NCBI GenBank assembly: GCA_017396555.1 | Contig: JAFQLS010000025.1 | Coordinates: 62,001 to 126,000, forward strand | Length of the DNA: 64,000 nucleotides | Source: Lachnospiraceae bacterium | Lineage (GTDB): Bacteria > Bacillota > Clostridia > Lachnospirales > Lachnospiraceae | Reading direction: 5' to 3' | Part shown: positions 1 through 64,000 of the stretch, in pieces | How positions within the stretch are numbered: the first letter of the stretch is position 1 | Layout: the number at the start of each line of letters is the position of its first letter | The notes under the pieces: model-generated | Told to the model about the DNA's origin: nothing | Database searches by the model: none | What the model saw: only the letters and a program-made list of their open reading frames with translations | Program-made: the position numbers and the translations under genes

Positions 1-5
1 AGATA

Positions 6-46
6 TAAAAATCACCTCTTGCATATATATGTAAGGGGTGTTTTTT
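6..46 (+). terminator. Hairpin terminator of the upstream (off-window) gene, overlapping the next gene's RBS
   Basis: An A-rich 5' arm ending in CTCTTGCA pairs, across a TATATA loop, with TGTAAGGGGTG followed by six T. There are two G-U pairs and one mismatch. The shape and T-run fit an intrinsic terminator for a gene ending left of the window. The 3' arm also contains the AAGGGG that looks like the ribosome-binding site of the M23 gene starting at 47. Confidence 0.6.
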
Positions 47-730
47 ATGAAAATATATAATTTATTAGTAAGACTTTGTTTGGTTTGCCTTATATATGGT
101 ATATTATTAGATTGTGTTATGCCAAATTCCGTAAAAAAAACAAGTGAGTTAGATATAAAAGATATAAATATTAGAGATATGAATCCTGAAAATAAAAACA
201 TTTTTCCGAAAGAATTAATTGAATTTATGGAGATAATAAATAAAGAAATTAAATATTTTCCGGTTGCATATTCAGCAAAAAGGGAATTTGTTGAATATGT
301 TAATTCATGGGGATATGAAAGGAATTATGGAGGTAACAGGATTCATGAAGGAACTGATATAATGGGAATTATTAATGAACGAGGGATATATCCTGTTGTT
401 TCGGTATCAGATGGTGTTGTAGAAGAGGTTGGATGGTTGGAATTGGGCGGATATAGAATTGGAATAAGGTCAGAGGGAGGAATCTACTATTATTATGCAC
501 ATTTGTATTCATATAATAAAGGAATCGAAAAAGGTAAAAAGGTAAGAGCTGGTGAATTGATAGGATATATGGGTGATAGTGGATATAGTAAGGTTGAAGG
601 TACAGTTGGTAATTTTGATGTGCATTTACATTTTGGTATTTATGTTGATACGGATGAATACGGTCAATTGAGTATTAATCCATATTATTTTCTAAAAAGT
701 ATTGAAAATAATCGTATAAAATATAACTAT
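47..730 (+). CDS. M23 family metallopeptidase, membrane anchored
   Basis: Probable LytM-type zinc endopeptidase acting on peptidoglycan outside the membrane. The peptide has a short cytoplasmic start, a hydrophobic segment at about residues 5-22 (signal anchor; there is a Cys but no good lipobox) and a C-terminal M23 domain. The zinc/catalytic pattern is complete: H100-x3-D104 in HEGTD, H152 in YYAHLYS, and H193-x-H195 in VHLHFG. All of these match an active M23 enzyme rather than a degenerate EnvC/NlpD-like one. ATG 47 is preferred to GTG 38, because AAGGGG lies about eight bases before it. Its exact cell-wall role cannot be told from sequence. Coordinates end at the last sense codon before the stop at 731-733. 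Confidence 0.85.
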
Positions 731-743
731 TAATTTGATTTTA

Positions 744-752
744 TGGTATAAT
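744..752 (+). promoter_or_regulatory. Extended -10 promoter candidate for the relQ-like gene
   Basis: TGG followed by TATAAT at 747-752 forms a consensus extended -10 (TGnTATAAT). No good -35 hexamer lies 16-18 bases upstream, as is common for extended -10 promoters. The relQ-like start codon is 32 bases downstream. Confidence 0.5.
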
Positions 753-784
753 TATAAAGATGTACAAAGAAAGGAGTGGGGTAA

Positions 785-1588
785 ATGGAAATACAATTAT
801 GGCGTGAAAAGCTTAGCCCTTATCAACTTGCTGTGGATGAGCTTTTAGTTAAATTTAGATTTTTAGCACTTGAACATAAAGAGGCTGGTTTATATTCGCC
901 TATAGAGAATGTAAAAGGAAGGGTAAAAAAGATTTCAAGTATTTTGGAAAAAATGCAAAAAAAGAAGATTGCTTTTGAGGATATAGACGAAAAGATAGAA
1001 GATATTGCAGGTATACGTATTATTTGTCAATTTGTTGAAGATATTGAAAAGGTAGTTGAATTGATTAAGAGCCGTGACGATATGGAGATTAAGTCTGAAA
1101 AGAATTATATTGATAATATGAAAGAAAGTGGATATAGAAGTTATCATATGATTGTTTATTATAACGTTCAGACTATGACAGGTAATAAGAAAATCAAAGT
1201 TGAGATACAGATAAGAACTATGGCGATGAATTTCTGGGCAACGATTGAACATTCATTGCAGTATAAATATCGTCAAAATATGCCTGATACAGTACGCGAA
1301 AGACTTAGAAGTGCTTCGGAGGCTATAATTAATCTTGATAACGAAATGTCATTGATTCGTACAGAAATTATAGATTCTCAAAATTATTTTACATTGAAGG
1401 CGAATGTTGTAGCAGAGATACTTAATACAATTCAGAATCTATATAAAATTGCAAATAAACGAGAGATTGTTAAGATTCAAGATGAATTCTATAAGATTTA
1501 TATGAGTAGTGATTTGGAACAGTTACACAGATTTAGTAAAGAACTTGACGTAATTGCAGAGGGATATAGAGCACAAGGAATTGAGTAA
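785..1588 (+). CDS. relQ: Small alarmone synthetase, RelQ/YjbM-like GTP pyrophosphokinase
   Basis: Single RelA/SpoT synthetase domain with no HD hydrolase, TGS or ACT domain, so it probably makes (p)ppGpp from GTP/GDP and ATP without degrading it. Visible motifs are GRVKKISSILEKM (substrate-binding basic stretch), DIAGIRIICQF, GYRSYHMIV and EIQIRTMAMNFWATIEH, all typical of the RelQ/YjbM branch. At 267 residues it is longer than the roughly 210-residue Bacillus YjbM, with extra helical sequence at the C-terminus. A strong AAAGGAGTGGGG ribosome-binding site precedes ATG 785. It is followed three bases later by the rsuA-type gene, suggesting co-transcription. Confidence 0.88.
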   Translation: MEIQLWREKLSPYQLAVDELLVKFRFLALEHKEAGLYSPIENVKGRVKKISSILEKMQKKKIAFEDIDEKIEDIAGIRIICQFVEDIEKVVELIKSRDDMEIKSEKNYIDNMKESGYRSYHMIVYYNVQTMTGNKKIKVEIQIRTMAMNFWATIEHSLQYKYRQNMPDTVRERLRSASEAIINLDNEMSLIRTEIIDSQNYFTLKANVVAEILNTIQNLYKIANKREIVKIQDEFYKIYMSSDLEQLHRFSKELDVIAEGYRAQGIE

Positions 1589-1591
1589 ATT

Positions 1592-2305
1592 ATGAAGAAC
1601 ATTAGATTGGATAAATATCTTGCTGATATGGGTGTTGGAACTAGAACAGAGGTTAAAGGTATTATAAAAAAAGGTGCTGTCGTAGTTAGTGATAAAATAA
1701 TAAAAGATCCGGGATATAAAGTAAGTATTGAAGATAGCATAATATGTAATGGACAAAATGTTGTTTATGAAAGCTTTGAATATTTAATGTTGAATAAACC
1801 GGCAGGATATATAACTGCAACTGAAGATAAAAAAGAAAAAACTATTATGAGTCTTATTAAATCTAAAAGAAATGATTTGTTTCCGGTTGGAAGGTTGGAT
1901 AAAGATACAGAGGGTTTATTACTAATAACAAATGATGGTGATATGGCACATAGGCTTTTATCGCCTAAAAAACATATTGCAAAAAAATATTATGTTGAAC
2001 TTGAAAAAGTGATTGAAAATGATTACATCAAAAGCTTTGAGGCTGGAATTGTATTAAAAGATGGAACGAAGACAAGACCGGGCAAGCTTGAAGTTATTGA
2101 TAATAATACTGTATATTTAACAATATTTGAAGGTAAATTTCATCAAGTTAAAAGAATGTTTGAGGCACTTGATAATAAAGTTAAATATCTTAAAAGAGTT
2201 AGTATGGGAACACTTATATTAGATAAGACTCTGGAACTTGGAAAATTTAGACCTTTGACTGAGGATGAGTTAGAAAAGCTTAGGAGACATATAGATGGAA
2301 ATTAG
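1592..2305 (+). CDS. rsuA: RsuA/RluB-family rRNA pseudouridine synthase
   Basis: Converts a uridine in rRNA to pseudouridine. The N-terminal S4 RNA-binding domain ([26 protein letters not shown]) is followed by the catalytic domain with [18 protein letters not shown]. The Asp in RLDKDTEG is the family nucleophile. The 237-residue length is normal for RsuA, which targets 16S rRNA position 516; specificity between RsuA and RluB types is inferred. It overlaps the following YgiQ gene by 11 bases, indicating translational coupling. Confidence 0.85.
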
Positions 2306-4193
2306 AGATTATTTACCAATAAATGTAGAAGAAATGAAAAAAAGAGGATGGTCACAAGTGGATTTTGTGTATGTCATTGGAGATGCATATGTAGACCATC
2401 CTTCTTTTGGGCATGCTATAATCAGCCGAGTTCTTGAATCGAAAGGATATAAGATAGGTATAATTTCACAGCCGGATTGGAAGGATAATAATTCTATTAA
2501 AGAATATGGTGAACCACGACTTGGATTTCTTGTTATGGCAGGTAATATGGATTCAATGGTAAATCATTATTCGGTTTCAAAAAAACCACGTCAGACAGAT
2601 GCATTTACACCTGGTGGTGTAATTGGAAAAAGACCTGATAATGCAACTATAGTATATTGCAATCTCATAAGACAGGTGTATAAGAAAACGCCCATAATTA
2701 TCGGAGGAATAGAAGCAAGCCTTAGAAGACTGGCACATTATGATTATTGGTCAAATTCTCTTAAACGTTCTATTTTGCTTGACTCCGGAGCCGATTTATT
2801 ATGTTATGGAATGGGTGAGAGAAGTGTTGTAGAAGTAGCTGAGGCTTTGGATTCAGGAATAGATATTAAAGATATAACATTTATTGAGGGAACTGTGTAT
2901 AAAGCCAAGAATCTTGATACTGCATATGATGCATTGGAGTTACCTGATTATAATATGTTAAAAGCAGACAAGCTAAATTACGCAAGAAGCTTTTATACAC
3001 AGTATTGCAATACAGACCCGTTTTCGGGAAAACGTATGTATGAAAAATATTCGGATACTATGTATGTAATACAGAATACACCTCAGAAGCCATTATCTCA
3101 AACTGAAATGGATGATATTTATGCCTTGCCATATATGAGAAATTACCATCCATCATATGAGAAGCTTGGTGGTGTTCCGGCGATATCAGAAGTAAAATTT
3201 AGTATTGTCAGTAACAGAGGCTGCTTTGGTGGATGTAATTTCTGTGCATTAACATTTCATCAAGGAAGAATTATTCAGACAAGGAGTCATCATTCAATTA
3301 TTGAAGAAGCAAAAATAATAATAAATGACAAAGATTTTAAAGGTTATATACATGATGTTGGAGGTCCAACAGCTAATTTTAGACATACCTCATGTGAAAA
3401 ACAGCTCACAAAGGGAGTTTGTCCGAATAAGCAATGTTTATTTCCAAAACCATGTAAGAACCTAAAAATAGATCACAAGGATTACTTAAAGCTTTTGAGA
3501 AAATTGCGGGAATTGCCTAAGGTAAAGAAAGTATTTGTGCGTTCTGGAATTCGATTTGATTATTTAATATATGACGAGGATGATACTTTTATTAAAGAAC
3601 TTGTTGAACATCATATAAGCGGGCAACTTAAAGTGGCTCCAGAGCATATTGCCGATAGTGTGCTTAAGATGATGGGTAAACCTGAAAATGCTGTATATGA
3701 AAGGTTTATCAAGAAGTATAATCGCTTAAATGAAAAAATGGGTAAAAAACAATTTGTTGTTCCTTATCTTATGTCATCACATCCTGGTTCAACACTTAAA
3801 GAAGCTATAGCACTTGCTGAGTATTTGCGTGACATTGGTTATATGCCGGAACAGGTACAGGATTTTTATCCTACACCATCGACAATATCTACCTGCATGT
3901 ATTATACAGGCTATGATCCAAGAACTATGGAAAAGGTTCATATTACAAGTAATCCACATGAAAAAGCTATGCAAAGAGCTTTGATTCAATATAGAAATCC
4001 TAAAAATTATGATTTGGTATATGAAGCTCTTACAAAAGCAGGGAGAACGGATTTGATTGGATTTGATAAGAAATGTCTTATTCGTCCAAGAAAAATGGCA
4101 GATAAAAACAGTATAAAGTTCAAGCCAAAACAAAATCAAAATAAAAAACCACCCAAAAAGAAAACTATTAGAAATGTTCATAAAAAGAAATAG
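2295..4193 (+). CDS. YgiQ family radical SAM protein
   Basis: Member of the UPF0313/YgiQ radical SAM group, whose reaction is still unknown. The radical SAM [4Fe-4S] motif CFGGCNFC is at about residues 310-317. Further family cysteines occur in [24 protein letters not shown] downstream, which could hold a second cluster. The N-terminal region ([17 protein letters not shown], with [17 protein letters not shown]) is typical of the family. The C-terminal tail is extremely Lys-rich and ends with several consecutive lysines, suggesting contact with nucleic acid or ribosomes (inference). Length is 632 residues, normal for the family. Confidence 0.88.
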
Positions 4194-4213
4194 ATTATCA
4201 GGAGTGATTATAT

Positions 4214-4990
4214 ATGAAAAAAATTGCAATTATTACAGGTGCATCATCAGGTATGGGAATGGAATGTGCTCGTCAAATAAGTAAGAAAATATCATGTGTC
4301 AAAGAAATATGGCTGATAGCAAGAAGAAAAGAGCGTATGGAAGAATTGGCAGATTCCATCGATATTCCGTGTAAGATTATAGAAGCAGATCTTATGGATG
4401 ATAATGTATATGCAAAATTTGAAGAATTATTAAAGTCAAGCGATGTTACAATAAAAATGCTTGTTAATGCTGCCGGATTTGGTAAAATAGGATGCGTTGA
4501 TGATATTTCTTTTTTTGATAATGGAGGAATGGTTAGACTGAATTGCGAAGCTCTTACAAGACTTACTAAGGTTGTAATTCCATATATGTCGAAAAAAAGT
4601 AGAATTATTAATTTTGCTTCATCAGCAGCATTTATGCCACAACCGGGATTTGCAGTATATGCAGCAACTAAAGCTTATGTTTTAAGTTTTTCAAGAGCTC
4701 TTCATTATGAACTTAAAAATAAAGAAATATATGTAACGGCTGTCTGTCCGGGACCTGTTGCAACAGAATTTTTTGATATTGCAGAAGAAGGTAAAAAACG
4801 TGCGTGGTTTAAAAATATTTTTATGGCAAAACCTGAAAAGGTTGTAGCAAAGGCTATAACGGATTCTATTGATAAAAAACAGATGTCTGTATATGGCGTC
4901 TCAATGAATATTTTTTATAAATTAACAAAAATATTGCCTTCGAATTTTATGCTTAACATTGTTACAAAAATTTCAATAAAGAAGGAATAG
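4214..4990 (+). CDS. Short-chain dehydrogenase/reductase (SDR)
   Basis: Cytoplasmic NAD(P)-dependent oxidoreductase of unknown substrate. The Rossmann glycine motif TGASSGMG is at residues 8-15, NAAG at about 85-88, the catalytic Ser near 136-137, and YxxxK as Y149/K153. CPGPVATEF near residue 180 is the classic SDR loop. ARRKER after the second strand suggests preference for NADPH through basic residues (inference). The C-terminal region after residue 220 is hydrophobic and basic and may touch the membrane, as in the DltE/YqjQ-like group. A GGAG ribosome-binding site is at 4201. Confidence 0.85.
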   Translation: MKKIAIITGASSGMGMECARQISKKISCVKEIWLIARRKERMEELADSIDIPCKIIEADLMDDNVYAKFEELLKSSDVTIKMLVNAAGFGKIGCVDDISFFDNGGMVRLNCEALTRLTKVVIPYMSKKSRIINFASSAAFMPQPGFAVYAATKAYVLSFSRALHYELKNKEIYVTAVCPGPVATEFFDIAEEGKKRAWFKNIFMAKPEKVVAKAITDSIDKKQMSVYGVSMNIFYKLTKILPSNFMLNIVTKISIKKE

Positions 4991-4994
4991 TGTG

Positions 4995-5558
4995 ATGAAA
5001 ATGATACAAAAGGGTGAAAAAGGATACATAAATCATAGAAAACTTGTATTATTGCTAACAGTTCTGGTATTGATGATTTCGGTTGCAGTATTCTTTTTTA
5101 CAGGATATATAAGATATAAAAGTACAAAAACAATATTTACGGTTTTAGCAGTATTAATGGTGTTACCTGCTGCCAAGCAATTTGTAATGTATGCAGTAAT
5201 TTCATCGTACAAATCGGCTGATTTTGAGATGTATGACTATATAAAATCACTTGTAGATAATTGTGATGTTCAAATCATTTCGGATTTGGTAATAACCTCG
5301 CCGGAAAAAGTTACTAATATAGATTTTATTTGTGTTAAGGGAGCTAAGATTATAGGATATGCTCCACATAAAAAAGTTGATATAGACTTTATCACAAATA
5401 ATTTACGCAATGTAATAAATCCATATTATAAAATAAATCAAATTAAATTTTATACAGAATACGATAAATTCAAAAATGCAGTTGAAAATATGAAAGATGT
5501 TGAAAGCTACAAATACGACGAAGATATTGCGAATTTAATATTAACCCAGTGTGTATAA
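4995..5558 (+). CDS. Uncharacterised protein with two membrane segments
   Basis: Not recognised. The N-terminus is basic, followed by two adjacent hydrophobic helices at about residues 16-36 and 44-68. A soluble domain of about 120 residues follows, alternating predicted strands and helices (VQIISDLVITSPEKV, FICVKGAKIIGYAP, a C-terminal VENMKDVESYKYDED region). It starts a few bases after the SDR gene and is followed by an RluA-type gene, so it is part of the same run. ATG 4995 is preferred to GTG 4992 for spacing from GAAGGA. The soluble part resembles small nuclease- or NERD-like folds only superficially; I do not assign a function. Confidence 0.7.
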   Translation: MKMIQKGEKGYINHRKLVLLLTVLVLMISVAVFFFTGYIRYKSTKTIFTVLAVLMVLPAAKQFVMYAVISSYKSADFEMYDYIKSLVDNCDVQIISDLVITSPEKVTNIDFICVKGAKIIGYAPHKKVDIDFITNNLRNVINPYYKINQIKFYTEYDKFKNAVENMKDVESYKYDEDIANLILTQCV

Positions 5559-5582
5559 AGGGTATTGAAAGGAATTATTAAT

Positions 5583-6626
5583 TTGAAAGAATATATAATC
5601 GGAAGCAATGAAGCAGGACAAAGATTTGATAAATATCTTATGAAGCTTCTTAAGGAAGCACCATCATCATTTATATATAAGATGCTTAGAAAAAAGAATA
5701 TAGTTCTAAATGGAAAGAAATGTGATGGAAAAGAGAAACTAAATATTAATGATAGTGTTAAAATATTTTTGGCAGATGATACTTTTGATAAATTTGCCGG
5801 AAAACAAATCTGTGTTTCGTTAACAAAAAAAGAAGTGGATTTGAATGTTATATATGAAGATGAAGATATTTTACTTATAAACAAGCCGGCAGGTTTATTA
5901 TCACAAAAGGCAGATAATAACGATGATTCAATAAATGACAGACTTATTCAATATCTTATAAATAATAATTCGATTACGGCAGAATCACTAAAGACCTTTA
6001 AACCCTCTATATGCAATAGGCTTGATAGAAATACTTCGGGAATTATTATTGCTGGAAAGAGTCTTAACGGACTTCAGACAATGGCCAGGTTGTTAAAAGA
6101 CAGAACAATACATAAATATTATTTGTGTATAGTAAAAGGTATTATAAAGGAAAAAAGCCGCATAAAAGGTTACATATATAAGGATGAAGCAAAAAATACT
6201 GTTATGGTAAAGGATACAAAGGTTAATGACGATTACTTGCCAATTGAAACAGGATATTACCCTTTGTCATATAATAATTCGTATACATTACTTTGTGTTC
6301 ATCTGGTTACCGGTAAGACTCATCAGATACGAGCACATTTATCAGCAATAGGACATCCGCTTATTGGTGATACCAAATATGGAGATAAAAAAGTAAATGC
6401 TTACTATAAGGATAAATATAAGCTAAAATATCAGTTATTACACTCTTATATGCTTGTTTTTCCTGAAATGTCGGATAAACTTAAAAATTTATCAAAAAAA
6501 ATATTTACAGCAGACTTAAATAATAGGTTTATCAAAATTTTAGATGATGAATTTAAGGATGTTACATTATCAAAGGAGTTTGTATGGGAACATGGAATAG
6601 CAGAGGACTTAGAGGCTCAACTCTAG
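5583..6626 (+). CDS. RluA-family rRNA/tRNA pseudouridine synthase
   Basis: Pseudouridine synthase of the RluA/RluC/RluD group. The N-terminal S4-like domain (RFDKYLMKLLKEAPSSFIYKMLRKKNIVLNG) precedes the catalytic domain, with the nucleophilic Asp in NRLDRNTSGIIIAGK and the family motif TGKTHQIRAHLSAIGHPLIGD. I chose TTG 5583 because AAAGGA lies nine bases upstream; the TTG at 5565 has no such site. The gene overlaps recU by 43 bases. This is one of three pseudouridine synthases in the window. The target uridine cannot be told from sequence; RluC-like activity on 23S rRNA is most likely. Confidence 0.83.
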   Translation: MKEYIIGSNEAGQRFDKYLMKLLKEAPSSFIYKMLRKKNIVLNGKKCDGKEKLNINDSVKIFLADDTFDKFAGKQICVSLTKKEVDLNVIYEDEDILLINKPAGLLSQKADNNDDSINDRLIQYLINNNSITAESLKTFKPSICNRLDRNTSGIIIAGKSLNGLQTMARLLKDRTIHKYYLCIVKGIIKEKSRIKGYIYKDEAKNTVMVKDTKVNDDYLPIETGYYPLSYNNSYTLLCVHLVTGKTHQIRAHLSAIGHPLIGDTKYGDKKVNAYYKDKYKLKYQLLHSYMLVFPEMSDKLKNLSKKIFTADLNNRFIKILDDEFKDVTLSKEFVWEHGIAEDLEAQL

Positions 6627-7120
6627 AGGATATGATTAATATGACGAATGATAAATATAGGGAACAGGGAATAGGACTCATTCAAAAAATTCCGACACCT
6701 ATTAAGCCCATTAATATAGATAAAACTAACAGACATATTACGCTTGCATATTTTGAAAAGAAAAGTACAGTTGATTATATTGGTGTTGTACAGGGAGTGC
6801 CAATATGTTTTGATGCAAAGGAATGTAATACAGATACATTTCCAATGCAAAATATACATGAACATCAAATAAAATTCATGAGTGAATTTGAAAAACAAGA
6901 TGGTGTTTCTTTTATTGTATTATATTATACACATAAAAATGAGATTTATTATATTCCGTTTAGAAAGCTTATGGAGTATTATACAAGAATGGAGAATGGC
7001 GGAAGAAAGAGTTTTACATATGAAGAAATAGATAAATCATATAGCATTTCTACCAATGTTGGAGTTCCTATTCATTACTTAGAAACTTTACAAAAAGATC
7101 TAAATGAAATAGATTGTTGA
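6584..7120 (+). CDS. recU: Holliday junction resolvase RecU
   Basis: Endonuclease that cuts four-way DNA junctions during recombination and chromosome segregation in Gram-positive bacteria. Family landmarks are NSRGLRG and EDMINMTNDKYREQGIGLIQKIPTPI at the N-terminus, with the metal-binding core VPICFDAKECN and the MQNIHEHQIKFM helix. Length is 178 residues, normal for RecU. A strong AAAGGAG lies just ahead of ATG 6584, inside the preceding coding sequence. Its usual neighbour in Bacillus is a penicillin-binding protein gene; here it sits at the end of a pseudouridine synthase run. The -35 element of the his promoter overlaps its stop codon. Confidence 0.88.
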   Translation: MGTWNSRGLRGSTLEDMINMTNDKYREQGIGLIQKIPTPIKPINIDKTNRHITLAYFEKKSTVDYIGVVQGVPICFDAKECNTDTFPMQNIHEHQIKFMSEFEKQDGVSFIVLYYTHKNEIYYIPFRKLMEYYTRMENGGRKSFTYEEIDKSYSISTNVGVPIHYLETLQKDLNEIDC

Positions 7121-7145
7121 CATTTTTAGTAAAATAATATATAAT
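7117..7145 (+). promoter_or_regulatory. Consensus sigma-A promoter of the his operon
   Basis: TTGACA at 7117-7122, a 17-base spacer, and TATAAT at 7140-7145: a perfect match to both hexamers with ideal spacing. The -35 contains the recU stop codon. The start point should be near 7152. The leader to hisZ is about 65 bases, too short for a T-box, so control, if any, is probably by a repressor. Confidence 0.85.
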
Positions 7146-7163
7146 TTATCACTATCACGATAA
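7146..7163 (+). promoter_or_regulatory. Dyad at the his transcription start (possible operator)
   Basis: TTATC, eight bases, GATAA forms a short inverted repeat covering the predicted +1 of the his promoter. The position suits a repressor site. The arms are only five bases and AT-rich, so this is tentative. Confidence 0.3.
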
Positions 7164-7217
7164 TAAATTAGTCATTTATTACTTTAATATAACAAAGCAA
7201 ATAGGAGAGATCATTAT

Positions 7218-8486
7218 ATGGATAAACAGTTATTACATACACCGGAAGGCGTAAGAGATATTTATAATAAGGAATGTGCAAATAAAATATATATTGAGAA
7301 TAAAATACATAATGTGCTTAACAGCTACGGATACAGAGATATTCAGACGCCTTCATTCGAATATTTTGAAATTTTTAATAAAGAAAGAGGTAGTGTTGCT
7401 TCTAATAATATGTATAAGTTTTTTGACCGAGAGGGTTATACATTAGTATTAAGACCTGATATGACACCTTCAATTGCACGTTCTGCTGCAAAATATTTTA
7501 GTGATGAGGACATGCCTATTAGATTTTGTTATCAGGGAAATATGTTTATCAATAATAATGAATATCAGGGTAAGTTAAAGGAATTTACCCAGCTTGGTGC
7601 AGAATTAATCGGTGATACTACATCGGATGCAGATGGTGAAATGATAGCAATGGTTGTAGATTCGTTTCTACAGGCAGGATTAAAGGAATTTCAGGTTGAG
7701 GTTGGACAAGTTGATTTTTACAGAGGGCTTATTGATGAAGCTAACATAGAAGAAGATACTGAAAGAGAACTTCGTTCTATGATTGAGAATAAGAATTACT
7801 TTGCTATAGAAGAAATTCTTGATAATCTTGATATAGCTGATGATATAAAAAATACTTTTCTTAAGTTTCCGGAATTATTCGGTGGTCTTGAAATGCTTGA
7901 AATGGCAAAAAAACTTACGAATAATAAAAGAGCATTAAGAGGAATAGAAAGACTTGAGAAATTATATGGAATTCTTGAAAATTACGGATATAGCAAGTAT
8001 GTATCATTTGACCTTGGTATGATTGGTCATTATGATTATTATACAGGAATAATATTTAAAGGTTATACATATGGAACAGGTGATGCAATAGCTACAGGTG
8101 GAAGATATGACAATCTTCTTAAACAGTTTGGTAAAAATGCTCCGGCTATTGGGTTCGCAATAGATGTAGACAGACTTATGTCAGCGCTTAGCAGACAGAA
8201 GATAGAGGTTGATGCTAATTATGACAAGACTACGGTATTATATATGCCATCTATGCAGAAAAATGCTATTGACCTAGCAGGAATGCTTCGACATTCAGGC
8301 AAAAAAACAGAATTGATTAGAAAACGCTCTGTTAAAAATATTGATGATTATATTGATTATGCATCAAGGCATGACATTGATACAATATATTACCTTGAGG
8401 GAAAAGGAAGTATATTGCAGATTAATGTTAAGGAGCAGACTCATAAGAATATAAAATTAGAAAAAATTAAGGAGGAATTAGCATAA
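7218..8486 (+). CDS. hisZ: ATP phosphoribosyltransferase regulatory subunit HisZ
   Basis: Histidyl-tRNA synthetase paralogue that partners short-form HisG to form the hetero-octameric first enzyme of histidine synthesis and to carry its feedback control. The class II aaRS-like core is visible: [12 protein letters not shown] near the start, [12 protein letters not shown], the motif-2-like [18 protein letters not shown] with [10 protein letters not shown], and a late [27 protein letters not shown]. The 422 residues, with a weak anticodon-binding region and a short-form HisG next door, favour HisZ over HisS. It is the first gene of the operon, with a GGAGAG ribosome-binding site, and its stop overlaps the hisG start by one base. 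Confidence 0.9.
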
Positions 8487-9121
8487 TGAGATATTTAACA
8501 TTTGCCCTTGCAAAGGGAAGGTTAGCTAAGAAATCCCTTGAAATATTTGAAAAATTAGGTATTACCTGTGAAGAAATGAAGGACGAAAAAACTAGGAAGC
8601 TTATTTTTGTAAATGAGGAATTAAAGCTTAAGTTTTTCCTTGCAAAAGCAAGCGATGTACCTACATATGTTGAATATGGTGCTGCAGATATTGGTATTGT
8701 TGGTAGCGATACAATTATTGAAGAAGGTAGAAAGTTATTCGAAGTAGTTGACCTTGGTATAGGAAAATGCAGAATGTGTGTATGTGGTCCAAAGTCAGCA
8801 AAGGAGCTTCTTAAGCATCATGAGATGATAAGAGTTGCAAGTAAATATCCTAAAATAGCGAAGGATTATTTCTATAATAAGAAACATCAGACCGTTGAAA
8901 TTATTAAACTTAACGGTTCTGTAGAATTAGCTCCGCTTGTAGGTTTATCAGAGGTTATTGTAGATATAGTAGAAACCGGTTCGACTCTTAGAGAAAATGG
9001 TCTTGAAGTATTAGAGGAGATTTGTCCTTTATCTGCAAGAATGGTTGTTAATCAGGTTAGTATGAAAATGGAAAATGAGAGAATTATGAAGCTTATAAAA
9101 GAGTTAAAAGAGGTTTTATAA
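8486..9121 (+). CDS. hisG: ATP phosphoribosyltransferase catalytic subunit HisG (short form)
   Basis: Catalyses ATP plus PRPP to phosphoribosyl-ATP, the first committed step of histidine synthesis. At 211 residues it lacks the C-terminal ACT-like regulatory domain of long-form HisG, consistent with dependence on the adjacent hisZ. Motifs: [20 protein letters not shown] at the N-terminus, [16 protein letters not shown], and the PRPP loop [16 protein letters not shown]. The start overlaps the hisZ stop (TAATG), typical of translational coupling for subunits made in fixed ratio. Confidence 0.93.
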
Positions 9122-9127
9122 TTTAGA

Positions 9128-9154
9128 AGTTAACATAATATTTTTATGTAAACT
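9128..9154. repeat. Imperfect palindrome between hisG and hisD with dif-like arms
   Basis: AGTTAACATAA (9128-9138), five bases, then TTATGTAAACT (9144-9154). The arms match as an inverted repeat at 10 of 11 positions. The right arm equals the recombinase half-site of Firmicute dif sites as I recall them (TTATGTAAACT). The left arm is a poorer match and the centre is five rather than six bases. It could instead simply be an intercistronic RNA hairpin. hisD begins 30 bases further on. Confidence 0.4.
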
Positions 9155-9184
9155 ACAGATTGAAAAAGTGAGGTAAAAATAAAA

Positions 9185-10480
9185 ATGCGTATAATTAAGC
9201 TTGATGAAAATTCAAAAAAGAATATTTTAAATGATTTATTAAAAAGAAGTCCTAACAATTATGATTCTTATTCAGATAAGGTTGCAGTAATTGTTAATGA
9301 TGTTAAGGAAAAAGGCGATGAAGCTGTATTTTCTTATACAAAGCAGTTTGATGGAGCTGATTTAAATGCTGATAATATTTTAGTTACTGATGAAGAAATC
9401 AAAGAAGCTTATGCTGAACTTGAGAAAACAGGATTAGTTGATATTATTAGAAAAGCTCTTGCTAATATTGTGGATTACCACACAAAACAGAAGCAGTACA
9501 GCTGGTTTGACAGTAAGCCGGATGGATCAATTCTTGGTCAGAAGGTTACTCCTCTTGAAAGAGTGGGTGTATATGTACCGGGCGGAAAGGCTGCTTATCC
9601 ATCATCAGTACTTATGAACGTTGCTCCTGCTAAGGTTGCCGGTGTCGATGAGATTATTATGACTACACCACCCGGAAAAGATGGAAAGGTTAATTTTGGT
9701 ACACTTGTAGCTGCTAAGGAAGCAGGTGTAGATAAGATATTTAAGGTGGGTGGAGCTCAGGCTATAGCTGCACTTGCTTATGGAACAGAGTCTATTCCAA
9801 AGGTTGATAAGATAGTAGGGCCAGGTAATATTTATGTTGCCCTTGCTAAGAAAGCCGTATATGGACATGTTAGTATTGATTCAATCGCAGGACCTAGTGA
9901 AATTCTAGTTCTTGCTGATGAAACAGCTAATCCTAGATTTGTGGCTGCTGATCTTTTATCACAGGCAGAACATGATGAGCTTGCTTCTGCAATTCTTGTT
10001 ACAACAAGTGAAGAACTTGCTAATAAGGTATCAGAGCAGGTTGAAGTATTTGTAAATGAATTATCAAGAAAAGAAATTCTTGAGAAATCCCTTGAGAATT
10101 ATGGATACATATTAGTAGCAGATTCTATGGAAGATGCTATAGATGTGGCTAATGAAATCGCTTCTGAACACCTTGAAATTGTTACAAAGGATCCATTTAA
10201 TACAATGACTAAGATTCGTAATGCAGGTGCTATTTTCCTTGGAGAATATAGTTCGGAGCCGCTTGGAGACTATTTTGCAGGTCCAAATCACGTTCTTCCA
10301 ACTAATGGAACAGCAAAATTCTTCTCACCACTTAGCGTGGATGATTTTATTAAGAAATCAAGTATAATTTCATTTTCTAGAGAGGCATTAGAGCCTATAA
10401 GTAAGGATATTATAAAATTTGCAGAGTCTGAACAGTTAACAGCTCATGCAAATTCTATAAAGGTTAGATTCGAGGAATAA
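9185..10480 (+). CDS. hisD: Histidinol dehydrogenase HisD
   Basis: Zinc- and NAD-dependent enzyme that oxidises L-histidinol to L-histidine in two steps. Family signatures are clear: ERVGVYVPGGKAAYPSSVLMNV, KVGGAQAIAALAYGTESIPKVDKIVGPGN, DSIAGPSEILVLAD, the SQAEHDELA segment with zinc/catalytic Gln and His, SEHLEI, and the C-terminal GPNHVLPTNGTAKF. Length is 431 residues, full size. It is separated from hisG by a 63-base gap containing a palindrome and is followed 12 bases later by hisB. Confidence 0.95.
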   Translation: MRIIKLDENSKKNILNDLLKRSPNNYDSYSDKVAVIVNDVKEKGDEAVFSYTKQFDGADLNADNILVTDEEIKEAYAELEKTGLVDIIRKALANIVDYHTKQKQYSWFDSKPDGSILGQKVTPLERVGVYVPGGKAAYPSSVLMNVAPAKVAGVDEIIMTTPPGKDGKVNFGTLVAAKEAGVDKIFKVGGAQAIAALAYGTESIPKVDKIVGPGNIYVALAKKAVYGHVSIDSIAGPSEILVLADETANPRFVAADLLSQAEHDELASAILVTTSEELANKVSEQVEVFVNELSRKEILEKSLENYGYILVADSMEDAIDVANEIASEHLEIVTKDPFNTMTKIRNAGAIFLGEYSSEPLGDYFAGPNHVLPTNGTAKFFSPLSVDDFIKKSSIISFSREALEPISKDIIKFAESEQLTAHANSIKVRFEE

Positions 10481-10492
10481 TTAGGAGGCATT

Positions 10493-11080
10493 ATGGCAAG
10501 AGAAGCTACAATAAAAAGAAAAACTAAAGAAACAGATATTGAATTAACACTTAACATTGATGGTAAAGGTAATTCTGAAATTGATACAGGAATTGGCTTC
10601 TTTGACCATATGTTAGCAAGCTTTGCAAGACATGGTTTGTTTGATTTGAAATGCAAGGTTAAAGGTGATTTGTATGTTGATTCGCACCACACTATAGAAG
10701 ATACAGGTATTGTTCTAGGTGAGGCTATTAAGAAGGCAATAGGTGATAAGAAGTCTATTAAGCGTTATGGTACTGCAATTTTGCCTATGGATGAAGCTTT
10801 GCTTATGAGTTCGCTTGATTTATCAGGAAGACCTTATCTTGTATACGATGTGGAGCTTACTGTTGATAAGCTTGGATATTTTGATACAGAGATGGTTAAG
10901 GAATTCTTTTATGCTATTTCTTATGCATCAGGTATGAATTTACATATTAAGATGTTAGCCGGAAGCAATAACCACCACATAATAGAGGGTGTATTTAAAT
11001 CATTTGCAAAGGCTCTTGATGAAGCAACAATAGTAGATAACAGAATTACAGGAATCCTCTCAACTAAGGGTTCATTATAA
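10493..11080 (+). CDS. hisB: Imidazoleglycerol-phosphate dehydratase HisB
   Basis: Manganese enzyme that dehydrates imidazole glycerol phosphate to imidazole acetol phosphate. The two conserved histidine motifs are present: FFDHMLASFARHGLFDLKC with DSHHTIEDTGIVLGEA, and the second set SNNHHIIEGVFKSFAKALDEA. It is monofunctional (195 residues), without the HisN-type phosphatase domain found in enterobacterial HisB. Start ATG 10493 has TTAGGAGGC upstream. Its substrate would come from HisF/HisH, whose genes are not in this window. Confidence 0.95.
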   Translation: MAREATIKRKTKETDIELTLNIDGKGNSEIDTGIGFFDHMLASFARHGLFDLKCKVKGDLYVDSHHTIEDTGIVLGEAIKKAIGDKKSIKRYGTAILPMDEALLMSSLDLSGRPYLVYDVELTVDKLGYFDTEMVKEFFYAISYASGMNLHIKMLAGSNNHHIIEGVFKSFAKALDEATIVDNRITGILSTKGSL

Positions 11081-11104
11081 TATTCGAAAGGTTAGGTAAC
11101 AGAG

Positions 11105-12355
11105 GTGTCATACATTAAGATTATACCAACAATTTATTTAAAAGACGAAAAGGCATATTTAGATAAAACATTTACAGGAGAAGGCTATAACCCTGTAGAA
11201 ATATGCGAAAATTACAGTGATAATGGTGCTGACGAGATTCTTATTATGGATATGTCTGATTCAGATGCCACACATGAGAAAAATATTCTTATTATGAAGG
11301 AAATTGCAGATGCGGTGGATGTACCAATGCTTATTGGCGGCAATGTTAAGCGTCTTGAGGATGTTAAAAAATATATTTATGCCGGTGGTCAGGTTGCAGT
11401 ACTTGATATGAACAAGGAATCTAATGTTGAGATGATTAAAGAAGCATCTGACAGATTTGGCAAGGAAAATATTGCAGTAATGGCTGATAAGGATACGGAT
11501 GTATCTGTATTATATGAAGCTAAGGATAAGGGTGCATATTTTATTATAGCAGATGGTGAGTTGACTAATCTTGATATAGCAAAGACTGGTCTTAAGGTTC
11601 TTGCTAAGGAATCTGATGTTGAACCTGAATATCTGTATGGTATAAGTAATGTAGATTTATCTGAAATTGGTTTTGATATTATGGATTTGAAAAATGCATA
11701 TAAGCTTGAAGGATTTGAAGTAAATATGTTTGAAAGTTCAATGCATTTTAGTGATTTTAAGCTTAATAGCGACGGACATATTCCTGTTATTGTTCAGGAT
11801 TATAAGACGGATGAAGTATTAATGCTTGCTTATATGAATGAAGAAGCATTTAATAAGACTATAGAAACAGGTAAGATGACTTATTATAGTCGCAGTCGTG
11901 ATGAATTATGGATTAAAGGTCTTACTTCAGGACATTTCCAGTATGTTAAGTCACTTACACTAGACTGTGATAATGATACAATTCTTGCAAAGGTTAAGCA
12001 GATTGGTGCTGCGTGTCATACAGGTAACAGAACCTGCTTCTTTAATACACTTGTTAAGAAAGAATATGATGAAACTAATCCGCTTAAGGTATTTGAGGAT
12101 GTATTTAATGTTATTTTAGACAGAAAAGAAAATCCAAAGGAAGGCTCTTATACAAACTATTTATTCGATAAGGGTATAGATAAGATTCTTAAGAAATTAG
12201 GTGAAGAGGCTACAGAGATAGTTATTGCTGCCAAGAACCCGGACCCTGAGGAAATAAAATATGAAATGTCTGATTTTCTGTATCATGCTATGGTTCTTAT
12301 GGCTGAAAAAGGCGTATCTTGGGAGGATATAACTAAGGAATTGGCACGTAGATAA
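11105..12355 (+). CDS. hisIE: Fusion: degenerate HisF-like barrel + HisI cyclohydrolase + HisE pyrophosphatase
   Basis: Three parts are visible. Residues 1-215 resemble HisF ([27 protein letters not shown]). Residues 222-318 are HisI (phosphoribosyl-AMP cyclohydrolase), with [30 protein letters not shown] and zinc ligands in [11 protein letters not shown]. Residues 327-416 are HisE (phosphoribosyl-ATP pyrophosphatase), with [14 protein letters not shown] and YEMSDFLYH. Against HisF, the catalytic Asp11 aligns with Tyr11, the phosphate loop GGGI is GGNV (78-81), the RDGTxxG loop is absent and the second glycine-rich phosphate site reads YGISN. The HisI and HisE parts look active, catalysing steps 2 and 3 of the pathway; the barrel is probably non-catalytic. 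The start is GTG. Confidence 0.88.
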
Positions 12356-12357
12356 TA

Positions 12358-12395
12358 GTGTGAAAAATCACGCTGATGCGCTGATTTTTACACAC
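12358..12395 (+). repeat. Hairpin repeat, copy 1 (hisIE-TPR junction)
   Basis: A GTGTG-A5-TCA arm pairs with TGA-T5-A-CACAC around an 11-base loop (13 base pairs, one bulge). The 19-mer CGCTGATGCGCTGATTTTT at 12371-12389 recurs exactly on the minus strand at 48612-48630, again just after a stop codon and before the next ribosome-binding site. No T-run follows the hairpin, so it is not an ordinary terminator. Confidence 0.7.
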
Positions 12396-12429
12396 AGCAA
12401 TTTGTGACGCTTCGGAATGGGAGATTATT

Positions 12430-13224
12430 ATGGAAAGTTTATGGACTAAAGCTAAAAACTTAATAAAAGATAAGGATTACAAGGCTACAATCCCGGTTTT
12501 AAAGGAATTGACTGATAAAGTAGAAGCTATATATTCTAATCAATCAGGCAAATTATTTAGCTTTAATCATATATTAGAGACCTATTACTATGCATATTTT
12601 ATGAAGGATGTAAGCCAGTTGGAATATACAGAATATGCAATTAATTCTTATTACAGAACTCTTGGCTTCTGCCAAATGCATACAGACAAGCATATTGATG
12701 CTATCAAATCCTATGAAAAAGCATTGAAATGGAATCCAGTGGATTTGGACACATATCTTCAGTTGGCAGAGCTATATAAGAAGGTAAATAATCTTGAAAG
12801 CTTAAGAAAGGTCACATTTGAATCCTATAATTTCTTGTGTAGCAGAGCTACAATGGCGAGATTCTATCGTAATCTAGGATTTTATTATCTTGAGAAATAT
12901 GAGCCTGAGTTGGCAGCTGTTCTTTATAAATATAGTAATATTTATTATGAAACAGAGTTTGCTACAAAGGAGCTTGAATTTATAGCTAAGGCAATTCAGA
13001 AGGATATTCCTGAATATTCTCTTAAATATATGCAGGAGAAGCTTGTTGAAAAAAATATTCCGGTAGGACCAAATCCTGATACCATAGGAATTACTTACAG
13101 AGTAGGACAAATTGAACTTGAAGCAGGAAATGCAAAAGAAGCTAAGGAATGCTTTATGATGGTATATGATTTGACTCAGGATGATGAAGTTAAGGTTATT
13201 TTAGAAGGTTTGGAAAATAAATAA
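12430..13224 (+). CDS. Tetratricopeptide-repeat protein of unknown function
   Basis: Soluble, mostly helical protein with at least one good TPR pair around residues 80-118 (DKHIDAIKSYEKALKWNPVDLDTYLQLAELYKK) and a looser repeat near the C-terminus (GQIELEAGNAKEAKECFMMVYDLTQDDEVK). No signal peptide, membrane segment or catalytic motif is seen. TPRs usually mediate protein contacts; the partner is unknown. It follows the his operon after a 74-base gap containing the hairpin repeat and ends in a strong terminator, so it may be the last gene of the his transcript. A weak GGGAG site precedes ATG 12430. Confidence 0.72.
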   Translation: MESLWTKAKNLIKDKDYKATIPVLKELTDKVEAIYSNQSGKLFSFNHILETYYYAYFMKDVSQLEYTEYAINSYYRTLGFCQMHTDKHIDAIKSYEKALKWNPVDLDTYLQLAELYKKVNNLESLRKVTFESYNFLCSRATMARFYRNLGFYYLEKYEPELAAVLYKYSNIYYETEFATKELEFIAKAIQKDIPEYSLKYMQEKLVEKNIPVGPNPDTIGITYRVGQIELEAGNAKEAKECFMMVYDLTQDDEVKVILEGLENK

Positions 13225-13235
13225 TTATAACGATT

Positions 13236-13269
13236 AAAACTGGAATCTTAAAAAGATTTCAGTTTTTTT
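13236..13269 (+). terminator. Intrinsic terminator after the TPR gene
   Basis: AAAACTGGAATCTT pairs with AAGATTTCAGTTTT (one mismatch) across a short A loop and runs into a T tract. It ends the his-TPR transcription unit. Confidence 0.85.
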
Positions 13270-13329
13270 GAATTAAATGCAATATTATACATTTTTAAAT
13301 CGTATTATAGGTGAAAGGAGGAATAAGTG

Positions 13330-13794
13330 ATGAAAAACTTTGAAGAATTAATTGATTTGTATTCAGATATGATTATTAGAATAGCATTTCAAATAGTTAA
13401 GAATCAGGCTGATGCTGAAGATGTGTGTCAGGAAGTGTTTATAAAGCTTCTGAAGGAAAAAGATTTTAAATCGGAGGAACATAGAAAAGCCTGGTTAATC
13501 CGGGTAACCGTTAATAAGAGTAAGGATTTGGTTAAATCCTCATGGTTTAGGAATAGGGCTGAATTAATGGATAATATTGCAGTGTATGAAAATGAACACT
13601 TACATATTGTAGAGGAGGTTATGAAACTTCCGATAAAATATAGGACGCCGATATATTTATACTATTTTGAGGGGTACTCTGTAAAAGAGATTGCAAATAT
13701 TTTAAATAAGAGTCAGAATACAGTGTTGTCATGGCTTAACAGAGGTCGAAAGAAGCTGGAATATAATATGGTAGGAGGTTTTGAAAATGAATAA
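13330..13794 (+). CDS. ECF-type RNA polymerase sigma factor
   Basis: Sigma-70 family protein with only regions 2 and 4. Region 2 is seen in DMIIRIAFQIVKNQADAEDVCQEVFIKLL and region 4 in LPIKYRTPIYLYYFEGYSVKEIANILNKSQNTVLSWLNRGRKKL, whose helix-turn-helix would read the -35 element. Length is 154 residues, usual for ECF factors. ATG 13330 has AAAGGAGG eight bases upstream; the GTG three bases earlier is too close. It overlaps the next gene by eight bases, the typical layout of a sigma factor with its anti-sigma or effector partner. Confidence 0.88.
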   Translation: MKNFEELIDLYSDMIIRIAFQIVKNQADAEDVCQEVFIKLLKEKDFKSEEHRKAWLIRVTVNKSKDLVKSSWFRNRAELMDNIAVYENEHLHIVEEVMKLPIKYRTPIYLYYFEGYSVKEIANILNKSQNTVLSWLNRGRKKLEYNMVGGFENE

Positions 13795-15664
13795 AAATGA
13801 TTATATTAGGGATTTAAATAAGGTTAAAACTACAGATAGTATGAAAAAGCGACTTCTTAACTTAGCTGAAGCAAATGAAGTCGATGAGTCTGTGAGAAAT
13901 ATCAGATATACAAGAAGGATAGGCTTGATTGCTAGTGTTGTATTACTTTTGACAGTTGGTGCAGTTATTTTCACCCTTGGAACTGGAAAAGGAAATATTG
14001 ACAGAGCAACACAGGTTGGAAGTGAGCCTGACATAGATACTACAAAAGACAGTAATATAGAAATTGTTACAGAAACTACTATTAATCATAATGAACAACC
14101 AACTGGCGAACAGCCTACTGGTGCACAGGATGAAATAATGGATTTATATAATGTAGCGAAGGATATAGAAATTAGTATAAATGATAGTGACGATATTAAT
14201 GCTATAGTTGTTACAATTAAAAATAAATCCCAATATCATAATTATGATTTTAGTAATAAGATGTTTTTTTCACACCTTGAAGGTAATATGCATGTTGCAA
14301 TAGGTGAAAGATACTGTATAGCTGATGGAGAAGAATTTTTTACGGTAGAAGCAGACAGCAGTACCAATATTGTTGTAAAAAAAGATGATATTTCTGTTAA
14401 TAAGAAGTTAGAAACATATGCTGGTAGTAATGAATTTGGAATAAGCTTTATGTGTTTTTATACAATATCTTCCGGGACTAGTTATCTTAATGTGGAGCCT
14501 GTAAGAGTTACATTTACTGATGGAAAAAATAATAGTATAACTTGTAATGATATAAATATTTCTACAATTAATACTGGAGATGAAACCTTTACTACAACAC
14601 TTATAAATGAATCAGATGAGGAATTTATTTATGAAGATAATCGCAGACTTCTTGAGTATGATCCGAATTATGGTGTATGGCATGAGGTTCCTTTAACTAA
14701 TGATACATATTCTGGAGAAAAGCATAATATTAAACAGGGAGAAAATATTATAATCACATCCGACCTGATAACTAATTATCTTGATTATGAATTCAAAAAT
14801 ACAGAATACTGCATGACAAATTATTTTAAAACAAAAAATGGAAAAATAATGTATCTTGAATATTTTAGGATAGGTATTGAACAGGGACAAAAGATGCTTA
14901 TTTCTACTGATACAGAAAATGATATTGTTGTAACAAAGGCTGAACATAATAAAGATGTTAGTGTGTCTCCGTATGCAATTGAATTTGAAGTAATGAATTT
15001 AACTGATAAAATATTTATGACAGGTCAACAATTTAGTATTTATAACTATGATTCTGTCACAAATGAATATAGAGAAATTCCTTTAAAGGAAGGTGCTTGT
15101 TGGGAGGATATTGCTTATGAAGTTAAAGCTAACTCTAAGTATGAATTTAGCTTATGTCTTGATTTCTTGTATGATATGGAACATATGAATGATGGAATTT
15201 ATAAAATAGTTAAAAGATTTGGTAATAAAGAGTATGTCTTGATGAGATTTACAATGAATGAGGGAGAATTTGAAATATATAAAAATTCAAAGAGCAATAA
15301 TGTATTCTGTAAAGATGCTAATTACAGTGTGACATCTGGTGAATGTAAACATCTTGTTGATGTTACATTTGTGAATATCTCAGAGTTTGGAGCTGAAACA
15401 GGAGAGGGATATTTCATTTATAAATTTAATGAAGAAACTTGTAAATATGAAAATTTAGCTTGGAAAGATGGTGTCGCTGTTACTCTTGTTGCAACTATTG
15501 TTAATCCAAAAGATGAATATTCAGTGCAATTTTATCTTGATGGCTTGTATGATATTGCTAATTTTGATGATGGATTATATAAAGTGGTAAAAGATTTTAA
15601 TGATGTTGAGGTAACAGTTGGAGAATTTATAGTTAAGAATGGAGAGTTGACCTTCTATAATTAA
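13787..15664 (+). CDS. Single-pass membrane protein with Ig-like repeats, probable partner of the ECF sigma
   Basis: An N-terminal cytoplasmic stretch of about 45 residues (MNKNDYIRDLNKVKTTDSMKKRLLNLAEANE) is followed by one membrane helix at about residues 46-66. A linker contains the repeat EQPTG-EQPTG. About 480 extracellular residues follow, made of roughly four related beta-rich units. The last two share the pattern Tyr-x-x-(I/L)-x-(L/W)-K-(D/E)-G followed by DGLYKVVKDF or DGIYKIVKRF, resembling the bacterial Ig-like Big_14 type. Overlap with the sigma gene suggests an anti-sigma/sensor role (inference); no zinc-finger anti-sigma motif is seen. ATG 13787 fits AGGAGG spacing better than TTG 13781. 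Confidence 0.7.
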   Translation: MNKNDYIRDLNKVKTTDSMKKRLLNLAEANEVDESVRNIRYTRRIGLIASVVLLLTVGAVIFTLGTGKGNIDRATQVGSEPDIDTTKDSNIEIVTETTINHNEQPTGEQPTGAQDEIMDLYNVAKDIEISINDSDDINAIVVTIKNKSQYHNYDFSNKMFFSHLEGNMHVAIGERYCIADGEEFFTVEADSSTNIVVKKDDISVNKKLETYAGSNEFGISFMCFYTISSGTSYLNVEPVRVTFTDGKNNSITCNDINISTINTGDETFTTTLINESDEEFIYEDNRRLLEYDPNYGVWHEVPLTNDTYSGEKHNIKQGENIIITSDLITNYLDYEFKNTEYCMTNYFKTKNGKIMYLEYFRIGIEQGQKMLISTDTENDIVVTKAEHNKDVSVSPYAIEFEVMNLTDKIFMTGQQFSIYNYDSVTNEYREIPLKEGACWEDIAYEVKANSKYEFSLCLDFLYDMEHMNDGIYKIVKRFGNKEYVLMRFTMNEGEFEIYKNSKSNNVFCKDANYSVTSGECKHLVDVTFVNISEFGAETGEGYFIYKFNEETCKYENLAWKDGVAVTLVATIVNPKDEYSVQFYLDGLYDIANFDDGLYKVVKDFNDVEVTVGEFIVKNGELTFYN

Positions 15665-15685
15665 AACTAAATAAATATATTAGGC

Positions 15686-15714
15686 TTGCCAATATCCCTA
15701 ATTATCTTTATAAT
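15686..15714 (+). promoter_or_regulatory. Sigma-A promoter for the radical SAM/DUF2344/RNase G trio
   Basis: TTGCCA at 15686-15691, a 17-base spacer, and TATAAT at 15709-15714. A short dyad (ATTAGG 15679-15684, CCTAAT 15697-15702) brackets the -35 and could be an operator or a weak terminator hairpin. The predicted start near 15721 leaves no room for a ribosome-binding site before ATG 15730, supporting the TTG at 15751. Confidence 0.75.
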
Positions 15715-15750
15715 TGAATTCGTACAATTATGAAAGGTAAGGACAGGATA

Positions 15751-17616
15751 TTGGCAAAATTAGCTTTATCGGATGAAATACTTCTTAGTATTGAAAAACC
15801 GGCAAGATATATTGGAAATGAAGTAAACATGGTCAGAAAAGACCTTAAAGACGTAGATGTAAGATTCGCTATGTGTTTTCCGGATGTGTACGAGATTGGT
15901 ATGTCGCATCTTGGAATACAGATATTATATGATATGTTTAACAGAATGGATGGGGTTTACTGTGAAAGAGTATATTCTCCATGGACAGATCTTGATGCAA
16001 TTATGAGAAAGGAAAATATTCCTTTGTTTGCACTTGAGACTCAAGACCCTATCAAGGACTTTGATTTTCTTGGTATAACAATTCAGTATGAGATGTGTTA
16101 TACAAATATTTTACAGGTATTAGACCTTAGTAAAATTCCACTTATAGCAACTGAGAGATCAGAGGATGATCCTATTGTTATTGGTGGTGGACCTTGTGCA
16201 TATAATCCAGAACCGTTAGCAGATTTCTTTGACATTTTCTATATGGGTGAAGGAGAAACTGTATATAAAGATTTGATTGAAGCATATAGAGAAAATAAGA
16301 AAAATGGTGGCAGCAGGAGGGAATTTCTTGAAAAGGCTGCTTGTATAGAAGGTTTATATGTTTCACAGTTCTATGATGTGGAATACAATGAAGATGGAAC
16401 AATAAAAAGCTTTACACCTAATAATTCTAATGCAAAGGAAACTATTACTAAGCAGCTTGTTATGGATATGAGCGATACAACTTATCCTGAGAAACCATTA
16501 GTTCCATTTATAAAGGCAACACAGGATAGAGTGGTTCTTGAGATTCAGAGAGGTTGTATAAGAGGCTGTCGTTTCTGTCAGGCAGGTATGGTGTATAGAC
16601 CTGTTAGAGAAAGAAATCTTGAATTCTTAAAGGATATGGCATATAAAATGCTTAAAAATACAGGACATGAGGAAATTTCTCTTAGTTCCTTAAGCTCAAG
16701 TGATTATTCGGAACTTGAAGGATTAGTAAATTTCTTAATAGATGAATTTAAAGGCAAGGGTGTTAATATTTCACTTCCTTCCCTTAGAATTGATGCGTTT
16801 TCACTTGATGTTATGAGTAAGGTTCAGGATGTAAGAAAATCAAGTCTTACATTTGCACCTGAGGCTGGTTCTCAAAGACTTAGAGACGTTATTAATAAAG
16901 GTCTTACAGAAGAAGTGATTATTAATGGTGCAGGAATGGCATTTGAAGCCGGCTGGAATAGGGTTAAGCTCTATTTTATGCTTGGTCTTCCAACAGAAAC
17001 AAAAGAAGATATGGAAGGTATTGCATTATTATCTGAAAAGATTGCAGAGAGATATTATGAGATTCCAAAGGATCAGAGAAATGGTAAGGTTCAGATTGTA
17101 GCCAGCTCATCATTCTTCATACCAAAGCCATTTACACCTTTCCAATGGGCATCTATGTGTACAAAGGAAGAATTTTTGTCAAAAGCAAAGGTTGTTAATG
17201 ACAAAATGAAGGAAATGCTTAATAAAAAAAGTATTAAATATAATTGGCATGAAGCAGATGTGTCTGAACTTGAAGGACTTCTTGCAAGAGGTGACAGAAA
17301 GGTATGTAAGACAGTTCTTCGTGCATATGAGCTTGGGTGTATATATGATTCATGGGGTGAAACCTTTGATAATGATAAATGGATGAGAGCTATTGAAGAA
17401 ACAGGTATTGATATGAATTTCTATATTACAAGAGAACGTGATACAGATGAAATATTACCTTGGGATTTCATTGATACAGGAGTCACAAAGGAATTTCTTA
17501 AAAGAGAATGGGCTAATGCAAGAAATGAGAACATTACACCTAACTGTCGCTTGAAATGTTCCGGTTGTGGCGTGATGAAATTTGGAGGAGGTGTATGTTT
17601 TGAAGGTAAGAATTAA
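15751..17616 (+). CDS. TIGR03960-type B12-binding-domain radical SAM protein
   Basis: Radical SAM protein of the TIGR03960 group; reaction unknown. An N-terminal cobalamin-binding-like domain (FAMCFPDVYEIGMSHLG, LGITIQYEMCYTNILQVLDL, IGGGPCAYNPEPLADF) is followed by the [4Fe-4S] motif CIRGCRFC at about residues 269-276 and a SAM barrel. The C-terminus carries a further Cys set (CRLKCSGCG). TTG 15751 is preferred because AAGGA lies nine bases upstream and the product then starts at the conserved LALSDEILLSIEKPARYIGNE; ATG 15730 has no visible site. It overlaps the next gene by 17 bases and is probably functionally linked to it, since the two families normally occur together. Confidence 0.85.
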   Translation: MAKLALSDEILLSIEKPARYIGNEVNMVRKDLKDVDVRFAMCFPDVYEIGMSHLGIQILYDMFNRMDGVYCERVYSPWTDLDAIMRKENIPLFALETQDPIKDFDFLGITIQYEMCYTNILQVLDLSKIPLIATERSEDDPIVIGGGPCAYNPEPLADFFDIFYMGEGETVYKDLIEAYRENKKNGGSRREFLEKAACIEGLYVSQFYDVEYNEDGTIKSFTPNNSNAKETITKQLVMDMSDTTYPEKPLVPFIKATQDRVVLEIQRGCIRGCRFCQAGMVYRPVRERNLEFLKDMAYKMLKNTGHEEISLSSLSSSDYSELEGLVNFLIDEFKGKGVNISLPSLRIDAFSLDVMSKVQDVRKSSLTFAPEAGSQRLRDVINKGLTEEVIINGAGMAFEAGWNRVKLYFMLGLPTETKEDMEGIALLSEKIAERYYEIPKDQRNGKVQIVASSSFFIPKPFTPFQWASMCTKEEFLSKAKVVNDKMKEMLNKKSIKYNWHEADVSELEGLLARGDRKVCKTVLRAYELGCIYDSWGETFDNDKWMRAIEETGIDMNFYITRERDTDEILPWDFIDTGVTKEFLKREWANARNENITPNCRLKCSGCGVMKFGGGVCFEGKN

Positions 17617-18340
17617 ATTTGCTAAAAGAGGAAATATGAAGTTTATCGGACATCTTGATATTATGCGTTATTTTCAGAAGGTTATGCGTAGAACTGAAAT
17701 TGATATAGCATATTCAGAGGGCTTTAATCCTCATCAGAAAATGTCCTTTGCAGCACCGCTTGGAGTAGGTTTAACAAGTGAAGGAGAATATTTGGATATA
17801 GAAGCTAATTCGGTGACATCTTCATATGATATGATAGAAAAAATGAATCAAACTATGGTTGATGGCATGCAGGTCTTAAGCGTGGTTGCTCTTGATGACA
17901 ATGCTGCAAATGCTATGTCTTTAGTTGCAGCAGCAGATTATCTTGTTAAATATAGAGAAGGCTATAAACCGGAATGTTTTGTTGATAATAATGTTCTTAA
18001 AGTTGAATTTAATAAATTTATTAATTCAGAAGCTATAAATATTCTTAAGAAAACTAAGAAGAGCGAAAAAGAGGTTGATATTAAACCTATGATTTATAGT
18101 ACTGAGATAAATGATGGTGTGATATGCATGAAGCTTGCTACAGGAAGTTCTAAAAATCTTAAACCGGAGCTTGTTATGCAGGCATTTCATAATGCTAATA
18201 ATATCACACTTGGAGAATTTGATTTAGAAATATGCAGACTAGAAACATATGGAAGCACTCTTAAAGAGGAAACAGATGATGTTGAAATGATTCTTAATCA
18301 TTTACAGCCTTTAGATGGATTTGGAACGGAGATAGTGTAA
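17600..18340 (+). CDS. TIGR03936/DUF2344 radical SAM-associated protein
   Basis: Companion of the TIGR03960 radical SAM protein. The N-terminal signature VRIKFAKRGNMKFIGHLDIMRYFQKVMRRTEIDIAYSEGFNPHQKMSFAAPLGVGLTSEGEY is typical of DUF2344, a family sometimes found fused to the radical SAM protein itself. TTG 17600 is chosen because GGAGGAGG ends eight bases before it, inside the upstream gene's last codons; this gives the usual M-K-V-R-I-K-F start. Biochemical role is unknown; RNA modification is a reasonable guess, given the next gene (RNase E/G) and then ribosomal protein genes. Confidence 0.85.
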   Translation: MKVRIKFAKRGNMKFIGHLDIMRYFQKVMRRTEIDIAYSEGFNPHQKMSFAAPLGVGLTSEGEYLDIEANSVTSSYDMIEKMNQTMVDGMQVLSVVALDDNAANAMSLVAAADYLVKYREGYKPECFVDNNVLKVEFNKFINSEAINILKKTKKSEKEVDIKPMIYSTEINDGVICMKLATGSSKNLKPELVMQAFHNANNITLGEFDLEICRLETYGSTLKEETDDVEMILNHLQPLDGFGTEIV

Positions 18341-19513
18341 TTGACAGACAAGAAATATATTGTTACAAAATTTAATAATAATGGCAAGGACATGATATTC
18401 TATGGACTTCATAATGGCAAGGAATTCTATGAGGTTAATGTATGTGATGCTCAAAGTAATACCATTCTTGGAAATATTTATATAGGTCGAGTCAAGGATA
18501 TGGTTAAAAATATTAATTGTGCTTTTATTGAATTTGAAAAAGGTAAGGTTGGATATTATTCTCTTGAAAATAATAAATCACATATTTTTTTGAATAAGAA
18601 AAATTCTAACACTTTGGTTCAGGGAGATATTGTTATTGTGCAGGTTGAAAAGGATGTCATTAAGACTAAGGACCCTGTTCTTACTTCCAATATTAATTTA
18701 ACCGGTAAATATGTTGCAGTTAATATTAATAAATCGGGTTTGGGTATTTCAAGTAAGATAAAGGATAATGATAGAAGAGAAGCTATAAAAGCTCTTTTAA
18801 ACGAATTTATCAGTGAAGATTACAGTATTATTGTAAGAACTAATGCAGAAAATGCCAAAGATGAAGATATTTTAACAGAACTTCAAACACTTCTTAATGA
18901 GTGGAATGATATTTATGATAAAGCCTTTACCAGAACTGCATACACCGTTCTTAAGAAGAAAGAACCTGAGTATCTAAGGCGTGTGGATGGAATATATGAT
19001 GGTGAAATTGTGGAAATTGTTACAGATGACCAAGCAATATATGAGTTAATCTCTCAGAAATCTTCACTATGCAGATTATATGAAGATAAGCTGCTGCCAC
19101 TTGACAAGCTTTACAGTGTTAGTAATTGTCTGGACAATCTACTAAACAAAAAAGTCTGGCTAAAATGCGGAGGATATCTCATTATAGAACAGACGGAAGC
19201 TATGGTTGTAATAGATGTTAATACAGGCAAATATTCAAAAGGCAAGAATACGGCTGAGGCTATACTTAAGGTCAATACAGAAGCAGCGATAGAGATTGCA
19301 AAGCAAATCAGACTTAGAAACTTGTCAGGTATAATTATAATTGATTTTATAAATATGCCAAATAAAGAATATGAAAAACAGGTTGTAGAAGAATTTGAAA
19401 AAATTGTATCGCAAGACCCGGTTAAAACAGATGTTATTGGTATGACTAAGCTTGGTCTTCTTGAAGTAACAAGAAAGAAGGCAAAGGCTTCAATTTCGGA
19501 AATTTTTAAATAA
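18341..19513 (+). CDS. Ribonuclease E/G family protein lacking the zinc-link cysteines
   Basis: Endoribonuclease of the RNase E/G type, for rRNA or mRNA processing. An N-terminal S1-like domain (NIYIGRVKDMVKNINCAFIEFEKGKVGYYSL) is followed by the 5'-sensor/RNase H-like region and a DNase I-like catalytic core, with putative magnesium ligands D292 (VVIDVNTG) and D335 (IIIIDFINM). The protein stops at residue 390, right after MTKLGLLEVTRKKAKASISEIF. The CPxCxG zinc-link and the small domain that follow in E. coli RNase E/G are therefore missing. TTG 18341 directly follows the previous stop, with GGAGA eight bases upstream. Confidence 0.85.
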   Translation: MTDKKYIVTKFNNNGKDMIFYGLHNGKEFYEVNVCDAQSNTILGNIYIGRVKDMVKNINCAFIEFEKGKVGYYSLENNKSHIFLNKKNSNTLVQGDIVIVQVEKDVIKTKDPVLTSNINLTGKYVAVNINKSGLGISSKIKDNDRREAIKALLNEFISEDYSIIVRTNAENAKDEDILTELQTLLNEWNDIYDKAFTRTAYTVLKKKEPEYLRRVDGIYDGEIVEIVTDDQAIYELISQKSSLCRLYEDKLLPLDKLYSVSNCLDNLLNKKVWLKCGGYLIIEQTEAMVVIDVNTGKYSKGKNTAEAILKVNTEAAIEIAKQIRLRNLSGIIIIDFINMPNKEYEKQVVEEFEKIVSQDPVKTDVIGMTKLGLLEVTRKKAKASISEIFK

Positions 19514-19518
19514 ATCGT

Positions 19519-19547
19519 TTGACAACAGGCAGAATTTATGATATTCT
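19519..19547 (+). promoter_or_regulatory. Sigma-A promoter of the rplU operon
   Basis: TTGACA at 19519-19524, a 17-base spacer, and TATTCT at 19542-19547, with TG one base before the -10 (extended -10). It starts only six bases after the RNase G stop codon. Confidence 0.82.
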
Positions 19548-19551
19548 CTAT

Positions 19552-19630
19552 TAGTGTGCCGCACAGTGGGGTCATAAGTTCTGCTTTTTGCAGACACCGA
19601 AGCTGGCGAGTAATGAGATATAGGAGGTGC
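19552..19630 (+). promoter_or_regulatory. Ribosomal protein L21 leader (autoregulatory mRNA structure)
   Basis: The untranslated region ahead of rplU contains GTGCCGCACAGTGGGGTC, a TCTGC-TTTTT-GCAGA hairpin (19580-19594) and ACCGAAGCTGGCGAG. This layout matches what I remember of the conserved L21 leader of Firmicutes, thought to bind L21 and shut down its own operon. The assignment is by position and pattern only; no covariance model was run. Confidence 0.65.
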
Positions 19631-19633
19631 CAT

Positions 19634-19942
19634 ATGTACGCAATTATAGCAACAGGTGGTAAACAGTACAAGGTTTCTGAAGGCGATATTATCAAGGTTG
19701 AAAAGCTTGGTGTAGCAGCTGGAGAAACAGTTACATTTGACCAGGTTCTTCTTGTTAACAACGGAGAAGTAGTTGTTGGTAATCCTACAGTTGCAAACGC
19801 TAACGTTTCTGCTACAGTTGTAAAAGAAGGTAGAGGAAAGAAAGTTATCGTTTACAAGTATAAGAGAAAAACAGGATATCACAAGAAAAATGGTCATAGA
19901 CAGGCATATACTGAAGTTAAGATTGATAAGATCAATGCTTAA
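19634..19942 (+). CDS. rplU: 50S ribosomal protein L21
   Basis: Component of the large ribosomal subunit that binds 23S rRNA. The start [26 protein letters not shown] and the C-terminal [29 protein letters not shown] are diagnostic. Length is 102 residues, normal. ATG 19634 follows AGGAGGT at an ideal distance; upstream in-frame codons back to 19538 belong to the L21 leader. First gene of rplU-prp-rpmA. Confidence 0.97.
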
Positions 19943-19954
19943 TGAGTGTGCGCT

Positions 19955-20281
19955 ATGATAAATGTAACATTTTATAAAGATTCATCTCATGATTACAGAG
20001 GATTTAAATTAAGTGGACATGCGGGATTTGATGATTCCGGTAAGGATATTATTTGTGCGGCTGTTTCAGTTTTAGTAATTAATTTTATTAATTCAATTGA
20101 AGAGCTAACAGGTGATGAGTTTGATTGTAAACAAAATGAAAAAAAAGGTCTTATGGATTTTAATTTTTCTGGTGATATAAGTAATGAATCAAAGCTATTA
20201 ATGGAATCTTTAGTCTTAGGGATTAAAGAAATTTTCTATGAAAACGAGCAATATATACAGATATTTTTCAAGGAGGTGTAA
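19955..20281 (+). CDS. prp: Ribosomal-processing cysteine protease Prp
   Basis: Cysteine protease that removes the N-terminal extension of ribosomal protein L27 in Firmicutes and related groups. The catalytic dyad is at the same positions as reported for Staphylococcus aureus Prp: H22 in GHAGF and C34 in [11 protein letters not shown]. Length is 108 residues with ATG 19955; a GTG nine bases upstream is an alternative. It lies between rplU and rpmA, the standard location, and its substrate is encoded three bases downstream. Confidence 0.93.
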
Positions 20282-20283
20282 CT

Positions 20284-20568
20284 ATGTTGAAAATGAACCT
20301 TCAGTTTTTCGCTCATAAAAAGGGTGTTGGTTCTACAAAGAACGGTAGAGACTCTGAATCAAAAAGATTAGGTGCGAAAAGAGCAGATGGACAGTTTGTA
20401 AAAGCTGGAAACATTCTTTATAGACAGCGCGGTACAAAGATTCACCCAGGTGTTAACGTAGGACGTGGTGGAGATGATACATTATTTGCATTAGTTGATG
20501 GCGTTGTTAAGTTTGAAAGAAAAGGAAGAGATAAGAAGCAGGTTTCTATCTATCCAGTTTCAAAATAG
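20284..20568 (+). CDS. rpmA: 50S ribosomal protein L27 with cleavable N-terminal extension
   Basis: Large-subunit protein whose N-terminus reaches the peptidyl transferase centre. The first residues MLKMNLQFF followed by [15 protein letters not shown] show the nine-residue extension cut by Prp, so the mature protein should begin at Ala10. The body ([27 protein letters not shown]) is typical L27. A GGAGG precedes ATG 20284 at the end of prp. Confidence 0.97.
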
Positions 20569-20578
20569 TTTGTAATTT

Positions 20579-20615
20579 AGGCTTCAAATCATAAAATGTG
20601 GTTTGAAGCCTTTTA
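20579..20615 (+). terminator. Hairpin terminator after rpmA
   Basis: AGGCTTCAAATC pairs with GGTTTGAAGCCT (two G-U pairs) across a nine-base loop and is followed by TTTAT. The T tract is short and no promoter is obvious before obgE, so it may attenuate rather than fully end transcription of the ribosomal genes. Confidence 0.75.
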
Positions 20616-20640
20616 TACATTTAGTAAAGGAGAGATTCTA

Positions 20641-21927
20641 ATGTTTGCTGATAGTGCCAAAATATTTATAAAATCCGGCAAGGGTGGCGATGGACATGTT
20701 AGCTTTAGAAGAGAATTGTTCGTTGCGAATGGTGGACCTGACGGCGGCGATGGCGGTCGTGGCGGAGACATTATATTTGAGGTAGATAAGGGATTAAATA
20801 CATTAACAGATTTTAGACATATTAGAAAATACGTTGCTGAACCCGGTGCGGAGGGTGGCAAGCGTAATCAACATGGAAAAGACGGCGAGAGCCTTGTTAT
20901 AAAAGTTCCGGAAGGAACAGTTATTAAAGATGCAGAGACCGGAAAGGTCATAGCAGATATGTCGGGCGATAATAATCGTCAGACAATCCTTAGAGGTGGT
21001 CGTGGCGGTAAAGGTAACCAACATTATGCAACACCGACAATGCAGGTGCCTAAGTATGCACAGCCGGGACAAAAAAGTATGGAAATGGAAGTTACTCTTG
21101 AACTTAAGGTTATTGCTGACGTAGGTCTTGTTGGTTATCCAAATGTAGGCAAGTCTACATTGTTATCAAGAGTAACAAATGCAAAGCCAAAGATTGCAAA
21201 TTATCATTTCACTACAATTAATCCAAATCTTGGTGTGGTTGACCTTGAAGGTGGTAAGGGCTTTGTTATAGCTGATATTCCGGGGCTTATTGAGGGAGCT
21301 TCTGAAGGAGTTGGTCTTGGACATAAATTCCTTAAGCATATAGAAAGAACAAAGGTTATTATTCATATGATTGATGCAGCTTCTGTCGAGGGGCGTGATC
21401 CGATTGAAGATATTCAAAAGATTAATAAGGAACTTGAGAATTATAATCCGGAATTACTAAAAAGACCTCAGGTTATAGCTGCTAATAAGATAGATGCAAT
21501 TTATGACGAGTCTGAGAGTATGATTCCTTTGATTAAAGAAACTTTTGAGCCACAGGGTATAAAAGTATTTCCAATATCAGCAGTAAGTGGTAAGGGCTTA
21601 AAAGAGTTGTTATATGCAGTAAGAGGTTTGCTTGATACTGTAGATGATGCTCCTATCGTATTTGAGCCTGAGTTTATTCCGGGTGAATTCAATGACAATA
21701 AAGAAGAACCGTATACAGTTGAAAAGATTGAAGATGGTGTATTTTCAATTGAAGGTCCAAGAATCGAAAGAATGCTTGGTTATACTAACCTTGAATCAGA
21801 AAAAGGTTTTATATTCTTCCAAAACTTTATGAAGGACAATGGTATATTGCAGGAATTGGAAGATTTAGGTATAGTGGATGGTGATACTGTTCGTATATAT
21901 GGACATGAATTTGATTATTATAAGTAG
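20641..21927 (+). CDS. obgE: GTPase Obg (ribosome assembly)
   Basis: Essential GTPase acting in late 50S assembly and stress control. The glycine-rich Obg fold at residues 1-158 (KSGKGGDGHVSFRRE, GGPDGGDGGRGGD) is followed by the G domain with Walker A GYPNVGKST, the G3 motif DIPGLIEGA, NKID, and the C-terminal OCT domain (FEPEF to the end). ATG 20641 follows AAAGGAGAG; earlier in-frame codons lie in the rpmA terminator. Length is 428 residues, normal for Firmicutes. Confidence 0.95.
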   Translation: MFADSAKIFIKSGKGGDGHVSFRRELFVANGGPDGGDGGRGGDIIFEVDKGLNTLTDFRHIRKYVAEPGAEGGKRNQHGKDGESLVIKVPEGTVIKDAETGKVIADMSGDNNRQTILRGGRGGKGNQHYATPTMQVPKYAQPGQKSMEMEVTLELKVIADVGLVGYPNVGKSTLLSRVTNAKPKIANYHFTTINPNLGVVDLEGGKGFVIADIPGLIEGASEGVGLGHKFLKHIERTKVIIHMIDAASVEGRDPIEDIQKINKELENYNPELLKRPQVIAANKIDAIYDESESMIPLIKETFEPQGIKVFPISAVSGKGLKELLYAVRGLLDTVDDAPIVFEPEFIPGEFNDNKEEPYTVEKIEDGVFSIEGPRIERMLGYTNLESEKGFIFFQNFMKDNGILQELEDLGIVDGDTVRIYGHEFDYYK

Positions 21928-21940
21928 AAAGGATAATAAT

Positions 21941-22234
21941 ATGACAAGCAAACAGAGAGCATATTTAAGAAGTCTTGCAAGTACAATGGATCCGATTTTT
22001 CAGGTTGGAAAAGCAAGTGTTACACCTGAAATAACAACAGCTATTGAAGAGGCGCTTAATGCAAGAGAATTGATTAAAATACATGTACTAAAAAACTGTA
22101 TGGATGATGGAAGAAGTGTTGCAGAGGTTATTGCAGAGAGAACTCATTCAGAGGTTGTACAGGTAATGGGTAAAAAGATAACATTATACAAGCCATCAAA
22201 GGACAATCCTAAGATTATTCTTCCAAAGGCTTAA
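21941..22234 (+). CDS. yhbY: YhbY/CRM-domain ribosome assembly RNA-binding protein
   Basis: Small RNA-binding protein (97 residues) with a single CRM domain that associates with pre-50S particles. TSKQRAYLRSLASTMDPIFQVGKASVTPEI and ELIKIHVLKN are the family hallmarks; the expected GxxG-type loop is represented by VGKA. ATG 21941 follows AAAGGATAAT and comes 13 bases after obgE, the usual Firmicute order obg-yhbY-nadD. Confidence 0.92.
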   Translation: MTSKQRAYLRSLASTMDPIFQVGKASVTPEITTAIEEALNARELIKIHVLKNCMDDGRSVAEVIAERTHSEVVQVMGKKITLYKPSKDNPKIILPKA

Positions 22235-22259
22235 AACATTATTTTATAGAGGTAAATGT

Positions 22260-22880
22260 ATGAAAAAGGTAGGTATATTAGGTGGAACATTTGATCCGAT
22301 TCATTTAGGACATTTGATTATCGGCGAAAACGCATATGATGAGTGTGGACTTGAAAATGTCTTTGTTATGCCATCAGGTCAGCCACCGCATAAGGAAAAT
22401 TCTACAATTTCGGATGAAAAACACAGAAGTACAATGGTAAAACTTGCAATAGCAGGCAATAAACATTTTGAATACTCGGATTTCGAATTAAATAGAAAAG
22501 GGAATATATATACTGCCGATACATTAGAGCTTTTAACATCAAAATATCCAGATACACATTTCTATTTTATTCTTGGTGAAGATTCTTTATTAGATATAGA
22601 AAAATGGTATGAACCAGCCAGGATTATGGAGCTGTGCAGTATTGTAGTTACTCATAGAAATGATGGAGATGATACACTTTTAAATAAGCATATTGAATAT
22701 TTGAAATGTAAGTACAATGCTGATATAATTAAATTAGATGTTCCCCTTATAGATATTTCGTCGACAAATATAAGAGAACGTGTTTCACAAGGTAAAACAA
22801 TACGTTATTTTGTTAATTCTGAGGTTGAAGGTTATATTTATAAGAATAATTTATATAAGGAAGTAATAGACGTTGAGTAA
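22260..22880 (+). CDS. nadD: Nicotinate-nucleotide adenylyltransferase NadD
   Basis: Adenylates nicotinic acid mononucleotide with ATP to give deamido-NAD. The nucleotidyltransferase motif GGTFDPIHLGH (residues 8-18), PSGQPPHK and the C-terminal ISSTNIRERVSQGKTIRYFV are all present. Length is 206 residues. It overlaps the yqeK start by eight bases and belongs to the conserved nadD-yqeK-rsfS set. Confidence 0.94.
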   Translation: MKKVGILGGTFDPIHLGHLIIGENAYDECGLENVFVMPSGQPPHKENSTISDEKHRSTMVKLAIAGNKHFEYSDFELNRKGNIYTADTLELLTSKYPDTHFYFILGEDSLLDIEKWYEPARIMELCSIVVTHRNDGDDTLLNKHIEYLKCKYNADIIKLDVPLIDISSTNIRERVSQGKTIRYFVNSEVEGYIYKNNLYKEVIDVE

Positions 22881-23466
22881 AAATCTAAAGAACATTAACA
22901 ACGAATTAAAAAATATTTTAAGCAAAGACAGATATGAGCACACTCAGGGTGTTGCTTCTACAGCTATCTGTCTTGCTATGCGTTATGAGTATGATTTAGA
23001 AAAGGCAGAGGTAGCGGGGTTACTTCATGATTGTGCTAAATGTATGCCGGATGATAAGAAACTTAAAAAATGTCGCAAGCACAATATTCTTATTACGGAA
23101 ACTGAGATAAATAGTCCATATCTTTTACATGCTAAGCTTGGAGCATTCTATGCAATGCATAAATACGGCATTACTGATATGGATATAGTTAATGCGATTC
23201 TGGTTCATACAACAGGTGCACCGGATATGACGTTATTAGAGAAGATAATATATGTTGCCGATTATATTGAGCCTAATAGAAAGGAAGCACCTAACCTTAA
23301 TGAAATAAGAAAAATGGCATTTGTAGATATTGATATGGCTGTATATATGATTATGAAAGACACACTTGAATATCTTAGCAAAAAAAAAGGCAGCATAGAT
23401 AAAATGACGACAAAAGCATATGAATATTATTCAAATATAATAGAAAATAGAGAGGTTAAAAAATGA
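22873..23466 (+). CDS. yqeK: YqeK HD-domain hydrolase, probable Ap4A hydrolase
   Basis: HD-superfamily metal hydrolase; YqeK proteins cleave diadenosine tetraphosphate symmetrically. The HD core is visible as RYEHTQGVASTAICLA with AGLLHDCAK, then AILVHTTGAP and the Asp of IIYVADYIEPNR, giving the metal-binding set. TTG 22873 overlaps the end of nadD, with AGGAAG about nine bases upstream. Its stop overlaps rsfS as ATGA. Confidence 0.9.
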   Translation: MSKNLKNINNELKNILSKDRYEHTQGVASTAICLAMRYEYDLEKAEVAGLLHDCAKCMPDDKKLKKCRKHNILITETEINSPYLLHAKLGAFYAMHKYGITDMDIVNAILVHTTGAPDMTLLEKIIYVADYIEPNRKEAPNLNEIRKMAFVDIDMAVYMIMKDTLEYLSKKKGSIDKMTTKAYEYYSNIIENREVKK

Positions 23467-23813
23467 ATTCATTAGATAAAGTAAAAGCAATTTATAAGGC
23501 ATTAGATGATAAGCAGGGTATCGATATTAAAGTAATTGATATTCAGGGAGTTACAGTAGTAGCTGATTATTTTGTAATTGTTGGTGGTGCAAATAAGAAC
23601 CAGGTTCAGGCCCTTGTTGATAATACAGAGGATGAACTTGCTAAGCTTGGGTGTCATACAACACATGTTGAAGGTTATCAGACAGCCAACTGGATATTAC
23701 TTGATTATGAGGATGTTATCGTACATGTATTTAATCAGGAAGACAGATTATTCTATGACTTAGAAAGAATATGGCGAGACGGTAAAGAGGTTGAGGTCGA
23801 AGAGTTAAAGTAA
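23463..23813 (+). CDS. rsfS: Ribosome silencing factor RsfS
   Basis: Binds L14 on the 50S subunit and blocks subunit joining under starvation. The 116-residue DUF143 fold includes KGIDIKVIDIQGVTVVADYFVIVGGANKNQVQAL-like strands (first residues KQGIDIKV), GYQTANWILLDYEDVIVHVF and the terminal FYDLERIWRDGK. Last gene of the plus-strand ribosome block; ATGA overlap with yqeK. Confidence 0.93.
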   Translation: MNSLDKVKAIYKALDDKQGIDIKVIDIQGVTVVADYFVIVGGANKNQVQALVDNTEDELAKLGCHTTHVEGYQTANWILLDYEDVIVHVFNQEDRLFYDLERIWRDGKEVEVEELK

Positions 23814-23847
23814 TTAGAATCAAGGTTAAAAAAATATCAATAAATTA

Positions 23848-23880
23848 AAGAATCTCGCAAGTTAAATTTGCGAGATTCTT
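23848..23880. terminator. Bidirectional terminator between rsfS and lexA
   Basis: A perfect 13-base stem, AAGAATCTCGCAA with TTGCGAGATTCTT, and a seven-base loop, between convergent genes. T-rich sequence flanks both sides, so it can end both transcripts. Confidence 0.88.
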
Positions 23881-23896
23881 CTTTGTGTAAATAAAT

Positions 23897-24517
23897 TTAA
23901 ATCATCATCCTAAACAAGCCAAATACCTTACCAACAATTGTAACCTCATCTCTAACAATAATTGGCTCCATATCATCATTTTCAGGCTGAAGTCTTATGT
24001 AATCCTTCTCCTTGTAAAAAGTCTTTACAGTGGCAGAATCATCAATCAGTGCAACAACAATATCACCATTTCTTGCAGTATTACATGATTCAACCATAAT
24101 AGTATCACCACTATAAATTCCTACATTAATCATGCTATCTCCTTTTACCTTAAGCATAAATGTATCTCCTCTTGGAACAAATTCTGCCGGAATAGGGAAG
24201 TAGCTCTCAATATTCTCGTTAGCTAAAATAGGTTCGCCGGCTGCAACACGACCAACAACCGGAATATTAACCATTTCCTGACGTATCATACTTGCATTAT
24301 CATCAAGTATCTCTATTGTACGAGGTTTGCTGGGGTCACGTTTAATATATCCGTTTTTCTCTAATGTCTCTAAATGTGAGTGAACTGAAGAAGTAGACTT
24401 AAGCTTAACAGCATCACAAATCTCTCTTACAGAAGGTGGATATCCTTTGTTTAACAAACAATCTCTAATATAATCTAATATTTCCTGTTGTTTAGCAGTT
24501 ATTTTTCCTGTTGCCAT
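23897..24517 (-). CDS. lexA: SOS repressor LexA
   Basis: Represses SOS genes and cleaves itself when stimulated by RecA-ssDNA. The N-terminal winged helix ([53 protein letters not shown]) precedes the cleavage site A93-G94 in VAAGEP and the serine/lysine dyad S128 (GDSM) and K165 (ATVKTF). Length is 206 residues. It diverges from a yneA-like gene across a region with LexA-type palindromes, as in Bacillus. An AAAGGATAAT site precedes its ATG. Confidence 0.96.
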
Positions 24518-24587
24518 ATGTATTATCCTTTCTAAATAAAAGTAATCAATTAACTAAATACATAATAACATACAGAACAAATTTTTG

Positions 24588-24601
24588 CAAACAAATGTTT
24601 G
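24588..24601. promoter_or_regulatory. LexA box A
   Basis: CAAAC-AAAT-GTTTG is a perfect palindrome close to the Gram-positive SOS box (CGAAC-N4-GTTCG). It overlaps a possible lexA -35 on the minus strand (TTTGCA, 18 bases before TATTAT), consistent with autoregulation. Confidence 0.65.
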
Positions 24602-24619
24602 TTTTTTTGCAAAAAAGCA

Positions 24620-24648
24620 TTGACAAACATCTGTTCGTGTTATATACT
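24620..24648 (+). promoter_or_regulatory. Promoter of the yneA-like gene
   Basis: TTGACA at 24620-24625, a 17-base spacer, and TATACT at 24643-24648. A LexA box begins inside the -35 hexamer, so repressor binding would block polymerase. Confidence 0.85.
24624..24637. promoter_or_regulatory. LexA box B
   Basis: CAAAC-ATCT-GTTCG differs from the CGAAC-N4-GTTCG consensus at one position. It covers the end of the -35 and part of the spacer of the yneA-like promoter. Confidence 0.75.
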
Positions 24649-24663
24649 CTTCTTATCAAAAGA

Positions 24664-24677
24664 AGAACAGTTGTTCG
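24664..24677. promoter_or_regulatory. LexA box C
   Basis: A-GAAC-AGTT-GTTC-G, a near-perfect SOS box just downstream of the predicted start point. A weaker copy (GAAC-AAAT-TTTC, 24678-24689) follows immediately, so a second LexA dimer may bind next to it. Confidence 0.75.
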
Positions 24678-24714
24678 GAACAAATTTTCGAACATTGATA
24701 TGGAGGGATTACAT

Positions 24715-25047
24715 ATGAATATATTATTAAATAACAGATTAGATAGAAGAAGATTAGCTTTTATAAGTGGAGTAGTAATGCTTGCATTAGTGCTGGTATT
24801 ACTGGGAACTTGTGTTGCAAGCGCGAAGGATATTGATAATTCTAAAACAAAATATTATACGAGTATTACAATTGAAAGTGGTGATACATTATGGTCGATA
24901 GCTGAAGAGTATATGTATGACGATTATGATTCGGTAGAAGAATATATGAACGAAATTATAGAGATTAATGGATTAACTAGTGACAAGATTTATGCTGGTA
25001 ATAATTTAGTTATTGTCTATTGTGGTGATAGTTCAATTACTGAATAA
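24715..25047 (+). CDS. yneA: LysM-domain membrane protein, YneA-like SOS division inhibitor
   Basis: Probable SOS-induced cell-division suppressor. The 110-residue product has a basic N-terminus, one membrane helix at about residues 16-36 and an extracellular LysM domain (ITIESGDTLWSIAEEY to IYAGNNLVIV). The same size, topology and divergent position next to lexA occur in Bacillus YneA. ATG 24715 follows GGAGGG; upstream in-frame codons overlap the promoter and LexA boxes. Function is inferred from synteny and domain only, because LysM domains also occur in many unrelated envelope proteins. Confidence 0.82.
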   Translation: MNILLNNRLDRRRLAFISGVVMLALVLVLLGTCVASAKDIDNSKTKYYTSITIESGDTLWSIAEEYMYDDYDSVEEYMNEIIEINGLTSDKIYAGNNLVIVYCGDSSITE

Positions 25048-25057
25048 TTTACATAAC

Positions 25058-25092
25058 AAAAGAGTTTGCTTTTTTGATTTGCAAACTCTTTT
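25058..25092. terminator. Bidirectional terminator between the yneA-like gene and mtnN
   Basis: AAAAGAGTTTGC pairs perfectly with GCAAACTCTTTT around an 11-base T-rich loop. A and T tracts on either side serve the two convergent genes. Confidence 0.88.
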
Positions 25093-25100
25093 CTGAATTA

Positions 25101-25793
25101 TTAGTATAAGCGAATTATTTCTTTAATTAAGTTAACAGAATTCTTTATAGCCATAGCTTCAAATGTTGGATAATCCATAGTTGCGCTATCATCAGCTTTA
25201 TCCGATATTGCTCTGATTATCAGGAATGGTATATTGTTTAGATAAGCTGCCTGTGCAATTGCAGCACCTTCCATTTCTGTACAGTAGCCTTTGAAGTTAT
25301 CAATTATCCAGTTTTTCTTAGACTTGTCTGATATAAATTGATCTCCGGTGACAACACGTCCTATGTGAGTGTTAATATCTTTACATACATTTTCACAACA
25401 TTTATTTGCTAATTCAATAAGCTTTTCATCAGCTTTAAAAGTAGATTCCTTCATCTGAGGAATAACACCAAGGTCATATCCAAAGTTTACTGCATCCACA
25501 TCATGTTGAAGAGCATCCTTTGATAATACAATATCGCCTATATTTATTTCGCTACGAAGAGAACCGGCTATTCCTGTATTTATAATTGCACTAACGTCGA
25601 ATATGTCGACTAATATCTGGGCACAAATACCGGCATTAACTTTACCTATTCCTGAACGAACTATAACAACAGGTTTTTCGTTTAATTTACCTTTGTAGAA
25701 ATCCATTCCTGCTTTTGTAATAATTTCAACTTCTGTAAGAGCTTCTTTTATCTGGATTACCTCAGCATCCATTGCACCTATAATTCCTAACAT
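25101..25793 (-). CDS. mtnN: 5'-Methylthioadenosine/S-adenosylhomocysteine nucleosidase
   Basis: Removes adenine from methylthioadenosine and S-adenosylhomocysteine. Family features: IGAMDAEV at the start, VVIVRSGIGKVNAGICAQILVD, INTGIAGSL, VTGDQFI, EMEGAAIAQAAYLN (ribose-binding Glu) and IRAISDKAD with the catalytic Asp. Length is 230 residues. luxS lies immediately upstream in the same orientation, so the two gene products act in sequence: SAH to S-ribosylhomocysteine to homocysteine. Confidence 0.95.
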   Translation of the reverse strand: MLGIIGAMDAEVIQIKEALTEVEIITKAGMDFYKGKLNEKPVVIVRSGIGKVNAGICAQILVDIFDVSAIINTGIAGSLRSEINIGDIVLSKDALQHDVDAVNFGYDLGVIPQMKESTFKADEKLIELANKCCENVCKDINTHIGRVVTGDQFISDKSKKNWIIDNFKGYCTEMEGAAIAQAAYLNNIPFLIIRAISDKADDSATMDYPTFEAMAIKNSVNLIKEIIRLY

Positions 25794-25827
25794 AATTTTT
25801 AATTTCCTTTCTTCTTTAATTTGTATA

Positions 25828-26307
25828 TTAATTTGGATATATTAGATGCTCATCTGTAATATCTGTAAGAACATTATCAAGATAACGTTGTGCAATATAC
25901 TTTGCCATAGGAAGATTAAGATCAAGGTAATTTCCGCAATCTTTGGCAGAAGCACCCGGAATATCTCCATTAAATTCACTGATAAATGTATACATATCTG
26001 TTATAAGAGGAACTATATCTTTAGACTCATAATCTCCTGCAAGGATGAGATAAAAGCCTGTTCTGCATCCCATTGGACCAAAATAAACGGTTTTTTCTGC
26101 AAATTCCGGATGATTTCTAAGGTAAGTAGCGCCAATGTGTTCTATTGTATGAATTTCTGCTGTATTCATAACCGGCTCAAAATTTGGTCTTGTCATCCTC
26201 AAATCAAATGTTGTTACAGTGCTATCGTTTACGATATCCTTTCTGGATACATAAATACCAGGTAGTAATCTGGTATGATCAATTGTAAAGCTTGCAATTT
26301 TTTCCAT
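25828..26307 (-). CDS. luxS: S-ribosylhomocysteine lyase LuxS
   Basis: Splits S-ribosylhomocysteine into homocysteine and DPD, the precursor of autoinducer-2. The metal motif H53-TIE-H57 is in AEIHTIEHIGATYLRN, the catalytic Cys81 in GPMGCRTGFYL, and a further metal-binding Cys in SAKDCGNY. Length is 159 residues. Paired with mtnN downstream and placed 21 bases after a tyrosine recombinase gene. Its main role may be methyl-group recycling rather than signalling; sequence cannot decide. Confidence 0.96.
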   Translation of the reverse strand: MEKIASFTIDHTRLLPGIYVSRKDIVNDSTVTTFDLRMTRPNFEPVMNTAEIHTIEHIGATYLRNHPEFAEKTVYFGPMGCRTGFYLILAGDYESKDIVPLITDMYTFISEFNGDIPGASAKDCGNYLDLNLPMAKYIAQRYLDNVLTDITDEHLIYPN

Positions 26308-26328
26308 AGTGATAAAATCCTTTCATTA

Positions 26329-27384
26329 CTAATTTTCTCTTAATTTAACAATGTTTCTTGCACCACGTTTACGTTCGTCTTCGAGTGCAGCATAGTGTTT
26401 CTTTGTTGTATTTACATCCTTGTGCCCAAGTACGTCGGCTACAAGGTAAATATCACCAGTTTCTTTGTAAAGATTTGTACCATAGGTACTTCTGAGCTTA
26501 TGTGGTGTAATATGCTTAACAGTAGTGACAAGCATAGAATATTTTTTTACTAGATTTTCAACACTTCTGACTCCCAGACGTTTGTTTTGCATTGATAAGA
26601 AAAAAGCGTTTTCATGTCCGGTCATAGGTGCAATCTTTATTCTTTGCTCAAAATATTGTGATAAAACCTCTTCAACTTCATCGCTGAAATAAATCATTGC
26701 TTCATATCCGCCTTTTCGTCTGACTTTGACACAAAAATTATTAAAATCAATATCATTAATATCTATTCCAACACATTCAGATACACGCATTCCGGTACCA
26801 AGTAGTAAGGAGAGCAGTGCTAAATCTCTTAGTTTTGTCTTATTATGATAGGTTTTTTGCTTATCCGTAAGATTTTCTCCACTTTCTACCTTATCAAGCA
26901 AATCTGCAACCTCATTAATATCAAGTCTGATAATTTCTTTTTCATGAAGCTTTGGCATCTTAACTATGGATGGAGGATTAGTTTTAATTCGTTCTTTTGA
27001 ATAGAAATAATTATAAAATGAACGTAATGAAGACATCTTACGTTTAATTGCTCGTTCGTTATTCGTATATTCAACGTCATTTTTTATATAATATTTTAAA
27101 TATTGCATATATTCTTCAATATCTACAGCCTGAATCTTATCAAGAATATCTACTGTGTACTGGGTTATTTCTTTACCTTCGCCATATAAGGTTTCATCGT
27201 GTATGTAGTCAAAGAAAACGCCTAAATCGTAAGCATATGCAATTTGTGTTCTGGAAGCTGTTACTTCATCAACTCCTCTAAAAAAGTCGCCACAGAACCT
27301 TGGAAGAGTCTTTAAATGCTCTCTAAGTTTTAATTGATTGTTTTTATTTACCTGTTCATGGTAATTATTTTGATTTATAGCCAT
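26329..27384 (-). CDS. Tyrosine recombinase, XerS-like
   Basis: Site-specific DNA recombinase. The N-terminal SAM-like DNA-binding region is about 150 residues. The catalytic set is complete: Arg in GTGMRVSECVGIDINDIDF, Lys in VRRKGGYEA, HKLR (HxxR), the late His in VLGHKDVNTT, and the nucleophile Tyr in KKHYAALEDE. The 351-residue length and the architecture, with a longer inter-domain segment and RDLALLSLLLGTGMR, resemble the single Xer recombinase XerS of streptococci more than XerC/XerD. It sits in an ordinary housekeeping operon, with no att sites or phage genes, so chromosome-dimer resolution is more likely than mobility (inference). Confidence 0.8.
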   Translation of the reverse strand: MAINQNNYHEQVNKNNQLKLREHLKTLPRFCGDFFRGVDEVTASRTQIAYAYDLGVFFDYIHDETLYGEGKEITQYTVDILDKIQAVDIEEYMQYLKYYIKNDVEYTNNERAIKRKMSSLRSFYNYFYSKERIKTNPPSIVKMPKLHEKEIIRLDINEVADLLDKVESGENLTDKQKTYHNKTKLRDLALLSLLLGTGMRVSECVGIDINDIDFNNFCVKVRRKGGYEAMIYFSDEVEEVLSQYFEQRIKIAPMTGHENAFFLSMQNKRLGVRSVENLVKKYSMLVTTVKHITPHKLRSTYGTNLYKETGDIYLVADVLGHKDVNTTKKHYAALEDERKRGARNIVKLREN

Positions 27385-27407
27385 TTAATTTATCTCCATT
27401 TCTTTTG

Positions 27408-28142
27408 TTATTTAAAGGGGAGTAGAGGTTGTGGCCATCCTTTAATATTTCCTGTTACAATTGCAGTAAAAAATCTTTCTTTTACACCCGGATTATCTAT
27501 ATTTATTTGTCTAATCAAATTTTTAACATATTCACGCCTGGTATGTCCGTCTGCAGGACAAGGGTTTTTAGCAACCGGTAATTCGTATTTGTTTTGAAAA
27601 CCGACAATATCAGATTCGGATAATAACATAAGCGGTCTTATTACTGTTAAATCCATTCTGTCAAGGTAAGTAACAGGGGAGAAGCAGTGGAATCGACCTT
27701 CATATATCAAAGATAACATCATAGTTTCAATAATATCATCTTTGTGATGTGCATATGCAATCTTATTACATCCAAGCTCTTTTGCCTTTTCATTTAAAGC
27801 GCCCTTTCGCATTTTTGCACATAATGAACAAGGATTTGTTTCTTTTCGTTCGTTAAAAATAACATCTCCGATTTCAGTTTTAACAATATGCAATTCAATA
27901 TCTAAAGAGTCACATAATTCTTGGATTTTATCAAAATTTTGTATATCAAATCCTAAATCTACTGAAATTGCAACTAAATCAAAAGCTTTTGGGTAAAATT
28001 TTTTCAATCCATGTAACGCGTATAATAAAGTTAAACTATCTTTACCACCAGAAACTCCAATTGCAATTTTGTCATTGTCCTTAATCATATCATAAGTCTC
28101 AAGAGCTCGTCTTGTATAACTATATAATTTTTGAATTTTCAT
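27408..28142 (-). CDS. ttcA: TtcA-like PP-loop ATPase, tRNA 2-thiolation
   Basis: PP-loop protein that activates tRNA cytidine-32 with ATP for sulfur insertion, or a close relative. The PP-loop is GVSGGKDSLTLL. The CxxC typical of TtcA appears in NPCSLCAKMRKGAL, with a third Cys in KNPCPADG, giving the usual three ligands of an iron-sulfur cluster. AYAHHKDDIIETMMLSL is another family motif. Length is 244 residues. First gene of the minus-strand run ttcA-recombinase-luxS-mtnN, driven by the promoter at 28202-28230. Confidence 0.82.
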   Translation of the reverse strand: MKIQKLYSYTRRALETYDMIKDNDKIAIGVSGGKDSLTLLYALHGLKKFYPKAFDLVAISVDLGFDIQNFDKIQELCDSLDIELHIVKTEIGDVIFNERKETNPCSLCAKMRKGALNEKAKELGCNKIAYAHHKDDIIETMMLSLIYEGRFHCFSPVTYLDRMDLTVIRPLMLLSESDIVGFQNKYELPVAKNPCPADGHTRREYVKNLIRQINIDNPGVKERFFTAIVTGNIKGWPQPLLPFK

Positions 28143-28178
28143 AAAATGATGAAATCCTTTCTATAATAAAATAAAAAA

Positions 28179-28218
28179 AGATAATACGGAATAATAAGCT
28201 AATTATACCATATTATCT
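28179..28218 (-). terminator. Terminator of the psd operon, enclosing the ttcA -10 element
   Basis: Read on the minus strand, AGATAATATGG and CCGTATTATCT pair (one mismatch) and are followed by seven T and more AT. The loop contains TATAAT, the -10 of the downstream promoter. Confidence 0.75.
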
Positions 28219-28230
28219 GATTTATGTCCA
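28202..28230 (-). promoter_or_regulatory. Sigma-A promoter for ttcA-recombinase-luxS-mtnN
   Basis: On the minus strand, TGGACA (28225-28230), a 17-base spacer, and TATAAT (28202-28207), with TG one base before the -10. The -35 directly abuts the psd stop codon. Confidence 0.8.
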
Positions 28231-29121
28231 CTAACTATTCGTTAAACTATGGTTTTGCGAATAGTTACATCCGATACACTCTCCCATTTTAACCTTAGTT
28301 TCAACGCCTAATGCTGTATTTTCTAATATATCAGTATCAATTTTAACATTGTCTTTATTAGTTATTAATACAATTGTTGAGCCACCATATTCAAACATAC
28401 CTTTTTCTTCGCCACGTTTAAATCTATGTTTGTTATGATGATTTTTGATTCTGCCGACTAACAATGCGCCAACTTCAATTTGAATAACATCTCCGAAATT
28501 TTTAGTATGTAACAATGTATATTCACGACTGTTTTCAGCATAGATTTTTGCATATTCAGTTGCAATTGGATTAACTGTGTGTAAAATACCAGAGATAAAA
28601 CGATTACTAGTTTTACATCCATCGTCTATATAACAATATCTGTGATAATCATCAACACTTAACCGTAATATAGTTATGTTACCTTGTTTGTATCTTTCTG
28701 CTAATTTTTTATCCTTAAGTAATGATGCAACCGTATATTTTGTGTTTTTTATAATAAATGTTGCATCTGGTTCAATATCATAGGATAATACCTTACAATC
28801 ACATGGACTTATAAGATGTTTTGGAGTTCTATCTATTTCTCTCATACCTTCCTTGATTTGTCTTGTAAAGCAATCGTTAAAGCATTCAAAACCTTCCATT
28901 ATATATTGATTTCTATCAATATTGTTACTGTTTAAAAATGGTTCAATTAAAAACTTAGATAAACTGGAATCAAGAAATTTCCCGGCAATTTTAGATAATA
29001 CGGGTTGTGTTAGAATTTTTAGAGAAAACCTGCCTATGGCTGAACCATATAATTTCTTCAACAATTCATCCTGGCTAGTTGTTTCAATATGTTCAATTCC
29101 ATCTCTTGTTCTGTAATTCAT
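28231..29121 (-). CDS. psd: Phosphatidylserine decarboxylase
   Basis: Membrane-associated pyruvoyl enzyme that converts phosphatidylserine to phosphatidylethanolamine. The self-cleavage site GGST, whose Ser becomes the pyruvoyl group, lies in KGMFEYGGSTIVLI. VDDYHRYCYIDDG and HTVNP contain the conserved Asp/His charge-relay residues. Length is 296 residues, full size for the Psd-II-like bacterial form. It lies 15 bases downstream of pssA, so the two last steps of PE synthesis are encoded together. Confidence 0.92.
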   Translation of the reverse strand: MNYRTRDGIEHIETTSQDELLKKLYGSAIGRFSLKILTQPVLSKIAGKFLDSSLSKFLIEPFLNSNNIDRNQYIMEGFECFNDCFTRQIKEGMREIDRTPKHLISPCDCKVLSYDIEPDATFIIKNTKYTVASLLKDKKLAERYKQGNITILRLSVDDYHRYCYIDDGCKTSNRFISGILHTVNPIATEYAKIYAENSREYTLLHTKNFGDVIQIEVGALLVGRIKNHHNKHRFKRGEEKGMFEYGGSTIVLITNKDNVKIDTDILENTALGVETKVKMGECIGCNYSQNHSLTNS

Positions 29122-29136
29122 TAGAAATCTCCTTGA

Positions 29137-29805
29137 TTAATATAAAATAATGTATCCTGCAATAATAATAATTGCACTTAATACAATGAATAATACTCCT
29201 CTATTACTTGGTTTTCTTATTTTAAAATCATAAACAAATAAAAATCCTACAATTAATAAAATAACGTTCATAAAAATAGCATACATGGTCTGATTTGTTG
29301 CAGCTTCAATATATTTCTTAAGCAAGAAAATAATAGGAAGGATAATTGCTATAGTGGTTACAGGTAAACCTTGATAATTCTTTCGATTTTCAGAGGTTTG
29401 ACGCTGTCTCTCCTCTTCCACTACATTAAAATAACCAAGTCTTGCAACAGCTGCTACTGAAAAATAAGCAGATACAAAAGAACCGAAAATTAATAAAGGT
29501 GTTGAATTTGTTATCATATTATCAACAGCCATTTTAGTAACGGCATAATTAAACATTGAAGGAAAGACACCAAAACAGATAACATCACTTAATGAATCAA
29601 TCTGAATACCAAATACTTTTTCTCTATCTGTTCTGTTCTTTTTTGTTCTGGCAACTTTACCATCAAACATATCACAACCACCTGATATCATAAGTAAAAT
29701 TATAGCCATTGGTAAATTACCTTCCATTATTTGTGTGATTCCAAGAACTGCCGACATAACTGCCATATATGTAAGTATTACTGTATAATTATAAAATCCT
29801 ATCAT
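29137..29805 (-). CDS. pssA: CDP-diacylglycerol-serine O-phosphatidyltransferase
   Basis: Integral membrane enzyme making phosphatidylserine from CDP-diacylglycerol and serine. The CDP-alcohol phosphotransferase motif is complete: SGGCDMFDGKVARTKK followed by FGIQIDSLSDVICFG, with the spaced Asp residues. Several hydrophobic helices follow to the C-terminus. Length is 222 residues. It lies between a flippase-like gene and psd, which uses its product. Confidence 0.92.
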   Translation of the reverse strand: MIGFYNYTVILTYMAVMSAVLGITQIMEGNLPMAIILLMISGGCDMFDGKVARTKKNRTDREKVFGIQIDSLSDVICFGVFPSMFNYAVTKMAVDNMITNSTPLLIFGSFVSAYFSVAAVARLGYFNVVEEERQRQTSENRKNYQGLPVTTIAIILPIIFLLKKYIEAATNQTMYAIFMNVILLIVGFLFVYDFKIRKPSNRGVLFIVLSAIIIIAGYIILY

Positions 29806-29806
29806 A

Positions 29807-30862
29807 TTATTCTCCTATTGATTTCGTATTTTTCTTTCTTTTCATTGTAAATTGTGCGTATGCTGTTACAATTGCACCTAAAATTATTAATGCATAATGA
29901 GTAATACCTCTGCTAAGTAATAATCCTGGCAAAACATAATCAGCAGTAAAAATCGAGCTAAACAAAATAATAAATATACTTTCGCTTGCACCTAATCCTC
30001 CCGGTAATGGAAGAATATCAACTGATAGTGCAATCATTGTCTGTAATGTAACTATCTGATAAGCACTTGTTCCACTTAAACCAAATGAACGATAAACTAA
30101 ATATGTTACAAAAAACAGGCATAATCTTTGAAATACTGTAATAACAAATGTATTTAAAAATACAACCTTGTGAGTTTTTAAGTAATCCGCACAGGATTCA
30201 TATTTTTTAATCCCTTTTAATATATTGTGTGATAATTCGCAATAATTTCTAATAATCCTATGTCGTCCAAGAAAAACAACTGGTGCAACAAGTACCTTCT
30301 TAGCAAATGATTGCTTAAAAATCACAAAAAACAAAAACATAACCACAAAGATATTTATAATTATACCAAATAAAAGTATAAACTCAATACCCTTCATATA
30401 TTGCATAACAAAGCTAAATTCAGTTGCAAACATAAATAAGCCAAGTATCAATAATACCGATTTGTATACTATAGTAATAATCATTAAAACAATACTGGAT
30501 ATGGATATTTTAATCCCATCATTTTTCATATAGTATAACTGAGCCGGTTGCCCTCCTGATGCCGAAGGGGTAATGGCACTAACAAAAAAACCTACAAAAG
30601 AATACTTAATACAAGTTCTAAATCTCACTTTACATGAAAAAGTATTCATAAGATAATTTATAATAACGGATTCACTACAAACAAATGTTAACATCATCAA
30701 AAAACCTATTATTAAATATATGGGATTGGCTAATGTTATATAACTGAATATAGTATCCATTTCTTCATCTTTAAATATCATATATACAGTAACTGCTGAT
30801 AATACAATTATAAATATTGCATTAAATATGTAGCTACCATATTTTTTTAACATAACATTCAA
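29807..30862 (-). CDS. Flippase-like membrane protein, LPG synthase TM domain/YbhN family
   Basis: Polytopic protein with about eight membrane helices, of the UPF0104 family related to the transmembrane half of MprF. Typical features are SVIINYLMNTFSCKVRFRTCIKYSFVGFFVSAITPSASGGQPAQLYYMKNDGI (start SVIINYL) and the C-terminal DILPLPGGLGASESIFIILF. No MprF synthase domain is attached. It starts two bases after pssA in reading order, so it may handle a lipid made or modified by the neighbouring enzymes (inference). Confidence 0.85.
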   Translation of the reverse strand: MNVMLKKYGSYIFNAIFIIVLSAVTVYMIFKDEEMDTIFSYITLANPIYLIIGFLMMLTFVCSESVIINYLMNTFSCKVRFRTCIKYSFVGFFVSAITPSASGGQPAQLYYMKNDGIKISISSIVLMIITIVYKSVLLILGLFMFATEFSFVMQYMKGIEFILLFGIIINIFVVMFLFFVIFKQSFAKKVLVAPVVFLGRHRIIRNYCELSHNILKGIKKYESCADYLKTHKVVFLNTFVITVFQRLCLFFVTYLVYRSFGLSGTSAYQIVTLQTMIALSVDILPLPGGLGASESIFIILFSSIFTADYVLPGLLLSRGITHYALIILGAIVTAYAQFTMKRKKNTKSIGE

Positions 30863-30885
30863 AACATAACTCTTCCTTTGTAATT

Positions 30886-31500
30886 TTATTTTTTGATGTA
30901 GTATTCAAGTAAATCAACACATCCATCAATTCCTAACACACTACTATTAAATGTTAAATCATAATTAACGGAATTGCCCCATTTTTTATTAGTATAATAA
31001 TTATAATAGCTTGAACGTTTCTTATCAGTCTTGGTTATAAGATCTTTTGCCCCACTTTCGTTTAGACGATAAGTATTCATAACTCGTTCAATTCTATCAT
31101 TCATATTTCCATGTACAAAAATACTAGAAAAATCAATGTGACCTTCTAAAGCATAATCAGCACATCTTCCAACAATAACACATGAACCTTCCATCGCAAT
31201 TTTTCGTATTGCATCAAATTGAGCTAAAAAAACTCTTTGATTAATTGGCATATCAACATATGTTGGTGTACCATATCCCATCGCATAGGTATCCATAACT
31301 AATGAATAAAGAAAACTATTAGTAGGTTTTTCATCATGCATCTCAAAGATATTTTCGCTCAAACCACTTTCTCGTGCAGCAATGGCTAATAACTCTTTGT
31401 CATAAAAAGCAATTCCCATCTTTTGAGCAAAACGTTTACCAATTTCTCTTCCGCCACTTCCGAACTGTCTGCCTATAGTGACAACAATATGTTTATCCAT
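30886..31500 (-). CDS. Cytidylate kinase-like protein
   Basis: P-loop nucleoside kinase-like protein of the AAA_26/cytidylate-kinase-like family. The P-loop is GRQFGSGGREIGKRFA; FYDKELLAIAARESGLS is the usual following motif, and VIVGRCADYAL and the C-terminal YDLTFNSSVLGIDGCVDLL are family hallmarks. The true substrate is not known; these proteins are distinct from Cmk. The start at 31500 (MDKHIVVTIG) follows GGAGG; earlier in-frame codons lie in the promoter region. Length is 204 residues. Confidence 0.85.
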   Translation of the reverse strand: MDKHIVVTIGRQFGSGGREIGKRFAQKMGIAFYDKELLAIAARESGLSENIFEMHDEKPTNSFLYSLVMDTYAMGYGTPTYVDMPINQRVFLAQFDAIRKIAMEGSCVIVGRCADYALEGHIDFSSIFVHGNMNDRIERVMNTYRLNESGAKDLITKTDKKRSSYYNYYTNKKWGNSVNYDLTFNSSVLGIDGCVDLLEYYIKK

Positions 31501-31537
31501 AAAAAACCTCCATTTCTTTATAATTAACACCCTATAT

Positions 31538-31566
31538 ATTATAGTAAAAAAATCGACAAAAAACAA
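31538..31566 (-). promoter_or_regulatory. Promoter for the cytidylate kinase-like/phospholipid genes
   Basis: Minus-strand TTGTTT (31561-31566), a 17-base spacer, and TATAAT (31538-31543), in the 73-base gap after rluD. It could drive the kinase-like gene, the flippase-like gene, pssA and psd together. Confidence 0.65.
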
Positions 31567-31573
31567 CAGTTTA

Positions 31574-32485
31574 TTATTTTGGCAAGACATTTAATAAATG
31601 TTTAAAATAATCAGGTAACTCTGAATCAAAGAAAACTTCTTCTTTTGTTGTAGGATGTATAAATCCTAATGTTTTCGCGTGTAATGTCTGACCTGTCAGC
31701 TTGTAAGGACATTTAGCAGAACCATAAACTGTATCTCCAAGCAAAGGATGTTTAATGCTAGACATATGAACTCGAATCTGATGAGTTCTTCCGGTCTTTA
31801 ATTCACATTCAATATACGTATGATTTTTAAATCTTTCAATAACTCTGTAATGTGTAGTAGCATCCTTGCCGCCATTTTTAACAATCGTCATTTTTAGACG
31901 GTTATTAGGGTCCCTGCCTATTGGAGCTACAATTGTTCCTTCATCCTCTTTTATTACTCCATTTACTATGGCATGATAACATCTTTTAACTGAATGACAT
32001 TTTAATTGTTCAGATATAAAAATATGTGATAAATCATTTTTGCATACAACTAAAAGACCGGTTGTATCCATATCGATTCTATGAACAATTCCTGGCCTTA
32101 AAACTCCGTTGATTCCTGATAAATTATCTTTACAGTGATACATAAGAGCGTTCACAAGTGTATTATTATAATGTCCGGCAGCAGGGTGTACCACCATTTG
32201 TTTTGGCTTATTAATAATAATAAAGTCATTATCCTCATATACAATATCAAGCGGTATATTTTCAGGCATTACATCAAGTTCTACAGGTGCCGGAATATCT
32301 ATAAATATTACATCACCAGACACCAATTTATAATTAGCTTTACATATTTCATCAAAAACCTTGACATTATTAGACTTAATTAACTTTTGTATATATGATC
32401 TGGAAATATCATCTAATTGCTCAGAAAGATATTTATCTATTCTTTCATCAGCATATTCTTCTGATACATTAAAAACTCTAATCAC
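31574..32485 (-). CDS. rluD: RluD-like 23S rRNA pseudouridine synthase
   Basis: S4 domain at the N-terminus (RIDKYLSEQLDDISRSYIQKLIKSNNVKV) and RluA-type catalytic domain with GIVHRIDMDTTGLLVVCKND, containing the nucleophilic Asp, and TGRTHQIRVHMSSIKHPLLGD. Length is 303 residues. It follows lspA by four bases, the classic Firmicute pair lspA-rluD (ylyB), so it is probably the YlyB/RluD orthologue rather than the paralogue at 5.6 kb. Confidence 0.9.
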   Translation of the reverse strand: MIRVFNVSEEYADERIDKYLSEQLDDISRSYIQKLIKSNNVKVFDEICKANYKLVSGDVIFIDIPAPVELDVMPENIPLDIVYEDNDFIIINKPKQMVVHPAAGHYNNTLVNALMYHCKDNLSGINGVLRPGIVHRIDMDTTGLLVVCKNDLSHIFISEQLKCHSVKRCYHAIVNGVIKEDEGTIVAPIGRDPNNRLKMTIVKNGGKDATTHYRVIERFKNHTYIECELKTGRTHQIRVHMSSIKHPLLGDTVYGSAKCPYKLTGQTLHAKTLGFIHPTTKEEVFFDSELPDYFKHLLNVLPK

Positions 32486-32489
32486 AAAA

Positions 32490-33008
32490 TCATACCTTTC
32501 TTTTTTTCTTTAGACTAAAAATATTATTTAACTCATCTTCTGAAAACTTAAATAACATCATAAATAATAAAGCTATAACCGATATAGTAACATAGCAATC
32601 TGCAACATTAAATACAGGAAAGTCAATTAACTTAAAATATAAAAAATCAACAACATATCCTTTACTCACTCTATCGATTAAGTTTCCTAAAGCTCCGGAA
32701 GCAAGTATAGTGAATAATATCTGCAAAACTGTATATTTTTTATCATCATATTTTTCGATTTTTATAATCAAAAATATGATACAAATAAGTATAACAACAG
32801 TTATTATGGTAAAGAAAGAAATCTTTCCGCTTAATATCCCCCATGCTGCACCTCTGTTTTCAAGATAAAACAATTCAAAAACACCATCTATAAGAGGAAT
32901 GCTTCCTTTTTTTAAATTTTTAACAGCTAAAATCTTACTAAATTGATCAAACAATGTAAGTAAACTAAATGTAATTATTAAAATTAAATATTTGGTTCTT
33001 TTTTTCAT
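32490..33008 (-). CDS. lspA: Lipoprotein signal peptidase LspA
   Basis: Aspartic membrane protease that cleaves prolipoprotein signal peptides. Four hydrophobic helices are visible. The family motifs are NRGAAWGIL, SGALGNLIDRVSKGYVVDF (catalytic D121) and PVFNVADCYVTI (catalytic D137). Length is 172 residues. In the division/envelope cluster between ylmH and rluD. Confidence 0.95.
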   Translation of the reverse strand: MKKRTKYLILIITFSLLTLFDQFSKILAVKNLKKGSIPLIDGVFELFYLENRGAAWGILSGKISFFTIITVVILICIIFLIIKIEKYDDKKYTVLQILFTILASGALGNLIDRVSKGYVVDFLYFKLIDFPVFNVADCYVTISVIALLFMMLFKFSEDELNNIFSLKKKRKV

Positions 33009-33036
33009 TAATATAATTCCTTAATATAATTTATAG

Positions 33037-33792
33037 TTAATATTTACTCAAAGATATCATAAGTCTGTTTTTCTTGGTTGTTGTTATGACATTATTAAAA
33101 ATAAACCTTCCAAGTCCTCTAACAGATACAATATCCTTTTCTTTTAAAGTATAGCTATTCGAATTTACGAGTTTAGAATTAACAAACACTTTACTCTGAC
33201 TAATGTATTCTGTAGCTCTACCTCTTGAAATATTATATGCAACAGAAATAACAGAATCTAGTCTGTTAGAAGATATAAAACCTGTTATTTCTGTTAATAA
33301 AGGCTTTATATTAGTTAATTCATCCAGACATATTTTTTCGGTTGTAACCATTGTATGCTTGATTTTTAAAAGATTTTCCAATATATATGAACTGATAGAA
33401 TTTAAACAAATTATATATGCAATGTTGTCATCAATTAGAATATCTCCTAACACATTTCTATTTATTCCAAGATTCATTAACGCACCCAGATAATCTCTGT
33501 GTGTTAATGAATCAGAAAACTTAAGATTAATCGGTCTGCATTTAATTGCAACAATTGGTATATCATTTGAACCATAGTAATCTGTTGGCTCAAATATAAA
33601 TATTTTTCTCTCAGCATAATTATACCCCCCAAATAATAAATAATTAACGGGAGGTAAATTAGATTTATTTGCTAAGAAAATATCCTGTTCGTTCAAATTT
33701 AAAAAATCTGAATATTCAGGTCTGCCTGACATATAAGCACGTCTCGCAAGATCAAGCAATCTGTTTAATAGAAATTGTTCTTCTTTTGTCAT
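33037..33792 (-). CDS. ylmH: YlmH-like S4-domain RNA-binding protein
   Basis: YlmH family protein with an N-terminal region (SDFLNLNEQDI, GGYNYAERKIFIFEP) and a C-terminal S4 domain (GRATEYISQSKVFVNSKLVNSNSYTLKEKDIVSVRGLGRF). Family members in Bacillus bind ribosomes and help rescue stalled peptidyl-tRNA; the gene travels with division genes. Length is 251 residues. It lies between sepF and lspA; the ylmG and divIVA genes found beside it in Bacillus are missing here. Confidence 0.88.
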   Translation of the reverse strand: MTKEEQFLLNRLLDLARRAYMSGRPEYSDFLNLNEQDIFLANKSNLPPVNYLLFGGYNYAERKIFIFEPTDYYGSNDIPIVAIKCRPINLKFSDSLTHRDYLGALMNLGINRNVLGDILIDDNIAYIICLNSISSYILENLLKIKHTMVTTEKICLDELTNIKPLLTEITGFISSNRLDSVISVAYNISRGRATEYISQSKVFVNSKLVNSNSYTLKEKDIVSVRGLGRFIFNNVITTTKKNRLMISLSKY

Positions 33793-33817
33793 TATACTAC
33801 TCTCTTAGAATTAATAA

Positions 33818-34348
33818 TTAAATAGATGTCATATTAACATCATCATCAAAGAATTCCTGAAAATCTCCGGAAATATCCACTGTAGGTGGTGTAATAATAA
33901 AGATATATTTTGATACTTTACGTAAATTACCATTCATTGCATAACATGAACCGGATGCAAAGTCAATTATTCTTTGAGCAACATCAAATGGTATTCCCTC
34001 AATATTAATAATAACCGCTCTACCTGTTAATAAGGTATCTGTAATTTCGACCTCATCACCAATGCTGGTTGGTTTAATAACACAAACTTCCATATCTCCT
34101 GCATTTTTTTTACGCATAGGTATAACTTTTTGCTGTGGACGCTGACGCTGAACCGGTTTTGATGCCGGAACTTCTGCTTTTTCAGGCTTTATTTCCTGAA
34201 TTTCAGCAGTTCTTCTGCGTGGAGCAACTTCTTTTGCCTTTTTCTTAGGAGGCATGTAATCATCTTCATCCATTTCTAAATCATCATCATATTCCTCATC
34301 ATCTTCAGTTAATCTTAAAAAGTTCATAAACTTATCTGATAATCCCAT
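33818..34348 (-). CDS. sepF: Cell division protein SepF
   Basis: FtsZ-tethering protein that forms rings on the membrane. The N-terminal MGLSDKFMNFLRLTED is the usual short amphipathic membrane-binding helix. A long acidic then basic/proline linker follows (DDEEYDDDLEMDEDD, then KKKAKEVAPRRRTAE and PASKPVQRQRPQQK), and the SepF core starts near residue 85 (VCVIKPTSIGDEVEITDTLL to the end). Length is 176 residues. Lies between yggS and ylmH. Confidence 0.93.
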   Translation of the reverse strand: MGLSDKFMNFLRLTEDDEEYDDDLEMDEDDYMPPKKKAKEVAPRRRTAEIQEIKPEKAEVPASKPVQRQRPQQKVIPMRKKNAGDMEVCVIKPTSIGDEVEITDTLLTGRAVIINIEGIPFDVAQRIIDFASGSCYAMNGNLRKVSKYIFIITPPTVDISGDFQEFFDDDVNMTSI

Positions 34349-34377
34349 TTTAAATCTCCTTATATATAATGTTATAT

Positions 34378-35070
34378 TTATTTACTATAATTTCTCTCAC
34401 CAAAAATACTAGTACCTACTCTTACATATGTAGAACCTTCTTCAATGGCAATTGTATAATCACCGGACATACCCATAGAAAGCACACCCATACTAACATT
34501 ATCAATGTTTTTGGCTTGTATGTCAACAGATAATTGTTTTAATTTTTTGAAAACGAGTCTTATATCTTCTTCATTATCTGTCATAGGTCCAATTGTCATA
34601 AGTCCTTTTATATGAACACGATCAAATTTAGAAACTTCTTCTATTATAGAACAAACTTCATTTTCATTGAGTCCAAATTTAGTATCCTCGTTTGAAATAT
34701 TAACCTGAATCAATATATCCATATGAACATCTGCTTTTTCAGCTTCTTTTTGAATCTGTTCAGCAAGTCTTACTGAATCAACAGAATGAATCATATACAC
34801 CTTATCTATAATGTATTTAACCTTATTTCTTTGCAGATGACCAATTAAATGCCAACGAATATCTTTTGGCAATACAGGATATTTGTCTACAATTTCCTGT
34901 ACTTTGTTTTCGCCGAAATCTCTCATTCCACAATCATATGCTTCTTGAATTAATTCTATAGGCTTGGTTTTACTAACTGCGATAAGTTTTGCGGCATTTT
35001 CATCTCTGCCTGAATTTTCACAGGTATGTTTTATAATGTCATTTATATTTTTTATATTATCCTTAATCAT
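34378..35070 (-). CDS. yggS: YggS/YlmE PLP homeostasis protein
   Basis: Pyridoxal-phosphate-binding TIM-barrel protein without known catalysis, involved in vitamin B6 balance. The PLP lysine is in LIAVSKTKPIELIQEAYDCGMRDFGENKVQEI. The phosphate-binding end shows MGMSGDYTIAIEEGSTYVRVGTSIFGERNY. Length is 230 residues. Known in Bacillus as YlmE, next to sepF, as here. Confidence 0.93.
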   Translation of the reverse strand: MIKDNIKNINDIIKHTCENSGRDENAAKLIAVSKTKPIELIQEAYDCGMRDFGENKVQEIVDKYPVLPKDIRWHLIGHLQRNKVKYIIDKVYMIHSVDSVRLAEQIQKEAEKADVHMDILIQVNISNEDTKFGLNENEVCSIIEEVSKFDRVHIKGLMTIGPMTDNEEDIRLVFKKLKQLSVDIQAKNIDNVSMGVLSMGMSGDYTIAIEEGSTYVRVGTSIFGERNYSK

Positions 35071-35088
35071 TAAGTCTTGATCTCCTTA

Positions 35089-36495
35089 CTATTGTGTAAT
35101 TATCTGATTAGCTTCAACTGTATCTGAATCTAAAACAATATGATCATAAATTGCAGGACCATTACTTGTACCCTCTTCAATAATATAATAATTACCACTT
35201 TCATCCAGAATATTTATCTTTTCAAACACACAATATCCTGCATTGACATTAAACACACCCTTTAATGGTGCGGTAGCCTTTAATGCAAAACTGTCATTAG
35301 AATCAGGTTTAACAAACCATGTGGAATCCTCGAAATCATCCGGATTCAAATAATAAAATTTATCATCCTTGTCATAAATTGTAGGTGTAATAAATTCTAT
35401 GCTTTCTGTTCCATCCTCCAAAGCCACCTTCTTGTAAAAGCCCTCTGCATTTGAATTACCTCCCTTAGAAATATAGTCTACAGGTACTGTATAGAATTCT
35501 TTTTCAATAAGAGAAGATTTTGGTATTTTTAGACCTGATACCTCATTTATATTAATTTGAATATCAATAAATCTGCAATCAGCATATCTAATAACATATT
35601 TATAGAGAGTAAGCTTACCAAAGATTTCTCCTTTGTTATTAATAATTTCAAACTCAGCATTACACTCTATTCCATCCTTTACAAATTCGATTTTAACTAA
35701 ATCTGTATCAGTAAAAAATGTAGCCTCTTCTGATGTTAATGGAATATAAATATTCCATTCTTCGTCAGTAATTAACTTATAAATATCAGAATCTTTTTCA
35801 ACAAGCTCATTCGTTTTGTTTGAAGCTTTTTTGTATTTATCCAAATCAAATAATTCATTGGAAATATTATTTTCCTTTAAGTTTTCCATTCCATCTGTAT
35901 AATATTCCACGATTCCGCTTTTTTTAGGTTTATATATCTTAAAAACATTTTGTAGACCTTCTGTTGAAATAGTATTATTAACATTTTCAAGAGCATTAAG
36001 GTTAATATACTCAAGTAAACTCGCTTCCATATTATACTTAAAATCATATACGTTTGAGAAATCCATATTATTGTATGAATTTACAAAGGTTGTTATATTG
36101 TTTTTTATTGAAATCAAATTTTCATCAGACAAAGTACTTTCCTTATCTGCGCTTTCCTTCAACATTTCTGTAACCTGACCATTTTCATCAATAGAAAATA
36201 ATGAAGTTATCGGTGAAACTTTAGTTCCTTCTTTGACATAATAATTAATATAGCCTGATTTTGGTGAAACGCCAACTAGTTCATCACGTACAATAAGTCC
36301 TGTATAAGAATGATTTGTTGCAGAAACTGTTGTTCCCTGTACAACCTCATAAATTTTAACTTTATCATTTGAAAAATATAAAATTATATTAACACCAATA
36401 TATAAGAAAATCAGACCAAAAATAATAACACCAACATTGATATGTCTTGATTTTTTGAATTTTACAATTTTATTATTTTTTCTTTTTCCAGCCAT
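35089..36495 (-). CDS. HlyD-like single-pass membrane protein of the division cluster
   Basis: Uncharacterised envelope protein. A basic cytoplasmic tail (MAGKRKNNKIVKFKKSRH) is followed by one membrane helix at about residues 20-41 and about 425 extracellular residues. The part right after the membrane (TGLIVRDELVGVSPKSGYINYYVKEGTKVSPITSLFSID) looks like the lipoyl-type hairpin of HlyD adaptors. The middle is helical with poor similarity, and the end returns to beta-rich sequence. No ABC transporter or outer-membrane partner is nearby. ATG 36495 is chosen for its GGTGGT site; upstream in-frame codons cover the promoter. It is the first gene of the run with yggS, sepF, ylmH, lspA and rluD. 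Confidence 0.75.
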   Translation of the reverse strand: MAGKRKNNKIVKFKKSRHINVGVIIFGLIFLYIGVNIILYFSNDKVKIYEVVQGTTVSATNHSYTGLIVRDELVGVSPKSGYINYYVKEGTKVSPITSLFSIDENGQVTEMLKESADKESTLSDENLISIKNNITTFVNSYNNMDFSNVYDFKYNMEASLLEYINLNALENVNNTISTEGLQNVFKIYKPKKSGIVEYYTDGMENLKENNISNELFDLDKYKKASNKTNELVEKDSDIYKLITDEEWNIYIPLTSEEATFFTDTDLVKIEFVKDGIECNAEFEIINNKGEIFGKLTLYKYVIRYADCRFIDIQININEVSGLKIPKSSLIEKEFYTVPVDYISKGGNSNAEGFYKKVALEDGTESIEFITPTIYDKDDKFYYLNPDDFEDSTWFVKPDSNDSFALKATAPLKGVFNVNAGYCVFEKINILDESGNYYIIEEGTSNGPAIYDHIVLDSDTVEANQIITQ

Positions 36496-36537
36496 ATAAT
36501 ACCACCATATATTTATATTTAAAAAACAACACAATAT

Positions 36538-36566
36538 ATTATCTTATAATTAGTCATCTTAGTCAA
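36538..36566 (-). promoter_or_regulatory. Promoter of the HlyD-like/yggS/sepF/ylmH/lspA/rluD cluster
   Basis: Minus-strand TTGACT (36561-36566), a 17-base spacer, and GATAAT (36538-36543), 43 bases before the HlyD-like start codon. Confidence 0.72.
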
Positions 36567-36630
36567 TAATTATTGGTATATTTTTTGTGATTTAGTGGAA
36601 TTATATTATATATGAACGGAGGTATTAATT

Positions 36631-36843
36631 ATGAATTCAAAATGTTTAGATTATACGGCACTGATTCTTGTTATTATTGGTGCAATCAACTGGGGATTAA
36701 TTGGCTTTTTTAAGTTTAACTTAGTTGGATTCCTGTTTGGAGATATGACACTTCTTGCAAGAATTGTCTATGCTCTTGTAGGTTTATGTGGATTATATCT
36801 AATCAGCTTATTCGGCAGAGTTATTGGAATGGGCGAAAAATAA
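36631..36843 (+). CDS. DUF378 small membrane protein
   Basis: A 70-residue DUF378 protein with two hydrophobic helices (about residues 6-28 and 43-63) and the family motif IGAINWGLIGFFKFNLVGFLFG. Function unknown; it is widely present in Firmicutes as a single gene. It is the only plus-strand gene in the right half, has a GGAGG site nine bases before ATG and its own terminator. A possible promoter (TTGTGA 36585, TATATA 36607) is weak. Confidence 0.85.
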   Translation: MNSKCLDYTALILVIIGAINWGLIGFFKFNLVGFLFGDMTLLARIVYALVGLCGLYLISLFGRVIGMGEK

Positions 36844-36849
36844 CAAAAA

Positions 36850-36890
36850 AAAAACAACTGCTCTTTTATACAAAAGTTGCAGTTGTTTTT
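36850..36890. terminator. Bidirectional terminator between DUF378 gene and mgsA
   Basis: AAAAACAACTGC pairs with GCAGTTGTTTTT around a 17-base loop, with flanking A and T runs, between convergent genes. It also ends the long minus-strand rod-shape/Min transcript. Confidence 0.88.
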
Positions 36891-36910
36891 TCTTATGTAT
36901 CACATAAAAA

Positions 36911-37309
36911 TTATTGTCTGTACATTTCACGCCATTCCATATCACCATGTTCAAGTGATTTAACTAACAACTCAGCTGTTGCAAGATTAGTTGCTAATGG
37001 AATATTATGAATATCACATAATCTAAATAAGTTATTAAAATCAGGGTCGTGCATTTTAGGTGAAAGCGGGTCACGCAAGAAAATAATCAAATCTAAATGA
37101 TTTTGTTCTATTGAAATTCCCATCTGCTGTTCTCCACCTAAATGTCCTGCCAGATATTTATAAACGTTTAGATTAGTAACTTCTTCTATTAATCTTCCTG
37201 TAGTAGCTGTTGCATATAACTCGTTTTTACATAGAATTCCTCTATAGGCTATGCAAAAATTCTGCATTAATTTTTTCTTAGAATCATGTGCAATCAAACC
37301 AATATTCAT
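36911..37309 (-). CDS. mgsA: Methylglyoxal synthase
   Basis: Converts dihydroxyacetone phosphate to methylglyoxal, relieving sugar-phosphate stress. MNIGLIAHDSKK, TGRLIEE (phosphate contact), HLGGEQQMG, IIFLRDPLSPKMHDPDF with the catalytic Asp, and the C-terminal NIPLATNLATAELL are all present. Length is 132 residues. Its start codon directly follows the rodA stop with no gap, so it is the last gene of the rod-shape operon. Confidence 0.93.
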   Translation of the reverse strand: MNIGLIAHDSKKKLMQNFCIAYRGILCKNELYATATTGRLIEEVTNLNVYKYLAGHLGGEQQMGISIEQNHLDLIIFLRDPLSPKMHDPDFNNLFRLCDIHNIPLATNLATAELLVKSLEHGDMEWREMYRQ

Positions 37310-38455
37310 CTAAAACCCTCCTAACACATTTTTCTTATGTTGCAAACTAATATTTAGTATTACACCAGCACCACCAAATAGACTTATCAGAGAACTAAGA
37401 CCATAGCTAACAAAAGGTAATGTTAATCCTGTGTTTGGAATCATATGTGTTACTACGGCAATATTTACAAATGATTGAAATGCAATCCATGAACCAAAAC
37501 CAACACAAATGATTCGTCCTGATAAATCAGGTGCATGAATACCGATATAAAAACATTCAAACACAATTAATGCTAATGCTATGATCACACCTGCAGCTCC
37601 AACAAATCCAAGTTCCTCTCCAACTATACAAAATATAAAGTCCGTTTGAGGTTCTGAAATATAATTACCATTCTTCACACTAGTTAAAGTATTATTATTA
37701 AGTCCTTTTCCCCACAAGCCACCTGAGCCAATAGCCATTACAGCATTCTCCTGTTGATAATTTATTCTTGCAGCAACTTCGTTGTCTTCATCATAAAAAC
37801 CAACAATTCTATTATACTGATATGGCTGTAATATTTGTTGATTTGGTTGTAATATAAGATAAACAAGAACAATAGCCACAGTAACACCAGCTCCAAAAAC
37901 AGCTCCTATTATCTTATAGCTTACTCCTCCAACATATGCTATAGAGCAAAATATTGTACCTAAAATAATTGTAGTTGATAAATCCGGTTGTTTTAAGACA
38001 AGATATGCAGGAATTAAAAATAGTACAACTGCACCACCTAATACTAAAATAGTATTAAGCTTTTCTTTTCTTTTTTCTATATAATTTGCAAAAAATATAA
38101 TTAAAAATATTTTTGTTAATTCTGATGGTTGTAATTGAATAGGACCAATATCTATCCATCTTTGTGCACCCATATGAACATCACCGGCATATTTAACAGC
38201 TAAAAGAAATACAAGGTTAAGTAAATAAATAATCCAGCTGAATTTCAAAATAAAATGATAGTCAATAAAGGTTGCTATTGCCATTGCTATACAACCTAAA
38301 ATCATACCCAACGTTTGTTTTCCCTGAAGTTCACCGGCAGTTGCACTTGATATAACCTGAATTCCTAAAATTGTCAGCCCAAAAACAAGAATTATCAATC
38401 TTATGTCAAGATGTCTATATTTATAATTTTTTAAAGTATTAATTATACTTGACAT
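37310..38455 (-). CDS. rodA: Rod-shape SEDS glycosyltransferase RodA
   Basis: Polytopic SEDS protein that polymerises lipid II for lateral wall growth together with PBP2. About ten membrane helices are visible. Motifs: GAQRWIDIGPIQLQPSELTKI, GSGGLWGKG and the C-terminal TGLTLPFVSYGLSSLISLF, the last containing conserved loop residues of the family. Length is 381 residues. RodA rather than FtsW or SpoVE is inferred from the neighbours PBP2, MreBCD and MinCDE. Confidence 0.9.
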   Translation of the reverse strand: MSSIINTLKNYKYRHLDIRLIILVFGLTILGIQVISSATAGELQGKQTLGMILGCIAMAIATFIDYHFILKFSWIIYLLNLVFLLAVKYAGDVHMGAQRWIDIGPIQLQPSELTKIFLIIFFANYIEKRKEKLNTILVLGGAVVLFLIPAYLVLKQPDLSTTIILGTIFCSIAYVGGVSYKIIGAVFGAGVTVAIVLVYLILQPNQQILQPYQYNRIVGFYDEDNEVAARINYQQENAVMAIGSGGLWGKGLNNNTLTSVKNGNYISEPQTDFIFCIVGEELGFVGAAGVIIALALIVFECFYIGIHAPDLSGRIICVGFGSWIAFQSFVNIAVVTHMIPNTGLTLPFVSYGLSSLISLFGGAGVILNISLQHKKNVLGGF

Positions 38456-38484
38456 GAATTATACAATACCTTTCATATAATTAA

Positions 38485-38757
38485 TTATTTATGCTTAACT
38501 TCCTTAATTGGAATATTGGCAACAAGTGCAGGAATACCTGATCTTTCGCCTTCGCTTCCATCTGTCTGTGTTATCTGAATATCAAGACCTTCGCAATCTA
38601 TTTCCATATATTTTGCAATTACATTTATAATATCATTCTTAATTAATTCCATTATTTCAGGTGAGCAACTTGAACGATCTGATACAAGTAAAAGCTTAAG
38701 GCGGTCTTTTGCAACATTACTTGAAGATTTTTTTCTAAATACATCAAACAATCCCAT
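38485..38757 (-). CDS. minE: Cell division topological specificity factor MinE
   Basis: Stimulates MinD ATPase and drives Min oscillation. MGLFDVFRKK is the membrane-targeting start, followed by SSNVAKDRLKLLLVSDRS, the MinD-binding segment. Length is 90 residues. It lies 17 bases downstream of minD. Presence of MinE, rather than DivIVA alone, implies an oscillating Min system here. Confidence 0.92.
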   Translation of the reverse strand: MGLFDVFRKKSSSNVAKDRLKLLLVSDRSSCSPEIMELIKNDIINVIAKYMEIDCEGLDIQITQTDGSEGERSGIPALVANIPIKEVKHK

Positions 38758-38773
38758 TATTTACGACCTCCTT

Positions 38774-39565
38774 TTAATTTTTCTTAAATAAACCTGAAAT
38801 CTTAGAAAAAATACCTGATTTACCAGAAAGGTCTAATAAAGGAACTTCTTCACCAACAATTCTTCTACAAATATTCATATAAGCCTGACCTGCAAGATTA
38901 TTTGAACCAACTAATGGTTCACCATTATTTGTAGCTATAACGATATTCTCGTCATCAGGAACCGCACCAATAAGGTTAATAGCAAGAATATCTACAACGT
39001 CTTCAATTGACATCATATCACCCTTTTTAACCATATCCATACGAAGTCTGTTAACGATAAGATCACTTCTCTTCTTTTCGTTAGCTTCTAATAATCCAAT
39101 AATTCTATCTGCATCTCTAATTGCTGAAACTTCAGGTGTTGTTACAACTAAAGCTCTGTCAGCACCCGCAATAGCATTCATAAATCCCTGTTCTATTCCC
39201 GCAGGACAGTCAAGAATTATGTAGTCAAATTCCTCTCTTAATTCATCTGTTAATTTCTTCATTTGATCAGGTGTTACACTTGACTTATCTCTCGTCTGTG
39301 CTGAAGGAAGAAGATAAAGATTAGGATATCTCTTGTCTTTAATCATAGCCTGTTTAGCTTTACAATTACCTTCAACAACATCAACAAGATTGTATACGAT
39401 TCTGTTCTCAAGTCCCATAACTACATCAAGGTTACGAAGACCTATATCAGTATCAATTAATACAACCTTCTTGTCTAATTTTGCAAGGCCGGTTCCAACG
39501 TTAGCAGATGTTGTAGTTTTACCAACGCCGCCTTTTCCTGATGTTACAACGATTACTTCACTCAT
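38774..39565 (-). CDS. minD: Septum-site-determining ATPase MinD
   Basis: ParA-type ATPase that binds the membrane when ATP-loaded and recruits MinC and MinE. The deviant Walker A is KGGVGKTT at residues 11-18. DTDIGLRNLDVVMGLENR is the signature, and IILDCPAGIEQGF is Walker B. The C-terminal GIFSKISGLFKKN is the amphipathic membrane-targeting helix. Length is 263 residues. Order minC-minD-minE. Confidence 0.97.
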   Translation of the reverse strand: MSEVIVVTSGKGGVGKTTTSANVGTGLAKLDKKVVLIDTDIGLRNLDVVMGLENRIVYNLVDVVEGNCKAKQAMIKDKRYPNLYLLPSAQTRDKSSVTPDQMKKLTDELREEFDYIILDCPAGIEQGFMNAIAGADRALVVTTPEVSAIRDADRIIGLLEANEKKRSDLIVNRLRMDMVKKGDMMSIEDVVDILAINLIGAVPDDENIVIATNNGEPLVGSNNLAGQAYMNICRRIVGEEVPLLDLSGKSGIFSKISGLFKKN

Positions 39566-39586
39566 TTTGAATATTCCTCCCGTTAA

Positions 39587-40261
39587 TTAATAAAAACGTA
39601 AATCGTTTAGTACTTCTTTGTTTAATGGTTCAATGTATATATTATCATTTTCAACAAAGGCAATTTTAGTTTCAGGCTTTTGAGCCTTTTTTCTAGGTGC
39701 ACTATCTGCACTTCTTGCAATAACATTACCAATTCTGATTTGCATTGGTGACATTTCAAGAGCAACAACAAATGATGAATCATCACCCGTTATTCCGGCA
39801 TATACAGTTCCTTTTAATGCTCCAAGAACAATAACATTTCCTGCTGAAATTATTTTTGCTCCAGGATTAACATCTCCAAGAATAACAAGGCTATATTCGC
39901 TCTCTAAAACTTGTCCTGAACGTAATGTTCCTCTATAGAATTGTCCATTATGAACAGCTGCTTCTTCTAAATGCTCATCTATAGCATTCTTGAAGCGTTC
40001 CTCGGTATGTGTATCATTATCAACGATACATACTATTGTTAATTCAGAATTATCTTGAATAATTTCTATTAATTCAAATTGCTCTGAATTGTTCAATTCT
40101 CTGCCTTCAAAAGCAACTCCTACAGAAACTTTTCCCCAGAACGAACCTGATTCACTGAATTTATCAGCAACCTGTTGTTTAAGTTCATCAAATGGTAACT
40201 CTTTGTCCAGCACAACTATAATACCATACTTATTTCCTTTTATCACTACAGAATTTTTCAT
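39587..40261 (-). CDS. minC: Septum site-determining protein MinC
   Basis: Inhibitor of FtsZ assembly. A divergent N-terminal domain (about residues 1-105) is followed by the beta-helical MinC C-terminal domain: RGTLRSGQVLESEYSLVILGDVNPGAKIISAGNVIVLGALKGTVYAGITGD, with the RSGQ and GDVNPGA motifs. Length is 224 residues. It sits between mrdA and minD. Confidence 0.93.
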   Translation of the reverse strand: MKNSVVIKGNKYGIIVVLDKELPFDELKQQVADKFSESGSFWGKVSVGVAFEGRELNNSEQFELIEIIQDNSELTIVCIVDNDTHTEERFKNAIDEHLEEAAVHNGQFYRGTLRSGQVLESEYSLVILGDVNPGAKIISAGNVIVLGALKGTVYAGITGDDSSFVVALEMSPMQIRIGNVIARSADSAPRKKAQKPETKIAFVENDNIYIEPLNKEVLNDLRFY

Positions 40262-40284
40262 AATTGTATTTTTTCCTCCTGATA

Positions 40285-43149
40285 TTAATTATCATTACTG
40301 TGTCCGGCAGTTGGAACTGTAGCAGTACCTTCTATAATTTCTTCAAAGCTAGTCAAACCATAGTAAAAGGCTGTAAATTCTTTGATTATTTCTGCCGAAT
40401 ATCCGGTAGAATCACCATAAGGTATAAGTACACTCATAGCAACTTCTGGTTCTTCATATGGTGCATAAGCCACAAATACAGTATGATTGGAACGTAATTT
40501 ATTTTCCTGCGCTGTACCTGATTTGCCTGCAACCTCTATATTAAAACCTCTAAATGTACCTGCAGCAGTACCTGATGTAATAACAAGTCTCATACCGTGA
40601 TGAATGGCATCCCATGTAGTATCTCTTAATTCCACCGTATTAGTAAGCTTTGGTTCCATTATAGTGGTTTTATTATTAGAATTATCAACAATTTTATCAA
40701 TTAATGTCAATTCATAGTTTTTTCCGCTATTGGCTATCGTATTAGTATATCTGGCTAATTGTATATTAGCATAACTGTTAGAACCCTGTCCAATAGAAGA
40801 ACGAACTGCATCTGATGTGGAAAATAATGGTGGATTTTCATCAAGCTCAATTCCTGACACCATATTCAATCCTAAGTCAGTCGCATATTTTTCAAGCTTT
40901 TTAAGTCCTACCTCTTCATCGTACTGACCTTTTGAGTTAATACTAAGGTCGAAGCCGACAGAATAAAAGAAATAGTTACATGAGTAGCACAAAGCCTGTG
41001 AAACATTTATCGAACCATGACTTCCAGGGTATCTCCAACATTTAGGGAATGGTTGTCCCAGCGATTTGAATTCACCATTATCATGAATACAAGTTTGCGG
41101 AGTAATTATATCATGTTCAAGGCCTGTAATACCTGATACCATCTTAAATGTAGAACCTGGTGCGGTTCTTGTCTGAGTAGCTCTGTTATATAATGGTAAT
41201 GATAAATCATTATTTAATTTATTCCAATATTCTGCATCAACAGTACCTGATAGCTTATTATTATCATAACTTGGGTAAGTTACCAAAGCTAAGACATCAC
41301 CTGTGTCTGTGTCCGTGACAACAATTGAACCCGAACAAGGATCAAGTGCAATCTGAGCAGGTGTAATATTAATAAGTCGAATTTGCTCCATCATAAAATT
41401 ATAGGCAACTGTCTGTTGACCTGAGGCTAATGCCTGATAAGATGAACTGTCATATTTGAGTACTTTTTGGTCAAATAATAACATGCATATCTCATTACCT
41501 GATATTGTACCATTTTTTATTAAATATTTATAGATTTTTTTACTAAAAGAAGTATCATTTATTAATTCGGTACGAATATATTCTATTAATGCATTATAAA
41601 TCTCATCAGTTCCTGAATATTTATTGTTTTCATTTGAAATAAGATTAACTGTTTTTACCCAGTTTTTTGATATTGCATATTTCAAATATTCCTGAAGACT
41701 AATTTCTTCTTTTGTCCATTTTATATATACTTCATCACTCGTATCAATTGATGATGTATCTATAATTTTATTATCACGCAACATATCCTCAATATAAGAT
41801 AAATATGTGTTATATTCCTCGGATAAATATTTAAGTGCTACTGCATCATCTCTGGTAAGCTCTGTTTTCATATCAGATATTACCATGTTTTGTCTATCAA
41901 CAAATTTAGCATACACGTTTTTTTCGTTGTTAGATGCATTTTTTCTGTTAAATTTATTTAAATCAACAACATTATTGTTAATCATTTGAAAATATACATC
42001 TTTTATAGGTATATAAATTATATCTGAATCCTCAGTTGCTTCAAAATCCGAATTAACAATTTTCGAATATAAAATTCCTGCAAGTTTTTGTTCGAGGATT
42101 TTATATGCAGCTATCTGATATTCGCTATCGAGTGTAAGATATACATCTTTACCAGCTGAGGCATCGGTTTCTTCAACAATTTCCAAAGTTTTACCGGTAC
42201 TATTTACGAATAAAGTTTGCTTTCCTTTGATACCCTGCAAATTTTCTTCCATATAGTATTCTATTCCTGATTTACCTACAATATCATTAGCTTCATAATT
42301 TCCGTTTGTTGTTGTATTGTATTCTGATAACTGGTCTTCGGAAATCTTACCTGTATATCCTAATATATGTGCAAAATACACACTATCCTTATAAACCCTT
42401 ATTGTCTCTTCTGATATAGCCACACCACTTAAAACAGATTCATTTTCATATATAGCAGCGACAGTCTTTTCACTTACATTTGATGCAATTGTAGTTGAAA
42501 TGTATTTTTGGTAAGAATTTAGTGATAAATTATATCTTATAATAGCAATTTTAAGTCTCATTTCATCAGAATATTCATCGCTGATATCAAATCTGTCCTC
42601 TCCTGTCAAATAATCATACACATCTTTGGCGGTCGAAAGTGACAGCTGTTCTTTTTCTGTATCAAGCTCTTCAACAGATTTTTTGCCATAAATATCTCTT
42701 AAAAATCTTAATCTTGCAGCTTCAGAAGAAACGGAATATACAAAATTACCGTTTGAATCTATTATTATGGAAAATTCATTATTAATTGAATCTCCGTTAT
42801 CTTCAATTATTTTTATGGTATTATAAATGATTTCGTTTAAAGTATCACTTTTACTGCTGGAGCTTGCCAAAACATCTTCTATTGTTACTGCATATGCAAG
42901 CTCATTGTAAGCAAGAACCTTTCCATTTCTGTCATAAATAAGACCTCTTGTTCCTGATACAGAAATTTCTCTTTCTCCTTTTTGTATATAATTGTTAAGG
43001 TAATAATCCTTGTTTACTATTTGCAAATTAAAAATTCTAATTATCAGAATTGAAAACATTGCTCCAAATAATATACATAAAAAGAAAACTCTTGAACGAA
43101 GTATGCTAAGTAATGCTTTTAATAAATCTTTTATATATTCTCTAATCAA
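40285..43149 (-). CDS. mrdA: Penicillin-binding protein 2 with a large insertion
   Basis: Class B PBP, the transpeptidase that works with RodA. One membrane helix at residues 21-43; dimerisation/pedestal region with SGTRGLIYDRNGKVLAYNE; transpeptidase domain with S666-TF-K669 (APGSTFK), the SCN motif at 723-725 and KSGT at 876-879. The transpeptidase starts at LTLDSEYQIAAYKILEQ (about 339-355), but its next usual strand, GSIVVTDTDTGDVLALV, comes only at 607. About 240 extra residues therefore lie between them. Total 954 residues against 600-750 for most PBP2. mreD overlaps it by eight bases. Confidence 0.9.
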   Translation of the reverse strand: MIREYIKDLLKALLSILRSRVFFLCILFGAMFSILIIRIFNLQIVNKDYYLNNYIQKGEREISVSGTRGLIYDRNGKVLAYNELAYAVTIEDVLASSSSKSDTLNEIIYNTIKIIEDNGDSINNEFSIIIDSNGNFVYSVSSEAARLRFLRDIYGKKSVEELDTEKEQLSLSTAKDVYDYLTGEDRFDISDEYSDEMRLKIAIIRYNLSLNSYQKYISTTIASNVSEKTVAAIYENESVLSGVAISEETIRVYKDSVYFAHILGYTGKISEDQLSEYNTTTNGNYEANDIVGKSGIEYYMEENLQGIKGKQTLFVNSTGKTLEIVEETDASAGKDVYLTLDSEYQIAAYKILEQKLAGILYSKIVNSDFEATEDSDIIYIPIKDVYFQMINNNVVDLNKFNRKNASNNEKNVYAKFVDRQNMVISDMKTELTRDDAVALKYLSEEYNTYLSYIEDMLRDNKIIDTSSIDTSDEVYIKWTKEEISLQEYLKYAISKNWVKTVNLISNENNKYSGTDEIYNALIEYIRTELINDTSFSKKIYKYLIKNGTISGNEICMLLFDQKVLKYDSSSYQALASGQQTVAYNFMMEQIRLINITPAQIALDPCSGSIVVTDTDTGDVLALVTYPSYDNNKLSGTVDAEYWNKLNNDLSLPLYNRATQTRTAPGSTFKMVSGITGLEHDIITPQTCIHDNGEFKSLGQPFPKCWRYPGSHGSINVSQALCYSCNYFFYSVGFDLSINSKGQYDEEVGLKKLEKYATDLGLNMVSGIELDENPPLFSTSDAVRSSIGQGSNSYANIQLARYTNTIANSGKNYELTLIDKIVDNSNNKTTIMEPKLTNTVELRDTTWDAIHHGMRLVITSGTAAGTFRGFNIEVAGKSGTAQENKLRSNHTVFVAYAPYEEPEVAMSVLIPYGDSTGYSAEIIKEFTAFYYGLTSFEEIIEGTATVPTAGHSNDN

Positions 43150-43660
43150 ATTTTATTTCGCTCCTTTGTTCGCGTGATTCTAAAAATCTGTTCCATTTTA
43201 GCAGTAAACGGTACATAATAATTGCAATTATTACCGTATATAGCATTTCCGGAAGCATAACTTTAACAAAATATTCACCGAAGTTAAGCCTGTTTCTTAA
43301 AACAAATCGTATTACATAAAATGAAAATAAATATGCAAAATCACTACCTACTACAAGTGAAAGAGGCAAAGTAACATCTTCATCATAAAACAATCTGTGA
43401 AAAACACCATTAAAATATCCTATGTACATAAAAATAAGTGCATTAAATCCAAGAACACTTCCGCTGAAACAATCTATAAGTAAACCACAGAAAAAACCAG
43501 TAATAATACCGGCTTTTCTTCCGCGCATAAATCCTATGGCAAATGTGATAATAATCATAAGATTAGGTGATACAGATGCAAGTGATAACGTATTAAATAA
43601 TGTACACTGAAGTATATAAAATATAAATATCAACAAAGCAGTTGAAATAGTTCTAAGCAT
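43142..43660 (-). CDS. mreD: Rod shape-determining protein MreD
   Basis: Polytopic membrane protein of the elongasome with about five helices. Sequence features such as LMIIITFAIGFMRGRKAGIITGFFCGLLIDCFSG and a basic, charged C-terminus match MreD. Length is 172 residues. It follows mreC by 12 bases and overlaps mrdA by eight. Confidence 0.87.
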   Translation of the reverse strand: MLRTISTALLIFIFYILQCTLFNTLSLASVSPNLMIIITFAIGFMRGRKAGIITGFFCGLLIDCFSGSVLGFNALIFMYIGYFNGVFHRLFYDEDVTLPLSLVVGSDFAYLFSFYVIRFVLRNRLNFGEYFVKVMLPEMLYTVIIAIIMYRLLLKWNRFLESREQRSEIKFD

Positions 43661-43672
43661 ATTTTTCCTCCA

Positions 43673-44524
43673 TTATTTTTTACCGGTATCTTTCAATTCA
43701 GTTATAACCAGTACCTCTTCCAAATGTGCAAAATCCACAACCGGTGTGATTTGAGCTGATTTAGTAAGGTTGTTTGGATCATCTTTAATATTTTTAACAT
43801 AACCAATAAGTATTCCCGGAAGAAACTTCTGACTTATATTAGAGGTGACAATCATATCTCCATCAGCAACTTTAGCATCTTTATCAATATTAATTACCGA
43901 CAAAACACCTTCATTAATCATCATTAGGTCGCCTTTTACAATACATTCATCGGATGTGCTTGAAAATTGGGCACTTACATTGCTCTCATCATCTATAATG
44001 GCTCTGACAATGGAATAATTATCTCCAACCTCTGCGACTATTCCAACAAGTCCTCCATTTCCGATAACATTCATATCAACTTTAATACCATCCTTTGCCC
44101 CTTTATTAATAGTAAAGGTAGAAAACCAGTTGCCGGAATCCTTACTGATAATGCTTGCACCGATTTTGCTATATGAATTATACTTGCTGTCTAATTCATA
44201 TAGTTCACGTAATCTCTGAAGTTCATTTTTTTCCTGAACAGAAAGTGCATTGGACTCTTTAAGTTCTGCAAGTTCCTTCTTAAGAGCTTCATTTTCTGAC
44301 ATAACATCATTAAGTTCTTTAAGATTATCTGATTTATCAGTAAGCCAGATACCAATATCATTCATGCCTGATTGAATAGGTATAACAATTTTTGCGACCG
44401 TATTTTTAACAGGTCTGGCAAAATCATCTATAATAAATGATAAAACAATCATGATAACACATAAAAAGGTTAAAATAGCCAAAAGATATTTAGTTGGAAA
44501 ATGAAATTTGTTTTGATGCTTCAT
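43673..44524 (-). CDS. mreC: Rod shape-determining protein MreC
   Basis: Single-pass protein that links MreB filaments to wall synthesis. One membrane helix at about residues 12-30 and a coiled coil at about 65-110 (DNLKELNDVMSENEALKKELAELKES). The paired beta-barrel MreC domain follows, with GNWFSTFTINKGAKDGIKVDMNVIGNGGLVGIV (start GNWFSTF). Length is 283 residues. Between the mreB-like gene and mreD. Confidence 0.93.
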   Translation of the reverse strand: MKHQNKFHFPTKYLLAILTFLCVIMIVLSFIIDDFARPVKNTVAKIVIPIQSGMNDIGIWLTDKSDNLKELNDVMSENEALKKELAELKESNALSVQEKNELQRLRELYELDSKYNSYSKIGASIISKDSGNWFSTFTINKGAKDGIKVDMNVIGNGGLVGIVAEVGDNYSIVRAIIDDESNVSAQFSSTSDECIVKGDLMMINEGVLSVINIDKDAKVADGDMIVTSNISQKFLPGILIGYVKNIKDDPNNLTKSAQITPVVDFAHLEEVLVITELKDTGKK

Positions 44525-44545
44525 TTTACATACCTTTCAAATATA

Positions 44546-45565
44546 TTAATCATATTTCTTTTCTGTTGGAACATACATCAGACCATGAAGTTCAGGATCT
44601 GATATTATCTTAGAAATACCATGAATTACAGTTTCCGAAGGATTTTCAGCAATATTTACCTTAAGTCCTGTTTCTTTTGTTATTAATCTGTCAAGATTCT
44701 TAATCTGTGCTGAACCACCTGTTAAATAAACACCTTTATTCATAATATCAGCAGCTAATTCTGGCGGAGTTCTTTCAAGGATAATTTTGACAGCATCAAG
44801 AATAGAAAATAGTGATTCTTGAATCGCTTCAAATACAAGACTTGAAGAAATATCCTTGCAAGCCGGAAGACCTGTAACAATATTTCTACCATAAGCTGTA
44901 AATATTGTATCTGATTCATCCATTGCGTCAGCAAGATTTATTTTAAGTGTTTCAGCTGTACGAGAACCAATAACAAGATTGTATTTCTTTTTTACTATAT
45001 TACAAATAGTTTCGTCCAGTTTTGAACCACCGGCTTTTATGATTTTAGTAAGCACAATACCACCTAGAGATATTACTGAAATCTCGGTGGTTTCTGCACC
45101 AATATCAATTATAAGATTTCCTCTTGGACTATCAACATCAATATCTACACCAACTGCTGCGGCTATAGGCTTATCAACAATTGTGATTTTTTTCGATTTC
45201 ACCTTTGATTCAGCTATCAAATCATAAAATGCCTTCTTTTCTACTTCCGTAATATCAGTAGGAACTGCAACGCAAAAATCGCTGCTTCCAACGTTAGCTG
45301 AATTGTTGAATTTTCTAAAAAAGCATTCAAACAATATATCCATATTCTTAATATCAGCTATAACACCTGATTGAACAGGAAATGATACTTCTATATTTGC
45401 CGGTGCTCTCTCATACATTTCATATGCAAAATCACCATAATCAAATACCTCTGTTTTATTTTTAATTGCTATAATATTCTTTTCGTTAAGAACTTTTCCG
45501 GCAGACTGATTTACCAATTTAAAATTACTAGTACCCAAATCCACACCAAATATCTGTTGTGCCAT
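44546..45565 (-). CDS. mreB: MreB-like actin, divergent
   Basis: Actin-family ATPase of the rod-shape system. The phosphate-1 loop is FGVDLGTSNFKLV (most MreB have DLGTANT). The second phosphate loop is IIDIGAETTEISVISLGG and the adenosine motif YLTGGSAQIKNL. Length is 339 residues, starting at M-A-Q-Q with a GGAGAG site nine bases upstream. The sequence is more divergent than housekeeping MreB, so it may be one of several paralogues; its place directly before mreC supports a rod-shape role. Confidence 0.85.
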   Translation of the reverse strand: MAQQIFGVDLGTSNFKLVNQSAGKVLNEKNIIAIKNKTEVFDYGDFAYEMYERAPANIEVSFPVQSGVIADIKNMDILFECFFRKFNNSANVGSSDFCVAVPTDITEVEKKAFYDLIAESKVKSKKITIVDKPIAAAVGVDIDVDSPRGNLIIDIGAETTEISVISLGGIVLTKIIKAGGSKLDETICNIVKKKYNLVIGSRTAETLKINLADAMDESDTIFTAYGRNIVTGLPACKDISSSLVFEAIQESLFSILDAVKIILERTPPELAADIMNKGVYLTGGSAQIKNLDRLITKETGLKVNIAENPSETVIHGISKIISDPELHGLMYVPTEKKYD

Positions 45566-45587
45566 TGTTTGACGCTCTCCTTTCAAA

Positions 45588-46286
45588 TCAATTCATTATA
45601 CCTTTTTCTTTTAAGCTTATATACTTATTGTCACCAATTATTATATGGTCTATTAAATCAATTCCAATTAGTTTACCTGCTTCATAAATTTTTCTTGTGT
45701 TTATTATATCCTCTCTGCTTGGAGTAGGATCTCCACTTGGATGGTTATGAAGTAAAACAACATATACTGAATTATATTTAAGTGCTTCTACAAATAATTC
45801 TCTTGTAGACATAAGAGATGAATTAACGGTTCCTTTAGAAAGCTCAATATGTTTGATTAACATATGCTTTGTATTAAGAAAAGCTGCAATTACAACTTCT
45901 TTTTCCCGATGTCTCATATCTTCCATGAAATAATCAGCAATTCTATCCGGTGACTTAAATGTCACCTTGTCACCCATGCCAGCCTTTGATATCCGCCTTG
46001 ATAATTCACCAATACACTTTAGCTGTACTGCTTTAACCTTACCAATTCCTTTGAATTTCATTAGCTGATTAAGTGATAAGTGATGTAATCCAAGTAATCC
46101 TTTACATTCACCGTTACTATTAAGAATATCTTCTGCCAAAGCTACACTGTGTAACTCATTATTGCCTGTTCGGATAATAGCTGCAATCAGCTCTGCATCT
46201 GACAAATATTCAGGACCATATTTTATACATTTTTCATATGGCTTATTATCGTCATTCATATCCTTAATTCTTTTTGTAACTCTCAT
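45588..46286 (-). CDS. radC: RadC-like JAB-domain protein
   Basis: RadC family protein with an N-terminal helix-hairpin-helix region (LSLNQLMKFKGIGKVKAVQLKCIGEL) and a C-terminal JAB/JAMM domain with HNHPSGDPTPSREDI, the metal-binding motif. A role in DNA repair is traditional but weakly supported. ATG 46286 follows GAGGAG; upstream in-frame codons are intergenic. Length is 232 residues. In many bacteria radC precedes mreB, as here. Confidence 0.92.
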   Translation of the reverse strand: MRVTKRIKDMNDDNKPYEKCIKYGPEYLSDAELIAAIIRTGNNELHSVALAEDILNSNGECKGLLGLHHLSLNQLMKFKGIGKVKAVQLKCIGELSRRISKAGMGDKVTFKSPDRIADYFMEDMRHREKEVVIAAFLNTKHMLIKHIELSKGTVNSSLMSTRELFVEALKYNSVYVVLLHNHPSGDPTPSREDIINTRKIYEAGKLIGIDLIDHIIIGDNKYISLKEKGIMN

Positions 46287-46364
46287 ATATTCTCCTCTCT
46301 GCATTAAGTAATTCTTCCCAATACAAAGATTTAGAACAAAAAAACACATTTTATAATAACATAT

Positions 46365-47645
46365 TTAACTTAATTTAACAATATCTGCATTTAATAATTT
46401 TTGAAGCGACATCATTATACCTAATTTGGCATGATACCATGTAAGCCCACCTTGAAAATATGCTGCATACGGCTCTTTTAGAGGACCATCAGCACTTAAT
46501 TCAATTGATGAACCCTGAACAAAAGCTCCTGCGGCCATTATAACATCAGCATCATAGCCAGGCATTGCCCATGGTTCAGGTGTAACAAAGCTGTCAACCG
46601 GTGCAGCAGCCTGAATACCTTTACAGAATTCAATCAGACCCTCCGGTGTACCAAATTCTACAGCCTGAATTATATCATGTCTAGACTCAGAGCCATTTGG
46701 AACAACCTTGAAGCCTAGTTTTTCATATACATTGGCAGCAAAAACAGCACCCTTAAGTGCTCCTGATACAACTGTTGGTGCTAAGAATAAGCCCTGATAT
46801 AAGGACTGACTAATCCCAAGCGTAGCACCAACTTCCTTTCCAAGTCCTGGCGTTGTAAGTCTGTATGCTGCATTTTCAATACATTCATTTGTTCCACAAA
46901 TGTATCCTCCTATTGGTGCAAGTCCACCACCCGGATTTTTAATAAGGGAGCCAACTACCATATCAGCACCAAAATCTGACGGCTCTATAGTTTCTACAAA
47001 CTCTCCGTAACAATTATCAACCATTACAATCAGCTTTGGATTAATACTTTTAACAAATTTAATCACATCACCAATTTCTGCTACAGATAATGTTTTTCTT
47101 GTTGCATATCCCTTAGAACGTTGTATTGCTATCAGCTTTGTTTTTTCATTGATTGCATTTTTAATCCCTTCCTTATCAAAAGAACCATCAGAAAGTAAAT
47201 CAACCTGATTATAGCTAACACCATATTCTTTTAATGAACCTTTAGAATCTCTTATTCCTATTACCTCTTCTAATGTATCATATGGTTTTCCTGAAATAGA
47301 TAGTAATTCGTCACCAGGACGCAAATTAGAAGATAATGCAACTGCAAGTGCGTGAGTTCCACACACAAGCTGCGGACGAACAAGTGCAGCTTCAGTATTA
47401 AAAACTCTTGCATATACATTTTCAAGAGTATCTCTGCCCAAATCGTTATATCCATATCCTGTTGTCGCTGCAAAATGCACATCACTGACTTTTTCCTGCT
47501 GCATTGCTTTTATAACTTTCATTTGATTATATTCAGCAACTTTGTCAAACTCTTCAAATCTGTTCTTCAAATTGTTTAAGATCTTTTCACAAAAATCAAC
47601 TACTTCATTACTTATGCCAAGACTATTATAAATATCATTAATCAT
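46365..47645 (-). CDS. Aluminium resistance/methionine gamma-lyase family PLP enzyme
   Basis: PLP-dependent fold-type I protein of the family called aluminium resistance or Met_gamma_lyase (PF06838). The PLP pocket is seen as FAATTGYGYNDLGRDTLENVYARVFNTEAALVRPQLVCGTHALA (start FAATTGYGYND), VMVDNCYGEF and the Schiff-base Lys in GSLIKNPGGGLAPIGGYICG. Length is 426 residues. Placed right after miaA in reading order, as in many clostridia. The real substrate is not established. Confidence 0.85.
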   Translation of the reverse strand: MINDIYNSLGISNEVVDFCEKILNNLKNRFEEFDKVAEYNQMKVIKAMQQEKVSDVHFAATTGYGYNDLGRDTLENVYARVFNTEAALVRPQLVCGTHALAVALSSNLRPGDELLSISGKPYDTLEEVIGIRDSKGSLKEYGVSYNQVDLLSDGSFDKEGIKNAINEKTKLIAIQRSKGYATRKTLSVAEIGDVIKFVKSINPKLIVMVDNCYGEFVETIEPSDFGADMVVGSLIKNPGGGLAPIGGYICGTNECIENAAYRLTTPGLGKEVGATLGISQSLYQGLFLAPTVVSGALKGAVFAANVYEKLGFKVVPNGSESRHDIIQAVEFGTPEGLIEFCKGIQAAAPVDSFVTPEPWAMPGYDADVIMAAGAFVQGSSIELSADGPLKEPYAAYFQGGLTWYHAKLGIMMSLQKLLNADIVKLS

Positions 47646-47655
47646 TATTGTTCTC

Positions 47656-48594
47656 CTATCCTATGTTTTTTACTTCTTTTATCATAAATTCAAGCATTTT
47701 ATCTTGTTTATTATTAAAATCCCTATAATCAACCCATGTAACATTTTTTTCTCTTCTAAACCACGTTAATTGTCGTTTAGCAAAATGTCTTGTATTCTTT
47801 TTAATTAATTCTATAGCTTCATCCAGAGAATATTCCCCTGAAATATAAGAATAAATTTCCTTATAGCCTATTCCTTGCATAGATACAAGATTTTGAGAAT
47901 ATCCCATATCTCTTAGATTTTTAACTTCATCGATAAGACCATTTTCAATCATAATATCTACACGCTTGTCTATTCGGGAATACAAGACATCTCTATCATT
48001 GTTTAGGACAAAGTATTTAAAATCATAAGGTGATTCATTTTCTCTTTGTTCTTCGTTATGTTCAGATATTCTATTACCTGTCTGCTTATAATATTCCAGA
48101 GCTCTTATAACTCTTTTTAAATTATTAAAATGAATATTATCTGCGGATACCGGATCAACCTTGCGAAGCATGTCGTGGATATATTCTGAGCCATTTATTT
48201 TTGCGAGCTCATTAAGTTCCTCTCTATAGCTTTTATCAGCATCATTTTGGGCAAAATCTATATCATATAGTATTCCCTGAATATAAAAACCGGTGCCGCC
48301 TACAATAATAGGAATTTTGCCTTTTGAATATATTTCTTCCATATATTTTAATGATAATTCCTTAAACTTCACAATATTAAATTCTTCATCAGGCTCTAAT
48401 TCATCTACAAGATAATGCTTAACACCCTGCATTTCTTCGGGCATAATCTTAGCCGACCCAATATCCATATGTTTATACACCTGAATAGAATCGGCACTAA
48501 TTATCTCTCCATTAACAGCCTTTGCAAGTCCAATAGATAATTCGGTTTTACCAACTGCTGTAGGACCTGTCAAAATAATCAATGGTCTTTTCAT
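47656..48594 (-). CDS. miaA: tRNA dimethylallyltransferase MiaA
   Basis: Transfers a dimethylallyl group to A37 of tRNAs reading UNN codons. The P-loop is ILTGPTAVGKTELSI. Next come ISADSIQVYKHMDIGSAKI, HYLVDELEPDEEFNIVKF, GGTGFYIQGI and the C-terminal RHFAKRQLTWFRRE. ATG 48594 is chosen for GGAGAAG six bases upstream. miaB, which further modifies the same base, is in the same run. Length is 312 residues. Confidence 0.94.
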   Translation of the reverse strand: MKRPLIILTGPTAVGKTELSIGLAKAVNGEIISADSIQVYKHMDIGSAKIMPEEMQGVKHYLVDELEPDEEFNIVKFKELSLKYMEEIYSKGKIPIIVGGTGFYIQGILYDIDFAQNDADKSYREELNELAKINGSEYIHDMLRKVDPVSADNIHFNNLKRVIRALEYYKQTGNRISEHNEEQRENESPYDFKYFVLNNDRDVLYSRIDKRVDIMIENGLIDEVKNLRDMGYSQNLVSMQGIGYKEIYSYISGEYSLDEAIELIKKNTRHFAKRQLTWFRREKNVTWVDYRDFNNKQDKMLEFMIKEVKNIG

Positions 48595-48610
48595 TTTTAC
48601 TTCTCCGTTC

Positions 48611-48640
48611 AAAAAATCAGCGCATCAGCGCAATATTTTA
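48611..48640 (-). repeat. Hairpin repeat, copy 2 (mutL stop/miaA leader)
   Basis: On the minus strand, 48612-48630 contains the same 19-mer as copy 1 (12371-12389), in the same orientation relative to transcription. GCGC-TGAT-GCGC with AAAAT/ATTTT flanks can form a hairpin. The element begins at the mutL stop codon and ends just before the miaA ribosome-binding site. Flanks differ from copy 1. Confidence 0.65.
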
Positions 48641-50467
48641 CACAATCCTCTTGAATTTTTTCTCTAATTCATATTTTGTCATTGAAATTATTGTTGGTCT
48701 TCCGTGAGGACAATTATACGGATTATCAAGTGTAAGCAATTCCTTGATTAATTCATCAGCCTCACGATATGACATACTCATATTTCCTTTTACTGCTGCC
48801 TTACACGACATTGATGCAATCTTTTCCAATATCAAATCGTTCTTGCTTATACCACTTGTTTCATCAGCCAGTGTATCTAACATATTCATAAGCAATTCCT
48901 TTTTGGAAACAGAAAATAAATTATCAGGTACAGCTCTTACAGCATATTCATTTCCGCCAAAATGCTCTATTTCATATCCGATTTCTGTAAATAAATCAAG
49001 GTGTTCCTTCAAAAGATTTTCTTCTTTAAGTGTTAACGAAAGGATAATTGGCGGAACTATCTTCTGTGATGTAACCTGTTTATTTTCAAGAGATTTCATA
49101 GTCCTTTCATACAAGACCTTTTCATGTGCAGCGTGCTGGTCAATAATATACAAGCTATTATTATATTCAATAAGCCAGTATGTATCAAACAATTGACCAA
49201 TTAATTTATGCATTGGCAAAGCTTCTTTTGATAATAATTTATCTTCGAATAAATCAATTTGCTTTGCTTCATATACCGGTGTTTCTTCTTTAAATATGTT
49301 ATCTTGAGTTTTCTTGCTTTCTTCCATTCTTTTTTTCTCAAATGGTTCAATATGCTCAACATAGCTTGTTTTTATAGGATTTGTTTTTTTAACCTGCTTG
49401 TTATTAATCTGATTATCAATAGAGATTTCACTGATAACCGGATGCTTTACTTCCGGAATTTCAACCTCCGGAATCAATTCCTTCTCAACCAATGCGTCCG
49501 CAAGAGATTTATACATAAACGAATAAATTTCGTCCTGATTTCTAAACCTTATTTCCATTTTTGAAGGATGAACATTTACATCACATAATGCCGGTTCTAT
49601 ATTTATTAATAATGCTGTAAATGGATATTTATGTTGCATCATATACGGTTTATATGCTTCTTCAATGCTTCTATATATCATTGCATTTTTTATAAATCTA
49701 CCATTAATAAAATAATTTTCAAAGTTTCTGTTTCCTCTTGAAATAATTGGTTTGCCTATAAATCCTATTATATGAAGAAAATCATTTTTATAATCTACTT
49801 CTATAAGATTAGCAGCTATATCTCTTCCGTAAATATTATAAATTACATCCTTTAATTTACCATTTCCTGATGTATGAATTCTGCTCTGCGAACCATTTAT
49901 AAATCTTATAGAGATTTCAGGATGAGAAAGTGCTATCTTTTCTACAATATCACTTATATATCCTGCTTCTGTTGTTGCTGTCTTTAAAAATTTTCTTCTT
50001 GCAGGAGTATTAAAAAATAAATTTCTAATAATAAATGTTGTACCATCAGGAGCACCAATATCCTCAAGTGTTTTTTCTTCTCCACCTTCAATTACATACC
50101 TTATTCCTGTTAAAGATGTTTTTGTCTTGGTAATTAATTCTACCTGCGACACTGCAGCAATACTTGATAATGCTTCACCCCTAAATCCAAGAGAATCAAT
50201 AGTAAGTAAATCTGCAGCAGTTCTGATTTTGCTTGTTGAATGGCGTAAAAAAGCCATATTTATATCATCTTTATCAATACCACAACCATTATCTGTAATT
50301 CTGATAAAAGATATTCCGCCATCCTTTATTTCTACAGTAATCGCAGTTGAACCAGCATCTATTGCATTTTCCATTAATTCCTTAACAATTGAAGCCGGTC
50401 TGTCTATGACCTCTCCTGCAGCTATTTGATTAATTGTTTCCTGATCTAATAATTTAATATTTACCAT
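48638..50467 (-). CDS. mutL: DNA mismatch repair protein MutL
   Basis: GHKL ATPase/endonuclease that links MutS recognition to strand removal. N-terminal motifs: IAAGEVIDRPASIVKELMENAIDAGST, DNGCGI, GFRGEALSSI. The C-terminal domain carries the metal endonuclease motif DQHAAHEKVLYERT plus CKAAVKG and CPHGRPT, so it is a nicking MutL as expected without MutH. Length is 609 residues with a variable linker around 330-420. Immediately downstream of mutS. Confidence 0.96.
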   Translation of the reverse strand: MVNIKLLDQETINQIAAGEVIDRPASIVKELMENAIDAGSTAITVEIKDGGISFIRITDNGCGIDKDDINMAFLRHSTSKIRTAADLLTIDSLGFRGEALSSIAAVSQVELITKTKTSLTGIRYVIEGGEEKTLEDIGAPDGTTFIIRNLFFNTPARRKFLKTATTEAGYISDIVEKIALSHPEISIRFINGSQSRIHTSGNGKLKDVIYNIYGRDIAANLIEVDYKNDFLHIIGFIGKPIISRGNRNFENYFINGRFIKNAMIYRSIEEAYKPYMMQHKYPFTALLINIEPALCDVNVHPSKMEIRFRNQDEIYSFMYKSLADALVEKELIPEVEIPEVKHPVISEISIDNQINNKQVKKTNPIKTSYVEHIEPFEKKRMEESKKTQDNIFKEETPVYEAKQIDLFEDKLLSKEALPMHKLIGQLFDTYWLIEYNNSLYIIDQHAAHEKVLYERTMKSLENKQVTSQKIVPPIILSLTLKEENLLKEHLDLFTEIGYEIEHFGGNEYAVRAVPDNLFSVSKKELLMNMLDTLADETSGISKNDLILEKIASMSCKAAVKGNMSMSYREADELIKELLTLDNPYNCPHGRPTIISMTKYELEKKFKRIV

Positions 50468-50472
50468 TTATC

Positions 50473-53124
50473 CTACCATCTATTTTTTAATTTGTTTTGT
50501 AGCTTGTACAAAATATTTAATGCCTCAATAGGCGTCATTGATGACAAATCAAGTTCATTTAATTCATTGATAATATCATCTTCTTTTACAGTATCAAACA
50601 AACTCATTTGAGATACCAGAGTATCATCTTCGAGATACTTTTTGTTTTTTGAGGGCTTTATTGAATTCATAGCTATATCCTTAGCTTTAGCACTAATGTC
50701 GGCATCAACTAATTCATTAACAATTTCTTTAGCTCTGTCTATAACCATATCAGGTACTCCTGCAAGCTTAGCTACCTGAATACCATAGCTTTTATCAGCA
50801 CCACCCTTAACAATCTTACGCAAAAATACAATATCATCCCCCTGCTCTTTAACAGCTATACAATAGTTATTAACACTTGCAAGAATTCCTTCAAGTTCAG
50901 TTAATTCATGATAGTGTGTAGCAAATAAAGTTTTTGCACCGATTAACTTTGGATTATTAATATATTCTATAACAGCCCATGCAATACTAAGTCCATCAAA
51001 GGTGCTTGTTCCACGACCTATTTCATCCAAAATAAGAAGACTGTTCTTAGTTGCATTTCTAAGAATATTGGCAACCTCTGTCATTTCAACCATAAATGTA
51101 CTTTGGCCTGACGCAAGATCATCAGATGCACCTACTCTGGTAAATATTCTGTCACATATACCAATGTTTGCATAATTTGCCGGTACAAATGAACCTATCT
51201 GCGCCATTAATACTATTAATGCACTCTGACGCATATATGTAGATTTACCTGCCATATTTGGTCCTGTGATAATTGAAACCCTATTTTTTTCATTATCAAG
51301 ATAAGTATCATTTTCTACAAATAGATTGTTTTGTATCATTTTTTCAACAACAGGATGTCTTCCGCCCTTGATGTCTATAAGTCCTTTTTCGTTTATTTTA
51401 GGACATACAAAATTATTGTGTTCAGCAACATATGCAAGCGAAGCATATACATCAAGTGCAGCAATTGCCTTTGCTGTAGTCTGAATTCTTACCACTTGTT
51501 CTGCAATTTCTTCTCTAACATCATTAAATAAATTATATTCTAATGAGAAAAGTTTTTCTTCTGCACCAAGAATTATATCTTCCAGTTCTTTTAATTTTGG
51601 AGTGATATATCGTTCAGCTGTTGTAAGTGTCTGTTTTCTTGTATAATCATCAGGAAGCGGAACACCTTTAAATGAATTAGTTATTTCTATACAATACCCA
51701 AATACTTTATTGAATTTAATCTTTAGGGTCTTAATTCCGGTTCTTTCTCTTTCCTCAGCTTCAAGGTTAGCAAGCCAGGTTTTACCTTCAGTTTTAGCAT
51801 TTCTAAGTCTATCTATCTCCTGCGAATAACCTTCTTTAATTATGCCACCATCTTTGATTGCAATTGGAGGGTCATCTACTATAGAATTTTCCAACAGGTT
51901 ATAAATATCATATAAAGGATCCATTTCATCATTTATATAGGTTAATAAATCACCTTTATAGTTTTTTATTTGATTTTTTATATGAGGAATCATAGCCAGT
52001 GAATTCTTAAATGCTATTAAATCCCTTGGATTTGCGCTTTTATATGCAACTTTACTGATAAGTCTTTCAAGATCATAAATCGGATTCATATATTCTCTGA
52101 TTTCATCTCTTGTAATCATATCGTTATTAAGCTCTTTTATTGCGTTTTGTCTGGCTTCTATATCTTCTTTGATAATCAATGGTTGTTCAATAAATGTTCT
52201 TAACATTCTTGCTCCCATTGCTGTTTTTGTTTTATCTAATACCCAAAGCAGAGAACCTCTTTTTTGTTTTTCTCTGAGTGTCTCAGTAAGCTCAAGATTT
52301 CTTCGTGTAGAAGTGTCGATTATCATATACTTTCCGGTTGTATATGGTTGGATCGTTGTGAGCTGACACAACGTTGTTTTTTGTGTTTCAAATAGATATT
52401 GTAATAATGCACCGGCAGCAATCACACCATAATTGTAATCATTAAGTCCAAGCCCTGTAAGGTCAATTACTTTAAACTGCTCCTTAAGATTTTTTTCACA
52501 CATTTCATCATCAAAATACCACGAATCAAGAGGAAACACACATATTCCAAGTCTGTTTTTTAAATCATCAACATCTATACCACTAAGAAATAATGAATTA
52601 TTACATACAATTTCTTTTGGCATAAATTTATTTATTTCATCAAGCAATAATCTTAACGAATCAACCTCTGTTACAAAGAAATCACCAGTTGTGATATCAA
52701 CAGTTGCTATTCCAAAATTATCACCTATATATGTAATTGCCATAAGATAACTATTTTTACTTTCATCAAGCCCTGTGGTTATGGTATTCGTACCCGGTGT
52801 AACAATTCTTACAACCTCACGTTTAACAAGACCTTTTGCAAGCTTTGGATCTTCTACCTGTTCTCCAATAGCCACTTTATATCCCATAGAAACAAGCTTG
52901 TTAAGATATACTTCAAGTGCATGATGAGGCACACCACACATAGGTGCTCTCTCCTCAAGTCCGCAGTCCTTACCGGTGAGTGTGAGTTCGAGTTCCTTAG
53001 ATACTAAAATAGCATCATCAAAGAACATTTCATAAAAGTCACCGAGTCTGTAAAATAAAATACAGTCCTTATATTGTTCTTTTGTATCTAAATATTGTTG
53101 CATCATAGGTGACAGTTGTCCCAT
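50473..53124 (-). CDS. mutS: DNA mismatch repair protein MutS
   Basis: Mismatch-binding ATPase. The N-terminal mismatch domain (LSPMMQQYLDTKEQYKDCILFYRLGDFYEMFFDDA, with the Phe-x-Glu wedge in GDFYEMF) is followed by the core and lever, and the ABC-type ATPase with Walker A ITGPNMAGKST, ILDEIGRGTSTFDG and FATHYHELTEL. Start at M of MGQLSPMM, eight bases after GGAGG. Length is 883 residues. The SulP gene ends 13 bases upstream. Confidence 0.96.
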   Translation of the reverse strand: MGQLSPMMQQYLDTKEQYKDCILFYRLGDFYEMFFDDAILVSKELELTLTGKDCGLEERAPMCGVPHHALEVYLNKLVSMGYKVAIGEQVEDPKLAKGLVKREVVRIVTPGTNTITTGLDESKNSYLMAITYIGDNFGIATVDITTGDFFVTEVDSLRLLLDEINKFMPKEIVCNNSLFLSGIDVDDLKNRLGICVFPLDSWYFDDEMCEKNLKEQFKVIDLTGLGLNDYNYGVIAAGALLQYLFETQKTTLCQLTTIQPYTTGKYMIIDTSTRRNLELTETLREKQKRGSLLWVLDKTKTAMGARMLRTFIEQPLIIKEDIEARQNAIKELNNDMITRDEIREYMNPIYDLERLISKVAYKSANPRDLIAFKNSLAMIPHIKNQIKNYKGDLLTYINDEMDPLYDIYNLLENSIVDDPPIAIKDGGIIKEGYSQEIDRLRNAKTEGKTWLANLEAEERERTGIKTLKIKFNKVFGYCIEITNSFKGVPLPDDYTRKQTLTTAERYITPKLKELEDIILGAEEKLFSLEYNLFNDVREEIAEQVVRIQTTAKAIAALDVYASLAYVAEHNNFVCPKINEKGLIDIKGGRHPVVEKMIQNNLFVENDTYLDNEKNRVSIITGPNMAGKSTYMRQSALIVLMAQIGSFVPANYANIGICDRIFTRVGASDDLASGQSTFMVEMTEVANILRNATKNSLLILDEIGRGTSTFDGLSIAWAVIEYINNPKLIGAKTLFATHYHELTELEGILASVNNYCIAVKEQGDDIVFLRKIVKGGADKSYGIQVAKLAGVPDMVIDRAKEIVNELVDADISAKAKDIAMNSIKPSKNKKYLEDDTLVSQMSLFDTVKEDDIINELNELDLSSMTPIEALNILYKLQNKLKNRW

Positions 53125-53137
53125 GATAATACCTCCA

Positions 53138-54793
53138 TTATTTCTTTTTCTGTACAATTTCCTTAGCTCTTTCCAAGGCTTTATCAATATTAGGAAGGAA
53201 ATTTTCTTTTCCTACTAATGTTACAAGACCAGACTTTTCAAGAGATTTCATAGGCCTTTCATTTACGTGTGAAAAAATTAATGTAATATCATTTTCTTTA
53301 CACACATCAAAAATATCTTCAAGCGTTTTAAGTGCAGTTGCATCAATCGCCGGAACACTTCTCATTCTTATAATTAACACATCTTCGGATGTTTCTCTTA
53401 CTATATCCATAAATTTATCTGCAGCACCAAAGAACATAGGTCCATTAATTTCAAATACCAGGGTATTCTTAGGAACTTTTTTTAGTCCGATATTATCAGG
53501 ATCATTTTCTTCCTCTTCGTCACTAATATAAGTCCAACCTTGAACATCTGTAACATCAGCCATTTTCTTCATAAACAATAAACATGCAAGTGCAAGACCA
53601 ACACCGATTGCTACAACAAGATCAAAACACACCGTAAGGACAAATGTTACAATTAGTACAGCTATATCGCTTTTTGGTGATTTTCTAATAATACTGACAA
53701 ATTTTCTCCATTCACTCATATTATAAGCAACTATAAATAATATTGCTGCTATAGTTGGCATTGGAATAAGTGCTGCAAACGGCATTAATAATATTAAAAC
53801 AAGCATCAAAACAATCGCATGTACCATACCTGCAATCGGTGTTCTACCGCCGTTTTTAGCATTTGCCGCTGTTCTTGCTATCGCACCCGTAGCAGGAATA
53901 CCACCTACAAGTCCCGAACAGATATTACCAGCACCCTGAGCGATGAGTTCCATATTTGAACGGTGTTTGCTACCTATCATACCATCTGCTACAACGCAGG
54001 ATAATAACGATTCAATAGCTGCAAGAATTGCAATTGTAAATGCGTCCGGCAATAAAGCTTTTATTTGTTCTACACTAACTTTTGGCAAAGAAATACCCGG
54101 TAAACCGGCTTTAATTGTGTATAAATCTCCGATTGTATTAACTTTTAAATCTACAACTCCTACCAAAACAGCTGTTACTAATATTGCAATAATTGACGGA
54201 GGTATTATTTTATTAATCTTAGGCCATATTATAAGTATTGCAAGTGCTAAAACACCTATTAGAAATGCTTCTAAATTGAAGCTTTCTATGGAATTAACAA
54301 CCTCTTTAATCTTATCAATTGTCTCAATAGGGCTTTCCTTAAATGTAAGTCCCATAAAATCCTTTAATTGTCCTATAAGAATTGTAACAGCTATACCTGC
54401 TGTAAATCCTGTAGTGATTGTATATGGGATAAATTTAATGAGATTACCAAATCTTAAAAGTCCCATGACTATTAATATTATACCCGCCATAATTGTAGCC
54501 AGTATAAGTCCATCCATTCCCTGTGTTGCAGCTATTCCTGCAACAATTGTTGCAAATGCTGCCGTTGGACCGGCTATTTGTATACGGCTACCACCAAGAA
54601 ATGATATTATAAAGCCTGCAAATATTGCGGTATATAATCCCTGTTCTGGTGTAACACCTGATGCAAGCGCAAGTGCTATTGATAATGGTAATGCAATAAT
54701 AGCTACTATTATACCTGCTACGATATCTTTAACGAACTGATTTAGTGTATAAGTTTTCATTACCGAAAACAACTTTGGTTTTAACTTTTCCAT
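53138..54793 (-). CDS. SulP family anion transporter with STAS domain
   Basis: Membrane permease of the SLC26/SulP family, carrying sulfate, bicarbonate or other anions; the substrate is unknown. About 12-14 membrane helices span residues 15-410 (start VKDIVAGIIVAIIALPLSIALALASGV, and IAGPTAAFATIVAGI). A STAS domain occupies about 440-545 (FEINGPMFFGAADKFMDIV, IIRMRSVPAIDATALKTLEDI). Length is 551 residues. It lies between miaB and mutS, an unusual place for a transporter; spacing of 13 bases on each side indicates co-transcription. Confidence 0.92.
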   Translation of the reverse strand: MEKLKPKLFSVMKTYTLNQFVKDIVAGIIVAIIALPLSIALALASGVTPEQGLYTAIFAGFIISFLGGSRIQIAGPTAAFATIVAGIAATQGMDGLILATIMAGIILIVMGLLRFGNLIKFIPYTITTGFTAGIAVTILIGQLKDFMGLTFKESPIETIDKIKEVVNSIESFNLEAFLIGVLALAILIIWPKINKIIPPSIIAILVTAVLVGVVDLKVNTIGDLYTIKAGLPGISLPKVSVEQIKALLPDAFTIAILAAIESLLSCVVADGMIGSKHRSNMELIAQGAGNICSGLVGGIPATGAIARTAANAKNGGRTPIAGMVHAIVLMLVLILLMPFAALIPMPTIAAILFIVAYNMSEWRKFVSIIRKSPKSDIAVLIVTFVLTVCFDLVVAIGVGLALACLLFMKKMADVTDVQGWTYISDEEEENDPDNIGLKKVPKNTLVFEINGPMFFGAADKFMDIVRETSEDVLIIRMRSVPAIDATALKTLEDIFDVCKENDITLIFSHVNERPMKSLEKSGLVTLVGKENFLPNIDKALERAKEIVQKKK

Positions 54794-54806
54794 TTGTATA
54801 TCCTTT

Positions 54807-56255
54807 CTATTCTTCTATAGTACCTAAATAGTAAAACCCTTTTGCTTCATTAAGTCGTACATTAACAATCTTACCAATCAAATCCATTGATCCTTCGAAA
54901 TGAACAACTGTATTGTTACTTAATCGTCCTGTAACGTAACCCTCCTGCTGTTTATTTACCTCTTCAACCAAAACTTTTTCAACATTTCCAACACCTTTAA
55001 GTGTATTTTGATTTGAAACAATCTGAATTTCCTTTAATAAGCGGTCAAATCTCTGTTTAACAATATTTTCAGGTACCTGATTTTCCATAATGGCAGCAGG
55101 TGTACCTGTTCTTTTAGAATAAATAAATGTATATGCGCTATCATATCCAACCTGTCTTACAACATCTATTGTATCTTCAAAATCTTCCTCTGTTTCACCC
55201 GGGAATCCAACTATTATATCTGTGGTAATTGCGATATCCGGAATACTTGCTTTTATCTTTTTTACAAGTTCAAGATAAGTCTCTTTGGTGTAATGTCTGT
55301 TCATTAATTTAAGAATTCTGCTACTTCCTGATTGTAAAGGTAAATGCATCTGCTTACAAATCTTGGTAGAATTTTTCATTACCTCTATTACATCATCTGA
55401 CAAATCCTTTGGATGAGGTGTCATAAATCGTATTCTTTCAAGTCCATCTATCTTTTCAATAAGCTTTAATAAATCTGCAAATGAAATAGGATTTTCAAGA
55501 TTCTTACCATATGAATTAACATTTTGTCCAAGTAACATAACCTCAACTACACCATCTGCAACTAATTTTTTTATTTCATTCACAATATCTTCTGGTGCTC
55601 TGCTTCTTTCTCTGCCTCGTACATAAGGAACTATACAATAGCTACAGAAATTATTGCATCCAAACATAATATTTACACCTGATTTAAATGAGTATTTTCT
55701 CTCTACCGGTAAATCTTCTATTATTTTATCTGTATCCTGCCATATATCAACTATCATTCTGTTCGAAGTTAGGTTATTATACAAAAGCTCAGCAAATTTG
55801 AATATATTATGTGTTCCAAATATAACATCTACAAATCTATAGCTCTTCTTTATTTTTTCAACAACATGTGACTCCTGCATCATACATCCGCATAATGCTA
55901 TCTTCATATCAGGATTTTTCTTCTTATAATTTTGCAAAATACCTAAATGACCATACACCTTTAAATTAGCGTTTTCTCTAACGGTACATGTATTATATAA
56001 AACAAAGTCAGCTTTTTCATCTTCAATAATCATATAGCCGATTTCTTCAAGTATACCAATAAGTTTTTCAGAATCTCTGGAATTCATCTGACATCCAAAC
56101 GTCTTAACACAAGCTGTCAATTTTCTTCCGATTTCTTTTGTTTTCTTATCTATAATTTCTTTGCAACCAGCCATATAATAAAACTGCCTTGCAGTATCAT
56201 CCACAGGTGGTTCACCATCAAAATTAATTGTATCTAAATCTACATAATTATACAT
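54807..56255 (-). CDS. miaB: tRNA methylthiotransferase MiaB
   Basis: Radical SAM enzyme that adds a methylthio group to i6A37 of tRNA. The N-terminal UPF0004 domain carries three cluster cysteines (TFGCQMN, YNTCTVRENA, LCGCMMQE). The SAM cluster is CNNFCSYCIVPYVRGRERSR, and a C-terminal TRAM domain (VEEVNKQQEGYVTGRLSNNTVVHF) ends the protein. Length is 482 residues with a short extra N-terminus (MYNYVDLDTINFDGEPPVDD) common in clostridia. First gene after the promoter at 56292-56320. Confidence 0.95.
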   Translation of the reverse strand: MYNYVDLDTINFDGEPPVDDTARQFYYMAGCKEIIDKKTKEIGRKLTACVKTFGCQMNSRDSEKLIGILEEIGYMIIEDEKADFVLYNTCTVRENANLKVYGHLGILQNYKKKNPDMKIALCGCMMQESHVVEKIKKSYRFVDVIFGTHNIFKFAELLYNNLTSNRMIVDIWQDTDKIIEDLPVERKYSFKSGVNIMFGCNNFCSYCIVPYVRGRERSRAPEDIVNEIKKLVADGVVEVMLLGQNVNSYGKNLENPISFADLLKLIEKIDGLERIRFMTPHPKDLSDDVIEVMKNSTKICKQMHLPLQSGSSRILKLMNRHYTKETYLELVKKIKASIPDIAITTDIIVGFPGETEEDFEDTIDVVRQVGYDSAYTFIYSKRTGTPAAIMENQVPENIVKQRFDRLLKEIQIVSNQNTLKGVGNVEKVLVEEVNKQQEGYVTGRLSNNTVVHFEGSMDLIGKIVNVRLNEAKGFYYLGTIEE

Positions 56256-56291
56256 ATTCTAAGACTTTCCTTCCTGAACAATATCGTTCAT

Positions 56292-56320
56292 ATTTTAGCA
56301 CACAAAATACAAATATGCAA
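56292..56320 (-). promoter_or_regulatory. Promoter of miaB and downstream genes
   Basis: Minus-strand TTGCAT (56315-56320), a 17-base spacer, and TAAAAT (56292-56297), with TG one base before the -10. No other clear promoter or terminator was seen down to mgsA, so the transcript could be about 19 kb. Confidence 0.75.
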
Positions 56321-56331
56321 TCAGACAGAAT

Positions 56332-56874
56332 TTAATCTGTTATAACCTTGTTCATTTTTATATCATATTCATCTATTGGTATTTGTTCAAATATTTGCTC
56401 TTTGAAACATATAGCTATCGTATGTACAGTATGCCTGCTTAGATATTTATCATAGAATCCACCTCCATAGCCTGTTCTGTTGTTGTTTAAATCAAAAGCA
56501 ACACCTGGAACAAGCATTAATGGACATACATTTTCCGGGACACATTTGTTGTTGATATTTACAGGCTCTAATATGCCAAAGTATCCTTTTTCAAGCTCAT
56601 CTAAAGAATTTATATAATAAAATTCCATTTCTTTATTTATTATTTTGGGGACAGCTACTTTTTTACCATCCGAAAATGCTTTGTTTATTAGTGTAAATGT
56701 GTCAGGTTCATTATTTGTACTCACATACGAAATAATGGTATCCGCCTCCAGATACCATTTACTATTAATTATTTTATTGTAAATTATCGAACTCTTTTTG
56801 TGATAATCCTCATAAGATAAATTGTTTCTAAACTCATAAACAATTTTTCTAATCTGTTGTTTTGATAAATTCAT
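56332..56874 (-). CDS. 5-Formyltetrahydrofolate cyclo-ligase
   Basis: Converts 5-formyl-THF to 5,10-methenyl-THF with ATP. The N-terminal KQQIRKIVYEFRNNLSYEDYHKKSSII, AVPKIINKEMEFYYI, and the C-terminal LMLVPGVAFDLNNNRTGYGGGFYDKYL motif are characteristic. Length is 180 residues. Overlaps the DUF896 gene stop by one base. The gene ends in a short gap before the miaB promoter, with only a weak hairpin (CAGA/TCTG). Confidence 0.9.
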   Translation of the reverse strand: MNLSKQQIRKIVYEFRNNLSYEDYHKKSSIIYNKIINSKWYLEADTIISYVSTNNEPDTFTLINKAFSDGKKVAVPKIINKEMEFYYINSLDELEKGYFGILEPVNINNKCVPENVCPLMLVPGVAFDLNNNRTGYGGGFYDKYLSRHTVHTIAICFKEQIFEQIPIDEYDIKMNKVITD

Positions 56875-57083
56875 TAGTTTTTCCCTTTATCTTTTAAATG
56901 TGTTACACTACCATCTTCATTTAAAATACTTATATTTTGCAGTTGGCCTCTAAGATTATTATGAACCAACTGAACATATTCTTTTCTTAAAACAGCCTGT
57001 TCTTCTTTTTCTTCATCTGTAAGCCCAATACTTTTAGATTTTCTTGCAAGTTCATTTATTCTGTCTAATTTATTCTGTTCCAT
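56874..57083 (-). CDS. DUF896 (YnzC-like) small protein
   Basis: A 69-residue helical protein of the DUF896 family. ELARKSKSIGLTDEEKEEQAVLRKEYVQLVHNNLRGQLQNI (start ELARKSKSIGLT) is the family core. In Bacillus the relative YnzC is part of an SOS operon with yneA; here it is far from lexA, in a folate/unknown gene group. Function unknown. Confidence 0.9.
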   Translation of the reverse strand: MEQNKLDRINELARKSKSIGLTDEEKEEQAVLRKEYVQLVHNNLRGQLQNISILNEDGSVTHLKDKGKN

Positions 57084-57099
57084 TTTGAATCCTTTCCTT

Positions 57100-58290
57100 C
57101 TAATTTACAAATATATATATTTCATTCTTTTCGGTACAAACACTAAATAAATAAGTTCCTTTTTCTCTTAATAACAGTTTATTGTTCACGGAATATATTT
57201 CAAAGAAATCATAAAAATTCTTTTTAAATATACCTTTTGTACTTCTTCCTGTTAGTACAAAAAAATCACCCACAATATCTTTAAAATCAAGTTCCACATT
57301 AAATTTGATTTTATTATTCATATCATCAATATTAACAAATATAACATTATTATTTTGATTAACCTTAATCCATGGCTTGTCATCAACAAAGCAAATATAT
57401 GCTAAATCTGTCATCCTTATTACATTTTTATTGATACAATTTCTAACCTCTTTAGTTTCAACATCATACCAAATCACTTCTTCTGTTCTTGTTTCCAAAT
57501 TAACAGCGGAATATTTTAAATAACCATTTGTAAATGAAATATTTGGAAATGTTCTTGTACAATATGCCTGGTCAATTATATTTGTAGAAATATTATTCTG
57601 CCCTATCATAATATCCGAAATAAGTTGACCGATTGTAACAATTGCAATAGTTTCAACAGACATTTCTTCTCTTTCATATAAATTGTATTTATTATCTGGC
57701 AATAATGAAAACCCGGTCTTTAATATAGCTGTACTTTCCGTTACTGCATACATGGCTTCAATACCATTTTTTGTGAAATTCTCATCTAAAACATCATAGA
57801 GTCTTTCTTCGTTAATATTATATAACTTAAGGGAATGTTTGGTATAATCATAAAATGTTTCAGCCAAGTTAGATACTAATTCATCCTTCTGTAAAAGAAC
57901 ACATATATCGTTCAAAATAAATATCTTTAACCGGTAAATGGAATTATATTCTTCCATATCTATATCAAAAGAATATATAGGCTCTGTAATATTGTTTAAA
58001 AAATTATATCTTACAATACATGCATCATAAATATTATTATCCTTTTGAGATGCAGTAACAAAATAAATATAATCAGTATTTATACTGACATTGTAAACAT
58101 CACCAAATACATACTTAGGTAGCTTTGGCGCGATTTCTGTTTTGGTATTTTCATTTATATTATATAAATACATCCTTGCCGAAGGAATATCTTCATAAAC
58201 ACTCTGACTAAATACTGTTTCTAAAACATATCCATCTTTAAGATATTTACCATCCTTAATACTGGAATTATTTACAATTTTAATTTCCAT
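57100..58290 (-). CDS. Uncharacterised 396-residue beta-rich protein
   Basis: Not recognised. Soluble, no signal peptide or membrane helix, rich in short strands with Tyr, Asn and Asp, and with repeating units of the kind VSINTDYIYFVTASQKDNNIYDACIVRYN, YAVTESTAILKTGF and LKYSAVNLETRTEEVIWYDVETKEVR. The pattern suggests a beta-propeller-like fold (inference). It starts 14 bases after proB and is followed closely by the DUF896 gene, so it is part of this run. It may bind protein or ligand; no catalytic motif is visible. Confidence 0.7.
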   Translation of the reverse strand: MEIKIVNNSSIKDGKYLKDGYVLETVFSQSVYEDIPSARMYLYNINENTKTEIAPKLPKYVFGDVYNVSINTDYIYFVTASQKDNNIYDACIVRYNFLNNITEPIYSFDIDMEEYNSIYRLKIFILNDICVLLQKDELVSNLAETFYDYTKHSLKLYNINEERLYDVLDENFTKNGIEAMYAVTESTAILKTGFSLLPDNKYNLYEREEMSVETIAIVTIGQLISDIMIGQNNISTNIIDQAYCTRTFPNISFTNGYLKYSAVNLETRTEEVIWYDVETKEVRNCINKNVIRMTDLAYICFVDDKPWIKVNQNNNVIFVNIDDMNNKIKFNVELDFKDIVGDFFVLTGRSTKGIFKKNFYDFFEIYSVNNKLLLREKGTYLFSVCTEKNEIYIFVN

Positions 58291-58304
58291 AAAAACATCC
58301 TCTA

Positions 58305-59144
58305 TTAATTTTCAAGATAATCAACTAATTCAAAATCATCAGCTTTATTTGCTATAAATAAGGTACCTATATCATCTCCATTAATAATTTTCGAAATATT
58401 TTCAATATCATTTCCATTGGAGATAACCATATCAGCTCCGGCACTTGTTGCAATTGTAGCGGCAGCAATCTTAGCGGACATACCACCGGTACCAACATCA
58501 CTTGAAGAAGATGATTTTCCCATATGTACGAGCTTTTCATCAATATTCTCAACCACATCAATAAATTTTGCAGTTGGATTAGTATTAGGGTCATCTGTAA
58601 ATAATCCATCAATATCTGATAACAATATGAGCAAGTCTGCCTTAATAAGTGCTGCTACAATGGCTGATAATCTATCGTTATCTCCAAACTGCAATTCGTA
58701 GGTTGAAACAGTATCATTTTCATTAACAATTGGAATGACACCTAATTTAAGAAGTTCTTCAAATGTATTCTTTGCATTTTTATTTGAAATACTATTAACC
58801 ATTGTGTTTTTGGTCATAAGTATCTGCGCAGCAACCTGATTGTATTCTGCGAATAATTTTTGATACATCATCATAAGCTGTGCCTGTCCTACTGCAGCAC
58901 ATGCCTGTTTTTCGGAAATTGTAGCATCTTGTTTCTTAAGACCAAGTTTCTTGCGTCCAACTGCAATAGCACCTGATGAAACGAGAACAACTTCTTTTCC
59001 CTGATTTTTAAGATCCGTAAGTGCTCTTACTAACTTCTCAAGCTTAACAAGATTAGTACTTCCTGTTTCAGGATGAGTCAAAGATGATGAACCTATTTTA
59101 ACTACAATTCTTTTTTTATCCTTTAATTTTTCTCTGTATTCCAC
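58305..59144 (-). CDS. proB: Glutamate 5-kinase ProB, short form
   Basis: Phosphorylates glutamate at the gamma carboxylate, the first step of proline synthesis. The amino acid kinase domain has KKRIVVKIGSSSLTH, VLVSSGAIAVGRKKLG, NENDTVSTYELQFGDNDRLSAIVA and the C-terminal GTGGMSAKIAAATIATSAGADMVISNG. No C-terminal PUA domain is present, which is common in this group. GTG 59144 is preferred: GAGG lies eight bases upstream. Length is 279 residues. proA and proC are not in the window. Confidence 0.92.
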   Translation of the reverse strand: MEYREKLKDKKRIVVKIGSSSLTHPETGSTNLVKLEKLVRALTDLKNQGKEVVLVSSGAIAVGRKKLGLKKQDATISEKQACAAVGQAQLMMMYQKLFAEYNQVAAQILMTKNTMVNSISNKNAKNTFEELLKLGVIPIVNENDTVSTYELQFGDNDRLSAIVAALIKADLLILLSDIDGLFTDDPNTNPTAKFIDVVENIDEKLVHMGKSSSSSDVGTGGMSAKIAAATIATSAGADMVISNGNDIENISKIINGDDIGTLFIANKADDFELVDYLEN

Positions 59145-59194
59145 ATCGAAAACCTCTTTTCTAAACATAATCAACAACTATGATACAACATTTG

Positions 59195-60802
59195 TTAATT
59201 TTCGTCAAATGAATCATATTTAGTAATTATCATTTCAGCTACTTTAAGTCCGTCCATAGCCGCACTTGTTATTCCGCCTGCATAACCTGCACCTTCTCCA
59301 CAAGGATATAATCCTTTAATATTTGACTGTAAGTTATCGTCTCTGATAATCCTTAAAGGTGACGAAGTTCTGCTTTCTACACCGGACATAACAGCATCAT
59401 ATCTATTATAATTTTTAATAACATTGGAAAAATTATCAATGCCCTGTATTAGTGATTCTGAAATATATTCAGGTAAAACATTTCTTAAATTTGACAATTC
59501 ATAATCACCCTTAATACATGGTAAAACATCGCCAAATTCTTTGGATTTTTTATCATTCTTAAAGTCACCGTATAATTGTACGGGCACCTTTTTATTACCT
59601 TCTCGATATGCATTTTTTTCAAGTCTTCTTTGGAATTCAAGTCCTGCCAAAGGATTATCATTTCCAAAATCATTAGGTGTTACATTAACAATAATTGCAC
59701 TATTTGCATTGTATGAATCACGTTTACTATAACTCATACCGTTCACTGCTATCATTTCATTTTCTGATGAAGCATTTACAACATAGCCACCCGGACACAT
59801 ACAGAAGGAATAAACATTTCTGCCGGTCTGAACAGTTTTGGCAAGCTTATATGGAGCTGCAGGAAGCTTATCATAATATTCTTCTCCGTATTGATTATAG
59901 TTAATCATAACCTGAGGATGTTCAATTCTAACACCTACTGCAAATGCTTTAGGCTCCATAATTATATTTTTATCATACATCATTTTAAATGTATCTCTTG
60001 CACTGTGACCTATTGCTGTTATTAAAACATCACATGGCATTTTTTCCTTAGAATTAAGTTCTATTTCACAGACCGAAGCATCTTTAATTATTATATCAGT
60101 AAGCTTGGTATTAAATCTAAATACACCACCTGACTCAATAATAAATTCTCTCATATTTTTAACAACATCCTTTAAGATGTCTGTTCCAATATGGGGTTTT
60201 CCATCATACAAAATATTATCCGGAGCCCCAAACTTATTAAATACCTCCAAAACAAAAGTGTTTCGTCCGAATTTATCACTTACAAGCGTGTTTAATTTGC
60301 CATCTGAAAATGTTCCGGCACCACCTTCGCCAAATTGTACATTGGATTCACTATTCAGTACGCCTGTTTTCCAAAATGTTTCAACACTTTTATCTCGTTC
60401 TTCAACGCATTGCCCACGTTCTATTACAACCGGCTTATATCCTTTTAGTGCAAGAGCATACGCACAAAAAAGCCCTGCAGGACCAGAGCCAACCACCACT
60501 GGAAAATAATTCAGTTTGTTTTTACCTTTTGCAGGCAGTGTATATAATTTACGTTTTGATAAAGAAATATTATTTTTAATCAGATATTTTTTCTTAATAA
60601 GCTCTGATTCAAGCTTATAATTAACTTCTACATCAACACTATATATATATTTAACCTCGCCTTTTCTGGCATCAATAGACTTCTTTATTATTATAAATGA
60701 TTTGATTTCCTTTGTAGAAATCTTTAATTCCTTTGCAGCCTTTGCAATCAAATCATCATTTGTATGATTTATGTTTAATTTTAAACCGGTAATTCTTATC
60801 AT
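59195..60802 (-). CDS. FAD-dependent dehydrogenase of the COG2509 type
   Basis: Uncharacterised flavoprotein. An N-terminal domain of about 90 residues (IRITGLKLNINHTNDDLIAKAAKELKI) is followed by an FAD-binding Rossmann fold with VVVGSGPAGLFCAYALALKG, NVQFGEGGAGTFSDGKLNT, and the C-terminal YPCGEGAGYAGGITSAAMDGLKVAEMI. Length is 535 residues. Its start overlaps the stop of the preceding flavoprotein gene (ATGA), so the two are translated together. The substrate is unknown. Confidence 0.87.
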   Translation of the reverse strand: MIRITGLKLNINHTNDDLIAKAAKELKISTKEIKSFIIIKKSIDARKGEVKYIYSVDVEVNYKLESELIKKKYLIKNNISLSKRKLYTLPAKGKNKLNYFPVVVGSGPAGLFCAYALALKGYKPVVIERGQCVEERDKSVETFWKTGVLNSESNVQFGEGGAGTFSDGKLNTLVSDKFGRNTFVLEVFNKFGAPDNILYDGKPHIGTDILKDVVKNMREFIIESGGVFRFNTKLTDIIIKDASVCEIELNSKEKMPCDVLITAIGHSARDTFKMMYDKNIIMEPKAFAVGVRIEHPQVMINYNQYGEEYYDKLPAAPYKLAKTVQTGRNVYSFCMCPGGYVVNASSENEMIAVNGMSYSKRDSYNANSAIIVNVTPNDFGNDNPLAGLEFQRRLEKNAYREGNKKVPVQLYGDFKNDKKSKEFGDVLPCIKGDYELSNLRNVLPEYISESLIQGIDNFSNVIKNYNRYDAVMSGVESRTSSPLRIIRDDNLQSNIKGLYPCGEGAGYAGGITSAAMDGLKVAEMIITKYDSFDEN

Positions 60803-61995
60803 TTCGCAGCATTCCTTCCTGCAATATAGCCTGTTGCCCATGCCCATTGAAGATTATAACCACCACATATACCATCTACGTCTATTATTTCTCCCGCAAA
60901 ATACAATTTTTTAAATTTCTTTGATTCCATTGTATCAAAATTAATTTGTGACACATCAATTCCTCCTGTAGCAATTTGAGATTGTTCAAAAGGATTGGTA
61001 GCCTGTATATCAAATTCAAAGGATTTAATGCCTTCAATAATTTTATAAATATCATTTCCATATCTTTTAAGAATAACACCTGCCACCTTTTTATTAAGCA
61101 CACCAATTAATTGTTCATCCATACTTTTCTGTGGACAATTAATCTGTTTATTCTTAAAAATAGTTTTTAGCTCATCTGTTGAAAGATGAGGAATAAAATC
61201 TATCTTAGCTACTACCCTTTTACCTTCATTTAATGCTATTGAGGCGAATCTGCTAATCTGAAATACAGGAATTCCTGAAATTCCATAATCAGTAAGCTGA
61301 ATTTCTCCCGTATCACCTGATACAAACACATTATCTACATACAAACTTACTGTTCCGTCGCATCTTACCCCCGCCATAGCTTTGCAGAAGCTATTTGAGC
61401 TTCTAAGTCCTGTAAGTGCAGGTAAAACATTATTTACTTTAATTCCTAACTCTTTAATAAGTTTATATCCTGAATTATCAGCTCCTGAAATATTTGAAGC
61501 AGGACTACCCGTAGCAATAATCAGTCTGTCAGCCCTGATATTTTTTTTCTTGTCATCTTCTATATATTCAATTATATATGAATCGTTTGATACTTTAATA
61601 TGTAATGGCTTAACGCCTGTAAGTATATCAACTCCTAATTCGCTACATTTCATTCTAAGTACATCAAGAACTGATGAGGCCTGACCCGAATAAGGATATA
61701 TATATCCATCTCTATTTTTAAATATAAGACCAAGTTTTTCAAAGAAATCTATTGTTTCTTTATATCCAAATTTGTTTAAAACCTTATCTACAACAGTAAT
61801 ATCACTGCATCTGTATTTATCCGATGACATATTTTCATTTGTAAGATTACACTTTCCATTACCTGTAGATAATATTTTTTTACCAACTCTGTCATCATGC
61901 TCTATCATAAATATTTTATTATTTTTTCCGGACTGTGCCGCCGAAATAGCCGCAGTCATCCCTGAAGCGCCGGCACCAACAATTATAATATTCAT
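60799..61995 (-). CDS. HI0933/YhiN-family flavoprotein
   Basis: NAD(P)/FAD-binding protein of the BaiN/HI0933 family. FAD motif: IIIVGAGASGMTAAISAAQSG; then VGKKILSTGNGKCNLTN, IATGSPASNISG, and the C-terminal YFAGEIIDVDGICGGYNLQWAWATGYIAGRNAAK. Length is 398 residues. Family members have been linked to bile-acid and other reductions, but this one cannot be assigned a substrate. Coupled to the COG2509 gene by a four-base overlap. Confidence 0.88.
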   Translation of the reverse strand: MNIIIVGAGASGMTAAISAAQSGKNNKIFMIEHDDRVGKKILSTGNGKCNLTNENMSSDKYRCSDITVVDKVLNKFGYKETIDFFEKLGLIFKNRDGYIYPYSGQASSVLDVLRMKCSELGVDILTGVKPLHIKVSNDSYIIEYIEDDKKKNIRADRLIIATGSPASNISGADNSGYKLIKELGIKVNNVLPALTGLRSSNSFCKAMAGVRCDGTVSLYVDNVFVSGDTGEIQLTDYGISGIPVFQISRFASIALNEGKRVVAKIDFIPHLSTDELKTIFKNKQINCPQKSMDEQLIGVLNKKVAGVILKRYGNDIYKIIEGIKSFEFDIQATNPFEQSQIATGGIDVSQINFDTMESKKFKKLYFAGEIIDVDGICGGYNLQWAWATGYIAGRNAAK

Positions 61996-62009
61996 AAAAT
62001 ATCCTTTCG

Positions 62010-62405
62010 TTAACTTGTATGACTCTCCAAAAAATCATATAATTCATCAACATCTAAAATGTACTTACCTTCTGTCAATTCAACAATTTCCTCATCAGTC
62101 AGGGAATTTTTCCTAATCGAAGTTTTAAAGTATAAGGTATCCTTATCTGTCTCATATACAGATACATGATTGTCTTCTAAAATTAAAAAATATTCATAAT
62201 TAATTGCTGTTTCTATTTCTGGTGCATCTATTTGCTTAGCATAACCTGTTTCCCATAAAATCGGATTTTCGTTATATGCATCATCTTCATATCTGATATC
62301 ATCGTTAAGCCATGGACCTGAAAAATAGAAATATGGTATATAATAGGCCGCTAAAAACAGCACTGTTAATCCAAAGAAAACAAATATATATTTTTTGTTT
62401 TTCAT
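62010..62405 (-). CDS. Small membrane-anchored protein, possibly BofC-C-like
   Basis: A 131-residue protein with one N-terminal membrane helix (KYIFVFFGLTVLFLAAYYIPYF) and an extracellular domain. The part YFLILEDNHVSVYETDKDTLYFKTSI followed by LTDEEIVELTEGKYILDVDELYDFLESHTS resembles a small clostridial family related to the BofC C-terminal domain; this is from memory and weak. ATG 62405 follows GGAGGGG. It lies between a SpoVB-like flippase gene and the flavoprotein genes. Confidence 0.65.
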   Translation of the reverse strand: MKNKKYIFVFFGLTVLFLAAYYIPYFYFSGPWLNDDIRYEDDAYNENPILWETGYAKQIDAPEIETAINYEYFLILEDNHVSVYETDKDTLYFKTSIRKNSLTDEEIVELTEGKYILDVDELYDFLESHTS

Positions 62406-62461
62406 CTTTATCCCCTCCATTACGAAGAGTATTGACCAAAAACATAAACTTTATTCATTTT

Positions 62462-64000
62462 TTATAACAATCCTATTCTTTTAAACACCTTAATAATAAG
62501 ATAACCTTTTGGCATCTCATATAATTGTTCTTCGTCTACAGCCTTTGTAAGAAGTAACATAACTGCATAAACAATTACTGCAACCAATATTGCAATAATA
62601 CAAGAAATACTATTTATTCCAAACAATAAATTACAACCTTTATAAACTAAAAATGTAATTATTCCCATAAATATTGCCGAGATTCCCGGCTTAACAAAGG
62701 TATTAATCCATTCCTGTTTATAATTAATATATTTTTTAATAGACATAGCATTTAATAGACAAATAGATAACGGGAATAATACATCCGATATTACAACTGC
62801 ATATATTCCAAGGTCTGTAGTTGCAAGTAAAACAGACAAAATAATAACATGTATAATAAGTCCTATACTTGAATTAATAATAGGTACTCTCATTCTGTCT
62901 ATACCCTGTAATACGGAATTTGTTATTGTAGAAATCGAATAAAATATTATTGATATTGCACCAATCCTCATCATATTTCCGGGAATATGAATATTTCCAG
63001 AAAATAATAATCCCATAATCGGTTCAGATAAAACAAACATACCTACCGAAGCCGGTATAGCTAAAAGCATGGTGAACTTAATAGAAGAATCAACCTTTAT
63101 TAATACATCTTCATTATCTCCTCTTGAATAAGAGGCTATAAGACTAGGAATAATAGCCGATGCTAAGGATGCAGCAATTGATACCGGAACATTAGTTAAT
63201 AATCTATATTTTCCACTAAACATACCATATAATGATGAATATGTTTCTTCTTCAATATGCTTTACGCTATGCATTATATTTCCAAATATTGTACTATCTA
63301 ACATTTCACTAATATTGTATATTGTTGTACTTAATATAACCGGAATAATAGTCAGAACAATAAGATTAGTTATATCCAAATGACTTAATGTTCTTCTGCT
63401 TCTGTCTCTTCTTAATTTTCTTCTGTATATTTTCTTATAAATCGAATAAGTAAAAGCAAGGAATAATAGTGAACATAGTGCACCAATCCCCGTTCCTAAT
63501 GTACCGCCGGCTGCTCCCCATGCCACAGCATTAAAATTCTCACCTTTTGAAGCATCAATTTTCGAACCAAAATCATACAAATACCAAGCTGCTACAACAC
63601 TAACAATAGCATTAGATATCTGTTCAAGAATATTAGAAACTGCTGTCGGTATCATAGAACCCATACCTTGAAAAAAACCTCTTAAAACTCCTACAACAGA
63701 CATTATTACAAGAGTTGGTGCAAGTATTCTAAGTGCAACAGCAGAATGGGTATATTTTGTAAAGCTTGCAAACACATCAGCTCCAAAATATGTAATACCT
63801 CCGGAAAGAAGTCCCATAATTAAAGAAAATATAGTTGAATCTCTAAATATTTTAGAAGCATTTTTATATTCACCTTTTGCAACTCTTGCTGATATAAGCT
63901 TAGAAACTGCTAAAGGCATACTATAAGATGATAATAGCAACAATATAGAATACACCTGAAATGCAGCAGAATAATATCCCATACCTACATCTCCGAGAGT
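62462..64000 (-). CDS. SpoVB/MurJ-like polysaccharide flippase (5' end outside window)
   Basis: MOP-superfamily membrane exporter with about 13-14 helices, related to stage V sporulation protein B and MurJ-like lipid-linked sugar flippases. The visible sequence begins in the family motif TLGDVGMGYYSAAFQVYSILLLLSSYSMPLAVSKLIS (start TLGDVGMGYY). The open frame runs off the right edge, so the true start is missing; the Met at 63982 is internal to the motif and not a start. GFFQGMGSMIPTAVSNILEQISN is another SpoVB-like segment. Exact substrate unknown; 513 residues are seen. Confidence 0.85.
   Translation of the reverse strand, partial: TLGDVGMGYYSAAFQVYSILLLLSSYSMPLAVSKLISARVAKGEYKNASKIFRDSTIFSLIMGLLSGGITYFGADVFASFTKYTHSAVALRILAPTLVIMSVVGVLRGFFQGMGSMIPTAVSNILEQISNAIVSVVAAWYLYDFGSKIDASKGENFNAVAWGAAGGTLGTGIGALCSLLFLAFTYSIYKKIYRRKLRRDRSRRTLSHLDITNLIVLTIIPVILSTTIYNISEMLDSTIFGNIMHSVKHIEEETYSSLYGMFSGKYRLLTNVPVSIAASLASAIIPSLIASYSRGDNEDVLIKVDSSIKFTMLLAIPASVGMFVLSEPIMGLLFSGNIHIPGNMMRIGAISIIFYSISTITNSVLQGIDRMRVPIINSSIGLIIHVIILSVLLATTDLGIYAVVISDVLFPLSICLLNAMSIKKYINYKQEWINTFVKPGISAIFMGIITFLVYKGCNLLFGINSISCIIAILVAVIVYAVMLLLTKAVDEEQLYEMPKGYLIIKVFKRIGLL

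Follow-up and report, generated by a model that had tools for sequence, protein, structure and literature searches.

A gene in the histidine operon of a Lachnospiraceae bacterium encodes a HisIE protein preceded by a HisF-like barrel which, judged by its residues, has lost its own HisF chemistry and is a pseudoenzyme. The gene lies within the window, that is, the whole 64,000-nucleotide stretch of DNA analysed here. HisIE proteins and his gene fusions are already known; what is new is a HisIE carrying a dead, probably re-used HisF domain. We hold with about even confidence that the retired HisF has been put to use as a docking or clamp domain, a structural partner of HisE, and the most economical reading is of barrel, HisI and HisE as a single unit.

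The fusion gene directly follows hisZ, hisG, hisD and hisB (Table 1), and a search for RNA control elements returned no Rfam family at its gathering score in the window. A Pfam scan of the 416-residue product finds His_biosynth (PF00977) at residues 6–134 (E 3e-17), PRA-CH at 240–313 (E 9e-36) and PRA-PH at 334–416 (E 2e-21). The NCBIfam HisIE model NF002747 gives 268.1 bits against a cut-off of 187, placing the protein within HisIE, and the hisF model TIGR00735 gives 64.8 bits over residues 29–192, well short of its cut-off of 294.55. Among PDB chains, phmmer ranks HisF proteins top (4evz, E 2e-18, residues 5–128). As a preliminary description of the gene had proposed, the HisI and HisE domains keep their key residues: D287, C288, D289, D291, C304, H305 and C311 of HisI and E367, E368, E371 and D390 of HisE are invariant in 71 aligned members, and we take them to have catalytic or metal-binding roles. 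Similar fusions had also been anticipated in related genomes and were found there: 331 relatives were confirmed, the best 80 of which all span barrel, HisI and HisE. An artefactual or chance fusion is thereby ruled out.

Table 1 Features of the fusion gene and of the his genes upstream of it, in window coordinates
Feature	Coordinates	Strand	Basis
hisZ	7218..8486	+	TIGR00443, 344 bits (cut-off 271.65)
hisG	8486..9121	+	TIGR00070, 203 bits (cut-off 75.75)
hisD	9185..10480	+	TIGR00069, 558 bits (cut-off 243.8)
hisB (imidazoleglycerol-phosphate dehydratase)	10493..11080	+	NF002111, 281 bits (cut-off 231)
HisF-like barrel-HisI-HisE fusion gene	11105..12355	+	GTG start, 416-aa ORF
Pseudo-HisF barrel, residues 1–215	11105..11749	+	PF00977; PDB HisF matches; eight-stranded AlphaFold2 model; barrel profile match
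Motif residues D54–H57, start of helix 2	11264..11275	+	Residue conservation among 81 barrels
Motif R83–G94 (RxEDVKKxxYAG), start of and along helix 3	11351..11386	+	Conservation; model helix 84–92
R117-F118-G119, end of helix 4	11453..11461	+	Conservation among 81 barrels
HisI (PRA-CH) domain, residues 216–325	11750..12079	+	PF01502 at 240–313; NF000768 at 215–321, above cut-off
HisI Tyr233, conserved with the barrel	11801..11803	+	Tyr counts in fused, canonical and HisE-lacking rows
HisE (PRA-PH) domain, residues 326–416, and stop codon	12080..12355	+	PF01503 at 334–416; TIGR03188 above cut-off

The barrel had been described as aligning with HisF from start to end. By sequence this holds for the N-terminal half, to which solid similarity is limited because the PF00977 and PDB matches end near residues 134 and 128; the remainder is HisF-like through the eight strands of an AlphaFold2 model and a HisF-like tail near K196. 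The reported state of the active site stands in full: a tyrosine takes the place of Asp11, the two phosphate-site sequences are changed (GGNV and YGISN) and the DGT loop is absent. Across 81 barrels (the window's and those of 80 related loci) Asp never occurs at position 11, which is variable (Y, F, P, H, S and others). The position equivalent to Asp130 of HisF is still Asp in the window copy (D128) and in 22 of the 81 barrels overall, and the pair Asp11 and Asp130, which we take to be the catalytic residues of HisF, is found together in none. On these grounds the barrel cannot be HisF as known.

The barrel is also surplus, since the window's genome encodes a full HisF adjoining HisH on another contig (TIGR00735, 385.8 bits; TIGR01855, 245.6 bits) as well as a HisA. 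This HisA (L002:1489-2259), of the NCBIfam type hisA_euk (322 bits, cut-off 229.3), is encoded outside the his operon; in other members of the family a bacterial HisA has stayed within the operon. In an 80-genome sample a strong match (E <1e-70) to PF00977, a profile that does not separate HisF from bacterial HisA, is present elsewhere in every HisE-bearing fusion genome except G165 (59 of 60). Five genomes (G165, G505, G516, G526 and G558) carry the barrel fusion with no separate HisF-like match at E 1e-8 among the matches listed. Together with the conservation of D49 (74/81), S51, D54 and H57 near one barrel end, this could be read as a sign that the barrel has remained an enzyme by using a different catalytic residue or reaction, or that it backs up HisF. 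We consider that very improbable: positions 11 and 128 vary and Asp stands at both in no member, and the C-terminal half of the barrel is poorly conserved and in several members shortened. As to the five genomes, HisI is weak in G526 (4.9e-5) and G516 (4.5e-25), which fits pathway decay, and the G505 and G558 assemblies are just 90–91% complete; assembly gaps or pathway decay are thus possible reasons why a separate HisF is not seen.

Loss of chemistry has not been followed by loss of the fold. AlphaFold2 (71-row alignment) models the full protein with a mean pLDDT of 92.2 and a pTM of 0.82, and gives the barrel eight strands, with pLDDT mostly >90; strands 7 and 8 have no helix of at least four residues between them. 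Twenty-two barrel positions are conserved in at least 90% of rows, 20 of them within residues 41–119. D54 (79/81) and H57 (80/81) are found in none of 11 HisF compared; K88, K89, Y92 and G94 are present in all 81 barrels, R83 in 80 and R117 in 77, and F118 and G119, which are common to barrels and HisF, in all 81. The motif is not wholly private, as the 11 HisF have F at position 118 in ten cases, R at 117 in five and R in place of K88 in nine. With a confident eight-stranded model and near-invariant N-terminal residues that are mostly not common to HisF, the barrel is not debris.

Selection acts unevenly along the barrel. Among the close pairs listed (40 of 60), dN/dS is 0–0.33 for the N-terminal half of the barrel, 0.04–1.6 for its C-terminal half, 0–0.28 for HisI and 0–0.17 for HisE, with few changes in the closest pairs; the N-terminal half of the dead barrel is under purifying selection and the C-terminal half is looser. 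Some barrels are reduced to about 140–190 residues, mainly the N-terminal half (for example L107, L112 and L091). Scored over eight motif positions (D54, H57, R83, K88, K89, Y92, R117 and F118), shortened HisE-bearing barrels retain all eight in L107, L112, L113 and L114, seven in L108 and L094 and four in L091. Since shortened barrels mostly keep the motif, the second half matters least. The proposal of a retired enzyme kept for another job thus gains from the separate full HisF, the absence of Asp11 from all members, the purifying selection on the N-terminal half and the barrel's own near-invariant residues. As to the job, the preliminary description had listed channelling, oligomerisation and sensing without choosing; the comparative data below point to the HisE of the same protein as the partner, and do not separate a clamp or channelling role from sensing.

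Where did the barrel come from? The canonical gene order hisB-hisH-hisA-hisF-hisI(E) is found in the same class and in four genomes of the family (L098, L104, L115-L118), and a bacterial hisA still precedes the fusion in L011, L018, L022, L025, L026, L091, L107-L109 and L139. Given this order and the place of the fusion after hisB or hisA, the barrel occupies the hisF slot. Other Clostridia have an intact-looking HisF that reads in frame into HisIE (L099, complement strand) or into HisI (L100, L105, L106). The domain order is the same as in the window's protein; these HisF keep catalytic-type residues and the DGT loop, and no separate pseudo-barrel is present. The HisF-HisI-HisE arrangement of L099 is likely the ancestral architecture.

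On a tree, 27 barrels form one clade (support 100/96), the base of which is occupied by L068, the barrel with the most HisF-like score. The tree cannot root this clade between HisF and HisA, so that descent from HisF is argued from HMM scores and the place in the operon. An origin from HisA was considered and rejected, HisF-type models being best for the barrels of the window, L068, L066, L010 and L044; for the barrel of L048 a WbuZ model is slightly best. Outside the family (f1) the fusion was found in one f4 genome (G003, locus L091). A survey of 226 genomes of the class gave at least 12 HisI frames of ≥330 aa outside f1, and of the eight that were read, seven are HisF or HisA fusions without a pseudo-barrel and one is a frame artefact. 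Three loci of unusual structure may be recorded here. A single 630-codon frame at L026:5221-7110 joins an intact-looking HisA, the pseudo-barrel, HisI and HisE; the barrel frame at L071:6001-6666 has no start codon at its beginning; and at G550:C21:211181-211849 a barrel match contains one stop near its end, the HisI being identical to that of L071.

The distribution of the barrel was followed in 150 genomes of the family, ≥90% complete except the window's own (85%). HisI is present in 141 and HisE in 123, three of the latter being weak matches without HisI. Both domains occur in 120 genomes, four of them canonical; in all 116 non-canonical genomes the HisI frame is ≥317 aa long and so has a long N-terminal extension. 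This extension was confirmed as the barrel in 113 of the 116, by a profile match among the matches listed in 112 and by reading at a contig edge in G545; in G185, G186 and G217 the HisI frame is long and a barrel match is not among the matches listed. In G547 the HisE match lies in a different frame with a stop inside. HisI without HisE, by PF01503, was found in 21 of the 141 genomes. At the 20 such loci that were read, HisI stands alone in 14, is fused to HisA in four (G150, G155, G508, G561) and to a barrel in two (G171, G567); in the remaining genome (G205) the HisI frame is 121 aa. The barrel thus occurs in only two of the 21 genomes with HisI and without HisE, and the association of barrel and HisE over the 150 genomes has a Fisher p of 2e-21, kinship ignored. 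The earlier 80-genome sample, mostly contained in the larger one, had 60 extended HisI with HisE, none unextended with HisE, one barrel without HisE and 12 with neither. Since the barrel is kept almost only where HisE is present, it probably serves the HisE half of the protein.

Several loci show other arrangements. L110, L111, L127 and L128 join HisA to HisI with nothing between, and lack both barrel and HisE. Second HisE-like matches lie at G500:C4:103510-103758 (187-aa frame) and G514:C5:115169-115408 (175-aa frame), in genomes that also have the fusion. At 11 loci with a stand-alone HisI, no replacement for HisE was recognised by eye among the ORFs right after it.

To take account of kinship, the barrel and HisE states were placed on an operon tree of HisG, HisD and HisB from 99 loci, after setting aside canonical loci, near copies and any locus that has under two of these genes (L135 among the last). 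The barrel state needs 15 changes on this tree and the HisE state 13. Among ten independent pairs that differ in the barrel across well-supported branches, HisE differs in the same way in eight, in the opposite way in none and not at all in two (p 0.008).

A common loss need not mean an interaction. The fused protein might simply fold only with its barrel, a passive passenger, with HisE-less lineages having taken up or kept a stand-alone HisI, so that barrel and HisE went together. On a tree of HisI, most HisE-lacking sequences do form a basal grade to the fused ones, and 7–8 changes suffice as against 13 and 15 on the operon tree; trees that gather all barrel-less HisI into a single clade (p 0.057), or all fused HisI (p 0.145), are not rejected, so that some stand-alone HisI may be old or transferred rather than trimmed. 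That tree, however, is built on 109 columns only, and the pattern could reflect convergence after loss of the partner, an old stand-alone form or transfer. Against replacement, 19 of the 20 HisE-lacking loci read have further his genes upstream in the manner of fused loci (the exception is L135), and the HisI of ten barrel-less loci and of L109 is nearer to barrel-type HisI (69–81%) than to canonical HisI (51–67%). Nor does replacement explain L109 and L129, which have lost HisE yet kept the barrel, with just the motif gone. We regard this explanation as unlikely.

The barrels that have outlived HisE also bear on a partnership with that domain. The eight motif positions were chosen on HisE-bearing barrels, which favours these; nine other conserved positions, picked in the same way, therefore serve as a control. 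In the two HisE-lacking barrels, G171 and G567, the motif is retained at 0/8 and 1/8 positions and the control at 9/9 and 8/9. All eight motif positions are kept in 74 of the 81 HisE-bearing barrels, seven in six and six in one; among 12 further HisE-bearing barrels from the survey the counts are eight in seven, seven in three, six in G511 and four in G003 (f4).

The neighbouring HisI domain carries a mark of its own. Position 233 is Tyr in 93 of the 98 rows counted as fused, in none of 17 canonical rows and in four of 22 HisE-lacking rows; of the five exceptions in the fused set, three (L107, L113 and L114) have shortened barrels and the other two (L088 and L103) are actually canonical loci. 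Six HisI positions are fused-specific, that is, conserved in fused proteins and rare in canonical ones. In HisE just P379 is fused-specific, so that a matching HisE surface is not evident.

How might the barrel serve HisE? A former HisF would have been fused to HisIE in the old hisF slot (hisB-hisH-hisA-hisF-hisIE), would have ceased to catalyse after the cell came to be served by a separate HisH-HisF pair, and would then have taken on a new, structural role as partner to HisE. The outer face of N-terminal helices 2–4 (D54/H57, R83, K88, K89, Y92 and R117) would dock on HisE; the linker and what remains of the barrel would rest against HisI near Tyr233; and the active sites of HisE and HisI would be held in a fixed relation such that PRAMP made by HisE is handed to HisI. 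We infer this face from the positions of the residues and the predicted secondary structure, and docking on HisE appears its most likely function; we likewise infer that barrel and HisE touch directly, that the barrel acts as a clamp and affects the transfer of PRAMP, and in what order the events took place. Canonical HisIE works without a barrel, which counts against the need for a clamp. In Acinetobacter baumannii HisIE, according to the available text, PRAMP passes from HisE to HisI by proximity, with no tunnel (PMC10242683), and a clamp would have an obvious use in such a hand-over, although this enzyme too manages without a barrel. Only tentatively would we go on to the full proposal, in which the dead HisF is a non-catalytic third domain fixing HisE against HisI for PRAMP transfer, has shrunk in several lineages towards the (beta-alpha)4 half at its N-terminus, a half-barrel of HisF descent that arose naturally and secondarily, and loses its invariant face once HisE is lost and replaced by something else.

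The clamp has a close rival in a sensor that would respond to a metabolite and act on HisE. The remodelled top of the N-terminal half (D49, S51, D54, H57, G79, N80, R83 and a frequent N at 101) would bind a nucleotide or pathway metabolite and tune HisE. Barrels of the HisF type bind their ligand in the region where D54/H57 and R83 open helices 2 and 3, and G79 (80/81), N80 (65) and the N101-type residue (59) are conserved. The association of barrel and HisE fits equally well, as a sensor would be pointless after loss of HisE, with nothing left to control. On the other hand, the classical site does not take in K88, K89, Y92 and R117, which sit away from it, along helices 3 and 4 or where these end, and the second phosphate-site half is poorly conserved and sometimes missing. 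On its own merits we give the sensor perhaps one chance in five. For HisE as the partner, then, count the co-occurrence, the eight-to-none pairs, the loss of the motif in G171 and G567, Tyr233 and the retention of the motif in shortened barrels; against it count the lone P379 of HisE, the incomplete motifs of G003 (4/8) and G511 (6/8) despite the presence of HisE, the HisI tree and the fact that HisE-lacking barrels number two.

Set beside known systems, the protein resembles HisIE (NF002747) in its two intact catalytic domains with invariant key residues and in its score above the cut-off, and differs in the 215-residue N-terminal barrel outside the model and in family-specific HisI residues such as Tyr233. 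With HisF (TIGR00735) the barrel shares the sequence of the N-terminal half, the operon slot and the eight-stranded model; it scores far below the cut-off, lacks Asp11 and the DGT loop and has a shortened second half and its own motif. A review of his gene fusions covers hisIE, hisNB, HIS4 and HisHF (HIS7), likewise joined his genes; in its available text the parts are described as working enzymes and a HisF barrel on HisIE is not mentioned (PMC1963479). Split his loci have been described in Roseburia, with hisEI in one operon and hisF-hisH in another, the available text making no mention of a barrel (PMC7478625). Our search of titles and abstract openings, with subscription papers mostly outside its scope, found no description of a HisF-type barrel on HisIE. 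Domain atrophy as described in the available text of PMC4432964 offers a parallel in that core elements of a domain are lost and the remainder kept, here in barrels of about 140–190 residues; it differs in that the present case is a secondary reduction of a pseudoenzyme barrel, and half-barrel folding of the short forms is a candidate only.

Barrel evolution by duplication of a half-barrel has its textbook example in HisA and HisF. The present family offers a natural series in the opposite direction, from an intact HisF-HisIE (L099) through a mildly worn (L068) and a worn barrel (the window) to those consisting mainly of the N-terminal half (L107, L112, L091). As this series comes with a clear dependence on the neighbouring domain, the passage from an enzyme to a structural or regulatory domain becomes open to testing. 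A survey of gut genomes places HisE in brackets in its rule for prototrophy (PMC9026213), in the available text; we take this to mean that HisE is optional, which agrees with the 21 of 141 sampled family genomes that have HisI and no recognisable HisE. Behind the name HisIE there is, in the majority of the Lachnospiraceae genomes sampled, a further domain of 215 residues. Lachnospiraceae are common gut bacteria, and the barrel-HisIE fusion is found in many of them.
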